Notes under the pieces: generated by a model
Databases searched by the model: none
What the model was told of the DNA's origin: nothing
Seen by the model: the letters and a program-made list of their open reading frames with translations, nothing else
Shown: piece after piece, positions 1 through 64,000 of the stretch
How the letters are laid out: each line of letters opens with the position of its first letter
How positions within the stretch are numbered: position 1 is the first letter of the stretch
From: Aurantiochytrium sp. KH105
Taxonomy: Eukaryota; Sar; Bigyra; Thraustochytrida; Thraustochytriidae
DNA: 64,000 bases
Reading direction: 5' to 3'
Assembly (NCBI GenBank): GCA_003116975.1
Contig: BGKB01000014.1
Span: forward strand, 80,601 to 144,600
Made by a program: the position numbers and the translations under genes

Positions 1-815
1 CTCGCAGGTCCCGGTTCTGCCTGCTTGTTCCCTAAGATGCTTGCTGATGATTAGCTGCTGATTAGGTCTTTGCCGGGCCGAAGCAACTTTGCAGGGACGG
101 CCCGCACGCCCGCGCCCTTCCGGCCGGCGTCCTCCCCCGGGGGCGCGGGCACGCTGCCGCAGCCGCGCGCGGATCGAAGCAAAGCCGCACAGGGCTGATG
201 CCCAGGAGGCCTTCGGAGAAGGAGAGGCCAGGTGGCACTTTACTCGCGAACTCCGTGTTAAAAGTTAAAAACCTCCCTAGCATCCTCACATTCTCTTCCC
301 TTTCTTGCTTTCCTATGTAAAAAAAAATGGCCTTGCCATGAGGGCAGTATGAACCCATACTTTTCCTTTCCTTTCCATAGTAACTGATCGACGGTCGATC
401 GTGGTGCGAGAAAGCAACGATTGACGGTCGATCGCGCCTATGAGAAAACAAACGGGAAAAATCATTGCTTTGGTTGATTATACCACGGAGAGTAATTCGA
501 AAGAGAACAGCTTTTGCCAATCAGAGCGTGCCACTACTCCACAAGAACTGGCTGGCTCTTGCCTTGCTCTTTCATTTTTTTTGGCAACGCGAATGTTCAA
601 GCGGTCGAACGAGGACGCGGTAATCCGTCGGTCAAGCCGTCAGTCAGTTGAGCCGTCGGTGTGTCAAGCCACCAGTCAGTCAAGACGTCGGTCAGACGAT
701 CAATCGGTGCGTCAATGCGTCGGAGCTCGTTGCGTCGATCCACCTCCGCAAATACTGAGTAATAAGTAAACACTGTATTCAAAGCGCAATCGTTGAGCTG
801 AGCGTGGCGGGTCAA
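1..815. other. Spacer at left edge, 3' side of the PP1 gene
   Basis: No gene is supported here. The stretch lies downstream of the minus-strand phosphatase and presumably holds its 3' UTR. Two copies of GACGGTCGATCG sit about 35 bases apart near 390 and 425. Between about 610 and 725 there is a run of imperfect short units built on CGTCGGTCA or CGTCAGTCA. Open frames on both strands here are low-complexity and resemble nothing. Confidence 0.5.
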
Positions 816-2039
816 TTAGTCCGGACGCGGCGTCTGTGGTCGCGTGAATGAGTTGACTCTCGGGGCCAAAGGAACCTCGCTCGTTTCAGGTTTAAGAACG
901 TGGAAGGAGCAAACGAGGTCTTTGTCCACAAGCATCATGGCGCCAGCATTGTCAAACTGATTGCAGTAATTAACTGCTGAAAAGACGGTGACAAGCTTGC
1001 GTGTGTTTGCAGGAAAGAACTCAAAGCCTTCAGGTACAACTTGATGCGCTCGAACGATGATGTCAACATCAAAGGCCTGAAGGAAGTCATCGACGATCCT
1101 TTCCCCAAAACAGTAAGAGACGCCGCGGTCGCTGGGCATCCACACTGCCGAATCCTTTGTTGGATCAGACCAGAGCAGGTCGCAGAGCAGGCCATCGATG
1201 GGGACGTCAGACGGACGTTCGATCGCATTGATGTCTCGTAGCGAAATAAGATCTGGGCTAAGGCCACCATGAGTGGCAAAGATGCGATCGTTCACGAGAG
1301 CTGCCAAGGGAAGGGTTTTGAAGACCGCGTTCATTTCGCGCCAGCTCGTCTCGCTATATTTGACGGCACATTCGTCCCAGAATCCGTACATTCTCGAGAT
1401 CGTCGTGCACTCGTGATTGCCTTTGAGCATGTATATCTTGTCTGGATACTTGAGCTTGAACGCCAGCAAAAGCATCGTTGTTTCTACGCCATTTTTGCCG
1501 CGGTCCACATAGTCACCAAGGAACAGATACTGTGTATTGGGCGGAAGACCCCCGATTTCAAAGTAGCGCAAAAGGTCTAGAAATTGGCCATGGATGTCGC
1601 CAACGATGTTGATGGGGGCTTTGAGCTTTAAGAGGCCTGGTTCGCTGAGAAAGATCTTTTCCGCTCGTGCGCAGATCTTATGAATCGACGAAGCGTCCAA
1701 GTCCACCTTGAGATCGGCTGCGCGGGCGCACGAGCGTGCGCTGAGCAAAGAGTTGATCACACCGTCTACCATGGCTGTCTCTTCGTTTGTAAGCGGCGGT
1801 GGCGGGGACGCAGGCATGCGTTGTGGCGTGGCGCCTATCGCGGAGTTGGCCCCAGGCTGGAAGTCGCCCACGCCCGTGCGACTGACGTCTCTGCTTCCCC
1901 GGCTCGTGCTGCTGTTGTTACGACTGTGGCTGCTGCCGGCGCCAGCGCCAGCGACGGTGCTGTTGCCCTCCTCGTTTCTGCTGTTCTGCTGCGGCGCGCC
2001 CGCCGCGGCGTCCGCGGTCCCGACCGCGTTTTTCGGCAT
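816..2039 (-). CDS. Serine/threonine protein phosphatase PP1-type catalytic subunit
   Basis: This is a 407-residue metallophosphatase of the PPP family, PP1 branch, which removes phosphate from serine and threonine under the direction of regulatory subunits. Seen in the sequence: the metal-binding signatures GDIHGQ, GDYVDRG and GNHE in the expected order, then HGGLSP, RAHQVV and a SAVNYC motif. That last motif is normally SAPNYC, so one proline is replaced by valine. The core starts near residue 85. The preceding segment is a Ser/Gly/Asn/Ala-rich low-complexity tail that typical PP1 of about 320 residues lacks. The ATG at 2039 is the first in frame. The gene is uninterrupted and diverges from the AIP1 gene across a 1.4 kb spacer. 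PP1 is preferred over PP2A because of the RGVSYCFG and FDNAGAMM segments. Family is certain; orthology within PP1 is likely. Confidence 0.93.
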   Translation of the reverse strand: MPKNAVGTADAAAGAPQQNSRNEEGNSTVAGAGAGSSHSRNNSSTSRGSRDVSRTGVGDFQPGANSAIGATPQRMPASPPPPLTNEETAMVDGVINSLLSARSCARAADLKVDLDASSIHKICARAEKIFLSEPGLLKLKAPINIVGDIHGQFLDLLRYFEIGGLPPNTQYLFLGDYVDRGKNGVETTMLLLAFKLKYPDKIYMLKGNHECTTISRMYGFWDECAVKYSETSWREMNAVFKTLPLAALVNDRIFATHGGLSPDLISLRDINAIERPSDVPIDGLLCDLLWSDPTKDSAVWMPSDRGVSYCFGERIVDDFLQAFDVDIIVRAHQVVPEGFEFFPANTRKLVTVFSAVNYCNQFDNAGAMMLVDKDLVCSFHVLKPETSEVPLAPRVNSFTRPQTPRPD

Positions 2040-3475
2040 TTCGTGCCCCTTTTTTCTGCCCTTCTCCAGAGCAGACTCTCCACAGGCCGACGGACGGCGT
2101 GCTCGCGTGCGCGATCTGCGTACCGGTTATTCGGTATCCTCGCGTCTCTTCGGGCCGCGCCGCTGCGCCTTGCCGCCGGAGAGCGAGCAAGCTCCTCTGC
2201 GCCTTCTTATGTATGGATGGATAGGCTTGCCTGGACAGAACGATGAATAGTCGGATGGATAGACAGAGTTTGCTTGCCCCTCTCGCGGCCCACCGCACCC
2301 GCGCGGCGGTAGCTAGGCCCTGCGTGCAGACGCGCCCGTCGCCGGCGAAGTCGCCCGCGCCCGCGCTCGAGCGCGCTTCGATTATGATACAGCCTAGGCC
2401 GGGTCCGGGTCAATTCAAAAACAAGAAAAAGTGATGAATAATCGAGGTATAGGGCTAGCCGCCACTGTGCGCGGCGCCATTCCTCACTTGCACCCGCGCT
2501 ATAATGCACTTTCCGCCCCCGGATCTCTTTCTGCGACCCCCGCGATTACGCGCTGGCTCGGGCTCAGCCAGCGCAGCTAGCTAGCTAGCTGCAGCTGCAG
2601 GCCTCGGGGCCAACTGGCGAGGGCCGCGCGCGCGTCCCCGCCGGCCATGCGTGCGTGCGCGCAGCCTGCCTGCTTGCCTGCCTGCCTGCCTGCCTGCCTG
2701 TCGGCCGTCCTCGCGCGCTGGCCCCGCCTCGAGCTCGAGCTCGGCTTTGGCTCTGCCGGTGCACGTTGGAGATCCAAGTTCGTGTGCACGGAGAAAGAAC
2801 GAAGGAACGAAAGAACGACCCGGAGAGAAAGAAACTTCAACTTTCTTGACTTGACAGTGCTGTGAATCAATCAAGAAAGAAAGTATAGGCGCAAGTGCGA
2901 CGAAGGCCCATTCTCGACTTGCGCGACGCGCGGGAAAGGGCGCGCGGCGCGGCGGCAAGTGGAACACACACCCCCTGGCCGGCCTCACCCAAACTGTATG
3001 TGCATACTACTACCTGGCTGGCGAAGGGAAGGAGGAAATCTTTGATTGTTGACTCGCAGAGGGCGCCCGCCAATGCAGCAAACGCGCCGAGCGGCCTGGC
3101 AGGCAATCAATTCCGCAACTCGCGAGCGGGGGACGCGCGGCAGGCCAGCGTGGCGCGAGCGGGCGAGCGAGAGCTTGAGCTTGAGCTTGAGCGCGAGCGC
3201 GAGCGGGAGCTTGAGCGTGGCGGAGAGGCGGGCCAGCCGTCGTGGGAGGCAGACGTGCTCGGTTTGTACGCCGGTGCGCTTCGTTTGATTGACCGTCTCG
3301 CGGCGGACATCCATCCAGCGCAGGCGCGAGCGAAGCCAAGCGAGCGAGCGAGTCCACGTACAGCCACCAGCAGACGTAGACGGAGACGCAGAGGCGCGCG
3401 TGGAGAGAGAGGGAGAGAGGAAGTAGAACAGCAAGGGAAGGGAAGGGAAGGCAAGGCGCTCGCAGACAAGGAAAG
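2040..3475. promoter_or_regulatory. Divergent spacer between PP1 and AIP1 genes
   Basis: No gene is supported. The two flanking genes start at the two ends and point away from each other, so both promoters should lie here. The spacer is GC-rich and full of short-unit repeats: GCTAGCTAGCTA at about 2576, a CCTG tetranucleotide run at 2664-2703, and hexamer runs of GAGCTT/GAGCGC at about 3165-3215. I see no confident TATA box or defined operator. Confidence 0.4.
2664..2703. repeat. CCTG tetranucleotide microsatellite
   Basis: About nine near-perfect CCTG/CTTG units occur in tandem. The run lies in the PP1/AIP1 divergent spacer and makes several frames look open on both strands. Confidence 0.9.
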
Positions 3476-5299
3476 ATGGCCTCGTTCGCCGCGTCAGGCG
3501 TGAACTGCTTCGCGCCCAATCCGGGCCCCGAGCGTGGCCTGAGCTACGCGCTCAACGCCAGCCCCGATGGAAGCAAGATCGTGTACGGCGCAGGATACTC
3601 GGTAGTCATCCGCGATGTCGAGGATCCGCAGGACGTACAGGTGCACATTGGACACCGGAAGAAGGTCAACGTGGCCAAGTTCTCGCCCGATGGCAAGCTG
3701 GTCGCATCTGGCGACGCTGCCGGAGTGATCCGCGTCTGGTCTTCGAGCAACCTCGAACTCAAAAAGGAGCTCCCCTGCATGGGGGGCCCCATCTTTGATC
3801 TGGCCTTTGACGACACCGGCAAGCGCATGGTCGTCTGCGGCGATGCCCGCGGCACCAACACGCGCGTCTTCATGTGGGAGTCTGGCAGCCCCCAGGGCGA
3901 ACCCGGTGGCACCTCGAAGCGTGTCCTCTCGGTTGACATCCGACCCACGAAGCCAAGCCGTATGGCATCTTCGAGCGAGGACATGAAGGTGCGCCTCCAC
4001 GAAGGCCCACCTTACAAGTTCTCTGGGTCCTTTGAGGAACACACCAACTTCGTCCAATGCGTACGCTACTCTCCGGACGGCCGCTTCCTCGCGACTGCTT
4101 CGAACGACAAGTCCATTTACATTCTTGATGCCGAAACCGGCGACAAGATCTCGCAATTGCCGACGGAGCACAAGGGCTCCATTTACGCCGTGTCCTGGTC
4201 CGCGGACTCGAGCATGCTCGTGTCTTGTTCGGGCGACAAGACCGTCAAGCTTTGGGACATCGAAAGCGCCTCGTGCGCGGGCACTGTCTCTCTTGGTTCC
4301 AAGATCCCCGACATGCAAGTCGGCTGTGTCTTTGCTGGCGATGAGGTCGTTTCGCTCAGTCTCAGCGGCGACCTTCACTTTATCGACATGTCCGCAGGCA
4401 AGGTCAATCGTACGGTGCAGTCGCACTCGAGCATCCCGGCCCATCTCGCCCGTGACTGGAGTGCTGACACTCCGGAGGTCTACGTGGGCACTGCAGACGG
4501 AAGTATCTTCGCCATTCACCCGGACGGCATGTCCGAGCGCTTTGAGGGCGATGCAGGCCCCAGTGACGGCATCGTCGTCTGCGAGGGCCAGCTGTATGCT
4601 GTCGGGCACGACGATGCGCTCCACACTGCGGACGTCTCTGACGGTGCTTACAAGTTGAAGGCCTCCTCTATGCCCACTGACTTCACGCCAGTTGGTGTCA
4701 GCGCCGGCCCTGAAGACGCATCCCTTGCTGTGGTGGCCACGCACGCGTCGCTGTATTTGGCTCGCGATGGAAAGCGCAAGCACTCGATCGAATTCTCTGG
4801 CTATGAGGGCCTTTGTGTCGCCATGGCTCCGGACTGCAGCGAGTGCATTGTGGGCGGCACGGACAAGGCTGCCCACATCTTCGCCATCAACGGCAACAAA
4901 CTCGAGGACACGGGCGTTTCGCTCAGTGGAATCCAAGGCAAGTGCACTGCTGTGCAGTACTCGCCCACCGGTACACACATTGCTCTGGGTGATGACGTCA
5001 AGGAGGTCACGCTTTGGGACCGCGAGTCGCGCGAGTGCCTCATCAAAAACAAGTGGGTCTTCCACTCGAGCTCCATCACCTCCCTTGCCTTCTCGCCCTC
5101 GGGCCAATTTGTGGCTTCGGGATCGACCGACACCCAAGTAATCATCTGGAATGTTGACAAAAAGATGGCCAAGACCAAGATTCATCCGGCGCACGCCCTC
5201 GGCGTTATGAGCGTCGCCTGGCTCGACGACGAGACTGTTGTTTCCGGTGGTGGTGACTTTTGCGTTCGCAAGTGGTCTCCTAAGCTGCCCGGCAAGTAA
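3476..5299 (+). CDS. Actin-interacting protein 1 (AIP1/WDR1-type WD40 protein)
   Basis: This 607-residue protein matches the usual AIP1/WDR1 length of about 605-615 and should fold into two seven-bladed propellers. AIP1 works with cofilin to disassemble actin filaments in the cytoplasm. Seen: repeated WD40 units with GH-to-W spacing such as GHRKKVNVAKFSPDGK, SADSSMLVSCSGDKTVKLWD and SPSGQFVASGSTDTQVIIWN. The opening is also typical of AIP1: an N-terminal stretch ending in ASPDG followed by an early repeat with HIGHRKKVNVAKFSPDG. The start ATG at 3476 has a purine at -3 and G at +4. There are no introns. A long open frame on the opposite strand exists only because of the codon bias of this gene. 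Confidence in the family is high. Confidence 0.93.
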   Translation: MASFAASGVNCFAPNPGPERGLSYALNASPDGSKIVYGAGYSVVIRDVEDPQDVQVHIGHRKKVNVAKFSPDGKLVASGDAAGVIRVWSSSNLELKKELPCMGGPIFDLAFDDTGKRMVVCGDARGTNTRVFMWESGSPQGEPGGTSKRVLSVDIRPTKPSRMASSSEDMKVRLHEGPPYKFSGSFEEHTNFVQCVRYSPDGRFLATASNDKSIYILDAETGDKISQLPTEHKGSIYAVSWSADSSMLVSCSGDKTVKLWDIESASCAGTVSLGSKIPDMQVGCVFAGDEVVSLSLSGDLHFIDMSAGKVNRTVQSHSSIPAHLARDWSADTPEVYVGTADGSIFAIHPDGMSERFEGDAGPSDGIVVCEGQLYAVGHDDALHTADVSDGAYKLKASSMPTDFTPVGVSAGPEDASLAVVATHASLYLARDGKRKHSIEFSGYEGLCVAMAPDCSECIVGGTDKAAHIFAINGNKLEDTGVSLSGIQGKCTAVQYSPTGTHIALGDDVKEVTLWDRESRECLIKNKWVFHSSSITSLAFSPSGQFVASGSTDTQVIIWNVDKKMAKTKIHPAHALGVMSVAWLDDETVVSGGGDFCVRKWSPKLPGK

Positions 5300-6807
5300 G
5301 TCATCTTCGAAGTACCTAAAAAGAAGCAAGCAACCCAGTCAGCGCGCCCTCTGGATCTTTCTCCAAAGCCCTCGACTCATTCTAGACAAGCACACGCGCA
5401 CACGGAAGCAAGCAATCTGCACCTCGTTCCATTTGTTTTTAACGATCTTTTGCTCCACCTTGAGCGACGTTTTGTTTCGTTTACCAATACCTGTCGTGGG
5501 ACACTCACGCAAAGAAGTAAGGAGGAAGATTTCCTGTGACATAGGTAGAGCCTGGCAAGAAAGTAAGCGAACGTCATCGGGACGGACAATCTTTGGACTT
5601 GCCCTGCTGTCTCTTTCCTTTCGTCACTCGTCTATCGAACCCCTGCTTACCCTAAATGTTGCATCAAAGATCAGACCTAGGCAACCTAGTTTGGCTGCCT
5701 TTGCTAATGCCGGTGTCACCCAAACACTACTGCCCGGGAACTCGTGTTCTTCTTCTTGCTGCCGCCGCCCAAGCGATAAATGATCAATATATAGACCCAG
5801 TATGTACCAGTTTCGTTTGCACACGACGTAAAACGAAACTGCTCGATTTGGTAGTAGGGAGGTTCACGTGGCCGAACAGCTTGGCGAACGCGCTTGCGTG
5901 CGCCGGCACCTTGTCGTTCCGTGTCCTTCGATCTTTGCACTTGCTTCCTTTTTCAATTTGCGAACCTTGCCTGTCAGTACAACATTCAGCTGCCCTAAAT
6001 GTTGGCTTGAGTGCAGACCATCGAGGCCCAAGGCCAAGCCTGGGCGTCAGGCCAAACCTTGGCTCGGACAAGGGCCTTGGCTGATAGAATTTGACGTTGC
6101 TTCCGTTCTGTGTGGGTTGGTCGCTTCTGCTGTCGCTTATGCTCAAATGGCCGTTACGCCCTAAAATTCAAGTTCAGCGTCGCGTCACCGCAGGCTGGCT
6201 GGCTGGCTCACTGTTACCTAACAGTAAAGACATTCATTCTCCTTTGCCGGGCACTTTGGCGCTGTCGACCAACACACAATAACACTTTCATTGTCCGAGC
6301 CACGTGTATACGCCTTGGCCGCTCGATCATTATCAAACGGGCAAGCAAAAAAAAAAGAAAGCCTTGAGCGCCTTGAGCCTCTCAGATGTGAGAGCATATT
6401 AAAAAAAAAAGCAACGGACAGACATGCGTGATACGAAGTGAGCGAGTGAGTGAGGGACGGTGTGGTGTTTCGCGATGAAGCCTCAAGCCCTGAGCCAAGC
6501 GAGCTTGCTTGTCCAAAGACCCTCTTCCGGTTCGCAAAGACGGCAGCAATCGTTCGTGGCCCACGTCGATCGCCAGATCTGCATCCTCCTTTTTTTCTTT
6601 CTTCTTTTCTTGCTCTTCCTGCTTTCACTGTGAACTCCCGCAGAAGATTAAAGAAAAAAAAACGTTTTACATTAACAGTAAAGGCAAGGCCAACACAACA
6701 CCTAAAAGCACTGTCGGCCACGGCTGTTGCTTCCTCTACGTCGACATGAGAAATGTAAACCCCATTCGAGTCCGCGTGGCGGGGGCCGCTTATACTTGCA
6801 ATCAGCG
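5300..6807. other. 1.5 kb spacer between AIP1 and the Frizzled-like gene
   Basis: No gene is supported. Frames that open here carry no recognisable domain. The spacer holds A-rich runs near 6350, 6400 and 6655, and a strong nested inverted repeat at 6028-6080. The AIP1 3' UTR and the promoter of the next gene must both lie here. Confidence 0.4.
6028..6080. other. Nested inverted repeat (potential hairpin)
   Basis: The outer arms CCAAGGCC (6028-6035) and GGCCTTGG (6073-6080) are perfectly complementary. Inside them GCCTG (6038-6042) and CAGGC (6048-6052) form a second stem with a five-base loop. The element is about 730 bases downstream of the AIP1 stop and 730 upstream of the next ATG. Whether it is transcribed cannot be told from sequence. 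Confidence 0.5.
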
Positions 6808-8847
6808 ATGATGCGCCTCGGTATTTTGTACCTTGGCATTATTGTTGTACAGGCCTCCGACGTCTTGGCAGAAAGTAGCAGGGTATCAGCTCCGCCGAGA
6901 GAAACCTCCAGGCTCGCTTCTTCAAGTCTGGCGCGAGAAAGTCGCGAATACCTCGATGCGCACTGCGACTCACTACCATCAGATCATTTTTGCGCAGATG
7001 TTCTCGGTCAAGAGACGCTTGTGTTTCTCAACGCCGATGCCGATGCACAAGCCGAATCGGACGCAATACGTGCGCGCGTAGACGAAGTGGCAGGCGACGA
7101 TGTTTCGTGCGCGAATGCCTTCAAGACAGTCAGCTGCTATGCAAATTTTATGCCTTGTGCAAAGGCTTCAAAGGAACCTCGCAAGATATGTCGATCATCA
7201 TGCCACAGACTTTTGCAAGACTATTGCGCAAATGCGGAGTACCCGCTCGACGTGCACTGTGACTCAAGTCTGGAAGCCAACAGCCTCCTCTTCGATACTT
7301 TCTTTGCTGAAATGCGAACCGAGGACGCATTTGCTACAAGCAACACGTATATATCTCATGAGATTCTTGTCGAGTGCGCTAATGTCTTTCAGGAGGAAGA
7401 GTCGGGCATCAGCTTGCATGCTGCGAACGATACGTCCAGCGAGGCGCAGTGCCCCTGGCCTTATCGCACGCGAACTTACTCTGCCGTTGCAGATTTTGCC
7501 GCTGTTCAAGGCTCAAATCTCGATGGCTCCCCTGCCTCCTTTTTCGCAGCATGCGAGCTCCCCTGTCCAGATCAAATCGTACTCACCGACCGCCAAGACA
7601 GAATGCTGTGGATGGCGCACTGGGTACCCGGTCTCTTGAGCTTGCCGCTCAATGTCTTTATAATATCCTCCGGAATCGCACGACGCCGTGCGGCGGGGCG
7701 CATCCCGCGCAAACCACGATATCAGCTTGACGCAACGGAAATGTACATGGCATGTTTGGCGGTGGTGATTGCCGTTCTTGATGTCAGCATTGCACTCTTT
7801 CTGGGCTACGACGTTAGATGCGCGGGTCATGACACAGTGTCGCGCTTCGAAAGCCTTGGAGGGCATCCATTCTGCAAGGTAGCGCTCCTCAATGAGCATG
7901 TTCTCCAAGTTTTTGTGAGCTGTTTGGCTTTTGCCTTGGTGAAATTATGTTGTCAAGTTCATGCTGCTGTGACCGTGCAATCATATCGGCCATCGCTGTT
8001 TTTCTTGACGTCAAGGACAGTTTTTGTCATTGTCATACCCGCGACATTAGCCGGAGCCACTTTGGCAAGTCAGGTGGATCCGCTGCTCGTTCTTTCGAGC
8101 GCGTACCGCGTCAAGCAAGGGGAGAATCCAATGTTCGGTTCCATATTACCTCTCGTCTCTGCGCTTAGGTATCGGTATAGCTGCGGGCCCCAACTTCGGA
8201 CGCCAGCGCAAGCCCATCTTCTTATCGATGGCCCTCTTTTGGCGAGCGCTATTGTGGCCGCCTCAGCCTATGGATGGCTGTTTATGACCTTTCGAGGTCT
8301 GATTCAAGCAATCCACTCGGGTCACGTCAAGAGGCCTGGTGCAGCCACTCAAAGTCGTGCCCTGCTACGGCTTTCTCTCGCGACTTCGCGCTTCGCATTT
8401 GTTGCGTTGGTTTGTGTGGTCATGAGTGCTCTCAGTTTCGAGCTTTACCGGAATGTCGACAGTCTCGACGAGACTCCGGCCACTATTTTAGCGCACTGGG
8501 AAACCTGCGCCGCGTCAAACTTTCAGGACAATGCCAACACCGTTTCCCAGCTGGCCAATGCTGCCTTGCCGCTCATCCCGAAAGACTCCATCCGTTTCTG
8601 CGCTCGAGTGGGCGAGGCCATGCCTCGTGCGCCGCTGCTCGTGGCCTTTGTGCTCGCAAGAGCGTCTCCCCCGCTCGTGTTCGGGGTCGCCTTTGCCAAG
8701 CGAGCCCTGCAGCAAACGCGCTTCCGCGTCTTTCCTCGGGGACTGCAAAGCGTGCGCGTAGCCGCTGTGCGCGCCACGACCTCGCGCATCGCGACCTCGC
8801 CCACGCACGCCGCGCGACGCGGCGCCGCAGACGACCGGCCCTGCTAG
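6808..8847 (+). CDS. Frizzled-type seven-transmembrane receptor with cysteine-rich domain
   Basis: This is a 679-residue membrane receptor. Starting at the ATG at 6808 gives an immediate hydrophobic signal peptide (MMRLGILYLGIIVV...). The frame is open further upstream but begins there only with TTG, so 6808 is chosen. The ectodomain carries a Fz-like cysteine pattern: SCANAFKTVSCYANFMPC, then KICRSSC and DYC. This matches the C-x(7-9)-C-x6-C ... CR-x2-C ... C spacing of Frizzled cysteine-rich domains. A further cysteine cluster (CPWPYRT, CELPCP) precedes the first membrane helix, as in Frizzled and Smoothened proteins. Seven hydrophobic segments follow, at about residues 265-290, 315-340, 370-395, 400-425, 470-495, 525-550 and 605-635. 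The short tail lacks the KTxxxW motif that recruits Dishevelled. The ligand is unknown. Resemblance to the Dictyostelium frizzled/smoothened-like receptors is inferred. Confidence 0.8.
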   Translation: MMRLGILYLGIIVVQASDVLAESSRVSAPPRETSRLASSSLARESREYLDAHCDSLPSDHFCADVLGQETLVFLNADADAQAESDAIRARVDEVAGDDVSCANAFKTVSCYANFMPCAKASKEPRKICRSSCHRLLQDYCANAEYPLDVHCDSSLEANSLLFDTFFAEMRTEDAFATSNTYISHEILVECANVFQEEESGISLHAANDTSSEAQCPWPYRTRTYSAVADFAAVQGSNLDGSPASFFAACELPCPDQIVLTDRQDRMLWMAHWVPGLLSLPLNVFIISSGIARRRAAGRIPRKPRYQLDATEMYMACLAVVIAVLDVSIALFLGYDVRCAGHDTVSRFESLGGHPFCKVALLNEHVLQVFVSCLAFALVKLCCQVHAAVTVQSYRPSLFFLTSRTVFVIVIPATLAGATLASQVDPLLVLSSAYRVKQGENPMFGSILPLVSALRYRYSCGPQLRTPAQAHLLIDGPLLASAIVAASAYGWLFMTFRGLIQAIHSGHVKRPGAATQSRALLRLSLATSRFAFVALVCVVMSALSFELYRNVDSLDETPATILAHWETCAASNFQDNANTVSQLANAALPLIPKDSIRFCARVGEAMPRAPLLVAFVLARASPPLVFGVAFAKRALQQTRFRVFPRGLQSVRVAAVRATTSRIATSPTHAARRGAADDRPC

Positions 8848-9528
8848 GCCAGCAATGTATACATACCATTTTCCCAAGGCCTTGTCGGCCTCGTCTTTGC
8901 CGGTCTCTTCGTGCGTGAAGACGCGTCCCACTTTCTCTTTCATAGGCTGGTCTGCTGCGATCTGCAAGCTGAGCTTGGCGCTCGAGCTTTGTCGCCTGCC
9001 TCGCCTCGCCTCGCCTCGCCTCGCGGACCCCGCCAGCTGCCACTCGCCGCAGCGCGCGTCCTCCGCCTCCGCCTCCGCCTCCACGGGATGGGCGGCGATC
9101 AGTCTCTTGTCTGTCTCCGTTTATCTTGTCTCTTTCCTCGTGTTCGTCTTCATGTCAGCGTCGACACGAGACGCGCCGGCCCCGCCATTCTGCGTTGCGC
9201 CAATTTGGGTTGCGCCAGGTCCGCGAGTGCCTCCGCGTCCGGTGCGCTCGGGCGACCCGCCAGAGCCGAGCGCCGTCGCACCGGACGCGGCGGCGCCGTC
9301 AGGCCTGACGGGCGCGGAGGGCCGCTTGAAGTCGACCGGGCGGGGCCAAGCACGGCGCCGCGGCGCGCGAGCGCGGCTTCGTCGAGCGCGGCTTCGTCGA
9401 GCGCGGCGGCAGAGACGGATTGGGCGATCTGGCTGGGCTGATTCGGTCGCTCGGGCGCGTCCGAGGGAGCAGCGTGCGCGAGCGCGGGCGCGGGGCGAGG
9501 AGGCGAGGCGCGAGGCGCGGAGGACAGG
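8848..9528. other. Spacer between Frizzled-like and FolD-like genes
   Basis: No gene is supported. The sequence is GC-rich with a CGCCT-type pentamer run near 8998-9030, a TCCGCC run near 9060-9080 and a GCTTCGTCGAGCGCG duplication near 9377-9410. It presumably contains the promoter and 5' leader of the FolD-like gene. Confidence 0.4.
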
Positions 9529-10431
9529 ATGCTGCGCAAGATCGAGTGCGCCGCCGTGGCGCAGCGGCTGGCCGCGCAGGCGCGCAGCCGGCTGAGCGGC
9601 GCCAACGCGGGCCTGGCGACCGGCAAGCGCGTGTGCGCCGTCCAGGTGGGCGGCGAGCAGCAGGCGTGGTACGTCAATGCGCGCAAGCACGCGGAGCGGC
9701 TCGCGCTCAAGGAGCTCGGCGTCAGCTGGGAGACCAAGACCATGGACGCAGACTCCACGGCGAACGAGATCATGTCCACGGTCGCAGCGCTCAACAACGA
9801 CCCGTCCGTGGCCGGTGTTTTGGTGGTGCGACCCGTTCCAGAGCAGCTCTCCATCAACCTCTTGCAGCAAGCAGTACATCCGCTCAAGGACATCGAGGGC
9901 ATGCACCCCAACTCGATTGGGCGCGTCGTCTACGGCAGCAAGCTCCAAGGCGCAATTCTCTGGCCTTGCACGGCCAAGGCCTCCGTTGAGGTGTTGCGCC
10001 AGGGTCTCCTCGACTTCGAGGGCACCGACAGTTTGGCTGGAGTCGAGGTTCTCGTTGTTGGCAACTCCGATGTCCTTGTCAAGCCCATGGTCTCCATTCT
10101 CCATGGCGAAGGTGCCACCGTGACGGTGTGCCACCCTCACATGGCCAACTTTGCCGCGTACACGCGGTCGGCTGACGTGGTCGTCTCAAGTGCTAACCTT
10201 GGTCATCATACCATTTCCGGGGACATGCTCAAGCCAGGGGCGATTCTCCTCGACCTCGGCATGAACGTTGCCGATGGAAAGTTTGTCGGTGGCGATGTGG
10301 ACTTGAATTCCTGCGGCCACATCAAGGCCTACTCTTCCCTCGCTCACGGCATTGGCCGCGTCCGTTCCGCTGTCATGTGCGACAATCTCGCTCAGGCCAT
10401 CCTTGAGCTCCGCAAGACTTCGTCCGCATGA
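9529..10431 (+). CDS. FolD/MTHFD-family protein with altered catalytic residues
   Basis: This 300-residue protein has the length and two-domain layout of FolD, the bifunctional methylenetetrahydrofolate dehydrogenase/cyclohydrolase. Seen: GKRVCAVQVGG with YVNAR near residue 50, GVLVVRPVPEQL, KDIEGMHPNSIGR, WPCTAKAS, VEVLVVGNSDVLVKP, ATVTVCHPHM, GAILLDLGMN and GGDVD, in family order. By eye against human MTHFD1 numbering, Tyr52 is kept. Lys56 becomes Arg, Gln100 becomes Val and Asp125 becomes Glu. The nucleotide-binding GRSxxVGxP reads GNSDVLVKP, and PVPGGVGP reads SLAHGIGRV. The fold is clear, but ordinary cyclohydrolase activity is unlikely. It may be a pseudoenzyme or use another substrate. 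ATG at 9529 gives the full N-terminus and no targeting peptide is obvious. Confidence 0.8.
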   Translation: MLRKIECAAVAQRLAAQARSRLSGANAGLATGKRVCAVQVGGEQQAWYVNARKHAERLALKELGVSWETKTMDADSTANEIMSTVAALNNDPSVAGVLVVRPVPEQLSINLLQQAVHPLKDIEGMHPNSIGRVVYGSKLQGAILWPCTAKASVEVLRQGLLDFEGTDSLAGVEVLVVGNSDVLVKPMVSILHGEGATVTVCHPHMANFAAYTRSADVVVSSANLGHHTISGDMLKPGAILLDLGMNVADGKFVGGDVDLNSCGHIKAYSSLAHGIGRVRSAVMCDNLAQAILELRKTSSA

Positions 10432-11515
10432 CCGACCGATCGCGTCGCGTCATGAGACCGATTGTCACGAACCTTATTCGCCCGTCGGGGTCCCTTCAAG
10501 TTGATATAGAACTTTAAAGATACTAGCTAGTGTGTGTACTTACTTTTGGTGTGACGATTCGTGACGCCTCCATTTCAGAAGGGTCCCCGGAACTCCGCCA
10601 AAGGACCTACCTTGGGGGATTAGCTGGTCACTGGCGGGCAGAGCGAGCTCGCCGCGGTCCGGTTTCACGGTGTGCGTATGTGTTTTCCTTCGAGTTGCCC
10701 ATACTATACCGTCCTCGCTCGCAACAAAGAAAAGGGGATTGCGCGAACCATCAAGCGGGTAGCTGCTGCTGCTGCTGCTGCTACTACTGCGGTGGGCCTC
10801 TCCACTGCTTCAAAAACTACGGTTCTCCCTGCAATAGAAACCCCGCAGCTTGGCGCCAATAGCGCGCGCCGCCCTCCTGATGCCCCCATCTTAATGCGAG
10901 TGTGGGGTCATCGGCCCCGAGTGAAAGCGCGCGGCCCCTCCCAGAGGCGCGCCGAGGGCGCACACTGGTCCTGGAAGAACAGGCTGGCAAAACGGAGCAA
11001 ACAACGCACCCGAAGGCCGCAACAGACACCTATCGATCGACCGCAGGTAACCTAACCTCCCCGCTCGGTACGTACGCCGTGCTGGCGCTTCTCCGGGCGC
11101 GCTGGCGTTGCCATGCGCAGCTGCTCCCGTGGTCGGGCTGCACGCTCGCTCGCCATGCGGCAGCCAGCGCCCGGGAGCCCGACCTCGAAGGCTCGCGCGG
11201 AATGCATGCGCGATGAGAGAGATTGTAGTGCAGCAGAAACAGCGGTTGGCGCACGGTAGACACAAGCAGACGCTTGTGCACCTGCTCGCTGGCTTGACTG
11301 GGTGACATGGCCCTGGCTGCCTGGCCGGCCGGCCGGCCGGGGCGGCCCGCCACGTCTCGAGAGCGTCTTGGGCGATGAGCGAATGATTGTTCGGCTCGAA
11401 GAATGTTGTCGCACGACCGACCAGCTAGCTAACTAACTGACAACCGTCTTCGGTACGGACTCCTGCTTTTCCGTGGACGTCTGACATACCGCAGAAAACA
11501 AAGCTTTTGGCAACC
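10432..11515. promoter_or_regulatory. Spacer and likely 5' leader of the four-exon membrane-protein gene
   Basis: No coding gene is supported. A CTG run lies at about 10764-10783. A candidate leader intron has a GTACGT donor at 11068, CTAAC branch motifs at 11429-11437 and a CAG acceptor ending at 11494, 21 bases before the ATG. This matches the splice signals of the coding introns that follow. GGCC palindromes (CCGGCCGGCCGG) occur near 11325-11340. Confidence 0.4.
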
Positions 11516-12734
11516 ATGGGCCTCGACCGCCTCTTTTACAACCCGGACCTTGACTGGCACACCAATGCCGTCATCTGGTGGGCCTGGGAGTCCATTGTGC
11601 ACCACATGTACTTCATCGTGCTCTTCGTACGTTCAAATTTGCGCAAAGTCAAAAGAGAAAGCTTGAAGCTCCAACGCTAACCGTTTCTGTCGCCTTTCCT
11701 CGTCAATTATCGATGCGCAGCTGCAGCGCCAGCTCTCCGAGACCTGGGAGACCGGTGAGCTCTGTACGTTTGCCTCCTTCACCTTGCGCCGCTCTCCCCA
11801 CGCGTGACTCACACGACACTAACACTGACATAACATACTGACGAACAATATCCGTTTGCTACACATTTTAAACCTATAGGGCGTCTGAACATGGAAAAGG
11901 AGTGCGCCTTCTTTGCCAACCTTTTTGTACGTGAAGCGTTGGGCTAAAAATCCATTGCGCAAGAATTGACTTACTAACACGAGTGCAATGCATCGATATG
12001 CTTGATGATATACACAGGGTGGTGACGCGCGCCTCTGCGCCGATGCGACCATGACCCTCTTCTCGGGTATCTGGTTTGACACGGACAAGCCGACCCCGGA
12101 GCAGAAGAACTGGGTGGGCCGCATGGTGACCAACTTTCAGCACAGCGAGGCCATTCTTCACTTCACCATCGTCATCTCTGGTCTCATCCTCGTCTTCTAC
12201 CTGGCCTTCCAGACCAAAGAGCGCGGCGTCAACAAGGCCCCGCTCATCCTTCGCTGGATCTTCTTTGCTGCCCTCTTCTTTGAGACCTACACCATGTGCT
12301 GGCCGTACCTCTTTCTCTTTGGCTGGGCCTGGGACGGCGTCACCCCGAACCCCAAGTCCCCCATCGTCGACACTCTTGTTGGCCTTGGCTCTGACGATCC
12401 CTACATGGACGGCATCCAGATGGGCGCCTCCCTCATTACCATGTTCTGGGTTTCCGTCGTCGTGCTCATTCTCGACGCCTGGGCCATGTACCGCGCCGGC
12501 GAGTACGCTCTTGGCCGCTCTGGTGCCGCGACTCTCTTCCACATGTCCGTCCACGCCGTCTGCACGGCAGCCTTCTTTTACTACGCCAACGAGTTCTTCC
12601 AGCCTGGCGCGCGTGGCAGCGATGGCAAGCCCACTCTCGCGACCCTGACGCTCGACTGGCTCCACGGCCTCTATGGCAACGAGGGCCACATCTCCATGGT
12701 CGATGTTGCGTCTCTGCACAAGAAGGGTGCGTAA
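11516..12734 (+). CDS. Four-exon multi-span membrane protein, unknown family
   Basis: Exons are 11516-11626, 11721-11763, 11880-11926 and 12018-12734, giving 305 residues. The three introns (94, 116 and 91 bp) all start with GTACGT. They contain CGCTAAC, CACTAAC and TACTAAC respectively, 39-56 bases before an AG acceptor, and the reading frame closes exactly. The second donor could instead be GTGAGC at 11755, which would remove three residues (exchanging ELW...R for R) without changing phase. The protein opens MGLDRLFYNPDLDWHTNAVI. It has a Trp/His-rich segment near residue 20, hydrophobic helices at about residues 110-130, 145-175, 200-222 and 235-260, and many aromatic residues. I do not recognise the family. 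Candidates are a bacteriorhodopsin-sized transporter or an organelle membrane protein. Function is not assigned. Confidence 0.8.
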
Positions 12735-13157
12735 GATGCCCGCTCGCTCGTTCGCTCCCAACCTCTCTAGAAAGCGGTTGCACTGTGCCGGTCACGGTCT
12801 GCGACCGTTTCTATCGACTTCTCACCGTAGCTAGTTAGACTATATCCATCAGTTGCGTCGAGTCGTAGGTCTGAACCTTGAAAACTCTTGGCCTCGAAGA
12901 TTCGGCTTCATTCTACAGAACCTCTCGCTCGATAAAAAGAGACGTGTCTATTATCCTAACCCAGACCAATTTTGTGCGCTCAGCTGCTTGTTGGTGATTC
13001 GAGAATCTCGACAAAAGAGAGTGCGAATTCTTGAGTCAGCCAGGCGAGACAACGGTATCGCATTCTTCATTTACCTTGGCAGTAGGCTCATAAATTTAAA
13101 ATTCGTCTCAATGTCAGCCTAGCTTCTTTTCTGACCTGACAGATGCCAGCGTTTCGT
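12735..13157. other. Convergent spacer
   Basis: This 420-base AT-richer stretch lies between two genes whose 3' ends face each other. It should hold both 3' UTRs. Nothing else is seen. Confidence 0.5.
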
Positions 13158-16100
13158 TCAAGTTCTAGATGACAACCATGCAGCAAAGTCTCTATGGCCA
13201 GCTTGGGCAGCCACCTGCGCCGCAGTGAGTCCCTCTGCATCTGTGGCATTTGCATTGGCACCAGATGCTAAAAGCAACTCGGCCATCTCACGCTGGCCAG
13301 CGGCTGCCGCCTCGTGTAGTGGCAAGCGTCCATGAAGTTGCGTCGAAGGTTTCACCTTGCCTTGTGCAAGAAGACGGCGAGCTTGATGAACATTTCCAAA
13401 TTTTGCATACACCAGCAAAGTCTCCACCTCGGCATCGTGAAGCAAGGCCAATGATTGCTTGCGCTCTGCAGCCTGCTGAGATCGAAGGGACTTCGCCTCG
13501 CTGGCTTCGTTCTCGCCTGGCTGACTCGGGCTCGAACGCATTGGCCGAGCTGACATTAACTGAGATGCAGAGCGTGAGGGACGCAAAGTCTTTCGCTTCG
13601 TTCCGCCCCGCTTGCTGCAATTACTTGGCGTCGTACACACGTAGCTTTCATTACTGCCTGCGTCGCGAAAGTTGGCTACCTCTGTAGATAGCGCGTCGAG
13701 GAACGAGAGATTGGCGTTTATCGTGCTGCGCTGAGCACACGTTTTCCTCTTTTGTCTCGTATTTACGGTATGATGGTGACTCAACCGTTCAATTTGCGAA
13801 TCCCCAATGCGGTCCAGCGGGCGCTGCCTCGCGACCGATGGCCCCGATTTACGAAGCGGAGCAAGTGCACTGACTTTCACACTCTGTCGTTGCCCGGTCT
13901 TGTTAAGCGTTTTCTTGCGCTTTGGTGTTTTTGTCATCCGTCGTTTGGAGTTGGAACCAAGCGATGACTTGAAGGAGGGAACCGACTCCAGCTGTAGCCG
14001 GGGCCTCGACGTAGCACGTGTCAAGTCCTCGCCTGATGTACCTTCAGTGGGCACCTTTCTGCTATGCCTCCGTCCATCCTTGGATGCCCGTTTCTGCAAT
14101 TTCTTCGCAATCCCTTCTTTTGATGTGCCCTTTTCGGTTCTGTCCTCTCGAGACTCATCCCAATCATCGACGTCGCTATCGTCATCTTCTTCTTCCACGT
14201 TGGTAAGGCCTGCTCGCTTGCGTTCTGCCGTTCGTCGGCGCGATGGTGGGCGAGAATGCAAGGCTCCACTGCCTGGAGCATCGGAGACAGTATGCATGCT
14301 TGGCGAAAGCATGTCCAAAACGCTTCTGGAGCTTTGCGATGGCTCTTGCTCGCGAGACAGTAAAGGATTTACGTCGTCGTGGACCCCATAACTCAGCCTT
14401 CGAAGCATTCGTCCAGCGGCCGTTTTCACTTTGCTCAGGATCTCTGGATTAAGGTTCGTCAAGAGGTCCTGGTCCCACGCGCGGCTGGGATCGTGCTTGG
14501 CAATTTCGCAGGCTACACAAGACAAATCAATACTGTACACTCTGGTCTTGCCGTGTCTGGGGCATTCCCCGTATCCCTGACTTACCGAAAAGGAGATTTC
14601 GTCGAGCGCCTCGTCGCGAAACGCGCGGTCAGCCATGTTGACGAACTCTTCCCAGGAAATGAGCCCCGATGCATCAACGTCGTATCGCTCAAACTTTTCA
14701 TTCGCTCGTGCAGAGGCACCTAACCACATGCAGAGATGCGCGTGCATTTCGCGCAAAGACCAGTCTGCAAAAGCTTTGCTGTAGATGGCGCGCGGATCTT
14801 CCAGAGTCTGACGCTGTCGCACGTACGCTCGGAGCTCCGCAGCATCGAGACGCCCATTCTGGTCAATGTCAATGCACGCCCAAATACGCGCGTACGCTCG
14901 GAAGCGGAGGTACCGTCGCACTACTGCGTCTTTCTTCACCCGGCGCGAGAACAACCCAAGCGACCATGCCTTGGCCGCTGATGCATTATCACACTCACTT
15001 GTCTTCTCCGTCGCCTGGACTTCGACGCCGTCTTCATGAGGCACCAAGGAGCTGGTCTGCAGGGCGAGCTCCTTGGCTCTGTGCTGTAGGTAGAGCAAAA
15101 AGGTATCCTTGGTGAAAACCATGCACTCTGACGCGCGCCGGCGCGCAATTCTGCTCAGATTACCATCTTGCATGTCGTCGGCAAAGGTCTTCATACGAGG
15201 ATCCTGCAGCATTGCCACGATTGTCGCCCAGTCGAGCTCGTCCTCTCCTGCATCTGCCGCGCCTGCAGATTGGGCAAGTAAAGATGTCGTTGATGTTTCT
15301 GTCTCGCTGGTTCCCTGTGCATCGTCACGCAAATTCTGGTTTGCGTGGTTCTGGTTCTTGGCGCGCTTCATTGCTTCTGCAATTAAAGTAGCGCGAGACA
15401 CGGGAAGACCCTCACAGGCTTCTTGGACGTCTTCGAAGAACGCCGCGGCCTGCTCCCATGCTTCCGCGGAATCGAGGACCACAGAAGCCCCCGCGCCTGC
15501 ATGGCCCATGGCGACCACCTCCTGAATCACCTGCGAAGTTTCTTTCAAAATGGGGGCCTGACCATGAAGTCTCTCCGTTTCTCTTCCCTGATGGAAGGGT
15601 CTCCGTGCTGCATGCGCTCGCCATCGTTGTGAAGGTCTTGTTTCAGATACATCCGTGCTGGGGAGAGTGCCAGGAGGACCATCGCTTGCTTGGCCGTTTC
15701 CGGTGCCTTGGGCCATACTTTTGTCGCCATCGTCATCACTTTTTGACGCCAATCGCTGCTGGCCTGCCACGATGCTCGAAATCCATGATTCCGGCAGAGG
15801 GCGGACGTCAAAATAGTTGGGCGGCAGATGCAAAACAGCTCCGTCGACTGCAAGGGGCATGCCCGGGTCGAGCTCGGTGAGATGAAGACCATCTCGAATG
15901 ATTCCAATCGCACAGCGAAGGAGTGGCGCCTCTCCATGGCCGCTTGCCGCTTCTGAAGAAGGATGCAAGCGCAGGTCAAAGTTGACGAGGCTGTGTCTTG
16001 CGAACGAGGCGAGAAAGCGCGTCAAAAAGAGCTCGCCGTGATATTCGATGGACTGAGGCATTTCTTCCTTGTCAACACCCTCGTGCCTCGAAAGCTTTAC

Positions 16101-19100
16101 CACCAGCGGTTGCATGAAGAGCTGTTGCAGGCCAACTCTGCTAGCCATAAAGTAATGAACACGAATCTGACGGACAGTGCATACCGAGTCTTTTCCTGTG
16201 CCTCGTGAGACAGGAATGCTCACAGTCCCAGCCCAGGGATGGAACCTGTACTGCAGGTCAAGCTTTTCACCAGGAAGACCAACAATGTCTCGCAAAAAGA
16301 TCGTGAGACGGAACTGAAGTCGAGCATGAGCCGGGTTGAGTTTGGTTTCTCGAGCGTCTTTTGCTGCTGCAACGCCTGCTGTGGTGGATGTCATCTTTAG
16401 CGACTCTGTTTTTGGCCGATACATGTCTTCTTCAGACCCGCAAAAAATATATCCAGCCCGCGACCCAGGCTTGGCGCCGTAGCTTGGGGCTCCTGGAATA
16501 ATGATTTTCGGTTGCGAATCTCCATCGTACACCTCTGTCTGTCCTGCGTTGCGTTCCGAGTCGGCGCGAGCTCGAGCATCTTGGCCCGAGCTTGCCACAC
16601 GCTCGAGCAAGGCCCGCGTTGAAGGGTTGGTGGGGTCTTTGACATTTGCTTTTTTCTTCCTTGCATTGACCTTGGTCCTGGAGGCCTTTGCGGGTGTCTC
16701 AGCTCGAGTTGGACTGCGGACTTGATTTCCATGATTTTTCTGCGCACGGATATTCTGCGGAAGCCACGAGGCTCCAATTTCTTTTCCAGTATGGACTAGA
16801 GTTTCGTTGGCTTCCCAAAGAGCATGACAGAGTTTACAGACCTGGAACGAGTTCCCCACAGCAGCGGAGGACCCAGGCACAAGGATTCCGTTTTCGAATC
16901 GAGATTCATTCCGCGCAAAAAGACAATTGTCAAAAGCAACAACGCGGCGCCCGCGAAGCATAAGCTGCGTCCTTAGAACTCGAGCTAGAACACTCGTCAT
17001 TTCAAAGTTGGTTTTCGCTGCGGACTCTTCAGGCTTTTTCTGTTTTGGATTATCCGGCTTTTTTCGTTTCTGTTCCGAAGTACTGATTTCGTTGCTTCCC
17101 TCCGCGGAGGTAGCTTCGCTGACTGTCGGAAATTGCTCCACTGCTGAAGACGTCGCAGCCGATACCTGATTTGTATCACGGGGACGACAAGGGACTTTCT
17201 CGTCGGGGAGAATCGGCCTGCTGCACATCGCACAAAGACGACGCGTTCCATTTGCGCGTAAAGAACGAGCACCGTTGCGTTCGTACCCATGTTGACGCCG
17301 GACATACTGTCTTCTTTGCTTGTTGTGCACTTCTTCGTCTTCTGAATCGTAGTAATCCCCTTGCGCTTCGCGACGATGGCGAATTTCGAGTTCGACTTGA
17401 TGGGCCTCGCGATACGCTTCGGGGGTCAACTCAAAGCCTCGTACATTGGTGAGAATCCACTCGTCGCTCTTGGATCGCATTAAGTCACACTGAAGTTGCT
17501 CAAAGGCAAACTTGCGAAGTCCATATTCGCGCCCGATGGACGCTTCGAGGTGGCGCGCAATGCGCGTGAGCGCCTCGTGTACCTGGCTGACAGCCACATT
17601 TGCAACTTTGAAGATTGTAGTTTTGTCCGTATCCGCAGAGCCCGGGCAAAACCATTCGGAGAGTAAACGTTCCTCGAAGAAATGCTGTGCTTGTGGCACT
17701 GTGACTAAACGCTCATCTGAGCTGTCCTCATTTTGATTTTTTGAGTTTTGCGTCGATTGGCCATGGTCATGGCGAAGAACGTCCGCGTCTTGTCGCGCAT
17801 GCGCGTCTCTGCTGGCCTCTCGAAAAGTGCGTGAAGCGGTAATATTGACAACGATAGGCAGCTTGTCACGGCGCCACGTCGCGCGATAAACGGACGGCTT
17901 GGCCCCTTTGGGGTTCACAAATCTCTGCACCACGCAGATGTTCGGGCGTTGTTCTAGTCTACCGAGAAGTGTTGCAGCATTCACAAGTCGTGTCTCCGAG
18001 CCCTCAACATGAAGCCAAGACGGGAACTTGAGAACGGCCACAATTGGTTCGTGCTCGACGCCAACAGGGCGTGCTTCTGCAAGCCACTTTTTACATAGCG
18101 TTTCCTCCCACGCATCAGCCTCGAGAGAACTTGTCACCATTCCCTGGGCCTTGGAGCTGAAACGTAGCAAAACGCGTCGCCCCTGCCTTCCAAAGACGGC
18201 AGTGTCAGGCATGCGAACGTGAAGCACGCCATCACGGCGGTGTCGTCGGAGCCCGTTTTGCACGCCAGCGCCTGATGCATGCTTTCGCGTCAGACTACTT
18301 TTTGGCTTGCTGGAAAGCGGCTGAAGATGAAAAAGCATCCCGGGGCCAGGGCCAAATGGCAGACCATCGTAATATGACCTTTCCGCATGAATTCGCGATG
18401 GACCTACCTCGCGCACGACGGGCCGCGTTGGTGCTTCGCCCTTTGCTTGCAGCTTGAGCTCCTCGTTGTGTCGTGAAAAGAGAGCATTTTCGTCGAGTTC
18501 ATCGCTACTTTCGTCATCGGAGAGAGCGGTAAAGAAAACTGTCTCTGGCCTGGTGGGACGATCGTTCTGACCGTGCTCGTTTACGTCGCTGTCGTTTTCT
18601 TCAGAATCACTCGAAGCTACTTTTTCCGTCCCGAGCTGATCGTCACGCCGTCGACCATTGCTTACGTCATCGTTATCGTCGCTGTCGTCGTCGTAGTTGC
18701 TGTCTTCAGCAAACGCCTGGCTATCGTCGTCGTTGCCATCGTGGTAGTGGTGTTTGTCGACGTTTCCGTCGTCGTCGTCAGCATCTACAACAGCTTCACC
18801 TTTGCACGTCGCGGTTGCAAGGTCACTTTCGCTGACGAAATCATCTTCTTCGCAATCTTTGCTACTCTCGTCGCGGTCCACATAGCTGTTGGTGTTGTAC
18901 GGAGAGGCTTGCTGACTTTCTGGGCCCCTGAATGCCTGGTGCTGGTGCTGCGCAATATCTGTCTTGCCAGGACCGCAGAACGATGCGCCGGAGGGGATCG
19001 CAAAGCACTCTTCGTCATCGCGCGGCGACGCCATCGCTCGCGCCCATGCGTTTCTGGCGCCAGCCTGCAACCCCCCTCCTCCTCCTCCGGTGCCCAACGC

Positions 19101-19148
19101 GCGCAGAGAGATTTGCTCGCTTTTACCAACCACCTGCTCGCGTTGCAT
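13158..19148 (-). CDS. Giant protein with two EF-hands and C-terminal ankyrin repeats
   Basis: This single-exon protein is 1996 residues from the ATG at 19148. Alternatives are ATG 19034 (1958 residues, good context) and ATG 19451 (2097 residues). The last would add a low-complexity Gly/Arg stretch that looks like translated promoter, and the frame beyond opens only with GTG. Order of parts: an Asp/Glu/Ser-rich acidic N-terminal quarter; a conserved-looking globular block containing LGRLEQRPNICVVQRF; a CxxC pair (RLCAMCSRPILPDEKVPC) that may bind zinc; and a beta-rich segment near residues 1000-1200 with C2-like hydrophobic strands. Two canonical EF-hand loops follow, DIDQNGRLDAAE and DVDASGLISWEE (about residues 1420-1505). 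A basic serine-rich linker comes next, then ankyrin repeats in the last 85 residues (GRLPLHEAAAAGQREMAELLLASG). It is probably a calcium-responsive scaffold. The family is not recognised. Confidence 0.8.
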   Translation of the reverse strand: MQREQVVGKSEQISLRALGTGGGGGGLQAGARNAWARAMASPRDDEECFAIPSGASFCGPGKTDIAQHQHQAFRGPESQQASPYNTNSYVDRDESSKDCEEDDFVSESDLATATCKGEAVVDADDDDGNVDKHHYHDGNDDDSQAFAEDSNYDDDSDDNDDVSNGRRRDDQLGTEKVASSDSEENDSDVNEHGQNDRPTRPETVFFTALSDDESSDELDENALFSRHNEELKLQAKGEAPTRPVVREVGPSRIHAERSYYDGLPFGPGPGMLFHLQPLSSKPKSSLTRKHASGAGVQNGLRRHRRDGVLHVRMPDTAVFGRQGRRVLLRFSSKAQGMVTSSLEADAWEETLCKKWLAEARPVGVEHEPIVAVLKFPSWLHVEGSETRLVNAATLLGRLEQRPNICVVQRFVNPKGAKPSVYRATWRRDKLPIVVNITASRTFREASRDAHARQDADVLRHDHGQSTQNSKNQNEDSSDERLVTVPQAQHFFEERLLSEWFCPGSADTDKTTIFKVANVAVSQVHEALTRIARHLEASIGREYGLRKFAFEQLQCDLMRSKSDEWILTNVRGFELTPEAYREAHQVELEIRHRREAQGDYYDSEDEEVHNKQRRQYVRRQHGYERNGARSLRANGTRRLCAMCSRPILPDEKVPCRPRDTNQVSAATSSAVEQFPTVSEATSAEGSNEISTSEQKRKKPDNPKQKKPEESAAKTNFEMTSVLARVLRTQLMLRGRRVVAFDNCLFARNESRFENGILVPGSSAAVGNSFQVCKLCHALWEANETLVHTGKEIGASWLPQNIRAQKNHGNQVRSPTRAETPAKASRTKVNARKKKANVKDPTNPSTRALLERVASSGQDARARADSERNAGQTEVYDGDSQPKIIIPGAPSYGAKPGSRAGYIFCGSEEDMYRPKTESLKMTSTTAGVAAAKDARETKLNPAHARLQFRLTIFLRDIVGLPGEKLDLQYRFHPWAGTVSIPVSRGTGKDSVCTVRQIRVHYFMASRVGLQQLFMQPLVVKLSRHEGVDKEEMPQSIEYHGELFLTRFLASFARHSLVNFDLRLHPSSEAASGHGEAPLLRCAIGIIRDGLHLTELDPGMPLAVDGAVLHLPPNYFDVRPLPESWISSIVAGQQRLASKSDDDGDKSMAQGTGNGQASDGPPGTLPSTDVSETRPSQRWRAHAARRPFHQGRETERLHGQAPILKETSQVIQEVVAMGHAGAGASVVLDSAEAWEQAAAFFEDVQEACEGLPVSRATLIAEAMKRAKNQNHANQNLRDDAQGTSETETSTTSLLAQSAGAADAGEDELDWATIVAMLQDPRMKTFADDMQDGNLSRIARRRASECMVFTKDTFLLYLQHRAKELALQTSSLVPHEDGVEVQATEKTSECDNASAAKAWSLGLFSRRVKKDAVVRRYLRFRAYARIWACIDIDQNGRLDAAELRAYVRQRQTLEDPRAIYSKAFADWSLREMHAHLCMWLGASARANEKFERYDVDASGLISWEEFVNMADRAFRDEALDEISFSVSQGYGECPRHGKTRVYSIDLSCVACEIAKHDPSRAWDQDLLTNLNPEILSKVKTAAGRMLRRLSYGVHDDVNPLLSREQEPSQSSRSVLDMLSPSMHTVSDAPGSGALHSRPPSRRRTAERKRAGLTNVEEEDDDSDVDDWDESREDRTEKGTSKEGIAKKLQKRASKDGRRHSRKVPTEGTSGEDLTRATSRPRLQLESVPSFKSSLGSNSKRRMTKTPKRKKTLNKTGQRQSVKVSALAPLRKSGPSVARQRPLDRIGDSQIERLSHHHTVNTRQKRKTCAQRSTINANLSFLDALSTEVANFRDAGSNESYVCTTPSNCSKRGGTKRKTLRPSRSASQLMSARPMRSSPSQPGENEASEAKSLRSQQAAERKQSLALLHDAEVETLLVYAKFGNVHQARRLLAQGKVKPSTQLHGRLPLHEAAAAGQREMAELLLASGANANATDAEGLTAAQVAAQAGHRDFAAWLSSRT

Positions 19149-19835
19149 CGCACCGCTTTGCAGACTCTTCACTCTTTTACCGTTATGCAAGGCCCAGTAC
19201 ACACCTGGGTCCCCGCGCGTACCAGTCAGCTTTAACCTCCCTCTGTCCCCTCCTCGCCTCCCTCGCTCCCCTTGGGGCACCGACTCGGCCCGGAGCAGCC
19301 CGAACTCGGCGCTGCCGCCCGCGCCCTCTGGCTCGGATCGCGCGTGCGCTCGGGCCGCCGCACACCCTCCCTCCCTCCCTCCCTGCCTCCCTCCCTGCCG
19401 GCGGGGCCAGCGCGTGCACACGCGTGCGGCGGCACGGCGCGGCCCAGCCATCCACAGAGAGAGCACTTTCGCACCTTGCGAACTAGAAAGGTGTGCGCCT
19501 GCCTGCTGCTCTGCTTTATACCACTCGCTCGACTTTAGCGCAGCGAGGTCGGTCGACCCGCCGCCACGCGACGCGCGCAGACTCGCAACGCGGCGCCCCC
19601 GCGCGCGCTCGCTCGCGCACGCCGGGACCGCCGGCGACGCGGCAGGCCCAGCGCGGAGCCGCCGGCGCGCATCGTGCTCGGTCGGGCGCGTGGGCGAGCG
19701 AGCCCTCGGGCGCGTGCGCGCTTGTTATACCTCCTCGCGGCTGCCCCGGCTCGAAGACTTCACGCGCGCGGAGGGCGCAAGGTCGCGCTCGCGGCCTCAT
19801 AAGACGCTCCACAGAGAGAAGGAGAGAAAGGCCTC
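19149..19835. promoter_or_regulatory. Divergent GC-rich spacer
   Basis: This lies between the giant EF-hand gene (minus) and the single-span membrane protein (plus). It is very GC-rich with a CCCT run at about 19366-19398. Long frames here are low-complexity Arg/Ala/Pro and are not supported. Part may be the 5' end of the giant gene if its upstream ATG at 19451 is used. Confidence 0.4.
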
Positions 19836-20516
19836 ATGGGCTTTCACGAGCTTGCCGGCGAACGAGGCGCCCCAGTCGCAGTTTCGGCGACGCTGAAGGC
19901 GACCGGGGTGAAGCCGACGAGCCTGTTGTATGCGGACGCGAAGAACGCCTCAGCGTGCGTGGCCAACTATACGCACGGTGCCTCAGGTTATTTCCTGCCT
20001 TTGGAAAATTTACCCTCAATTTCTCTGGCAGGTATTGTCGAGGTACTCGGGTGGCTTGTTTTCGCGCTGGCATTGGTCTACATTGCTCTGACCTTGATCA
20101 ATTTGGTCAAAATTGCAATCTGCGTGGCGCGACAGACTCGGGAGGAAAACGAGAAGCGCGCTATAAAGGATCGTCAAGCTGCGGTGACCGACTTTGGTTC
20201 ATGGGCTTCGCGGCGTCGGATTGAGGCTCGGTCAGCAGCGGTTTGGAGTAATCTATGCAACCCAAGTGGAATGGCGCGTAAACTCGCCAAAAGCTGGGTT
20301 GAGCCCGTAAATTCAGGTTTTCATATCGAGACGTTTGAAGACGAAATAATTGGCTTTGCTCTGAAGCCATCAAGCTGGTCGTTCCGGAATCTCTCGCGAG
20401 GTTATTCCGACGCTGATGATGCCGTCGAAGACGATGTCGAGGCCCAGCAAAAAAGTTGGTTGGATGACAGCGTCAGACTGTGTCTGAATGCTGCCCCTAG
20501 CGCGTGCCAACTCTGA
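19836..20516 (+). CDS. Single-span membrane protein, unknown
   Basis: This is a 226-residue protein with ATG at 19836. Residues 1-65 are polar and contain N-A-S and N-Y-T sequons. Residues about 66-96 are strongly hydrophobic (GIVEVLGWLVFALALVYIALTLINLV) and would span a membrane once. The remainder is a basic then acidic cytosolic-looking tail (DADDAVEDDVEAQ). No signal peptide is present, so the orientation is unclear. Codon use is a little more AT-rich than in neighbours, and the stop is followed by an AT-rich spacer. No family is recognised. The reading frame could be longer if an unseen 3' intron exists. Confidence 0.55.
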   Translation: MGFHELAGERGAPVAVSATLKATGVKPTSLLYADAKNASACVANYTHGASGYFLPLENLPSISLAGIVEVLGWLVFALALVYIALTLINLVKIAICVARQTREENEKRAIKDRQAAVTDFGSWASRRRIEARSAAVWSNLCNPSGMARKLAKSWVEPVNSGFHIETFEDEIIGFALKPSSWSFRNLSRGYSDADDAVEDDVEAQQKSWLDDSVRLCLNAAPSACQL

Positions 20517-20994
20517 AGTCTATAATCTGTTTTGTGATCAGTCCAGTGATCACACTCTCTATTTTCTTTTCATGTTTTACTGTCGATAAATCAAGATTTT
20601 ACCTGGACGAGGAGCCGCGATTCAATGGCCTCTGCAGCATGTGTTTATTGGCCTACCGCATAGACAAGAAAATAAGCCAGAAGGGAATCCAGAAAGAGAA
20701 AGAGAGGCGCTGCAAAATGTGGGACGAGACAATTTTTGCAAGGTAAAGAAGAAATCTTGGGCATGGTCGACACAGCGAAAGACGTCATCGCACTGCAGAA
20801 GTCACGTTGAGACCCCACGACAAAAGAATCTCTTGGGCAAGGTCGACACAACAAACATCCTCAGCAAGCAATTTTTTATTTATGAAAGGCGAAAGGCTGT
20901 ACGATATGACAAAAGAGGAGTGTGATTTTTAGTACATGACATCCTCAGAACAACAAAAGGGCGCGACATATATTGGCAAGACAGAGCCAGCGAC
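20517..20994. other. AT-rich spacer with palindrome and short direct duplication
   Basis: No gene is supported. GTGATCA and TGATCAC form an inverted repeat around a six-base centre at about 20533-20552. A duplicated segment of about 32 bases, containing CTTGGGCA(T/A)GGTCGACACA, occurs at about 20747-20780 and again at about 20822-20853. The stretch is between a plus gene and a minus gene ending at 20995, so it holds their 3' ends. Confidence 0.5.
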
Positions 20995-22545
20995 TTAAGG
21001 AGACACTCTATCCGCATGTGCGTTCTTCACCTCGGGATCGGCAGTGCCATGGTCATACTCTTGGCGAAGGTACGTGTATCGATCGCGGATGAGAAGCACC
21101 GGCAGACAGCCAACAACCATGACTCCGCAACCAATCGCGTACGAGTTCAGGGCGCCACCAGCGACCTCGGGCGCCAAAGTGGAGACAAAGATGAATTTGG
21201 AAATTTGAAAGATCATGCGGTCCGTCGACATAACGTACGACTCCAGAGAGTGCTCATGTGTAAAGACGTACTCGAGCTTGGTCTCGTAGACAGCTGTCTG
21301 CCACGCAATGAAGAGCATGAGCGCCAGAACAATGCCAACGAGGAAAAGCCAGGAGGCATCCGTCGCGTAAGCGATCGTAGCCAGGATCCACATGGCCGTT
21401 CCACTGGTGTATCCAGTCACGGTGATCGAGTAATACCAGCTGCGCTTGTCCAAAAGGTGAGCTGCGACGAGCGCGGTAGGAATGGCCAAAGCAATGCCAC
21501 CTGCGCTTGCCACAAAGGTCAAATTGGATACCTCCGGGGGAAACATGCGCGCCATTGCGTAGTAGACCACCTGAATTGGGCCGGAAATGATAAAATCACT
21601 CAGCGCAAGCTGGACAAAGCGGCGGTTCGAGAAGAGGAGCGAGAGTCCTGTCTTAATGCTCGTATGCGCCGGCCGGCTCGCGGAGGGCGATGGAAGCGTA
21701 GGCGGGTGATCTTTGACGGACACGAGAGTAATTAAAAAAACAAGCGTCGTGAAGAGACTCATGATGAGGTCGAGAAGGCGCAGATTAACGGGGAGGTAGC
21801 AGCAAAACTCTTCCTCGGCGTACTCGTATTCCTCGATTTCACAAGAGAGAGGTTCGCCTGCAAGTTGCGCGGCGTTGTAGGCGTTCAAGAGGTCCGCTTG
21901 AATCTGGTCCACGTTGCAGCTGCGCAAAGAGAGGTCGACAACCTTGAAGTCTGAGGTAGCCAGCATCGGCCCAACGATGAGCGAGGCTCCTGTGCCGAGA
22001 AGAGAGAGTAGCGCGGTGATGGCCGTGGCCTTGGCTCGTTCCGACTCCGGAAACCAAACGTTGCTGACCATAAGCAAGCTTGAGGACACACAAGGTCCAA
22101 ATATCGAAGAAATCGTCCGAGCTCCCAGCACGCCAAAGTAGCTGTCATCAGTGACATACCACATCCACGCTGAAAACGCGAGAAAGAAGCTGCCAACTTT
22201 GAGCATCCTCAGGCCCCAGCGGGAGACGGAAAAGGCGGCAAAGAGATAGGCGCAGATGAGCACGATTGCGTCAAAAGTTGCAAGGAAGTCGATACCCAGC
22301 ACTAGGTTGTTGTCGGCATCTCGCGAGTATGCCTGATTTGGCACGTCAAAGTACTTGGCATATGTCGGAGAAAGCGGGACCTGCCTGCTGATGGACAGAT
22401 TCCATCCAAAGTACGAGAGCGCCAATGAAGCCAGCACGGCCCATCGTCGCTTGTACACCTTGATGGACCCGTCCGGCAGGAGTTCCATCTTGCGCGGCTC
22501 CTCTGGTGCGCGGCTCTCTGCAGACCTTTTCATGCGCGCGAGCAT
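20995..22545 (-). CDS. MFS transporter, FLVCR/SLC49-like (copy 1)
   Basis: This 516-residue, 12-helix transporter of the major facilitator superfamily starts at ATG 22545. A second Met at residue 20 (MELLPDGSIKVY) aligns with the start region of the neighbouring copy and is an alternative. Seen: KRRWAVLASLALSYFGWN at the first helix, the segment VSRWGLRMLKVGSFFLAFSAW, and NVWFPESERAKATAI, followed by a Gly-rich helix ending GPML. These correspond to the RW..L and NWF..ERA.A patterns of FLVCR-related (SLC49) carriers. A cysteine-containing extracellular loop (SCEIEEYEYAEEEFCCYLP) lies between helices 6 and 7, where MFS proteins normally have a cytosolic loop, so topology deserves checking. Substrate is unknown; haem, choline and ethanolamine are the known ones in the family. 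It is tandem with a close paralogue at 23615-25129 in the same direction. Confidence 0.85.
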   Translation of the reverse strand: MLARMKRSAESRAPEEPRKMELLPDGSIKVYKRRWAVLASLALSYFGWNLSISRQVPLSPTYAKYFDVPNQAYSRDADNNLVLGIDFLATFDAIVLICAYLFAAFSVSRWGLRMLKVGSFFLAFSAWMWYVTDDSYFGVLGARTISSIFGPCVSSSLLMVSNVWFPESERAKATAITALLSLLGTGASLIVGPMLATSDFKVVDLSLRSCNVDQIQADLLNAYNAAQLAGEPLSCEIEEYEYAEEEFCCYLPVNLRLLDLIMSLFTTLVFLITLVSVKDHPPTLPSPSASRPAHTSIKTGLSLLFSNRRFVQLALSDFIISGPIQVVYYAMARMFPPEVSNLTFVASAGGIALAIPTALVAAHLLDKRSWYYSITVTGYTSGTAMWILATIAYATDASWLFLVGIVLALMLFIAWQTAVYETKLEYVFTHEHSLESYVMSTDRMIFQISKFIFVSTLAPEVAGGALNSYAIGCGVMVVGCLPVLLIRDRYTYLRQEYDHGTADPEVKNAHADRVSP

Positions 22546-23614
22546 CGTCCTACTTTCGTTGTAGTAGGCCTAGTTCGACAAGATGTCAAACGCTATGTAT
22601 CAATGGAAAAAGACGTCCGCACGATAAGCTTAGTACTTCGAGTGTGAAGTAAGGCCTAATTGCGTTCAAGGTCGGTATGTCTCTCTGTCTGTCTGTCTGT
22701 TTGCCTTTCTGTCTGCTGGTGAGCTGGGTTCGGAGATGAAGGTGTCTCGAGCTTTGCGCGCAAATCGCTTGTCTTGCCACGTCTTGCCTTCTTGCGCCTT
22801 GGCTCGCCTTGCCTGGCCTCGCCTTGCCTTGCCTTGCCTTGCTCGAAGTCGACAAGGCGCAGTGCTGCGCGATGCTGCGCTACAAATTAATTTGCAGCGT
22901 CAGCCGCCGATGGCGGTCTCCTCACGCGCCCGCGGTGTCTGCAGGCTCGACGCGCAGCGAGCGAGCTCTGCTCGAAAGCTGCTGCAGGCCGGAGCGGCAA
23001 GTACCCGAGCAGCGCAAAAGGTCTGGGCGACCTGCGCGGCAGACCCGGTCTCGCCGAGGTTTTGCGCGGCGGGATTGGCTATGAGCAACTGGACTCCGTA
23101 AGAGACGCGTAGCTTGCCCGTGGATGACGGTAGCGCGTTCTCGTAGGGGAAACGCTACGAGTGTAACTTGTGAACCGGCGCCTAGCCGCAGCACGTGTCC
23201 GCGAGTCCTGACTCGGTCTCGGCAAGCTCAATGCTCGACGCGTCGGCTACAGCTCAATACAGCTTCAGCTGGCGCATACAGAGGAGAGGTCGCGTGCTAG
23301 TACTTGCCGTGTGCGTGAGTGTGTATGTGTGTATGCGAGCGCGCGGTCTGGGATCGGTTGCAGTTCGCATGTCGAGGAGGGAGGGCTGGCGCCGGGAACG
23401 AGATCCGGGACCCTCGGAGGGAATGAAAATTCCCCAGAGACGAGACTTGCGAGGAGAGTATGCAAGAGCTTAGCGTGTTGCTACGTTTGACCACTCGAGT
23501 GCGGCGTCATTACTATCTGTCCTATGACGCTTGCCTTCGTTTTGCTGTCATTGATAAATAGATATAGATTGATAGATTGATTGATGGGTATTATGTTCTA
23601 CTATGGACGGACTT
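22546..23614. other. Spacer between the tandem MFS genes
   Basis: No gene is supported. A CCTTG/CCTCG pentamer-like run occurs at about 22795-22850 and a TCTG run at 22681-22700. A GATA/GATT-rich stretch lies near 23555-23585. It should hold the promoter of copy 1 and the 3' UTR of copy 2. Confidence 0.45.
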
Positions 23615-25129
23615 TTACGCCTGTGAGACAGACGCCGTGCCTTGGCACTCAGCCTCTGCGTTGCTGTGATCGTAAGCTTGGCGCAAGTAAAGGTAGCGAT
23701 CGCGGATGAAGAGCACGGGCAAGCAGCCAACCACCATAAGGCCACAGCCAATGCCGTACGTGTTGAGCGCTCCGCCGACAACCTCGGGCACCAAGCAGGA
23801 CACGAAGACGAACTTGCCAATTTGGATGATAATACGGTCCGTAGAAATGACGTAGGTTTCGAGCGAATGCTGGTGCGTAAAGACGTACTCGAGCTTGGTC
23901 TCAAAGACGGCTGTTTGCCAGGCGATAAAGAGCGAGAGCGCAAGCACCACGCCAAAGATAAAGAGCCCCGAGGTCTCTGTTGCGAACGCAATGGTTGCAA
24001 GAATCCACATGAGCGTGCCGGTCGTGTAGCCTGCCACCGTAGTGGTATAGTACCAACCACGCTTGTCGAGCAGGTGCGCCGCCAAAATTGCCGTGGGGAT
24101 GGCCAGCGCGAGGCCGATGGCGCTTACGACAAAACTCAGACTCGACACCGCCGGAGGAAACATGCGTGCCATCGCGTAATAAAGTACACTCACGGGTCCT
24201 GAAATGATGAAGTCACTAAGCGTCAACATGAGGAAGCGGCGACTCGAAACGAGCGCGTGAAGGCCAGTTCTGATGCTTGTGTCCGCCTTGCGGCCAGCGG
24301 AAGGGGAAGGCAATGTAGGTGGCTCATTGCGAACAGAAACGAGGGTAATGAAAGCCACGACAGTCATAAAGATTGCCATGATGAGGTCCAGCAGGCGCAA
24401 ATTCACGGGCAAATAACAACAAAATTCCTCTTCTGCGTACTCGTACCCCTCGATCTCGCAAGACAGGGGTTCGCCTGCAACCTGTGCAGCCGTGTAGGCA
24501 ATGTAAAGGTCTGGCTGAATCTTATCCACGTTGCAGCTGCGCAACGTCAAGTCAACAACCTTGAAGGGAGAAGTAGCCAGCATCGGGCCCACAATCAGCG
24601 CAGCGCCCGTGCCGAGTAGCAGAAAGAGCGAGATTACAGCGGTTCCCTTTGCGCGTTCGTTCTCAGGGAACCACACATTACTGACAACGAGAATGCTCGA
24701 CGAGATGCATGGCGCGAAGATAGATGTGATGGTGCGCGCCCCAAGCACTCCAAAGTAGCTATCATCAGCAGCGTACCACATCCAAGCTGAAAATGCCAGG
24801 CAAAAGCTGCTGAACGTGAGCATGCGGAGTCCCCAGCGAGACACAACTTTAGCTGCAACGATGTAGGAGCAAATGAGCACAAGCGCATCAAAGGTGGTGA
24901 GAAAGTCGATACCCAGCACAAGGTTATTATTGTCATCCCGCGAGAAGGCCTGGTTTGGGACGTTAAAATGCTTGGCGTACGTCGGAGACAGCGGCACCTG
25001 CCTGCTCATGTTCATCGTCCACCCAAAGCCACAGAGAGCCACGGATGCTAGAACCGCCCAGCGTCTTGGGTACACCTTGATTGACCCATCGGGGAGGAGC
25101 TCCACGCTGCGCTCCGAAGACTTGCTCAT
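23615..25129 (-). CDS. MFS transporter, FLVCR/SLC49-like (copy 2)
   Basis: This 504-residue paralogue of the gene at 20995-22545 is collinear along its whole length and clearly derives from it by tandem duplication. Shared blocks include VELLPDGSIKVYPRRWAVLAS, SRQVPLSPTYAKHFNVPNQA, LGIDFLTTFDALVLIC, NVWFPENERAKGTA and the cysteine loop CEIEGYEYAEEEFCCYLPVN. It differs mainly by lacking the basic N-terminal 12 residues and by substitutions in helices 4, 9 and 11. The ATG at 25129 gives the short N-terminus MSKSSERS. Function as for copy 1. Whether the two copies divide substrates or expression cannot be judged from sequence. Confidence 0.85.
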   Translation of the reverse strand: MSKSSERSVELLPDGSIKVYPRRWAVLASVALCGFGWTMNMSRQVPLSPTYAKHFNVPNQAFSRDDNNNLVLGIDFLTTFDALVLICSYIVAAKVVSRWGLRMLTFSSFCLAFSAWMWYAADDSYFGVLGARTITSIFAPCISSSILVVSNVWFPENERAKGTAVISLFLLLGTGAALIVGPMLATSPFKVVDLTLRSCNVDKIQPDLYIAYTAAQVAGEPLSCEIEGYEYAEEEFCCYLPVNLRLLDLIMAIFMTVVAFITLVSVRNEPPTLPSPSAGRKADTSIRTGLHALVSSRRFLMLTLSDFIISGPVSVLYYAMARMFPPAVSSLSFVVSAIGLALAIPTAILAAHLLDKRGWYYTTTVAGYTTGTLMWILATIAFATETSGLFIFGVVLALSLFIAWQTAVFETKLEYVFTHQHSLETYVISTDRIIIQIGKFVFVSCLVPEVVGGALNTYGIGCGLMVVGCLPVLFIRDRYLYLRQAYDHSNAEAECQGTASVSQA

Positions 25130-26799
25130 CCTACGTAGCTATTCTGTTCGCCAAGTATGAAGACGACAAGCCCACCTTGACTTGCTGCTCGTTGTCGCTG
25201 TCAAGTCTTTGTCCCGTCACTTGGCGCCGCCGCGAGGCCACGCGAGGGCCCGAGCGGAGCAAGGGGGCGCGCGCGAGCAGGGGGGGGGTTGCCTGCTTGC
25301 TTGCTTTTGCTAGCTAGCCTGATTCTCGAAGCCGCGCGGGGCGAGCGGCCTGGTGTCGGCAACTGCTAGGACGAGCGCCGCCGTTCGGGTTTTGCCCGGC
25401 TGCGCTGGCCTGGCTGATCTTCGTTCCATTCCCTCAAGTGCAGCGAGTGGTAAACGAGTGCACACGTCGCTTACCCGATGGATGCGCCTGCGGTGAGGTA
25501 TAGCGCGATCGCGAGAGCCGCGGTGGACACCCTCGCTCGCCGTGCTGCTTCCAGCCCACACCCAGCGACGTCTGATGTACCGAGAGGGGACACGCGGAGG
25601 CTGTCGCGAGGAGCTCGGGGTGTCGTCTTTCTTGTCGGGCGAGAGCATGCTGATGCTTGCATGCGTGCAGGCCGCGTCGCACTTGAAGGCCGTGGGGATG
25701 GAGGGCATGCTTGGCCCCGTCGGCCGGCGCCTCGGTGGCGGCCACGGTGGCGGAGGCGAGATCGAGCCCGACTTTAGAAAAGCGACGGAGCTGGATGGAC
25801 GAGGAGGAGGAATGGGCGAGGGACGCGGGGATGGGCAACTGATGGTGGCAGCCGGCGCGGCCATCGCTGAGATGGTGGGGAGATCTAGGGAAGCGGCGGG
25901 GCGCTCTTTCATGATGATGGTAAAAAACCAAACGCACCATCTTTTCGTCGAACGTTTTATTACTTTTTTGGTGTCGGTGTCGTTGTTGATGTGGTTGTGC
26001 GCGATGATGATGGATCATCGAAGAGCTCCAGCACGGCGTCGATGCATGAGGCCAGTACGATACGTTCCGCAGAGGTGGCTGGCTGGCTGGCTGGCTGGCT
26101 GGCGCGGATGTCTATCTGGTCGATCACGAGTAGCTGGACTGGATGGCCCACGGGGATGCAAAAAGATTTCTGTATGTAGGCCATACCTACTCGCTGCGAC
26201 GAAGTCGTAGTTTATTGGCAAACGTCCGCTAGCTGGGTGGCTCGCCAGGCCAAGCTGAAGCTCGAAGCTCGAAGCTGGCCCGCGGGGATAGAAAGAGAAA
26301 CAAAGGATGGTGCAGGCCTGCTACTGTACTTGTTACGACGGAATTGTCAACGTTCACGAGTGGTGCAAAACGAATGACGGAACGACCGACTGACCGACCG
26401 GCCGGCCGAGCAACCGATTTGGCCCAGTCGGCCGTCTACGAGTAGGCCCTCGTGCAAATCTTGTGAGCAAACTGGCTGACGGTGGCTGACAATGAGTATG
26501 CTTGCGCGGCCACAAGCCAGCAAGCGGCCCTAGGCGGCTGGCTTCGTGGCGTGCGGCTAGCGCGCTTCAAGTTCAAGTTCGAGTTGTGGCCGCGCGTTCT
26601 CGTTCTTTCAATCGCCGCCGTGCTGGGCCCCAGGCTTGCCTTTGCGTCGCGTTCTCAATCACGACGTGTTCTCAAAGGTGTGCGCCCCGCTCGATGCCAC
26701 GGTTAGGTCGAGCCCTTGGAGCAAAACTTGAAGAAGAGCGAGCACGAGGACGACGACGCGGACGAGGAGCACGAGGACGGACGGGAGAACGCGAGACGC
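25130..26799. other. 1.7 kb spacer with an unresolved possible gene
   Basis: Conflicting open frames overlap at 25300-26200 on both strands and none shows a recognised domain. One plus-strand possibility starts at ATG 25479, splices at a GTGAGG donor (25494) into an acceptor near 25670, and continues through a Gly-rich segment into a hydrophobic stretch near 25940-26010. Its tail runs through a GGCT microsatellite (26076-26103) and looks non-coding. I do not call it. The last 80 bases before 26800 are open in frame with the EED-like gene and acidic, but the only starts there are non-ATG. Confidence 0.35.
26076..26103. repeat. GGCT tetranucleotide microsatellite
   Basis: About seven perfect GGCT units lie in the spacer before the EED-like gene. 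Confidence 0.9.
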
Positions 26800-28122
26800 A
26801 TGCAGGCCTCCGATGATGCCGTCGTGGCGGCGGCGGCGGCGGCGGCGGCGCGCACAGCCAGCTCAGCCGAGGAGCGCATCCTAAACCTTCAACTGCGCAA
26901 GATCGTCAAGGAAAACCATCTGGCTCCCGTGGAGATGCTTCAATACCATCCCAAGGAGAGCAACAGACACATGCTGGCCTCCGTGGGCGCCAGCCTCGTA
27001 AGCATCTACGACAATAGTCACTGTGGAGGCCACTTGGACCTTTCGTGCGTGCTGCAAAACGTTGAAACTGAGTACGCCAAGGGAGGCACGCTGTCTTGCC
27101 TCGCTTGGCTGCAACAGCCAGAGAACTGGGAAAATGAAGCCCTTTTGGCTTTTGCCGGCGAGTCCGGGGAAGTGAGCGTCATGAGCGTGGCTCATTGTCG
27201 CGTGGTTGGCCTCTTCAAGGGCCACACGTCCGCCGTCAAGGATCTGGAGGCCCATCCGTGTCTTCCTGGTGTCGTCGTTTCCGTCGCTGACGACCAAACT
27301 GCGCGCGTATGGAACGGTCTGCAGGAGCACGACTATGCCACACGCGAGCAAGAACTCCGCCTAGCCTGTCTGGCTGTCTTTGATATTGGCACGGATGTTC
27401 CAAGCAGCATAGCATGTCATCCATCCGGACAGAGCTTCGTCGTTGGCTACACGAGTGGCCGAGTCACTTTCTTTGATGCAGACATAATGACCTCTTGGGA
27501 GTCTGCTGCAGAAAATCCTGCTCCTGCTGCCCCTGTTGCTCCTGCTTCCGCGTCCGACGACCGCCATTGCAAGAGGTCTGCAAACGCTCGGGACCTTATT
27601 GCTCCAGGCAATGCTGCCATTGACAGTCTCGAGTTCATTGACGAGAATCGCGTTGCTGTCCTCGATGCGCGCGGTCGACTTGTGGTGCAGAACATATCTG
27701 ACTCTGAGCCACTGTCCGTCATGTCTGTTCCGCACAGCTCTGATCCGACCATTCGCGCCGACTACACAAACCATCGTCGCACACGCTTTGGCATTTCATC
27801 CTGCCGTCGCTTCATTGGATGCGGAAACAATTGGGGCGAGGTCTATGTCTTTGACATTGAGAAAGCTGCGCAAATCCACATGATTGGAATGCCTCGTATT
27901 CGCTCGCCCGTGACCTCCTGCGCATTCATCCGTGACTGCTCAAGTGTGGCGATTGCCACTTCTGATTCCATTCTGTGGCGATGGGACGCGGTGACGCCTG
28001 AACAGGTCCTTGTTGAATCTGACGTTCTTGCTGCGTCGCCCAGAGCGACGACGAAAACAGAAGACCTGAAGTCCAGCTCTGATTCCAGTGGACCGGAAGC
28101 TATGATCGTGGATGCCGCATAG
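26800..28122 (+). CDS. EED/ESC-like WD40 protein (PRC2 subunit homologue)
   Basis: This 440-residue protein is almost the length of human EED (441). EED is the WD40 core subunit of Polycomb repressive complex 2, which methylates histone H3 lysine 27 in the nucleus. Seen: ENHLAPVEMLQYH then MLASVGASLVSIYD, ALLAFAGESGEVSVMSV, GHTSAVKDLEAHP with ARVWN, and near the C-terminus RFGISSCRRFIGCGNNWGE. The last strand ends in SILWRWD. These align block by block with EED, including its distinctive final repeat and terminal IWRWD. The ATG at 26800 is chosen because the frame upstream opens only with TTG and is closed by TAG at 26704. An octo-alanine run follows the start. By my alignment the three blades that form the trimethyl-lysine cage lack their aromatic residues. 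LRWD1 is the nearest alternative. Confidence 0.78.
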   Translation: MQASDDAVVAAAAAAAARTASSAEERILNLQLRKIVKENHLAPVEMLQYHPKESNRHMLASVGASLVSIYDNSHCGGHLDLSCVLQNVETEYAKGGTLSCLAWLQQPENWENEALLAFAGESGEVSVMSVAHCRVVGLFKGHTSAVKDLEAHPCLPGVVVSVADDQTARVWNGLQEHDYATREQELRLACLAVFDIGTDVPSSIACHPSGQSFVVGYTSGRVTFFDADIMTSWESAAENPAPAAPVAPASASDDRHCKRSANARDLIAPGNAAIDSLEFIDENRVAVLDARGRLVVQNISDSEPLSVMSVPHSSDPTIRADYTNHRRTRFGISSCRRFIGCGNNWGEVYVFDIEKAAQIHMIGMPRIRSPVTSCAFIRDCSSVAIATSDSILWRWDAVTPEQVLVESDVLAASPRATTKTEDLKSSSDSSGPEAMIVDAA

Positions 28123-28521
28123 GAAATTGGAAATAAAAAAAGTATAGAAATTTACTGGAAAGCTGTCACCAAGAGGAATTCGAGACGCCAATGCGAGAGA
28201 GCTTTCTCTGTCTCTTTTTCTTTCCCTTGCGTCTGCTTCTCACATGCAGAGCGGATTGTTAGCGTCGGTGCTAGGCCTACAATCTGAAGAGAAAAAAGTT
28301 GAAACAGAGCAAAACGCGAAAAGGACAGGTTAGTCATGTCCCGAATAACGGACACCTCAACATGGAATGTCAAAGTCGTCCCAAATCATCAAAGCACATA
28401 AGCAAGCAAGTCTGCGGCATACGAGGCGTCGCGAAGACGCGCCCATTCCTGGCCTGTCACTTGGAGAGGTGATTGGCGTGCGTGGCGACTGCAAGGGAGA
28501 AAGAAGAAAAACGTCGAACAC
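28123..28521. other. Spacer between EED-like and flagellar repeat genes
   Basis: About 400 bases lie between two genes in the same direction. An A-rich stretch just after the stop could be the polyadenylation zone. No gene or clear signal is seen. Confidence 0.45.
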
Positions 28522-31500
28522 ATGGCTAGCGATATTTCGCTCCTGCTTGCGCAAGTTGAAGCAGCTGTATCGAATCTAGAAGCCAGCGCGCAGACCACGG
28601 AGATTACTGCTTCGCCTACTGCTGCTGCTGATCCTGCTGCAGTGTGGACCTTTGATGATGATCCAATTTCCACGCGCAAAAGGCCCGACGACCGCGGACC
28701 ACGTTCCACACCTGGTAACGAAGCACGCTACTGTTTACGAAAGGAGAAGCGCAAGCGTGAACCATTCGTGACGCCTGCTCCCGGACACTATGACCCTTGT
28801 CATGAGGCGGTGCTGCGAAAACCATCAGGCATCAAAATGGTCAGATCTTGCACGAAACGTCGTCAGATGCCGATCGCAAACAATCAAGGCAATTCACAAC
28901 CAGTCTTGCACACACAAGAAGATCTGGGCAAGGCTCTCGCAGCTTCCTCTCGCGTCCAGAAGCCGCGCGGCGGCCGATTTGGACCAGAAAAGGGTCCTTT
29001 AGACAAAAGAACGTCGAGAGCAAATCGATCAGCGAACGGGCCTGGAGTAGGTCAATACAACCCCAGTCATCGTCTCGTGGAGAAGAGGACCACCGGTCCG
29101 AGCTTTGCCCCACCTGGAGGAGCCAAGCTTGCAGATTATGTGTCAAAACGCGAAATTCGTGCAAAGAATGAAAGCAAGCCCAATGCCGAGACTGTGCAAG
29201 AAATCTTTATGCCATCTCTCGAGCGCGCATATCGCGCCACGGAAGCACGCGTGAAAGGCGTGGCTTGCTGGCAATCTGCTACCTCTACTGCGGACATTTA
29301 CAGGCGACCCAAGTCACCCTCTGAAGAGTCCAACGAGGAAGAGACGACTTTGCATGAGGAATCTGTTATTGAAGACCGTGATTTCGATCCGCTAAAGGCA
29401 TGGCTTGCCTCCAAACCGAAGCGAGGCGCAGTTGCGTGGGTGCCAACTTCTTATCGAAAGCCTCCCTCGCCAATGAAAAAAGACGATATCACGGAAAGGT
29501 CTCCGCAACAAGTCAGGCTGACCTCAGGCTTTTGCCCGCCTTCCAGCAGCTTTGCAAAACCTGTTGAACAATCTAAACAGCTCATCGCTCGAAATGCGCG
29601 TCAAACCGCCTCAGCCGCTAAACTAGGGCCTGGAGCTCACTTTGACGAGTCCACCTTTACTTCCTTTCAACAATCACGAAAGGCGAGTCGTGACGAAAGT
29701 ACCAAGACGAATACGATGCAGTCTCTGGAAAAGGCGAAAACTAAACATCGCTCTCAGAGGCCTCCTCAAGAGACTCCGGGAGTCGGGAGCTATGACACTC
29801 AGCGCGCGTTCACCCTTACTCAAAGTCGAGTCCCGGGGGGCTCAAGTTCCTTCAAGGGTCCTCCACGCTGGCCAAAGCCGCAAGGTCAGCCCGTGGCGGT
29901 GCAAGAGGACCTCAAACCAACCAAGACAGAGGATAGAGAGGAAGCAACAGCCTTTGCAGTCGATGCGTCCCATTTACCGGGTGCAGACTGTTCAAGTCCT
30001 ACTTCCGAACGATCTCGATTTACGGATGAAGGTAAACGCGAATCAAAGTGCTTTGACATTGACGAGTACGACTCCGCGGAAACGTCTTCACTGGGAAGCA
30101 GGTCTTGCACGAGCTATTCGAGCAGCAGCTCCGCCGACTCAGATCAAGGCATGGAAGGTCTTGCTCAGCACTTCTTGCATGAGAAACCCTCCTCGTGGGC
30201 GCGAAGACCGTTCATGGTCGAAGCAGATGCAAGGCGCGCGCTCATTCTGCAGCGACACATGCGTCGCAAAGCAAGCGAAAAAAGAGGACCTGCGCGCCAT
30301 TTGCATCTCAATCAAGAAGCGGTTGAGCCTCGCCGCAACACACACGTTGTATCTATGGAAAGAGCAGAAGCCCAACGCGCTAAGCAGCGTGCCGCAAATG
30401 AAGCGATACGCGACAAGATTAAGGCTGCAAGCGCAACGCGTGCAGACCAAATACTGGAGGCTCTGGGAGTTGACCTCGACGCTGCGGAAATGCAAGCAGA
30501 TGCTCTTGCAACGACCCCCAACGATCCAAGTAAAATCAAAGGCTTTACTTATCGAGAACCCGCGCCGCTTCCACCGCAAGCGCTTGAAGCACAGATGCGA
30601 CGTGAACTGGAAAACATGTATAGAGGACCAGGAACGTATGAAGCCGCAACGACACACCGCGAGTGGATCACTGACGACGAGGACAACCGTCCCGCACTTA
30701 TGTCACGCGCGACGGGTCGTGAACGTGTCAGTGTTCGTCGAAAGGGTGCTCTACGCACCATTCCATTCACAGAGGCTGACTTTCAGCAGCAGGATCCTGA
30801 TCTTGCAGCCCTCGGCCCAGGGCGATACCAGGTATCGTCACGCGTCAGTCGCTTTGGTGTTGAGAAATCCCGAGCCCCAGATATGGATCGAATGAACGCG
30901 TCGTCACGGTTTGAAAAAGCGCAAGAGCTGGACAATCATGCGCCAATATTGGAACTCGATGCCGTAAGCGCCAAGGAAAGGACCAAAAAGAAGGCCCCGG
31001 GTGCCGCTGGATACGCCTTTTCGAAGCTCCCGTCAAACAGACAAGGCAGTGGAAACGCCAGGCAGCAGGACGACTCTTTCCCAAACATTGATTTTGGAAG
31101 TGGCGCGGGCGACGAGGCATTTCTGGATCTCGAACCTGACCGAGAAAAGTTCAAGTACAAACGTACCCAAGAACTCGTGCCAATGGATAAATTGCCACAA
31201 CGATTTTCACCAGATAAACGCGGTCGAGGCGACGGAGATCGGCAATCAAAGGACGAATACGAGAATGAGTATCTGGCTCTCGATCCCGAACGTGGTCGCG
31301 CTTTTCTTCGCAAGCGTTCCCGAGCTGCTAACATGAGCATGGGATCCCCGCGCAACTTGCTTCCCGTACAAATTCAAGATGAGTTCGGCGAAGGTGATGA
31401 AGCATTGCCAGTAGTTTTCGAAAGCGAGACTTTATCGCGAAACCTCGATGCTGTCAAACCTCGGGTTGTGCGTCACGTACCTGACTTTGCCAAGGCTCCA

Positions 31501-32739
31501 AAGAGGTTTCCCGATGAGGAAAGCGAGTCAAAAGCGAATCATTCACGCACGGAATATGATGTAGATGCGGGTCTTCGCATCACCAAGCCGCGACAGGCAA
31601 GTGAGAGTGCAACCGTGGACATGCAGCGGCAACAGGGACGTTTTGATAACGAAAAACGAGAGGCTGACCGACCTCGTTATCTGGATGCAGACTATGCTAA
31701 CGCAGAAAAGGGCCATGATTGCCTTGGTGGCCGAAATGCAAAGGGTGCGCAGCGTCGGGGAGCAAGGAGCTCGCGGACGTTGGTAAATATGGCAAAATCA
31801 GCACCTCGCCATCTCGATGCAAAGAATGTCAAGGAGAAGAAAACAGGAGAGAATTCATCATTCCAAACAGAGGAACTCGTACTTGATCCTACAAGGGCAG
31901 ACGCTCACGTGCGCCCCCGCCATATTCGAGGCGTTCTCGGCATGGATAAGTCGCAACCAAGGTGGGCGGACACGAGAGGAAATGACGCTGGCAAAGGTCT
32001 GGACTCGCCAAACCTAGCAGAGTTAGAAAAGGGTATGGCCCAGCTTTCGATGCTAGGCAGGTCAGTACATCCGGCACCTAAGGGTCATGTGAACATGGGG
32101 AAGCAGCCTGGACGCCAAATTAAAGAAGCACCTCCCGACATTCTCTCCGAGATTGACGCGCGCGCAGCCCGGGACGCGCCGTCACAAAATCTACGCGTTG
32201 TGGGAGGCGTCATTCCTGCCGCCGACGACCGCGCAGCCCCAATGTCGGCACATGCAAGGGCCCTTGCAGAGCAAGGCAACGTTTTGGAGCTCAATCCGGA
32301 TCCAACTCCATTGCTGAAGCGCAGAGCTGCAGGCACCCTTGCGATGGAAACGCAGACGGGGAGGTCGTCTCCAGTGTGTGACATTCACTCTCCGGGCGTT
32401 CTCATGGCATCGCCGATTCATCCCGATGTACGCGCATCCGAGCATTTTCTAAAGCCTCGTGTAATTGGTGGCGCCGTTGGTCTTGAGACGGACGTGCCGA
32501 AACCGATTCTTACGCATCGCCAAGAAGAAAGAGCCCATGAAGAGCGCACATTTAAGGTGAACCAAGCTGGGAAAAATGCTCAATTGCGAAAGGCCATCAG
32601 AAGCGAACGCAAGCAAGCCGTGGCTCGCGCACGAGGTGACAAGGAAAATGACTCGGGCAAACAAAGGAGGACCCGTCCTCCGCGTACGACAAAAGTCAAG
32701 TCTGGCAAGACGATTCCGCGTGCGCAAAAAGTTTTGTGA
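28522..32739 (+). CDS. Large sperm-tail PG-rich (SHIPPO) repeat protein
   Basis: This is a 1405-residue single-exon protein with ATG at 28522. The N-terminal half carries scattered PG-rich motifs: PGHYDP near residue 90, GPGVGQYNP, LGPGAHFD, TPGVGSYD, GPGTYEA and LGPGRYQV. These are the hallmark of SHIPPO/STPGR proteins such as ODF3 and related proteins associated with axonemal or cortical microtubules. The C-terminal half (from about 31100) holds a degenerate repeat of about 35-55 residues. Each unit begins with an aliphatic-acidic-Pro motif (LDLEPDR, LALDPER, LVLDPTR, LELNPDP), continues with Arg/Lys pairs and ends in Met-x(4-6)-R. The protein is hydrophilic, Lys/Arg/Glu-rich and probably elongated. 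It suggests the organism makes flagella, for example on zoospores. Length is far above usual family members of 250-600 residues. Confidence 0.8.
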   Translation: MASDISLLLAQVEAAVSNLEASAQTTEITASPTAAADPAAVWTFDDDPISTRKRPDDRGPRSTPGNEARYCLRKEKRKREPFVTPAPGHYDPCHEAVLRKPSGIKMVRSCTKRRQMPIANNQGNSQPVLHTQEDLGKALAASSRVQKPRGGRFGPEKGPLDKRTSRANRSANGPGVGQYNPSHRLVEKRTTGPSFAPPGGAKLADYVSKREIRAKNESKPNAETVQEIFMPSLERAYRATEARVKGVACWQSATSTADIYRRPKSPSEESNEEETTLHEESVIEDRDFDPLKAWLASKPKRGAVAWVPTSYRKPPSPMKKDDITERSPQQVRLTSGFCPPSSSFAKPVEQSKQLIARNARQTASAAKLGPGAHFDESTFTSFQQSRKASRDESTKTNTMQSLEKAKTKHRSQRPPQETPGVGSYDTQRAFTLTQSRVPGGSSSFKGPPRWPKPQGQPVAVQEDLKPTKTEDREEATAFAVDASHLPGADCSSPTSERSRFTDEGKRESKCFDIDEYDSAETSSLGSRSCTSYSSSSSADSDQGMEGLAQHFLHEKPSSWARRPFMVEADARRALILQRHMRRKASEKRGPARHLHLNQEAVEPRRNTHVVSMERAEAQRAKQRAANEAIRDKIKAASATRADQILEALGVDLDAAEMQADALATTPNDPSKIKGFTYREPAPLPPQALEAQMRRELENMYRGPGTYEAATTHREWITDDEDNRPALMSRATGRERVSVRRKGALRTIPFTEADFQQQDPDLAALGPGRYQVSSRVSRFGVEKSRAPDMDRMNASSRFEKAQELDNHAPILELDAVSAKERTKKKAPGAAGYAFSKLPSNRQGSGNARQQDDSFPNIDFGSGAGDEAFLDLEPDREKFKYKRTQELVPMDKLPQRFSPDKRGRGDGDRQSKDEYENEYLALDPERGRAFLRKRSRAANMSMGSPRNLLPVQIQDEFGEGDEALPVVFESETLSRNLDAVKPRVVRHVPDFAKAPKRFPDEESESKANHSRTEYDVDAGLRITKPRQASESATVDMQRQQGRFDNEKREADRPRYLDADYANAEKGHDCLGGRNAKGAQRRGARSSRTLVNMAKSAPRHLDAKNVKEKKTGENSSFQTEELVLDPTRADAHVRPRHIRGVLGMDKSQPRWADTRGNDAGKGLDSPNLAELEKGMAQLSMLGRSVHPAPKGHVNMGKQPGRQIKEAPPDILSEIDARAARDAPSQNLRVVGGVIPAADDRAAPMSAHARALAEQGNVLELNPDPTPLLKRRAAGTLAMETQTGRSSPVCDIHSPGVLMASPIHPDVRASEHFLKPRVIGGAVGLETDVPKPILTHRQEERAHEERTFKVNQAGKNAQLRKAIRSERKQAVARARGDKENDSGKQRRTRPPRTTKVKSGKTIPRAQKVL

Positions 32740-32797
32740 TCACTCAGGCAAGCCGAAAGATTCAAAAGCGGCACTCGTGCTCGGTCTACGATCAAAA

Positions 32798-33502
32798 TCA
32801 AGCCTGGTCTGCTGATTCCACGTATGAAAAAAGTCCTGTCACGCAGCAGAGACTCTCCAATTCAGCCTCAAGCTGCATCGGAAAGATGCCACTTCGCCTA
32901 CAGTGAAAACATCCCGTCGCATCTAGAACAAAGTATGTTGAGAACTTTGAGCCAATGTCGAGAGGGTTTTGGGATTGAGCTTTGAGGTGCTTGAGCAAGG
33001 CGAGGGTGTCCGGGCCATCCACAGCCAAAGGACGGCTCATTTGAAATTCAACGTCAAGGGTCTCCATTGCTTGCCGCGTCTGACGCAAAGCCTGGGCTTT
33101 TTCTGCGCGCGACCGTTTGCGCCATAGTTTCCCTTTGTGCTCAGACTGCAAGACAACAATCTGAAGTGAATCCCGGAACCGCTGTTGAAGCTCGTTGAGC
33201 TCCTCGACATGAAGTCTGAGCTCTCCATCATTTTCGCTCTCACGAAGATCGTCGAGGCTGCAACCTGTGAGAAGGACTGCGCGCCCTCGCGACTTTCGCA
33301 GGTCCAAGAGCTGCTCTTGCGAGCTTTCTCTTCCACGTCTCCGGACGAGAGTTAGCAAGGGTCGCAGCTGTGCTGCTTTCGTGCCTGGCAGATAGTCCCT
33401 GTACGACTTTGCCTCCGCACGGAACTGAGGCGCCACCTGCTCGTCCGCGTCATCGCCCGAGGCCTCCTCCTTCCGGGCCTGCGCTATCTCTTCCTTCGCC
33501 AT
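32798..33502 (-). CDS. Hypothetical 234-residue protein
   Basis: Single-exon frame from ATG 33502, convergent with the flagellar repeat gene. The N-terminus is acidic (EEIAQARKEEASGDDADEQ). A central region is predicted helical with leucine heptads (LHVEELNELQQRFRDSLQIVVLQ), followed by a basic helix (KLWRKRSRAEKAQALRQTRQAMETL). The last 45 residues contain HCRR and a CC pair and look unlike the rest. The DNA there holds TTTGTTCTAG followed by ATG-like sequence on this strand, so a missed 3' intron is possible. No family is recognised. It diverges from nothing upstream: the next gene on the same strand ends at 33723. Confidence 0.55.
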   Translation of the reverse strand: MAKEEIAQARKEEASGDDADEQVAPQFRAEAKSYRDYLPGTKAAQLRPLLTLVRRRGRESSQEQLLDLRKSRGRAVLLTGCSLDDLRESENDGELRLHVEELNELQQRFRDSLQIVVLQSEHKGKLWRKRSRAEKAQALRQTRQAMETLDVEFQMSRPLAVDGPDTLALLKHLKAQSQNPLDIGSKFSTYFVLDATGCFHCRRSGIFPMQLEAELESLCCVTGLFSYVESADQA

Positions 33503-33722
33503 TGCCAGCTGCCAAGTTTCGATTCTGCCTCATGCTTTTGTGCAAGCCTCGTCTTTATTTCTTCTAGGAGCAGGAGCCCAGTCGAAGCTTTCCCGAAGAA
33601 GATGGTCACTGGCTGGCAACTTTGAGCTTTGTGAAAAAAAAATCGTAACGGTCACACAAAGAAAAACTAAAAATACCATAAAGATTGCGAGATTTTACGA
33701 TCTTTTCGAGTTTCAAGAACAG

Positions 33723-36700
33723 TCAAAGCTGATCTCCTTGTGATTTGCCAATGACTGGAAAGGATGGCGTAGACACTGCGAGAAGAGGCTGCGAGTCCAC
33801 GTCGCAAGCCTCAAGACGCACTGTGAGACGAAGGTTTTGTGAGTTTCCTTCTTCTATTTCTTTTTGTTGATCAGAAGAAGAAGAAGAAAGAGAAGAAGAA
33901 GAAGAAGAAGAAGTTTGCGATGCAGCTTGATCAAAGAAATCGCAAAGTGCAGGGACGTGGATCATGCATGTACCGACGTCCGGGACGTCCTTGGCAGTCG
34001 TAAACACAACGTTTCTACTACAATCTGTGAGCTCCAGTGTGACACGAATGCAGGGAAAGCCTGGCGTCCCTGTGCAACGCGTTTCCCACCAGACCTCCAT
34101 CGAAAATGCGCGGTGAAGCACGAGAGGGCTCTCTTGAAGTCGCAATGCGTCACGGCGCAAGGGTTTGAGTAGTGTGAGACAGCGCGTGCCGAGCTCCTGA
34201 CCATGAGGTTGACACACAGAGAGAAATGGGGGCGCTGGCACGAGAGACTCGGCCAAGGTTTTTCCAAAGCGAGCATGTGAGAGGCTTGAGTCTGTTCTCG
34301 GCGAGAAAAGAGATGTAGACCTGGTCATCCGGGACGTCTGCGACGGCATGTTATCGAGACGAAGATTGTCCAGCGATGTTCGGAAGAATTGTAGCGAGTC
34401 AGATTCAGTAACCCTTGGAGGGTTGGCCACAGCATCATCGTCAAGCGAAACCATGGACTCGCTGTCGCTGTCGTTAGTATTGTCGGTGCGATTTGCAATG
34501 CCTCGAGCAGTAAAGTCAATTCGCCTTCTCTCGGGACTCTGCATGGCACCATCGAAAGCCCCAGCACGAGGACGGCGCGAGACACGACGCTGATTCCTGG
34601 GCGTGGGATGCTGCTGGAAGTACGTAAGTCCTGTGCCACTTGAGCTTTCCAGGTCGTCTTCGTCGTCAACGAGTGTAAGATCATCGTCTTCGTCCACGTC
34701 TTCGTCCTGGTCGGTTTCCGCATCGTGGCGGGCAATAAGATTTCGCATGCTGGCATCATGGGTTTGCGTCGAAATTTGGCGCCAGGTTCGGGGACTATTA
34801 CAGATCTCACAAACCCGAGATGACTCGCGAAGATTCCAAAAGGTGCATTGTCCACATTCCCAGCCGCTCGGCTGGCTCAGACTTCGCACGTCCCTCGTGT
34901 TACTCCCAAGACTGCGAAGCGAGGACGCGCGCGCTCCTCGACCAGCCTCGACGTGTGACCTCGCTCGACGCCGGGGCTGCGAATCGCGCGTGAGGTGAGC
35001 TTGAAAAGACTCTGGCGAGCTATAAATGACAGCATTGCGTCGCCGTCGCGGGCCAACAGTGGACGAAGAATTCCGGTTTTGATCAGCATAGCGCTGCAAA
35101 TGCGCACATGGCTTGCAAAGAACAGAGTTACACGTCAAGCACGTTCCTGGCGGACCTTGAATCTGCTCGCAGCATGCGTCGCATTCAAAGACCCCAATAA
35201 GGCTCTCTTCAAAGCTCAACGCGTGTCCTTCGCGACACGTGAACGAAGCCTGATCCTGAGCGACCTCCAAGTCACCTTGTGAGGAGGCAGATACTTCGTC
35301 GCTGACCTGTGTAGAATGATGTTCTTGGGCGCTTGGGGGTTCCTCGAGAACCTCAAGAAGAGCGACCTCTTCTAGGTCAGCCTGCGTTGCTGTTTCGCAT
35401 GGATTCCCGCCTTGAAGAACCTTGCGCTCACATTCGGGGCAAATAAGGTCAATCTTTCCCACAACAAGGTCATCTTCTCCGTGATTCGAAGACGAGGTAC
35501 TCTTTCCAAGATATCTGCGGCGCCCGGAACAGACAGACAGAGCCGATGCTGAGCATGGGCATGGGCTTTCAAAGCGGTCTGCGAGCGAGAGTTCGGCGCT
35601 GCAGCCCACGCAGCGACGAACTTGCTGGAAAAGCCCGAGCCTGCAGCGAGCGAAATGGTTCGTAACTCCTACGTTGGAGCACGCCTGGCATTTGGCTTCT
35701 TGTTGGTTCTGCCAACCACATAATGTGCATATCCATCGCTGTGGCAGTGAACCCGCGACGATGAGAGGTTCTTTGTCGCTTTGGCCGTCGACAGGCCTGT
35801 CCAGGTTTTCAAGGAGCGGGCGTGAGAGTCTAGGGAACACTCCGTTTGTAACCTCGGCGAGTCGTAGAACTTCTTGCAGACGTTCGAGTGCCTGGCAGGA
35901 CACCGTCGACAATTCACTTTGCAAAGGCGCGAGCACCATTGCAAGCTCTAGAGCCTTTCGAACGCGCTGCCTCACCCAAGGAGACTTTTTCCAAAGTTTT
36001 GCGCGCGTGGCATTGGCATCGTCGAGACCAATCGAAAGAGCAGGCCCTTCCACGGCATGCTGCAGACGATCTGCAAGCTGAACGCACGCCCCGAGCTTGG
36101 CCGCAAAAAAAGCACGATGCGGGCCGTCGATCGATACGGTGTCTGTTAAGGGAAGTCTTTCTTTCAGCTCATCGAGGCCGAAAACCCAGTTTGCAGCCGT
36201 CGATGATTCTGCATTGAGGAAATAGGAAACCACAACGACCCACTTGAGCATGGCACGGCAATCCGCTAGAACGCGCAGAATCTTTTGCAAAAAGTCAACC
36301 AGCGCGCGTTGGGGGCCAAGAATCTGTGTCTCATTCTCGAGAGCGCGATCAAAATCTTGAGAAACGTTTTTGGCCCATTGCGCGATTGCATCATGCTGAT
36401 CGTACTGCTTCACAAAATGCGCCACGCGCTTTCGAAGCTGATTTGCCTTGCGAAAGGCCTCCTCTTGCTCGGCGTTTCGCTTTCTTTCCTCGAGAGCACG
36501 GTCGCGAGTTTGGGCAAAATCTTGTTGCATGGCAGTTCGAGCAGCGTCTTGGCGAGCGAGAACCTCGTCTGTACGCTCGTCTGCGATTTTGCAGCGAAAA
36601 AATCCACCTGTCTCGGTCGAGTGATCCGTCCATGGCCCAAGACAAGCCCAGCAGTACTCGTGCTTGCACGAAGAACATACCATATGATTGCAGCCCTGCA

Positions 36701-38681
36701 TCTTTTCGATGGGAACTTTGCACTTGGGGCATGGTCTTGCGTTGTTAAGGATCCATCGCTTCGCCATGACCTGCTCTTGTTCCTTTCGCGGAGCTGCCTT
36801 GACCTGGCGAGCCTCCTCCGCTGCAACGAGGACTTGGTGCCAGGCTTCAACCTGCTCGCATGTGGCAGGTGCGTGAGACTCGCTACCACAGTCGAAGCAA
36901 AACTTGAATCCGCACGAGCAGTGTACACTGCGCGCGCACATGTCCGTCTCATGCTTTGCAGAGGTTGCTGTGCTTTGTGAGGTATTAGTGTCCTCAGCAA
37001 GCTTCCATTCTACCGCATTACCGCAGCCCGATTGTGGGCACCAACGCACTGTCTCGCAAGAGTCGACAAAGGCGTCGGCGTAGAGGCGGTCAAAGCGCTC
37101 TCGTAGCTCGTCTGATTCTGCATGCTGCCGAACAAAGGCTGCCGTCGCGCGTTCGCGGCAGCCTGGGGCCATGCATTCTGTGCAAAGGCATGCCTTGCCA
37201 TCTCGAATCCTACATGAGATATTTGCTGTCCAACAGCCTCGGCAAAAGGCGTGGCCGCAACGGAGCGATGCAGCTTCTTTACTTGGGTCCTCGTTGCTCT
37301 CATCCACACCAAAGTTTTCAAAGCAAATTGCGCATGTCGTCACGTGGAGCGAAGTATCGGGCGTATCTTGTGTTGTGCTTCGAGATGTTTCTCGTGGTGA
37401 GGGAGCTTGCAAAACTGCTAGCATTGCGGCACGCAGATTCCAGTCATGGTCGCGAAGGATCTCCTCGGCAACGGTCTGATCTGGAGTATAGCTGTGTTCG
37501 TGGCTCGTCCGGACAAGGTAGTCAGCAAGACAATTGGTGACATCTTGCCTCCGAGCAACAATTTTTTCCTGATCCGAGTACACGATGTAGTCGCTAGCTG
37601 AGGAGAAGCGATCCTGCATGGCTCTGATGATGTCGGAAGTAAAAGTTTCGTCCTTTTCGTCTTTTGGGGGTGTCGCGATTTTCTTGATTGTGTGCAAGGC
37701 AGCTGCGTCAAAGCGCGCCTCGCTATGGACCTTGCGTAGGGCAGGGGAACGCGGTGATCGTAAGGCTGAGCCGTTTGGAGCACCTTTGCGTCTGCGAAAT
37801 TTCGGTATGCCCCATCGTCTCGATTTGGGTTGAGAGTTGGTGGTTTTCGCCGCTCCTGCAAGCCCGTCAACGGTTTTGATGTCGGGCAGCGGAAGTGCTT
37901 TTGCTGCATCTTTTAAGTTCGAGTATCGTCGCGTGGAAGACTGATGATGAGGAATTTGCGCACTTTTTCTGGACGATTGAAGTGCAGAGTTTTGCGAAGT
38001 TTCGACTGACAATGACTTGGGCCGAAACGCGGAAAACGAGGTGGACACGCGAGACTCAAACGAACGCAATGCACTGACCCACTGGTCGCGATCCTCGGCG
38101 GTTGGGCTGCGAAGACGCACAAGAAGAAGACCTCGGTATCGCGGCACTGAGATGGTCCACTCGTAGCTGTGCTGACTGTCTTGTGCGGTAGCAATTTCTC
38201 CGGGCTGTCGGTGTACTGCAGCAGACAGAGCTACGCTGACGCTAAGGTCAGGCTCGGAGAGATCAAAGTGAGTTTCGCTGCGAAGTTTCCGGCGCGCGGA
38301 CTTTTTTTCGCGGAAGATGCGCGTCAAGACCTCTTCGTCTTCTGGTCCATATGTCGTGGGGAAGATGGCGATCGTGTTCCCGCAGAGTACAAGCAGCTGA
38401 TTTTGCCAGATGGCGCTGCGTCTGCCCGCGAAGCGCATGACTTGCAGCACGCCAACCTTTGTGGGCATTCGTTCTTCGACCATCTGGCTCAAGGACAGGT
38501 ACTTTGGCAGCTTTCGGACGCGTCCTCGCATCTTCACGTTTCCGAGCTCGCGGAGCAGGAGCTCCGTCGATGCCGCGGGCACGGGCGTTCTTGGCTCTTC
38601 GCGAGGGCCATTCTCCGTCTCCAGCACGCTTTCTGGGTCGACGTCGTCGCCGTCGCCGCCGTTGTTGCCCATAAGCATCAT
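33723..38681 (-). CDS. PH-RBR E3 ubiquitin ligase with RanBP2 zinc fingers
   Basis: This 1652-residue single-exon protein starts at ATG 38681; the frame opens nine codons earlier only with TTG. Order: a PH domain (about residues 35-215, ending RDQWVSALRSFESR); a UBA-like helix set (near 395-420, AEEILRDHDWNLRAAMLAVL); and the RING-between-RING unit. RING1 starts CAICFENF at about 449 and runs through CGHAFCRGCW to CMAPGC. The IBR has CSCGFKFCFDCGSESHAPATC. RING2 runs from CPKCKVPIEKMQGCNH to CWACLGPW. The catalytic cysteine should be Cys664 in QGCNH, codon 36690-36692. A helical Ariadne-like region with QYDQH follows. Then come two RanBP2-type fingers (WICTLCGWQN...CQAC near 985 and WECGQCTFWN...CEIC near 1275) with other CxxC pairs between them. 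The ligase should form a ubiquitin thioester. PH and RanBP2 fingers suggest membrane and ubiquitin binding, which is inference. Confidence 0.88.
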   Translation of the reverse strand: MMLMGNNGGDGDDVDPESVLETENGPREEPRTPVPAASTELLLRELGNVKMRGRVRKLPKYLSLSQMVEERMPTKVGVLQVMRFAGRRSAIWQNQLLVLCGNTIAIFPTTYGPEDEEVLTRIFREKKSARRKLRSETHFDLSEPDLSVSVALSAAVHRQPGEIATAQDSQHSYEWTISVPRYRGLLLVRLRSPTAEDRDQWVSALRSFESRVSTSFSAFRPKSLSVETSQNSALQSSRKSAQIPHHQSSTRRYSNLKDAAKALPLPDIKTVDGLAGAAKTTNSQPKSRRWGIPKFRRRKGAPNGSALRSPRSPALRKVHSEARFDAAALHTIKKIATPPKDEKDETFTSDIIRAMQDRFSSASDYIVYSDQEKIVARRQDVTNCLADYLVRTSHEHSYTPDQTVAEEILRDHDWNLRAAMLAVLQAPSPRETSRSTTQDTPDTSLHVTTCAICFENFGVDESNEDPSKEAASLRCGHAFCRGCWTANISCRIRDGKACLCTECMAPGCRERATAAFVRQHAESDELRERFDRLYADAFVDSCETVRWCPQSGCGNAVEWKLAEDTNTSQSTATSAKHETDMCARSVHCSCGFKFCFDCGSESHAPATCEQVEAWHQVLVAAEEARQVKAAPRKEQEQVMAKRWILNNARPCPKCKVPIEKMQGCNHMVCSSCKHEYCWACLGPWTDHSTETGGFFRCKIADERTDEVLARQDAARTAMQQDFAQTRDRALEERKRNAEQEEAFRKANQLRKRVAHFVKQYDQHDAIAQWAKNVSQDFDRALENETQILGPQRALVDFLQKILRVLADCRAMLKWVVVVSYFLNAESSTAANWVFGLDELKERLPLTDTVSIDGPHRAFFAAKLGACVQLADRLQHAVEGPALSIGLDDANATRAKLWKKSPWVRQRVRKALELAMVLAPLQSELSTVSCQALERLQEVLRLAEVTNGVFPRLSRPLLENLDRPVDGQSDKEPLIVAGSLPQRWICTLCGWQNQQEAKCQACSNVGVTNHFARCRLGLFQQVRRCVGCSAELSLADRFESPCPCSASALSVCSGRRRYLGKSTSSSNHGEDDLVVGKIDLICPECERKVLQGGNPCETATQADLEEVALLEVLEEPPSAQEHHSTQVSDEVSASSQGDLEVAQDQASFTCREGHALSFEESLIGVFECDACCEQIQGPPGTCLTCNSVLCKPCAHLQRYADQNRNSSSTVGPRRRRNAVIYSSPESFQAHLTRDSQPRRRARSHVEAGRGARASSLRSLGSNTRDVRSLSQPSGWECGQCTFWNLRESSRVCEICNSPRTWRQISTQTHDASMRNLIARHDAETDQDEDVDEDDDLTLVDDEDDLESSSGTGLTYFQQHPTPRNQRRVSRRPRAGAFDGAMQSPERRRIDFTARGIANRTDNTNDSDSESMVSLDDDAVANPPRVTESDSLQFFRTSLDNLRLDNMPSQTSRMTRSTSLFSPRTDSSLSHARFGKTLAESLVPAPPFLSVCQPHGQELGTRCLTLLKPLRRDALRLQESPLVLHRAFSMEVWWETRCTGTPGFPCIRVTLELTDCSRNVVFTTAKDVPDVGTCMIHVPALCDFFDQAASQTSSSSSSSLSSSSSDQQKEIEEGNSQNLRLTVRLEACDVDSQPLLAVSTPSFPVIGKSQGDQL

Positions 38682-39805
38682 CTCGGGCCCCGTCGTCGCG
38701 ACGCGCAAGTTGCCGCCAGAGCTCTCCCTCCCCCTCCCAATCGATCAATCCAATCAACCAGTGAATGAATGAATGCCTTTGCCCGAATGCTTCTCCCACT
38801 TTGCTTTGCTTTGCCTCTGCTTCTGCTTTTGCACCAGTTGCTCCCGGCTTTTGCGCAAAGGGCACGCAAAGCCGCTCTCGGTGGGTCAAGCACGTCGCGA
38901 GCGTTTTCTCCTCGCCTCCTTCCTTCCTTCCTTCCTTCCTTCCAGACGGGGTCTTTCACCCACTCGCTCGCGGGCTCTCAATGTGTGTGTGCGCGCACCT
39001 CCAGCTCTCGTACGAGTCCATGAACGGAGAGCTCGCGAGCTCGCGCGAGCTTGCGCGCGCCGCCCAGCGCGGGGGCTGCGCGGCTGGACGCCCTGCCGCT
39101 TGCAGCTGCTTGCGCGCGCGCGCGATATCGCGCAAGTTGGCGAGCCCCGCGCGTCGCGGAGAGCGAGGAGAGCGAGTGGCGTTGGCGGCGGGGCTCCACA
39201 TTGGCGCGGGCAACGAGAAACGGCCGCTCTTAACAATAGTTATCACTTCTCCAATTTGTCTCGGGCGAGCCCACCCACGAGGCATTTGCGCGCATCCCAC
39301 GCCCCGATTCCCGCGCCCGCGGCGGTCGCCGGGCAGGGGTCCCGACGCCGGGGCCTGGCGCGGGAAGCGGCCTCGGGACGGCGGCGTGGAGCGAAGGGGA
39401 GCGAGCGATGGGGAGCGATGGGGCGCATGCAGATGTCCGCCCACAGACCGAACAAGAAAGGGGAGGTGCGCAAATCGCGCGCGTTACATCGAAAGCCATC
39501 AGAAGTAAGTACGGCTGTTCCCGCTGAGCACAGGTCTGCTCGGCGGCGTGCCGAGCTCCGATGCGCTCGCTCTCTGCCTCCTCGCGGATGACCGACAGCG
39601 CGACGTGGGATGGGTGCTTTTGGGAGCGAAACTGCTTCTCGGGCGCGCAAAGAAATGCTCGGAAAGGAGCGGCTCATAGGCGGCTGAGGCTGGTAGGCAG
39701 ACGGCTGACAGGATAGTGGCAGTAGTACGCAGGAGCAAGAGAAAGAGCGACGCGGCGTAGAGATGCTGAGGGGGGCTGGCTATTGAAATTTTTTTAGTGA
39801 TGCAA
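38682..39805. promoter_or_regulatory. 1.1 kb spacer upstream of the RBR ligase gene
   Basis: No gene is called. It contains CTTTGC-type runs at about 38800-38820, a CTTC run at 38919-38943, and the palindrome-rich GC sequence GCGCGCGCGCGATATCGCGC near 39111-39130. A possible plus-strand mini-exon starts at ATG 39427 and ends at a GTAAGT donor (39505). A possible acceptor lies at 39732, but the product would be only about 43 residues. Confidence 0.35.
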
Positions 39806-41572
39806 TTACTTGGCAGACGAAGCCCCGTCGCCGCTGGCGTCATCGTCGTTGTTTTCTTCTTCGACATCGATATTGGCCTCCGCATCATCAACATCATCGT
39901 CGTCTTCGTCGTTTCCAGCATTTGTCGAGAGAAGTGTCCTTCGGAACTCCGCATGATCAGCGACGAAAAAGTGCTGATCAAGACCGTCCGGGAGCGTCTC
40001 GTATTGCGGAGGGTGCGGCCCAGGAGGCACAGCTTCCCAGGCCTGGCCCTCGGGGACTCGATGTACGGGTAGTGGCACAATGGAAGAGCCTGATGTCGAG
40101 GCCTTTGATTCATCAGACAATGGGATGGTGTCAATTTCAGAGGGCCAGTCCACGCCGCGAGATGCACGTGGGAAAGGCGCGCAAGGACCGAGTCTGCACC
40201 GCTTGCCGATTTTCTGAACTTCGCGAGTCCAAAACCCTACAAGAAGGGTGAGACGATGAGGTTCTGAGGTGGGATCTCGCAACTTTGTTTCTGCTTGACG
40301 CGTACGCTTGCCAGGCTTGGGCGGGCGACCAGGAAGAACACCATGCAGACGATCTCCGGGAAAGGTCAGAAAGCTTCCATCCACGGGATTGGACACAAAC
40401 GCCCGCTTCCCCGGCGTCACGTCCTGTACGCGTTGGTCGAAAACCACTGTCGGGCCGGCGCCAGTGGCCGCGCCTGTCAGGTACACGACTGAACTCACGG
40501 CTGGGTGCAGGATGGTCTCGTTTTCCCCACCGAGCGAGTTTTCCTCTGTATCAAAATGGAGCTGGTGGCCCAGATTGCGCCCACTCGGGCGTGAATGGAC
40601 CCACCACTCCGCCCCAACAATATCGTCTCTGCCAAGATGCGAGAGCAACTCTTGGATAGCCTGCTCAACGAGGTTCGAAGGTTTACGGTCGATCTCGTAC
40701 CAAAACGAAAAGTAGGCACCATCGCAGTAGTTCGTTCCGTCCCAGAAAGTCGATGATGGGCGGAAGGCATGCTGCAGAGCAGCCAATAGCTCATCGTTAA
40801 GCGCTCCCTTGACAAGCCGCACAGGACAGGTCTGATCCACTTCGAGCGAAGCGCCAGGATCTGCTTCGCTGCTCTTGCCAACGCATTTCCAAACAGCGGG
40901 GCCAATGCGCCACTTTACGGGATACTTTTGTAGGTAAGGCACAGCCGCATCGTAGCGCCCCCATTGATGGTGCATGAGCGCGATCAAGTAGGCAGCTTGT
41001 TGTCCGCACGATCGAAGCGGATGTTCAAGCCAGTTCGAGATCCAGGAATCCTGCGCAGCTTGGGCGTCGGCATCGCTCTTCGCCGTGAACTCGTTTCTTT
41101 GCGAGGCCCACTCTTGTTCTTGTTCGGCAATCTTCGAGTACAGCGAGATGGCGACCTCGGGGTTGCCGTGCTCACGCTCGATGTTGCCGAGGTTGAGTCG
41201 CGCCATGACAGCAGCATCCCACCATTGCAAGCTCCTCTGGAACCAGGAACGTGCTTCTGCATATTCCCCCTCATCGAGAAACAGCCCGCCCGCGCAGTTC
41301 GCCGCCGTCGCGGCAAGCACGTGCAGAGGCGGCTCGTCGCTGGCCACGAGTTCCGCGAATTTCCACCTCGGGTCCCTGCGCTCGCCGGCCCCCGCGGGCG
41401 ACTGGCCCAGCGCCAGCGCCTCGATGCGCTCGTACAGCGCGAAGGCTTCGTCCAGGTCGCCGCCTTCCTCGTGCGCCTGCGCGGCCGTGAACAGCTCAAA
41501 GGCCTCGTCGCCCAGGTCGCCGCCCTCCCCGTCCAGGCCGTGCTCGAGCGCGGCCTCCTTGGTCGCCGCCAT
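39806..41572 (-). CDS. TPR-containing 2-oxoglutarate/Fe(II) dioxygenase
   Basis: This is a 588-residue protein. The frame extends upstream of 41572 but contains no ATG there, so this ATG is the start. Residues about 15-250 are helical and include tetratricopeptide-like units (AFELFTAAQAHEEGGDLDEAFALYERI; ARSWFQRSLQWWDAAVMARLNLGNIEREHGN). The second half has the double-stranded beta-helix signature of prolyl-hydroxylase-like 2OG oxygenases. HFD (from HQLHFDTEEN) provides two iron ligands, the His in GDRLHGV the third, and Arg in HRLTLLVGFW a likely 2-oxoglutarate contact. A WDGTNYCDGAYFSFWYEID substrate-side block precedes it. The C-terminus is an extreme Asp/Glu/Asn tail. It lacks a signal peptide, so a cytosolic or nuclear substrate is likely. 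It diverges from the IDO-like gene across 367 bases. Confidence 0.82.
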   Translation of the reverse strand: MAATKEAALEHGLDGEGGDLGDEAFELFTAAQAHEEGGDLDEAFALYERIEALALGQSPAGAGERRDPRWKFAELVASDEPPLHVLAATAANCAGGLFLDEGEYAEARSWFQRSLQWWDAAVMARLNLGNIEREHGNPEVAISLYSKIAEQEQEWASQRNEFTAKSDADAQAAQDSWISNWLEHPLRSCGQQAAYLIALMHHQWGRYDAAVPYLQKYPVKWRIGPAVWKCVGKSSEADPGASLEVDQTCPVRLVKGALNDELLAALQHAFRPSSTFWDGTNYCDGAYFSFWYEIDRKPSNLVEQAIQELLSHLGRDDIVGAEWWVHSRPSGRNLGHQLHFDTEENSLGGENETILHPAVSSVVYLTGAATGAGPTVVFDQRVQDVTPGKRAFVSNPVDGSFLTFPGDRLHGVLPGRPPKPGKRTRQAETKLRDPTSEPHRLTLLVGFWTREVQKIGKRCRLGPCAPFPRASRGVDWPSEIDTIPLSDESKASTSGSSIVPLPVHRVPEGQAWEAVPPGPHPPQYETLPDGLDQHFFVADHAEFRRTLLSTNAGNDEDDDDVDDAEANIDVEEENNDDDASGDGASSAK

Positions 41573-41939
41573 CCCGATGTCCGCGCGCTCCTGCGGCTTC
41601 GCGAAGACCTGCCCGGGCACGGGGCCGCGCGGGCTCGCACGCAGGCACGCAGGCCGGCCGGCAGGCAGGCAAGTGAAGCTCGAAACGTCCGTCCCTCGGG
41701 CGCGTTCTGGCAACGCTGCGAGCGGGGTGGGTGGGTGCTCCTGCGTGCTCGATCTTGGTTTGGTTGGAACACCAAGTTGACATTCACTTCGCCTCACGAC
41801 AGCAAACCTCGAACTCGACCTCGACCTCGAACTCGACTCGACTCGACTCGCACGAAGCAGCGAGCACTCGCCTCGCTTGCTTGCCTGCACGATTGCAAGC
41901 TTGCTCCAGCTGGTTTCTTGAGAGCGGAAGACGGCAAGG
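41573..41939. promoter_or_regulatory. Divergent promoter between 2OG dioxygenase and IDO-like genes
   Basis: The 367 bases separate two ATGs that face away from each other. There is a pentamer-like run of CTCGA/CGACT at about 41803-41850 and GGCA repeats near 41645-41670. Two oxygen-consuming enzymes sharing one intergenic region could be co-regulated, which is inference only. Confidence 0.45.
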
Positions 41940-43127
41940 ATGTCTACGTTGCCTGAAGAAGTTCAAGCTGGAATGCCAGAATCGCCACGAGTCCCGGCGA
42001 CAGCGGACCGTGCACGTGCCGCGCTCGCGGCGCGCTGGGAGCTCGACTTGCGAGGAGGCTTTCTACCGCTCGACACGCCGGAAACCCTGCCTGGGTCCGC
42101 GTTTGCAGGGTGGGAAGCGCTCGTGAAGAAGCTTCCTGAGATTGGCGCAGACCGTGAGGAAATCTTCAGGGCCGTGGCGGCGCAGAGTGAGAATGCGGAG
42201 AGTGTCGAGGTGTTTTTGCGGTGCTGCGAGCGCCGGTTTCTCATTCGCGCGCATGTCGTTTTGGGGTTCATCGTGCATGTGATTGTAAACGGTCCTTCCA
42301 AGGAACCGTGGGAGGCTTCCGATGAAATTCCCGTCGAGCTCGCAGAACCCTTTATGATTGTGAATGAGCGACTCGGGCTCCCTGGGATCTGCTGCTCTTG
42401 TACTTATGACACCTTCAAGTGGAAGCTCCGGGACCCGAGTGGTCCCGTCTGTCTCGACAACCTGGAGACGTCGGCGAGCATGTCGGGTGAGACGGCTGAG
42501 GAGGCCTTTCATTTGACTGCTGCCATGCATGGCGACATGGCTGACGCCATGTTTGATCTTTTGCAGGCGCCGGAGCACGTCAGAGACGGCGACATGGAAG
42601 CTCTCAAGTCGACGTTGCGCAAAGTACGTGGCGGTCTTCTGAACTGTATCAAGATTTTCAAGGTGATGGTCGAGCGCCTGGAGCCGGACTCGTTCGAGGC
42701 CTACCGTCCCTATATGCAAGGCTTCAACCCCAACGGGGTTGTGTTTGCGCGCCGGGAGGGCCCGCCTTCGGTCGTGGTTGCCAAAGGTGCAAGCGCGGGT
42801 CAGACGGCAATGTTTTTCCTCATTGACGCCGCGCTCGACGTTCATCACGTCAAGAGCGCCGGAGCATTTGCGAACGAAATGCTCGATTACATTCCGAGCA
42901 AACATCGCGAGTGTGTCATTGATTTTCGCGAACGACTCAATGCCTGCGGCTCTCTGCGTGAGATTGAGGCCATCCACAAGGAGTACAAGTCTGCGATCAA
43001 TGCACTCCATGCTTTTCGAGCTTTTCACCAGCGAGTTGTCCTTGCGTTCCTGAGCAAGGTAGCATATGGAACCGGGGCTTCTGATTTTCGTGTTCTCCTA
43101 CAGGAAGCACTGGACCAGACCAAGTAA
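41940..43127 (+). CDS. Indoleamine 2,3-dioxygenase family haem protein
   Basis: This 395-residue protein is the usual length for IDO (about 400-450). IDO opens the indole ring of tryptophan to N-formylkynurenine, the first step of the kynurenine route. Seen: LGFIVHVIV in the N-terminal half, LEPDSFEAYRPYMQGF, where Phe and Arg correspond to human IDO1 Phe226 and Arg231, and AKGASAGQTAMFFLIDAALDV. MLDYIPSKHRECVIDF corresponds to the MR.YMP..HR.F block. Finally FRAFHQRVV supplies the proximal haem histidine (His346 in IDO1). The ATG at 41940 follows a purine-rich leader. The gene has no introns and converges on the syntaxin gene. It could act on another indole, because fungal and protist members vary in affinity. 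Confidence 0.87.
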   Translation: MSTLPEEVQAGMPESPRVPATADRARAALAARWELDLRGGFLPLDTPETLPGSAFAGWEALVKKLPEIGADREEIFRAVAAQSENAESVEVFLRCCERRFLIRAHVVLGFIVHVIVNGPSKEPWEASDEIPVELAEPFMIVNERLGLPGICCSCTYDTFKWKLRDPSGPVCLDNLETSASMSGETAEEAFHLTAAMHGDMADAMFDLLQAPEHVRDGDMEALKSTLRKVRGGLLNCIKIFKVMVERLEPDSFEAYRPYMQGFNPNGVVFARREGPPSVVVAKGASAGQTAMFFLIDAALDVHHVKSAGAFANEMLDYIPSKHRECVIDFRERLNACGSLREIEAIHKEYKSAINALHAFRAFHQRVVLAFLSKVAYGTGASDFRVLLQEALDQTK

Positions 43128-43378
43128 AAAGCCACGGAGGTTGCATTATAGGCCTAGTTTTTTGTTTGCCTCTTGGGGCGATTAAGGAAAAGAAAAAGTC
43201 AAGATCAAAGACCTCTTGTTTTGTCGAGGAAGAAGGATGGAGAAAGGGTGGAGCAACACCGTTTGCAAATCAACAAAATTCCCAACATTGAATGTCACTC
43301 AGCGTTTGTCATAATCTTCGTTGAGATATGTCACGATCGAATGACGAGACTTGGAACGCATTCCAAGTTTCAGACCCC

Positions 43379-44254
43379 TTAACTGGTCCACTTGATGATG
43401 AGAATGATGGTAAAGACGATAATGAGCACAACGAGGATGGCAATACACTTGATGGGTCGCGTGCTCTTGGAATACTTTTCTGCCTTTTTGAGCTGTTCCA
43501 CAGCCTTGTCGGTCTGCATAACAACGTTTTCCATATTATAATCAATACGATCGAGCACCGTCCCTTGGTCAATCACGAGCACTGCAAGTTCCTTGAAAAT
43601 GGCAGCAAGCTCATTGATGGAGGTCGCAATCTTTTGAATCTCTTGATCGCGCTCCTCAACGTTGGTCTCTGCAAGCTCGAGTAGCACAGCCTGCTCGTCC
43701 GTGAAGCCATCGACTTCAACGGAAGGCTGTTCTGGGTCCGCGCCGAGGAGATCATCAAGGTCTCCGCCGCCTTTTTGCGACTTGAGACGCGTCATGTACT
43801 CCTTTTGCGACTTGCGAAAGGACATGGATAAAGTCTGAAGCTGCTGGGCGAGCTGGCGCTGGATGTTCTTTCTGACAAGCTCATCGCCCGTCCCTCGCGT
43901 TCGCGCGTCCGGCTTGGCGATGCGCTCCATGAGCTTTCTTTCCGCCTGTCTGAATTTGTCTGTAATCTGTTTTGTGAGAATATCGATCTCACGATCGCGC
44001 ATGCCTTCGGCCTCGTCAAAGCGGACCATGAGCCGTTTGCGATGCGCTTCGTGAAGCTTGGAGATTTGCTGCTCGATCTGCCGAATGACGTCGTTCACCT
44101 GTTCCACGCTATCGACCCAGTGGGGCGGGAGCGTGTTCATCATCTCCGTGGTCGAGTCTGCGATCGGGCTCGCCCCGAAGCCCCGCGGCCGGCGTCGTTC
44201 ATTGAAGCCCTCGCGCAGCTGCTTGAACTTGCGCGTCAGGTTCCGAGTCGCCAT
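43379..44254 (-). CDS. Syntaxin-16/Tlg2-type Qa-SNARE
   Basis: This 291-residue Qa-SNARE acts at the trans-Golgi and endosomes. The start at 44254 is decided by homology: the protein then opens MATRNLTRKFKQLRE, the N-terminal peptide by which syntaxin-16 and Tlg2 bind Vps45. A longer frame from ATG 44587 would bury that peptide behind 111 low-complexity residues. Next comes a helical Habc region (WVDSVEQVNDVIRQIEQQISKLHEAHRKRL). The SNARE motif then follows (about residues 200-255) with the zero-layer glutamine in VLVIDQGTVLDRIDYN. A single C-terminal membrane anchor (IAILVVLIIVFTIILII) leaves only KWTS beyond it. It diverges from the AP-2 sigma gene across about 400 bases, pairing two membrane-traffic genes. 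Confidence 0.92.
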   Translation of the reverse strand: MATRNLTRKFKQLREGFNERRRPRGFGASPIADSTTEMMNTLPPHWVDSVEQVNDVIRQIEQQISKLHEAHRKRLMVRFDEAEGMRDREIDILTKQITDKFRQAERKLMERIAKPDARTRGTGDELVRKNIQRQLAQQLQTLSMSFRKSQKEYMTRLKSQKGGGDLDDLLGADPEQPSVEVDGFTDEQAVLLELAETNVEERDQEIQKIATSINELAAIFKELAVLVIDQGTVLDRIDYNMENVVMQTDKAVEQLKKAEKYSKSTRPIKCIAILVVLIIVFTIILIIKWTS

Positions 44255-44650
44255 GGTCTCCCTCTTCTCTTTCGCCCGCCGGGCCTTTTCTTCACCCAGA
44301 ACGTCTCGCGCGGCGGTCGTCAGCGAGCTGGGGTGCGGAGGGCGCTTCGTAGACGCGGGCTCGGCGCGGCACGGCGGCAGCTGGTTTTGCTTTGCTTTGC
44401 TTCGCCTTGCTTTGCCCACGAAGAGGAGCGGCTTCTGCGCCTCGACGGGCCGCTTTCGTCCACTTGGCGGCGGCTTTGTCGCAGTCTGTGCCGCGCACTG
44501 TCCACTGTGAGTACTCGCAAACTCCGCTTTCCAGGCCGCCCTATAACGCACTTGCGCGGCGCCGTATCTTCTTTCCCGAGACTTCATTCAAATCATGGGC
44601 AGGCAGAACCCCATCGCAACGAGCGAGCTTTTGCTCGCGCGCGGGCTAGG
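44255..44650. promoter_or_regulatory. Divergent promoter between syntaxin and AP-2 sigma genes
   Basis: The 396 bases separate the two start codons. The sequence includes TTTGCTTTGC repeats at about 44385-44420. Long frames through it on both strands are low-complexity. No defined site is recognised. Confidence 0.45.
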
Positions 44651-45346
44651 ATGGTACGTTGGCGCGCGCCGCGGGGGCGCTGCAGCATCTGCGGAGGGAA
44701 TGGGAAGCTCGGACGGACCCTGACGAGAGAGCTTTCTTCGGCCTCGTGAACGTGCGTGCGCGCAAGGTGAACAGATCAACTTTATCTTGGTCCAGAACCG
44801 CCAGGGCAGGACGCGACTGTCCAAGTGGTACACGCCATTGCAGGATGCGGAAAAGCACACCATCGAAAAGGATGTCTTTCGTGTTGTCGCAACGCGAGAT
44901 GATGCCTTTACCAACTTTGTAGAGGTACGTTAGCTTTTGAGGGCGGGGAGGAGGGACGGAGCGGAGGAAAAGAGCAAATTTGGAGGGCTCGTCACATTCA
45001 CCCATCATCTTCACGCACGGAAAGATGCTGACATGTCCATGCGAGCACGGTACAGTTTAACATGGGCAAGCACACACACAAACTCATCTACCGACGCTAT
45101 GCAGCGCTCAATTTTGTCTTTTGCGTTGATGAAAAGGACAACGAGCTCGGCATCTATGAGGCAATTCATCTGCTCGTTGAAGCGCTCGACGGCTACTTTG
45201 GATCTGTGTGCGAGCTTGACCTGATCTTCCAATTCAACAAGGTCTTCAATGTCGTTGATGAATACATATTGGGTGGCAAAATTCAAGAGACAAATGTAAA
45301 GAAGATTCTCAACAAGGTCAAGGCCGACGATAAGTTGACGGACTGA
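44651..45346 (+). CDS. AP-2 clathrin adaptor sigma subunit (three exons)
   Basis: Exons are 44651-44653, 44775-44924 and 45056-45346, giving 147 residues (animal AP-2 sigma has 142). It is the small subunit of the AP-2 complex that links cargo and clathrin at the plasma membrane. The spliced protein reads INFILVQNRQGRTRLSKWY right after Met, then TNFVE, LIYRRYAALNFVFCVD, EAIHLLVEALDGYF and VCELDLIFQFNKVFNVVDEYI. These match AP-2 sigma better than AP-1 sigma because of FILVQNRQG and TNFVE. The first exon contributes only the ATG: a GTACGT donor follows it directly. The second intron also starts GTACGT. Both introns have CTGAC (44720-44724 and 45028-45032) before the acceptor. Frame and homology agree exactly across both junctions. 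Confidence 0.93.
44654..44774 (+). other. Intron placed directly after the AP-2 sigma start codon
   Basis: Donor GTACGT at 44654-44659, CTGAC at 44720-44724, acceptor CAG ending at 44774. The next codon ATC begins the conserved INFILVQNR. No in-frame ATG lies between the acceptor and this conserved start, so the ATG must come from upstream of the intron. Confidence 0.88.
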
Positions 45347-45581
45347 GAGAAGAAAAAAGTATGAATAACACAATGAAAACGTAAAATGCCTCGTTCGCTC
45401 GTCTTCGCGTCCTCATGGCCGAAGTTCTGGAGCCCTTGCGTTTTATTTGGTTTCGTAGCTTTTTTTAGAGATGTGAACCTGAAACGATCAACCTTCAAGC
45501 CAGGCAGAATGCGTGAATCGATTCTTTTGGCCCAGGGCTTGATTGATTGATTGATTAATTGATGGCTTGGTGTTCGTTCTC

Positions 45582-46825
45582 TCATGATTTCTTTGTTGCA
45601 TCGTCCGTCAATGATGGGATGAAAGAGTGGAGAGACTTTGGAAAGAGCTTGCGCAGTGTGTCAGCGTCACTTAGGTGCAATTTGAGGCGCTTAAGGACCT
45701 CTGTGTCGTCATGAATTTTAAAAGGCTCGGACATGTTGAGTACAATATCGTTGCGAGACTCGGCCATCTCGCATTCGATGACTGCGTTTTTGTCGGTGGT
45801 GACCACGACAAAGGGCAGCGCAACCTGCTTGCTCGCGTCGGCGCGGCCTTGCTCGCGCTTCTTGTTTCGTTGCGCCAAATTGTGAAGCGCGGAGGTTTGA
45901 AGCATGAGTTCACGCAATTGCGCTTGTTTATCGGCAATCCGTCCGAGCACATCTCGGCGTTCCTTGTCGAGCATGACAAACTCTCGCTCGGTAGATTGCG
46001 GAACAGCGGTCCACGTGAGCATATTTTGGTCTTTTTCGACGAGGCCCATCGCAATGAGAACATTCACAACATCGTAAATGTGTCTGCGCAACGATCGCTC
46101 TTCTTCCGGGCGGAGGGCATCTTGAGTATCGGTTTTCGATGGTGCAAGGGCCTCTCTGACGTTGTCGATCATCTGAGAAGCCAAATCTGTGTACGAAATG
46201 GTCTCCGCCTCGCGCATCGCATGCAGCACATGCGCCGCCGTGATTTGACGTTGTGCGAGGTTTGAAGGCGGGGTGTCCTCCTTTCGAACACTTCCCGACT
46301 GGCCTGTAACAATTTCGCGTCTTCTCTTGCGTTGAGATTGCGCATGTGCAGCTTCGCCTTGCTTTGCAGCGGTATCCTCGTCTTCGGGAGCTTCTTTGCC
46401 CAAGAGGGTCGACATCATTTCGTCTATCCTCATTCGCATGATGATGGTTAGAGGTTTCCATTTCTCGTCTCGTCAGATTTTGCTTTGTCTAGACTTGTAT
46501 TGTCAGCCTCACCAGCACAAAAAACACTCACCTCTGTCCTTGCTTAGCGCGGGAAGCTTGCCCTCCGGGTCAATGACCTCGAGTGTCGTTGCAAGCTCGC
46601 TGAGGCCAGCCTCCTACGTGAACATCGACCAGAGTTTCGCTGACGTTAGTTGTTGCCATTACATATCAAGATGTGTCGCGCAGAGGCGTGGCACATTTCC
46701 ACCGCGTCTTGGTCATCCTTCCACACGCGCGCGCGCGTCGACGTTACCAGAGCGACTGCTCGACTTACCTTGATGCCGCGCACGAAGGCGTCGTGCACGG
46801 ACTCGTCCTTGGCATCCTTTTCCAT
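45582..46825 (-). CDS. DP-family E2F dimerization partner (three exons)
   Basis: Proposed exons on the minus strand are 46825-46769, 46613-46532 and 46468-45582, giving 341 residues. Donors are GTAAGT and GTGAGT. Intron 1 has CTAAC (46649-46645) and intron 2 has CTGAC (46506-46502). Phases match at both junctions. DP proteins pair with E2F to control cell-cycle genes in the nucleus. Seen: a winged-helix region (ITAAHVLHAMREAETISYTDLASQM, then RRHIYDVVNVLIAMGLVEKD with a following W), and the DP-type dimerization and marked-box region. The latter contains LPFVVVTTDKNAVIECEMAE and FKIHDDTEVLKRLKL, matching the LPFIIVNT, FEIHDD and EVLKRM signatures. The last exon alone also has an ATG (46439), which would give 285 residues with the same domains. 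The two short upstream exons are supported only by splice logic. Confidence 0.85.
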
Positions 46826-47646
46826 GCTTATTTCTCTCTTTTTTCCTGACGCGGACGCTCGTGTTCTCGCGCGATCTTGCGCGCGCGCACTCCAACGACA
46901 GGGTCGAGTACGCGACTGCGAGCAGCAAGTTTGCCTCCCTGTGCCGCAGCCCGTGCGCTTGTGGTGGTGTTATCTTCTCCGCATGTATTTGAGGTTTGCA
47001 AGTTTTGATTTTATTTTGTTGACCACTAGAAGATGAAGTCCGTCTTTGCTGTCGTTGCAAGCTTCTTCCCTTTGCAACAATTTAGGCAAACCAGGAACAG
47101 ACGCTTGCGAACGTTGTCGGTACTTGAGACCGGAGCATCAACACTTGCTCCCTAACTGCTGTTTCTTGAACCCATGACGAATAAGAAAATCGCCACTCTC
47201 GCTGTCTCAGTCTACACGTCGATGAAGCAAAACCACGAACCAACCAAACGAAGAACCGAAGAAATCAGTAGGATCCTGTCCAGCTTTACGAATGACCGTG
47301 GCGAGTTGTTTTCTTTTTACGTTCCCCGTTGCTGGGCTGTTTCCTCCCCGTTGCCGCACTGCCTTTTTAGGCCCAAAACGACTCGGAACCCAAACTAATG
47401 TAAGTGAAGGCAAAAAACCGCTGCACTTGGCAGAGAGGGTCGCGTGTATACTAGTTGTAGTAGTAGGCCGAGTAGCACGACGAGCAGCGGCCGTCGAGCT
47501 CGCAGCAGACCTGCTGGTGGAAAGCGACCTTCGACTTGCGCCTCTGTGGGCCACGGTGTCCTCGCAGACGTTGTTCCTCAACGTACAGGCCCTGGGTGGG
47601 CGGGCTAGCAAGCTAGGTATAGAACGGTGCGCTCTCGCGCATCGTC
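46826..47646. other. Spacer between DP and KEN-box genes
   Basis: About 820 bases lie between two divergent genes. A short plus frame at 47033 (MKSVFAVVASFFPLQQF) resembles a signal peptide but stops after about 40 codons, and I do not call it. No other structure is seen. Confidence 0.4.
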
Positions 47647-48314
47647 ATGTTCAACGTGTACTCTTTTCGGGAAAGCCCACTCGCGCGCCGAGAGGTAAGT
47701 GGAAACCGAGCACATCGCACCCAGATCTCCTGACTGTGAGAGGTCGCTCGCTCGACCTCAAGCCACCTTGCAACGACTTGAAGACCCTGGCAAAGCGAGG
47801 GCGCACGCCCTGACACCAGCAACGGGAAAAAAAACTAACAACCCAAATTGAACTCGTGTATGCATCATAACTACAGCGCGAGCGTCGCCAAGCTGCACAT
47901 CGTCGGCGCCTGCAAGAGATTAAATGCGGACGACCATCTAAAACCGTGGTTGCTTCGGAGCATGTACCAACGGGTGATAATGTCCGAGAACGCGCACGCG
48001 TGACGCGACGTCAAGCACCGCCGTCTCCATTTTCTCCAACACTTTGCGACAAGGAGAACCTTATCGCAAGCGCTAACGTGCAGCGCACATATGCAACTGA
48101 AGTCAAGAAACCCTCTCGCGCTCGCAGTGGTCTTGGTCAAGATCAATCTTTGCTTCCAGTTTTGAAACCCAAGAGACTTGCATCACTTGGCGACAGGATA
48201 CACGAGGATGCGATCCGCCTTTCAGGAGAAGCGGAGCAGCAGGCCGAGTGGGACCTTTGGGAAGAGGGCCAAGATCTTGTTTGCGCTTCAATACTTGGCT
48301 CGCTACCGCTCTGA
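47647..48314 (+). CDS. Small KEN-box protein, two exons (predicted)
   Basis: Proposed exons are 47647-47694 and 47877-48314, giving 161 residues. The first exon encodes MFNVYSFRESPLARRE and ends at a GTAAGT donor. The 182-base intron has CTAAC at 47835-47839 and an ACAG acceptor ending at 47876. The second exon is in frame and stays open for 146 codons, but has no ATG of its own, which is the main argument for the splice. The protein is basic and disordered-looking at first (ERRQAAHRRRLQEIK, containing RxxL). It then has LCDKENLI, a KEN box as recognised by the APC/C, and ends in a more acidic, hydrophobic tail (EAEQQAEWDLWEEGQDLV). Size and layout recall securin-like or other APC/C substrates, but no family is established. 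A duplicated fragment of its 3' part follows at about 48370-48480. Confidence 0.45.
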
Positions 48315-48480
48315 AGGATTGCACACTGCTGACATGTGAGTAGAAACATGGAAGTGTGATCTTCCTTCCTTGATGACCTGATCCGCCCTTGCAAGAAATA
48401 AGGAGCAGCAGGCCGAGTGAAGCTTTTATGAGAAGGGCCAAGATCTCGTTTGCGCGTCTGAAGGGCTGAATAATGCTGAG
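48206..48480. repeat. Degenerate tandem duplication over the 3' end of the KEN-box gene
   Basis: A segment around 48206-48310 (GAT.C.ATCCGCC...GAGCAGCAGGCCGAGTG...AGAGGGCCAAGATCT) recurs 169 bases later at about 48372-48480. The second copy has GAGCAGCAGGCCGAGTGA, so its frame stops where the first reads Trp. It is therefore a non-coding relic of the gene's 3' part. Confidence 0.7.
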
Positions 48481-48543
48481 GAGAGACAAGAATAAAATAC
48501 ATAGAAACTCTGTTGTGATCTCTTTGCTGAGCTTGGGTTTTTG

Positions 48544-51500
48544 TTATCCTTTTTTGTGAAAGTTTGTCAGCGAGCGGACGATGACCTGATCCGCGTCGAG
48601 AATGTCCTGATTAAGTTGCTCGAGCTGCGGCTCAATCTCTGCGTCAAAAACGGTTGTGAGGGTCTCGACAAGATCCTCGTAAGAAACGCCACCGTTGGCC
48701 GAAAGATCCGCCTCAAAGACCATTTCCGTGGCTTCATCCCAGGTGCAGGGGGCGTTGAGCGTGGACATGACATGGACAATGTCCTCCGCGTAGACGAGCT
48801 CGTCTGCCGTCCCTCCGACAGTGAGCTGGCCAAAGTCCTGCGCAACCTCTTCAAAGAGCTTCTCGGCGTGAATATGCCAAGCCATCATGCTGCAGAGACT
48901 TGCAAAATGAAGAGCTCGAAAGGGCTTTTGTCCATTCGTCGAGGGCACAGAGAAATCAGACCATTCAGCGAACATTTTTTCAAGTCGTAGCGGATCCTCC
49001 ACGTGGCCGATATCGTCCAGGAACTCCTTGAGACCCTGGACCGTGAGCACCATGTCTGGCAGCACAGGAATTGTCGACGGGAGCACTGCACTTTCACCGG
49101 CGGTGAGACGCTGGGCGTGGCGCTGAAAAAACAATGCAAACCCATAAATTTGCTCGTCCGTGAGCTCCTCGAGGCTCAGCGCGCGCACGATGCCAAGGAA
49201 CTGCTTCTCCGAGATGGATGCCGAATTGGCGCATCCATTTGCGGACATGATGTTGTCGAGCTCATGATCGCTGGGAAAGTGTCCCATATCCATGAGCGTT
49301 TGTCGGAGTCGTGAGCGCGAAAGAGAAGTGGAGAACAAACCGGCTAGCGCGGGCTGCGCGTCCTCGCTAGCTTGCATCCGTTGTTGCTGTTGCTGGCGGG
49401 CGGCGCCCGCAGCGCGGTTGATTCTGGCGTCAAGTTGGCCCTGCGCTTGCGCGCCATTCGCCTCGAGGTCATCACTACTTGAATCGGGAGCCGCGTTCGC
49501 GAACGAACCCGTTGGTGCACCGTCCCTCTCGGGATCGGAGCCAGGTCGCTTGCCTCGGGCATGGAAGCGATTCGAAGCCGCTCGTTTGAAGCAAGCAACG
49601 GCATCAAGCTCTTGGATGCGAGACAAATGGATGTTGCGCCGCGTCTCATTTGCATCAACAGAGTCCGTAGGGCCCTCGTCACAAGGTGGCGCGTGAAGAA
49701 AACTGTCGTGGCGCAGGTCTGGGCGGAACGAAAGCGAACGATCGTGATGCATGCTCGATGTGCGCGAGGGCATTCTGTTGCGCTCCGAATGTCGGCGCGC
49801 GTAGCTTCCGTCCCCAGCACCACTGTTGTTGCGGCCATTACCGCGGCTACTGCCACTACGGTTACGGCCTTTGCTGCTGGACGGATCGTCGTTTGCAATT
49901 CGTTGGACCATTTCCTCAAGCCCATAGTCTTGCGCGCCGGGAGCTTCCGATCGCAAAGGAGGCACGGTCTTGGAGTGACTTGTGTCAAACTTGAGAAACT
50001 TTTCCTTGCGCGCAGCTTCCTTTTTGTACGCTGCAGCAGCTTCGTTCATGATGGCGCGTCCGACCTTGCGCGAAGTGGAACGCAAGTGGGTCTGTGGATC
50101 TTGAGGCTGGCCTTGCTGCTGCAATTGTTTCTTCTTCTTCTGCTGCTGCTGCTGCTGCTGCATCTGATTCTGCTGCGCCTGCTGCTCTTCCACTGTGATG
50201 GATGGCACGTCACGGGCTTGGTCAAGATCCGCGCGGGAGCTCTCAGGAATCGGGGACTCCAAGTCAAAGGCGCTATGAGGCGGCTGTTGTTGCTGCTGTG
50301 ACTTTGGCTTTTGAGACGGAGACAGCGAAAGCGGCGGCGGTGTGGCCGAGTGGTCGCGACCGCTGAAAGAATGATGGCTGAGGCGGAAGCTAGACTGGTG
50401 GCCATGATGGTGCGAGTGATGGCCGCCGAAAAAGCTCGAGCTACGCGACTGCGATGTTCCGATGAGCATGGGTTGGGTGGGCGCAAAGTGGTGCGAAGAG
50501 GAACGATGATGAATCGATGAGGCGCGCGTCGCAGACGCCATGTACGCCGTCTGGATGGGATCATCCTCGACGGCCTGGCGCTCGAAGAGCGACCAATGGT
50601 CCACAACATCGAGCTCGCGGGCCAGACGGTTTCGCGCACGAGCCGTGAGCCGCAGGACGTTGCGATGGATTTCAAAGGCAACCTCGGGCTTGTGCACCTC
50701 GAGAGTTTTGAGACTCTCGCGCGAGAGCGCAAGAAGCGTGCAGTCTTCGTCAGCAATGACCGTGTGTGAGACTGGATACTCGACAAAGAGTGCGTCCTCG
50801 TTGATGAAGGCTCCACGCCGGTGACTCTGAAGACGCATCATGGAGTCGTCATTACGCACCATGTACGAGGTAAGACGACCATGCTGAAGCAAAAAGAGGT
50901 GAGGGTTGACCTGGCCGGCGGTGAGAAGGCGCGCGCCGCTGGGGACACGAATCGTTTGCACATATTTCCAGACCGAGTCACCAAGATGGCCGCCGAGAAT
51001 GTGCTCAAAAGGCTCGTGCTGGGCCTTGAGCCGAGCAAGCTCGTGCAGGCGGCGAAAGGATTCGGAAAACACCAACCAACGCTGACGAATCGTGCTTGCG
51101 CGCTCGAGAAGTCTCTCTTCAACCCATTCCATGGCGAGATCGAGCGTAGGAAAGACGCGGCGAAGTGCAGGCGAAAAATCGCCATTGGCGTAGTAGTCAG
51201 GGGTGGTCAGGTTAAGTTCCTGGCCACCAGGTTCGCTTGCAATATCGTTCGAGTTCGATTGAGGCATCTGGGCGCCAATGTCGTTCATGTCGCTGGGGCT
51301 CTCATCGTCGTCGAGAAAGTCTTTCTCAGTTTCCTGGGGCTCACCCTTGGGCGCCTTGGTTCGGCGAGGGCGAAGGGGGCCGAGAATCTTGCGCATGTAT
51401 GTGACGAGACGATGCGCGCGGGGCATGGCAAGGACCTTGGGGAGCACTTGATCAACCTCGGCTGGTGTTGGTCCCACCGGGTATCCGGATTTGTGTAACA

Positions 51501-53487
51501 GTTGAATCACGCCCTCCATGTGAAGGCGACGGTATACCTTGGTAGACATGCCGGTGAAGAGGATGGTGAAACCCTTGGCTTGGTCGTTGTCCCGTCGGGC
51601 GCGGCGAAAACGGCGCAGAATAGGGTTGCGCGACACAAAGCTGTGTGGTGGCTCATCGTCTTGGTCCTCGTTAAAATTCGGCATTGAGGACTCGGCGGTG
51701 ATGGAGTTCGAGTCTGTTGTAGTCGCCTGGATGAGCTGCTGCAAAAGCTCCATGAGGGTCCCACACGCAGTAAAGTCGATGCCATAGACGTCTTCAAAAT
51801 CAAAGACGAGGGTGTGCAAAAGACCGTCATGAGGCGCAATGGAGCGTTTGCTCATCAAGTCGGCCTCTTCGTCATCTTCGTCTTCAAAGGCAGCCGCCAC
51901 GTCGTCGAGAATGGACCATACGAGCTCTGTAATTTGGTTTGCGGACCCGAAAAAAATGTATCGCTTGAGCTTGATGATGACGACCTGGGAGCTGAGATGC
52001 TCGAGCTTGGCATCCTCTTGCGAGCTGCGGACGACGGAGCTCTGAAAGTCGGATCCGCTGAGGACCGCCTTGACAACGCCAGTCTTGGAATACTGCACGG
52101 CAAAGAGCACAAAGGAGGCCATGACGCCGACAATGACTGCCACAAGGAGCGAGGTTGTCTGACTGAGGATCACAATGGCCCAGACGGTGAGGTACTCGAG
52201 CAAGGAGAAGCGATCCTGAATGAGCGTGTCGATGAGGTTCTCAACAATAAAGCCAAGACCAGCGTAGATGAGAAGGGCGCCGATGAAGAACCGAGGAAGG
52301 TAGTTGATGAGTGGGAAACCAGCAAACCAGAGACCGGCGTTGAAGAGGCCTGCAATGACGCCAGGCCAACGACTTTTCGTGTTACGAATGATGCCTGAGT
52401 TGAGCGCATTGAACTTGAGCTGACCGTATCCGGGTGCGCCGACGAGAAAGACGAGAAAAAAGTGAGCTTTGCCGCCGAGCTGCATTTCATGATCGTAGTC
52501 GAGATCGGTAATACCGAGTTTTTTCTTGGTACCAGCAATCTTGAGGAGCGAGTCAAGCGTGACAATGATGAGCATGATGAAGAGGTTAGGAAGCGCGGCT
52601 GTGAAAGCGCTCCAGTCAATGAGATCGGATTGCCCAAAGCTGAACTTCCACTGGTCCGAGATGAGGACAGCGTCATACTTGTCGTAGAGCCAGCCGCACT
52701 CCAGGCCATGGCCACGGTCGTGACAAAGATTCATCTCGCGAACGTCGTCGAGGTTGTAGCCGAGTCCAAAGACGACAATGTAAAAGAGGATAAAAGGTCC
52801 GAAAAGCAGACACGGGATCGTGACGATGGGCGCACCGATGTGGAAACGCTTGGTGCAGTAAAGCGCGACGCCAATGGGCACAGAGGGCGCCAATAGGGCC
52901 CAGAACTCCCAGTAGTCGAGATGGTGGGGGAGCTCGTCGCCGACCGTGGATTTTACAGCTTTGATGATGACGATGACGCCGACAGCAGCGAGAAAACCAC
53001 CGAGGACAGCAGCCGGCACGAACTGCACGACGCGCGTGAGGCGAAAGTGACCGAGAGAGTAGAAGAGCACCGAAACCAGAGCGGTGCCAAAAACGATGGT
53101 GATGAGTACGGTGGTGAGCACGATTTGTGTGCGCTCATCGTCGGAAGCGTTGGGGTGGTTTTGGTCGACATTTTGGCGGATGACTTCTGCGGCGGTGGCA
53201 AAGAAAATGGTCGGGTTAATGTCCGGGCCTGCGATGGTGACGGCTGAATCGCTGTAGGTGGCAAAGGTGAGGCCGAGGATTGCTGCCGAGGTGATTTGCT
53301 GTGCGGCGCCAACGGGGATGTAGGGTGCTAGGCCTTCATCGGTGCCGAAGATGAGGCTCGAAAACACATAGCAAAAGCTGAGCATGAGCAGGCCGTTGAC
53401 GATGCCACTGAGCAGCTCCGTGAAGCCTTGAACGACCAGGTCCTTTTTAGTCCTCTTGCCGGAGCCATGGTCACTGTGTTGCGTCAT
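48544..53487 (-). CDS. SulP transporter with STAS, cyclic-nucleotide-binding and EF-hand-like regions
   Basis: This 1647-residue single-exon protein starts at ATG 53487; the longer frame upstream begins only with GTG. The N-terminal 500 residues have ten or more membrane segments of the SulP/SLC26 fold (FTELLSGIVNGLLMLSFCYVF; YIPVGAAQQITSAAILGLTF; GPDINPTIFF). They most resemble the fungal Vsb1 (YGR125W)-type SulP branch. A STAS domain follows (LHTLVFDFEDVYGIDFTACGTLMELLQQL, about residues 575-640). A cyclic-nucleotide-binding fold is at about 880-1010 (VPSGARLLTAGQVNPHLFLLQHGRL ... GAFINEDALF). A long disordered stretch comes next with His-rich (GGHHSHHHGH) and Gln-rich runs. A C-terminal EF-hand-like region contains the loop DLSANGGVSYED. 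It likely transports anions, dicarboxylates or basic amino acids at a vacuole or plasma membrane. Regulation by nucleotide and calcium is inferred from the modules. Confidence 0.85.
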   Translation of the reverse strand: MTQHSDHGSGKRTKKDLVVQGFTELLSGIVNGLLMLSFCYVFSSLIFGTDEGLAPYIPVGAAQQITSAAILGLTFATYSDSAVTIAGPDINPTIFFATAAEVIRQNVDQNHPNASDDERTQIVLTTVLITIVFGTALVSVLFYSLGHFRLTRVVQFVPAAVLGGFLAAVGVIVIIKAVKSTVGDELPHHLDYWEFWALLAPSVPIGVALYCTKRFHIGAPIVTIPCLLFGPFILFYIVVFGLGYNLDDVREMNLCHDRGHGLECGWLYDKYDAVLISDQWKFSFGQSDLIDWSAFTAALPNLFIMLIIVTLDSLLKIAGTKKKLGITDLDYDHEMQLGGKAHFFLVFLVGAPGYGQLKFNALNSGIIRNTKSRWPGVIAGLFNAGLWFAGFPLINYLPRFFIGALLIYAGLGFIVENLIDTLIQDRFSLLEYLTVWAIVILSQTTSLLVAVIVGVMASFVLFAVQYSKTGVVKAVLSGSDFQSSVVRSSQEDAKLEHLSSQVVIIKLKRYIFFGSANQITELVWSILDDVAAAFEDEDDEEADLMSKRSIAPHDGLLHTLVFDFEDVYGIDFTACGTLMELLQQLIQATTTDSNSITAESSMPNFNEDQDDEPPHSFVSRNPILRRFRRARRDNDQAKGFTILFTGMSTKVYRRLHMEGVIQLLHKSGYPVGPTPAEVDQVLPKVLAMPRAHRLVTYMRKILGPLRPRRTKAPKGEPQETEKDFLDDDESPSDMNDIGAQMPQSNSNDIASEPGGQELNLTTPDYYANGDFSPALRRVFPTLDLAMEWVEERLLERASTIRQRWLVFSESFRRLHELARLKAQHEPFEHILGGHLGDSVWKYVQTIRVPSGARLLTAGQVNPHLFLLQHGRLTSYMVRNDDSMMRLQSHRRGAFINEDALFVEYPVSHTVIADEDCTLLALSRESLKTLEVHKPEVAFEIHRNVLRLTARARNRLARELDVVDHWSLFERQAVEDDPIQTAYMASATRASSIHHRSSSHHFAPTQPMLIGTSQSRSSSFFGGHHSHHHGHQSSFRLSHHSFSGRDHSATPPPLSLSPSQKPKSQQQQQPPHSAFDLESPIPESSRADLDQARDVPSITVEEQQAQQNQMQQQQQQQKKKKQLQQQGQPQDPQTHLRSTSRKVGRAIMNEAAAAYKKEAARKEKFLKFDTSHSKTVPPLRSEAPGAQDYGLEEMVQRIANDDPSSSKGRNRSGSSRGNGRNNSGAGDGSYARRHSERNRMPSRTSSMHHDRSLSFRPDLRHDSFLHAPPCDEGPTDSVDANETRRNIHLSRIQELDAVACFKRAASNRFHARGKRPGSDPERDGAPTGSFANAAPDSSSDDLEANGAQAQGQLDARINRAAGAARQQQQQRMQASEDAQPALAGLFSTSLSRSRLRQTLMDMGHFPSDHELDNIMSANGCANSASISEKQFLGIVRALSLEELTDEQIYGFALFFQRHAQRLTAGESAVLPSTIPVLPDMVLTVQGLKEFLDDIGHVEDPLRLEKMFAEWSDFSVPSTNGQKPFRALHFASLCSMMAWHIHAEKLFEEVAQDFGQLTVGGTADELVYAEDIVHVMSTLNAPCTWDEATEMVFEADLSANGGVSYEDLVETLTTVFDAEIEPQLEQLNQDILDADQVIVRSLTNFHKKG

Positions 53488-54584
53488 CACTTGTTCGTTT
53501 GTTTGCGTGGCCGGCGGACTCGCGAAACGGGGCGCGCGGGGGGGCGAGGCGAGCGTGCACGAGGGCACCACCCGGCCTTGCTCACTCGCGCGCTCGCTCA
53601 CGCGCTTGCTTGCTTGCTTGTGAGGATTTTTGCGCGTGCGGGATAACCAAGCCAGACAAAAAAAGTTGAAGGGCGTGCCGCAGAAAAGAGGAGCGTCCGG
53701 CGCGGGGGAAGGGGGAGCGGGGGGGAGGGGGGAGCCGTGGGCGCGCTAGAGTTGCGCCGCGGCCTCGATGCTCCTCTCCTCTCCTGCTGCCCGTCTGCTC
53801 GGGTCGGCAGGGTCGGGTTGGATGGAAAGATGGATTAGATGAATCGATGAATGCCTGGTCCGCCGTCTGTTCTACTTGGACTCTCTCGTGCTCCCTCGCG
53901 CGGCTCAAGGGGCCTCGTCTTCTCGGGGAGTGACGGCGCGGGGACCGGGGAGAGGAGCAACCAGAAAAAGAGGACACGAGGAAAAGGAAACTACTCTGGC
54001 TGCTTGGCTGGCTGGGTGGTTGGCCAGGAGGCTGGCCGGCCGGAGCAGGCGCACCGCGCTCACGTCACTTTGTTCGCTCTCCTGCTCCTTGTCGTGTAAA
54101 GTCAAAGTCGAGGCGAGTGCTCGTGCAGCCAGCTTTTCCCCAACTATTGGCCCGGTAGGCACAGGAGAGAGAAGGGGAGGCTTTGCCTCCGCTTGCGAGC
54201 TCAGCGCGGCGCCCGGGCGCTCAGCCGAGCTCAGCTCAGCTCGGCGACGCGACGCGACGCACACCGCGATGATCCGCGATGATGCGCGATGGACCGGAGA
54301 AGTCTGCAGCTGCAGCAGCAGCTGCAGAGGACAAGCCAGGTGTGAAATGCCGCGCGGTGGGATCCCAGCCCGCTCTACGTCCGGCGAGGCAGTTGTCGGC
54401 CGGGAGGGAGGAAGAAGGGGCAGACACGCTGCACAGACAGACAGCGGAGCGAGCCAGCGTGCGGAGGCAAGCGAGCCGTGCCGCTGCGGAGCGTGAGCTC
54501 GCCTCGCCGGCAGTCAGAGACTGTCGCGGCGCCGCGCCACGCCACGCCACGCCAAGCCAGCCGCCACCGCGTCGCTGCCAGTGG

Positions 54585-54639
54585 ATTCGAATTCGAATTT
54601 GAGTTTGAATTCGAATTTGAGTTTGAATTCGAATTTGAA
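54585..54639. repeat. 18-base GAATTC/GAGTTT tandem array
   Basis: Three copies of an 18-base unit TCGAATTTGAGTTTGAAT lie in tandem. A related GAATTT-rich stretch recurs at about 59485-59518 in the large spacer to the right. Confidence 0.85.
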
Positions 54640-54711
54640 CCCGGATCTGCTCTGCTGCATGTCATGTCACGTCATGTCATGTGTCCGCGGCTGCGGCGCG
54701 TGCGAAAGCAA

Positions 54712-54714
54712 GGA

Positions 54715-54745
<31 letters not shown>
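54712..54745. repeat. GAAA tetranucleotide microsatellite
   Basis: About eight tandem GAAA units, with a longer array of the same unit at 59106-59157. Confidence 0.9.
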
Positions 54746-54915
54746 CAAGCGGCCCTGCGCCTTCGAAATTCAAATCCGCCGCACCGCTCCCGCGAACTCG
54801 CCCGGCGCGACGAAGCAAACGCAAACGAACGAACTACTCGCAGCGCCGTGCCGCCCTCGAGTTCGCGGGGCGGAGGCGAAAGCGAAAGCGGCGCCCGCAC
54901 CGCTCGCGCGTCTGA

Positions 54916-55053
<138 letters not shown>

Positions 55054-55852
55054 CCTGGGTGCCTGCCTGACGCCGCCGCAGCAGCAACAGCAGCCGCAGC
55101 CGCCGCTGCCGGCCGGCGTGGGAGCGAGGCAAGGCCAGGCAAGGAAGGCCAGGTCGCGGCCACGCGTCTGGCAGTCGGAACCGAGGCGAGCTCGTGCCGC
55201 GGACCGCGTGTGCGACGCGCATGCCACCGCATGCCACGCACACTGCGCAGGCTGTCGCTGGTGATCGGGACTCCAAGCACCTCGCCTCTCGTCGCTCCGC
55301 CTCGCGATCGCCTCGCAAGCGCCTCGCAAGCGACTGCAGCCGCGCGTAGCGGAGCGCCGGGCGGATTTCCGGACTTGGCACTTGTCGCGGACCACCCCGC
55401 AAACGCGCGTGGCGGTCCAGTGTAGTAGTATGTATAAAAAAGGGGCTTCGAAGGTATGGGCTCCGGCCAGGTAAATAACAGTTAGGCGACAAGGCCGCAG
55501 TTTTTCTGCCCCTCCCCCCTCCCCTCCACGTGTCTTCCCTCCATTCCTTCCTCCCGGGTTCCTTCCTTCCTCCCTCCCAACTGCAGCGCCCCGACAACGA
55601 AATGACGCCCGTCTTGCCATTGACCACTTCGACGGCGACCTCGCTATCGTCGCCGTCGTCGTCGTCGTCGTCCTCGCTGCTTTCTTTCTCATGGGATGAT
55701 GAGGCGGGGATGACTCGGAAAGAAAGCCGAGGTTTTCTGGGTCTCCAAAGTACCTTAAAACTCTTCCGCGCCGTCTTCGACGTCACCCTCGTCGTGCAAA
55801 CGGGTGACATTGTTGGCGTGGGTAGCAGCACCGCGTGCGCCAACGATCTACC

Positions 55853-56788
55853 ATGCGCAGCTCGCGAGCGCTGACGCTGGCGCTGGTTCTTCTGGCCGTC
55901 CTCGTAGTGGCGCTGCAAGTATCAGCGGCGGCGGTGGACGTGGACGCGCAAACGTGCGCAGACCCGGAAACGTGCGAGGACGCGGAGACCAGGGCATACG
56001 ATGAGGGCGAGGACGACGACGACGAGGACGAGGACGAGGATGAAGATACGGCCCAAAGGGACAGATGCGCACGCGAGGAGGGAAGTATTCCTCTCGTGGA
56101 GGCCGGAGAGCTCGATGCAATCTTTGAAGACATGGTGGATGAGCTTTCCGAGGAAGACGAGGTCGAGGTAACGGTGCTGTCAAAAGATCCATGGGTCATT
56201 TACGTGGACAACTTTTTGTCGAGCGAGATGGTGGACGCGCTCTTAGAGGAGGCCGGAGATGACTTTGCGCCAAGCAAGGAGTTCTCTCGATCCTCGTCCG
56301 GAGATAATAGCAAGAGAACGCAACACCGCACCAGCGAGACGAAATTCTGCACTGGAGATTGTGCAGAGTCCAAGGCAGTTCAAGATGTGCAAGACCGCGT
56401 GGCATACCTGGTGGGTCTTGATGAAGAATACATGGAGTTCATTCAGTTTGTCAGGTACAAAAAGGGCCAGTACTACAAGAAGCATCATGATACGAACTCG
56501 GCCTATGTGAACATGCCCATGGGTCACCGGGTAATGACTGTTTTCATGTATCTAAACACGATTGAAGACGGAGGCGAGACGAGCTTTCCGGATTTGAATC
56601 TCTCCGTCAAGCCTGTCCGCGGCCGCGCCGTCATTTGGGCAAATGTAAAGAGCAGCAACCCGGACGATCGGGATCTGCGCACCATGCACGAGGCTCTTCC
56701 CGTGACTGGAGACGTTGTCAAGGTTGCGGCCAATTTTTGGCTCTATCAATACGACTATCGGTCTTACTGGCCCGAATGCACGGGCTAA
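55853..56788 (+). CDS. Prolyl 4-hydroxylase-type 2OG/Fe(II) dioxygenase, secretory pathway
   Basis: This 311-residue protein starts at ATG 55853, which gives a hydrophobic signal or anchor (ALTLALVLLAVLVVALQVSA). An Asp/Glu run follows (DEGEDDDDEDEDEDED). The catalytic domain begins near residue 110 (PWVIYVDNFLSSEMVDALLEEAGDDF). It contains FVRYKKGQYYKKHHDTN, with the HxD iron ligands in HHD. The third His is in TMHEALPV, and the Lys in GDVVKVAANFW should hold the 2-oxoglutarate C5 carboxylate. MYLNTIEDGGETSFP and RGRAVIWAN are typical of the P4H core. The protein ends YWPECTG. It resembles plant and algal ER prolyl 4-hydroxylases that modify hydroxyproline-rich secreted proteins. The substrate here is unknown. 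Confidence 0.92.
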   Translation: MRSSRALTLALVLLAVLVVALQVSAAAVDVDAQTCADPETCEDAETRAYDEGEDDDDEDEDEDEDTAQRDRCAREEGSIPLVEAGELDAIFEDMVDELSEEDEVEVTVLSKDPWVIYVDNFLSSEMVDALLEEAGDDFAPSKEFSRSSSGDNSKRTQHRTSETKFCTGDCAESKAVQDVQDRVAYLVGLDEEYMEFIQFVRYKKGQYYKKHHDTNSAYVNMPMGHRVMTVFMYLNTIEDGGETSFPDLNLSVKPVRGRAVIWANVKSSNPDDRDLRTMHEALPVTGDVVKVAANFWLYQYDYRSYWPECTG

Positions 56789-57204
56789 CGTCTGACAGAG
56801 TAAAGAATGAAGGAAACGGAAAAAGTTCATGTACACACACAGGCCCAAGGTCTTTTTTCTCGAGATTGCAAGTCCAGATCACGTCAGATATGCAAGAGAG
56901 AGAGAGAGAGAGAGAGAGAGAATTGTATGGCATTGTCATTACAATCAGAGGAATGGAAAAGGCCATGGTGGCAGGCAGAGAGCTTGGAACGTAAAATGAA
57001 AGAGTCGCTTAACTGCAAAAGTAAAACAGATATTCCCGAGGCAGTCAAGCACATCATGAGGAAGAAATGCCGAATTCAAGAATTGCTCGCATCCACAGAG
57101 AAAAAGGGAAAAGAAGTCAACAAAAAAAGGAGCACATATTCATGTTCATCAGTCCAAATAAAATGGGAGGCATTCCCCGAGAAAAAGTCAAGAAATATGA
57201 AGCC
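56789..57204. other. Convergent spacer
   Basis: A GA dinucleotide run lies at about 56895-56921. Flanking genes end on both sides, so both 3' UTRs lie here. The stretch is A-rich near 57100-57170 and nothing is coding. Confidence 0.5.
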
Positions 57205-58854
57205 TTACAAACGGCGCAGGTCGTCACGTTCTGGGCACGTTTCAACACAAGTCTCGGTCGATACGTCCCAAAGCATGTTCTCGGGGCAAAAGCAGCCATC
57301 CGTGACTTCCTCGAGGCAGGTTTGTTGATACTCAGGCTGGCACGTGTCCACGCAAGAGTTGCCATTTGTACGGAAAACCTTGTTTGATGGACAGCAGACG
57401 TCGACGCATCGGCCATTCGCCTCGTCATGGTACCTGCCCGATGTGCACGTGCATCGCTTCACGTCGCGGAGCGCACAAAAAGGCTCCGGGTTGTCGCAGG
57501 TTGCAGGACACGCGTTGTCAACAAGCTCCATGTAGCTGGGGCAATCTTCCTCCTCGTCGCCAGAAGACTGGTCGCTAACTTCCTCGTCATCGGGGCATTC
57601 TTCGGGTTCCACGCACGTCTCGTCGCTGTCGCTGAGGAAGATCTTGCCGTCATCGCAGAGGCACTTGAGTTCTTGGGAGCAATATTCGGGGTCTTGGTCG
57701 GCGCAAGTCTTTTTGCAGCCGCCAAGGTACGACTGGCCGGTCGGGCAGTTCCCTTCTTCTTCTTCGTCATCGGGGCACTCCTCAAGGTCGACGCAGGTCT
57801 CGAAGGCATCCGTGAGGAAAACCTGGCCTTCGGGGCAAACGCACTTGAGAGATTGGATGCACATTTCCGGACTTGGGTCAGCGCAAGTCTTTTGGCAGCC
57901 TCCAGAGTACGTTTGTCCGCTCGGGCAATCTTCGTCATCTCCTTCGTCGATGGACTGATCGTCAGTCTCGGTGTCGGGGCACTCTTCGGGTTCGACGCAG
58001 GTCTCCAAGGCATCCGTGAGGAAGACTTTGCCCTCTGCACAGACACATTTGACATCTCGGGTACAAACTTCGGGATTCGGATTGGCGCACGTCTTTTGGC
58101 AATCCCCGGACAACTCTTGATCGCTCGGGCATTCGTTGTCGCCTTCGAGATCCTCGGTTTCATCCTCTGTCTCTGTGCATTTGTTCTCCTTGACGCACTT
58201 GCCCGTGGCTTCATCAAAGTAGGGCTTGTTGTTGGGGCAGCCGCAGACAAAGTCGCTGCTCGAGGCGACTGCAACTTGGATGCCTGTGTCGGCGGCGTCC
58301 TGAATGCAGTCCTCCGAGTCGCTGTTGCAGAGAAGGGTGCACATGCCATTGGGGTCACGAGGCTTCATGTTACCTTCACAGCAGGCTTCGACACACCATC
58401 CGTTATCGAGTACCATGGAGTCTGGGCATCCGCACTCGAAGGCGGAGAGAGAGATGGCCTTGAGGTTTCCATTCTTTTTGCACTTGGACATTTCCGAGGC
58501 TTCTGTCTTCCACTCGAGGTTGTTTGGGCAGGCGCAGCTCTTGTAGCCGAGGAGGGGGTTTGCCATGCACTTGGAGTTCAAGCAGTCGCTGTTTTTGGTG
58601 CAGCGCTTTTCGTCTTCAGGCGTGCATGCCTTGCGTCCGCATGCTTTCCTGTCGTCCTTGGCACCGCACTTGCCGTTCTTCAGGCACACGTTGTCGTCGC
58701 CGTCGCACTCAGTGTCTAGCGAGCACTCTGCGAGTTTCGCGAGCTGGCGCACGCGCGCGAGCATGGACGGCGTCTGCGCGAAGGCGCTCACGCTCGCCAG
58801 CATTACGGCCAGCACGGCCACCAGGGCGGCGCGGACCACCTTGCGGTTCGTCAT
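57205..58854 (-). CDS. Secreted cysteine-rich repeat protein
   Basis: This is a 549-residue protein. The start at 58854 is chosen because it gives a clean signal peptide (VVRAALVAVLAVMLASVSAFA); the frame further upstream runs through a TTTC microsatellite. The mature protein is cysteine-rich throughout. After an N-terminal part with CSLDTEC, CACP and CGCP units come tandem modules of about 55-65 residues at about residues 240-460. Each has the pattern CPSGQTYSGGCQKTCADP, then MCIQSLKCVCPEGQVFLTD and ETCV.LEECPD, separated by Asp/Glu linkers. The modules resemble trypsin-inhibitor-like or other disulphide-rich extracellular repeats with the consensus C-G-x-C. A last unit has CALRDVKRCTC and CFCPENMLWD. 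It is likely a wall, scale or matrix protein. No enzyme motif is seen. Confidence 0.75.
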   Translation of the reverse strand: MTNRKVVRAALVAVLAVMLASVSAFAQTPSMLARVRQLAKLAECSLDTECDGDDNVCLKNGKCGAKDDRKACGRKACTPEDEKRCTKNSDCLNSKCMANPLLGYKSCACPNNLEWKTEASEMSKCKKNGNLKAISLSAFECGCPDSMVLDNGWCVEACCEGNMKPRDPNGMCTLLCNSDSEDCIQDAADTGIQVAVASSSDFVCGCPNNKPYFDEATGKCVKENKCTETEDETEDLEGDNECPSDQELSGDCQKTCANPNPEVCTRDVKCVCAEGKVFLTDALETCVEPEECPDTETDDQSIDEGDDEDCPSGQTYSGGCQKTCADPSPEMCIQSLKCVCPEGQVFLTDAFETCVDLEECPDDEEEEGNCPTGQSYLGGCKKTCADQDPEYCSQELKCLCDDGKIFLSDSDETCVEPEECPDDEEVSDQSSGDEEEDCPSYMELVDNACPATCDNPEPFCALRDVKRCTCTSGRYHDEANGRCVDVCCPSNKVFRTNGNSCVDTCQPEYQQTCLEEVTDGCFCPENMLWDVSTETCVETCPERDDLRRL

Positions 58855-59105
58855 CCTCTCGGGCTCGCTCCCGGTCCAACCAGCGAAGGCGCTGCTGCTG
58901 CTGCTCTGCTGCTGCCGCCGCTGCTGCTGTCTGCGTGCCTGCGCGTCTGGGGGGCAAGCAGGCGCGAGCGGCGTCTCGCTCGAGCGATGGAGGTATGCTG
59001 GCCGGCGCGCCCGAAAGGCCTCGCGCGGAGGACGGCGGCGCGAGAGGGAACTTGTTTCGAAAACAAGCGAAGCAGAGCAGGAAGAAGGGCCGCGGCTGAA
59101 GGGAG

Positions 59106-59107
59106 GA

Positions 59108-59155
<48 letters not shown>

Positions 59156-59157
59156 AA
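59106..59157. repeat. GAAA tetranucleotide microsatellite
   Basis: About thirteen tandem GAAA units upstream of the secreted cysteine-rich gene, probably in its 5' leader or promoter. Confidence 0.92.
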
Positions 59158-60599
59158 AAAGAGCGACAGTGGCTTGTGAGAGCGAGAGAGAGAGGGAGGA
59201 GGGAGGCGCAGAAAAGACACGGGACGAGACGAGACGAGTCGGCCGCGCGCCGCACCCCGGCTGCCTGGCGGCGGCTGCGCTTCCCGTGGGTCTCGAGCGA
59301 GGGCGGCGACACGTGGCTACTTTTACTGCAAGCAAGCTCCGTGGCCGGCGGGCGAGCGAGCGAGCGAGCGAACTGAGCGAGCGAACTGAGTGGGAGAAGT
59401 GACTTGCGGGGTGTCGAAGACGTGGCGAGGCGTGAGCCAGGAGATGGGAAAAAAATAAAAGAAAAACCTTTTTGTTTATTTCATTTGAATTTGAATTGGC
59501 GTTTGAATTTGAATTTGGTCTCTTGTCACGGAGAGAGAGAGGGAGAGAGAGAGAGAGAGGGAGGATCCAGCCCGCCGGCCCAGCACTGCGCAGCCCGGCT
59601 GCCCGAACAGCCAGCTCAGTGCGGGTGGACGAGGGAGGGAAGAAGGGAAGTGGGGGGGGAGCACTTGCGCGTGCGAGCGACGCCTACCTACGCGGCAGCG
59701 CGCCATGCCGGGCTGGGCTGAGCTGCGCCAGGCCATGCCGGGCTGGGCTCGGCTGGACTGGGCTGGGCTGGGCTGGGCTGGGCTCGCTGGAATGCAAGAT
59801 GGAAAACTTTCTCTCTCTTTTTTTTGTCCAAATTATTTTTTACTTTTTCTTTTGGTTTTGAAATAGAGAAGAAGTCCGTTCCGGCCGATGGAGACTCGTT
59901 TTCCGCTTCTTCACGCGCGCGGACCCGCAGTTCCCGCTGCCACGAAAATCGTTCGTTTGGCCGGCCGGACTGTTGCCCGCAGTCGCACGCGGGCTGCGGG
60001 CGCGGGCGGCGGCGCGGCGCGACGCACCGAATCCTGCCGCCAGCGCCCGCCAAACGCGACAACGAGACGAGAAGAGCCTTCTGCGACCGCGCGCGCCCAA
60101 AGAACTCGGCGTTCCCGCTCGCTCGCTCGCTCGTTCGCTCGCTCGCTCTCGCCCCGCGCCGAGCTGCAGCTCGCCTGCCCTTCCGCAGACCGACTGGTCG
60201 CTGACAGGGAGACATTGAACACAAACAAAGAAAAAATAGAGCAAGTCGCACGGCCAGGTTCGCAATCTCGCTTTCTCCGCGTTTGAACTCGCCAACGCGG
60301 CGACCCATGCGCCTCGCAGTCGCGCGCAGGACAGCACCGATCGATCTCGAGGTCCCGCTTCGCGACTCGAGCGAGCGAGCGAGCGAGCGCGCGCACCGCA
60401 CGCGCGACAGAATGCCTGCGACAACGCGCGGCTGAAGAGCGAGCGGAGATGGACTCTGCTCTGCGGGACATGCTTCAGCCCGCGCACGCGGCTGGCCCGG
60501 CCGTACGCCGCGCCGGCGCGTGCAGTGCAGTGCAGTGCGGCGCGGCGCGGCGCGGCGCGGCGCAGGCGAGACGCGAGCTAGATCTGTGAGCGGCCGGCG

Positions 60600-60663
60600 A
60601 GCGAGGCGAGGCGAGGCGAGGCGAGGCGAGGCGAGGCGAGGCGAGGCGAGGCGAGGCGAGGCG
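60600..60663. repeat. GAGGC pentanucleotide array
   Basis: About twelve perfect tandem GAGGC/GGCGA units in the large spacer, preceded by GCGGCGCGGCGC runs. Confidence 0.92.
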
Positions 60664-63600
60664 GCGCTGGCTTGGCTTGGCGTGGCTGGCCACACGGTGA
60701 ATCTCGGGAAAAGACGGCCGAGACTTCTGCGGGTAATGCGCCCACGCGTGGGGAGTGTGTTGCGGCGGAGGGTAGCAGTGGAAAGAACGGGAAACGTGGG
60801 CTGCCAGCTGCCATCAGCCAGCAGCCATGGCAGCAGCAGCGTCTGCAGCCTGCTCTGGCTGGCAGGCAGCGGCGCGTCTGCTGCAGGGCAGGAGGTAGGG
60901 CGCGGTGCGGAGGACTCGCCCCCCGCCGCCGAGGACTGACCGAGAAGGCGGCAGCCTGACAAGCGCGCGAGGAAAATGAATGGCAGCGGCTGAAGGCCTG
61001 GTGGGCGAGCTGGGCAAAACTTTCTCTCTCTCTCTCTGTCTCACAATTAGCCTCTCTCTGTATGACTGTCTTGTCTGGATAGATTATATATCTGTCCTGC
61101 CGTCGGTGAAACTCACGCGCCCACAGTGGCCCCAAAGCGCCGAGACGGGGTCGTGGCGCCCTCGGGCCGTGCATCCCATCCCATTCATTGGCTTGCGCCG
61201 GCTGCGTTCGCCTCCTTCGCCTCCTTCGTCCCCGCCTCCTCCTTCGTCCTGCCCTCGCCCTCGCGACCCGCGCGAAGTCGCTCGCGGCGCCCGCGCACTC
61301 GGCCCCTTAGAGCGCGCCACCGCCGCCGCGGGACCGGCCCGGCTGGCCGAAGGCAAAGAGGCAAAAAATGCGCGGCTGCGGCTCCCGTCCGTCGCCGAGG
61401 CCGAGCGAATAAAACAAACGTCTCCTCCGTGGCCGATGCAGATGCATCGTCCCGCCTCCGCTGATCTCGTCTCGCGGCTCGCGAAGAGAGAGCGGCGCGA
61501 AAGGAAACCAAGCCAAGCCAAGCCAAGCCAAGCGAAGCGAGCTTGAAGCGAAGCGGACTCGAGTCGCGTGATCGGAGACGAAAGCGGCCCGGGATCGCGA
61601 TCGCGCGGCTTCTGCGCATCTCGTCACGTGCGGGGGGGTCGAAGTTTGAGCCCTGGAAGGAGCAACAAGCGGAGGAAGGAAGCAAGCAAGGCAGGTTGAA
61701 TCGAAGGCCGAGCGGGCTCGATTCGAGAGGCGCCTCGCCTAGACTGGTTCTTGCAGGTTCGTACGATGACAGACCTGCAGGGCTGGATGGCGCGCGTCCG
61801 GAAGCGGCGGGAGACGTGGAGGGCGGGAGACGTGGAGGGCGGGAGGGCTGCGCGACCCGCGGCGGCGGCCTGCGGCGGTGCGAGGGGCGCGCATTTGAAA
61901 GCTTTTTCTGTTTCTCCAGGGGGTGTTGGTGACCGCGAGCTGGCTGTTCATTGGCGCGGCGCGCGCTGCGGGGACATCTTCCAAGTCTCGCTGCGCACTC
62001 GAAAACGGTGTGGGCCGAAGGCGGCCAAGCAGGGCCAATGCGGCGCCGCGGTTCCTGCCGCCAACGTGCACACCCTTCGAGCGAGGGCCTGCACGTCTCG
62101 CCTTTACCTGCTCGCCTTTCCTTTATCTCGCCTTTCCCTCATCGCCATCCTTCGCTTTTTTTATTCGCTTCTCTTGGTCGCTTTTCTTGGTCGCTTTTCT
62201 GGGTCGCTTTTCTGGGTCGCTTTCTCACTTGGTCGCTTTTCTTTGCTTGATCGCTGCTCTCCGCCTCTTCTCAGGCTCTCCAGACAGGCAGGCAGGCAGC
62301 CAGCCAGCCCGAGAAAGCCAACGAAACCCAGCCCGCCATGGCATGCCATTCATGCGGCGGCGGCTGACCTGGCCTGGCCCGACCGCTGCGCGCTCCGGAC
62401 GACGGCCCGGCCCGGCACGACGCGGCTGGCTTCAGACGGCGGCGCGAGCGCCCGCGAGAGGTGGAGAACCTGGCACCGGAAGGGCCGCACACCGACCAAC
62501 TGCACGTGCCCGCACACGACGCACGCGGCATGTGCGGACGGACGCGCGGACGGACGGGCGGCCGCGCCCTTTTGTAAGATAAATGGAACGAATGAATTGC
62601 CATGGTTGGTGACGGGCGAATGAATGCATGGGGATGGATGAATGCTCTGGCGGCACGGCTTTTCCCGCCAATCGAGCCGCCGGCGGACGTGCAATCGACC
62701 ACCGCTAGCATACTGACTCCGTCGACCAAGTTGATTGGGTGGGTGGTTTTTCTGGCTGACTGGCTGGCTGGCTGGCTGGGCTCGCGAAATGAAAAGGAGG
62801 AGCTTGACAAAGTTGTCGATACCGTCGTCGCCATCGGAGCAACTTACATAAGCTGCGTTCTCATTCTACCTCGCTTTGTTCTGTGGCTGCATTTGCATTT
62901 GCCATGGTTGCATTTGCATTTGCGTCATCCATTTGTTGCGCTTCTTTCGTTCAGAATGCTGATCACGGCCGCCGCTTCCTAGAGTCCGCGCGCAGCCTGG
63001 AAGGGCGGATCGTCCCACCATGGCGTCGCGCCGCGGCGTCGTGGCGAGCACCCGGAGGCCTGGTCGCGTAATTCATTCCCGATCGATCGAGCGAGCGACT
63101 GCGAGCTCTTTGCGCTCGAGATCGGCCAGCGGGCAGGTAGTATATACGCCCAAGACAGGAACAGGAGAAGGCAAGAAAAGGTGTGAAGAGGAGGAGCCCG
63201 CCAACGTAGGCCCAAAGAGTTCGATCCCAGATCAGGCAAAAAAAAGTTGAGGGGGTCAAGCAAAGGGAAAGAAGAGAGCGATGAGCACGAGCGAAATTTT
63301 TTTGGCGTCTTCGACGTCAATAGTCAATGCTAGAGATAATACGTGTGTCTTCAGACGACTCGAAACCGGGTGCATGCATGCAGGCTTGCATGCAAGCAAG
63401 CCAGTGAGAAGGTAAACGCGCGACCAGGCCAGCGCTCCCGCGGCCGGCCCGCTCGATTACCCGCCCGCCCGCCCTCCCGCCTGTCTGCAAGTCTGCTTGC
63501 CGACTGTTGCTTTTGTTTGTTCCTTTGATTTGATTCGGTTCTGCGTGAACGACACCTACTGCAGCGCACGCGAACCCCAGTGCACGGCTCCGCTCTGATC

Positions 63601-63753
63601 TTGTTCTGCACAGCGCTAATGAAGCGTAAGTAAATGACGACAGCATCTGGCTGCACAAGACGGACGACTCGGCGAGCGACTCGGCTAATAAACAAGGGGC
63701 GCAAGCGAGAGCGACGCGCGCGCCTGCTCTGCTGCATTGTGCGTGCCCATTAA

Positions 63754-63969
63754 TTAGACGACCTTGATGCCCATCGAGCCTGCCGAGGCGAGGACGCTTT
63801 TGCAAATGCTCTGCAAAGGAATATCCTGAAGGCCCGGGTCGGTCTGCTTGATCTTGGCAACCTCATACACAGCCTTGACAGAGATGGTGGCCACAACCTG
63901 CGTGCCAGGCTCCGCGGCGCCCTTTTCGATACCGGCAGCCTTCTTCAGCAAGTAGCTCGTCGAGGGCGT
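63754..63969 (-). CDS. Mitochondrial-type ribosomal protein uL11, 3' exon (partial)
   Basis: The last exon encodes TPSTSYLLKKAAGIEKG and then ISVKAVYEVAKIKQTDPGL, ending SMGIKVV. This is the C-terminal RNA-binding domain of bacterial-type uL11 (TPPAxxLLKKAAGI ... ARSMGI), not the cytosolic eukaryotic uL11 sequence. The protein is therefore expected in mitochondrial ribosomes. The minus-strand sequence TTGCTAG at 63976-63970 fits a 3' splice site, placing the exon start at 63969. The N-terminal domain and start codon lie beyond the right edge of the window. Confidence 0.85.
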   Translation of the reverse strand, partial: TPSTSYLLKKAAGIEKGAAEPGTQVVATISVKAVYEVAKIKQTDPGLQDIPLQSICKSVLASAGSMGIKVV

Positions 63970-64000
63970 CTAGCAATTCAGAAAAGTGAGAAGTAAGCCC

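Follow-up and report, generated by a model that had tools for sequence, protein, structure and literature searches.

An open reading frame at positions 6808..8847 of the window (the whole 64,000-nucleotide stretch of Aurantiochytrium sp. KH105 contig BGKB01000014.1 that was analyzed) was predicted to encode a Frizzled-like receptor, with an Fz-type cysteine-rich domain (CRD) placed ahead of a seven-helix membrane region (7TM). Thraustochytrids are members of the Labyrinthulomycetes within the Stramenopiles. The preferred reading, given a probability of roughly 0.6, is that of a Frizzled-like thraustochytrid receptor in which the outer CRD would sense a ligand, the 7TM would be a diverged class F bundle, and output would pass through G proteins with no Dishevelled contact. 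The signal peptide would direct the receptor outward, and the extracellular CRD would bind a ligand that is most likely a lipid, a lipid-bearing molecule, or another hydrophobic molecule. The cysteine-bearing hinge would then relay the change to the N-out seven-helix bundle, and the basic inner loops would couple to heterotrimeric G proteins, the Frizzled-Dishevelled contact not being used. The six paralogous genes to which this one belongs would retain a class F bundle that is probably very diverged. The outer half of the receptor is Frizzled-like in its working, and the layout as a whole probably is as well.

The coding sequence (6808..8847, + strand, as are all features below) ran from ATG to TAG, specified 679 amino acids plus the stop, and was intronless in the present reading. 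A hydrophobic peak at residues 4 to 22 marked a putative signal peptide (residues 1 to 21; 6808..6870), with cleavage placed by eye after VLA. The CRD (residues 53 to 151; 6964..7260) was followed by a hinge or linker to the membrane (residues 152 to 262; 7261..7593) containing cysteines 190, 215, 249, and 253. Behind the signal-peptide-like N terminus, hydropathy gave exactly seven peaks at the threshold used: TM1 (residues 273 to 291; 7624..7680), TM2 (314 to 332; 7747..7803), TM3 (364 to 382; 7897..7953), TM4 (397 to 415; 7996..8052), TM5 (477 to 495; 8236..8292), TM6 (529 to 547; 8392..8448), and TM7 (610 to 628; 8635..8691). A cytoplasmic tail, basic by its charge, completed the protein (residues 629 to 679; 8692..8844). 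Net charges were +5, +1, +6, and +7 for loops 1, 3, and 5 and the C-terminal tail. The flank N-terminal to TM1 had a net charge of −2, and loops 2, 4, and 6 had −1, +2, and −2, respectively; loop cysteines were confined to the outer loops (two, one, and two in loops 2, 4, and 6, respectively). The charge alternation and outer cysteines constitute an N-out, C-in 7TM pattern, with the N-out seven-helix assignment based on hydropathy and charge only. The signal peptide, Fz-like cysteine array, and seven hydrophobic segments reported in the first-pass annotation were all confirmed by hydropathy and cysteine spacing.

At the level of sequence comparison, the presence of an Fz-type CRD in the window protein is established. 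Its cysteines (C53, C62, C101, C110, C117, C128, C132, C140, and C151) were spaced with gaps of 8/38/8/6/10/3/7, matching the core cysteine gaps of FZD8 (8/6/10/3/6). Nine of the 10 canonical CRD cysteines were present in order and spacing (the canonical spacing being that of FZD8), and the next cysteine, C190, lay far off. The CRD had originally been placed at residues 60 to 230; its Fz type was upheld, and its extent was revised to about residues 53 to 151, within which the nine canonical cysteines are in register. Ten conserved cysteines are described as typical of Frizzled CRDs in the part of PMC3251606 drawn on here. The core cysteine pattern occurred once in 127,996 six-frame window residues; when the 262-residue ectodomain was shuffled 200,000 times, 8 of the shuffled sequences contained it, a generous figure because the pattern was chosen after the family had been viewed.

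The Fz profile, which the first-pass annotation had proposed as a check, matched residues 60 to 143 of the window protein (PF01392; E = 2.4e-5; 25.3 bits), a score short of the curated cut-off of 32.1. Among the paralogues (G2 to G6, the window gene being G1), E values for the same model were 1e-5 (G2), 4.6e-5 (G3), 5e-5 (G5), 1.1e-4 (G6), and 0.0055 (G4), and the core cysteine pattern was present in five of the six genes, G4 being one cysteine short. The six CRDs were combined into a profile (A3, with G6 incomplete) and run against 177,635 PDB sequences; the 34 sequences matched at E ≤ 10 were without exception from Fz-type CRD proteins. The best matches were ROR2 (1.3e-8), which carries an Fz-type CRD, sFRP3 (6e-4), and MuSK (0.0033), followed by FZD8, 5, 10, 4, 2, 7, and 1. 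An ectodomain that is instead a cousin of the Fz fold, of the folate receptor, RECK, or NPC1 type, would make the Frizzled label misleading. The RECK Fz-like model did match the window protein (9.5e-5), and a separate CRD protein of this genome, L025, weakly matched Folate_rec (0.002); with Fz ranking first among the Pfam models that matched the window protein and neither the folate receptor nor NPC1 among the 34 PDB matches, this explanation was considered very unlikely. AlphaFold2 models made without relatives were of low confidence for both the CRD (pLDDT, 46.7) and the whole protein (pLDDT, 38). A fold search with the CRD model returned unrelated low-scoring chains only, with no Fz structure, and was uninformative either way.

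Searches of the genome itself (76 Mb; 367 contigs) located six CRD-7TM genes, each on two contigs: G1 on C14/C31, G4 on C31/C14, the adjoining G2 and G3 on C176/C3, and the adjoining G5 and G6 on C190/C13. This pairing suggests a phased diploid or duplicated genome. The second copy of the window gene (C31:125223-127250) was 96% identical to the first, and 44 synonymous and 33 nonsynonymous changes were counted over 676 codons (dS, 0.093; dN, 0.022; dN/dS, 0.235); this pair, the only one of the six measured, is under purifying selection. A chance open frame or a decaying gene, in whose favor the below-cut-off Pfam Fz score is the sole point, is extremely improbable against the 96% identical second copy with its dN/dS of 0.24, the five paralogues with the same layout, and the rarity of the cysteine pattern in shuffles. 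With G4 as the query, G1, G2, and G3 were matched at 3.5e-7 to 3.6e-4; with G5 as the query, G3 was matched at 6.4e-6 and G2 only at 0.1 to 0.35. G2 and G3 each contained one predicted intron, located behind the CRD. Among the paralogues compared, G2, G3, and G4 had a charge pattern like that of the window protein, and G4 had cysteines also in two inner loops. At the same hydropathy threshold, G5 showed six membrane peaks, not seven, and G2 showed one weak extra peak in the ectodomain.

The initial description of a Frizzled-type receptor held for an Fz CRD on a seven-helix membrane protein and was not supported for a class F 7TM, for which neither a PF01534 match nor a PDB match to a G protein-coupled receptor (GPCR) was obtained. 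In direct Pfam scans, the Frizzled 7TM profile (PF01534), likewise proposed as a check, gave no hit to the window protein at any E up to 10 and none to the five paralogues. In a PF01534 search of the genome itself, none of G1 to G6 was among the three places found at E ≤ 10; match lists from such searches are lower bounds because this one missed the second copy of another gene, G7. No other 7TM class matched the window protein, and a best match to such a class, which the first-pass annotation had set against its own reading, was not obtained; only G4 had weak Pfam matches, to CbiM (0.025) and to the fungal GPCR model Git3 (0.054). Searches of PDB with an alignment of the 7TM parts of G1 to G6 (A2) and with a narrower 7TM profile (A4) returned no GPCR and one unrelated match each (E = 0.26 and 0.17, respectively), and G5 alone returned no match. 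Scans of viral and bacterial/archaeal collections with a three-sequence 7TM alignment (A1) gave 25 and 69 pattern matches, respectively, none confirmed as relatives.

Residues typical of class F were considered individually. H4.46 and W4.50 are conserved in class F (PMC11358414), and no histidine or tryptophan was found in or beside TM4 of the window protein as read without a class F alignment. Cysteines in the hinge and two in ECL3 also characterize class F (PMC7442489); in the window protein, ECL3 contains two and the hinge, as bounded here, contains four instead of three or five, which is supportive and not diagnostic. Invariant cysteines in A2 were located in the hinge (C249), at the top of TM3 (the adjoining outer cysteine 356), in ECL2 (cysteine 459, ahead of TM5), and at two positions in ECL3 (cysteines 567 and 598, after TM6), and invariant prolines were found in TM1, TM4 (proline 411), and ECL2. 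An ECL1 cysteine in register was common to G1 to G3 only.

The three places matched by PF01534 in this genome at E ≤ 10 corresponded to G7 (C5) and two copies of G8 (C13/C188). G7 (L028:2779-6183; 1,135-residue frame; second copy on C21) has a very long cysteine-rich ectodomain that matched Fz only at 0.55. For its 7TM (C5:139255-140457), PF01534 was the best model (3e-9), with the secretin model at 1e-5 and human FZD1 at 3.7e-8 (phmmer), and G7 is by these matches the strongest candidate for class F encountered in the genome. G8 matched Dicty_CAR at 2e-18, and cAMP-receptor-like is the better description for it. A large cysteine-rich ectodomain and a 7TM are common to G7 and the window protein, but only the 7TM of G7 matches PF01534. 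On G7, A2 reached a score of 21.4 bits with TM5, TM6, and ECL3 in register and was equaled by 1 of 400 local shuffles, whereas for A4 on G7, 166 of 400 local shuffles were as good. On an FZD1 fragment, A2 was matched by 259 of 400 shuffles, and no score was obtained with A4; for G8, A2 was reached by 15 of 400 shuffles and A4 by 127 of 400. The hhalign comparison of A2 with G7 gave a P of 0.0036, and 1 of 12 local shuffles gave 0.0042. Across Pfam, PDB phmmer/hmmsearch, and hhalign, the profile tests on the 7TM part disagree on class F.

Because the layout and one of several sequence tests favor it, class F ancestry of the 7TM is suggested and put no more strongly; this bundle probably belongs to class F in a very diverged form. 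Since the searches for PF01534, for the TM4 residues, and for KTxxxW were all negative, the window receptor was not filed under class F. A domain chimera, in which an Fz CRD is fused to a 7TM of another GPCR class or a lineage-specific one and the likeness to Frizzled is architectural only, would fit both the lack of any class F match for the 7TM parts of G1 to G6 in direct searches and the shuffling of Fz CRDs in this genome, where they occur in a NIPA-transporter-like protein and a single-anchor protein. It was treated as possible but tentative, since the cysteines in the hinge, TM3 top, ECL2, and ECL3 are kept in all six CRD-7TM genes and A2 leans toward the class F-like G7 over shuffles. 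Other Fz-type CRDs were also observed. One (L030:2373-4307; C178, copy on C74; 2.1e-6) shares a predicted protein with a NIPA magnesium-transporter domain (1.4e-25), a combination that is unusual. Another (L025:988-4080, − strand; C128, copy on C134; 4.5e-6) lay in a 1,031-residue frame that has a long charged tail and, as judged by eye, one apparent membrane anchor. A further one (L026:3344-4396, − strand; C98, copy on C89; 1.1e-6) lay in a 351-residue frame that probably represents a single exon of a longer gene.

The KTxxxW Dishevelled motif, described earlier as lacking after the last helix, was absent from every one of the nine sequences scanned, which came from eight genes including the window gene; the G2 tail contained KSRRVW further along. 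KTxxxW is not universal in such receptors because most frizzled/smoothened-like (Fsl) proteins of Dictyostelium discoideum lack it, with FslJ and FslK the only ones keeping it in the portion of PMC10445921 used. The suggestion of signaling without canonical Wnt fits the search of this genome with the Wnt model (PF00110), which gave 0 matches at E ≤ 1 with 2 candidates scored and had no positive control; none of 14 controls gave a signal, so the lack of Wnt is tentative. DIX matches were found at six places forming three pairs (L048:1138-2505 on C137/C124, L050:631-2586 on C57/C77, and a third pair on C242/C48). PDZ and DEP were absent from the two DIX frames scanned (one each from two pairs, as open frames with introns not modeled), one frame containing DIX alone and the other DIX with a weak C-terminal J-domain match (0.026). 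DIX proteins are already known in SAR, according to the available part of PMC12077222.

G-alpha matches numbered 46 in this genome, 27 of them above the cut-off. These were on C245/C314, C38/C160, and other contigs, with several clustered on one contig and one pair containing an in-frame TGA. Thraustochytrids are reported to be enriched in G proteins and GPCRs (PMC6050695, in excerpt); with the many G-alpha matches and this published enrichment, we therefore infer that G-protein coupling is the likeliest output. The window receptor most likely signals via G proteins and not via Dishevelled.

The window protein has in common with animal Frizzled receptors (FZD1-10; class F; PF01392 plus PF01534) a signal peptide, the Fz CRD cysteine spacing, a cysteine-bearing hinge, N-out seven helices, and outer-loop cysteines. 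Unlike those receptors, it has no PF01534 match in its 7TM, no KTxxxW, and no H4.46/W4.50 seen in TM4, and its genome yielded no Wnt match in a search without a positive control. The amoebal Fsl receptors are closest in kind to the window receptor: they also occur in protists, some combine a CRD with a 7TM, and they have undergone lineage-specific expansion, but they were identified via the Frizzled domain IPR000539 and BLASTp, whereas PF01534 does not match the window family (PMC10445921, as far as the excerpt goes). The Frizzled-like receptors of early-diverging fungi (class XVII) likewise join Fz and Frizzled domains outside animals but belong to another supergroup and, unlike the window family, are recognized by PF01534 (PMC3251606 and PMC13308352, both in part). 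The PF01534 receptors of Halocafeteria seosinensis resemble the window family in being from a stramenopile and of possible Frizzled affinity, but only the membrane region is named and no Fz CRD is mentioned in the pertinent passage of PMC5447177.

The proposed extension of range stood in that the gene is from a protist outside animals, amoebae, and fungi; its novelty is lessened by the accounts of Halocafeteria (PMC5447177), a ciliate (PMC9960496), and Krishnan et al. (PMC3251606), each seen in part. The relevant section of the ciliate survey mentions, in ambiguous wording, one candidate for family F (PMC9960496). In the part of PMC3251606 at hand, Krishnan et al. (2012) reported no Frizzled in alveolates or plants yet estimated that it predates the unikont split, with no non-unikont sequence presented. 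A 2025 survey, again in excerpt, placed the origin of Frizzled possibly in the opisthokont-amoebozoan ancestor and treated four Syssomonas sequences cautiously (PMC12716839). No report of an Fz CRD with a 7TM in a stramenopile was found in the literature searched, which mostly excluded subscription papers, and an earlier report is quite possible. The Frizzled-like design may extend beyond animals, fungi, and amoebae. It is doubtful, but conceivable, that an Fz CRD with a class F-derived 7TM predates the split between the animal/fungal/amoebal lineage and SAR, and that the thraustochytrid branch retained and expanded it with G-protein output and with neither Wnt nor Dishevelled, beside free-standing DIX. 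If that were true, components that were only later assembled into the Wnt pathway would be visible, still separate, in thraustochytrids. A stramenopile Fz CRD-7TM family together with a recognizable Frizzled-like 7TM gene would supply non-unikont sequences, which would argue for either early origin or transfer, and a thraustochytrid would be a system for studying what is sensed by Fz CRDs in an organism in which no Wnt has been found.

Other features of the genome and window were observed. Polyketide-type polyunsaturated fatty acid synthases include the enzyme pfaD, which among eukaryotes is associated with thraustochytrids; in this genome, two contig pairs carry long open frames that matched pfaD (1.2e-212 and 4.5e-204). 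In the window, a long open frame at 13158-19466 (− strand) contained EF hands and C-terminal ankyrin repeats.
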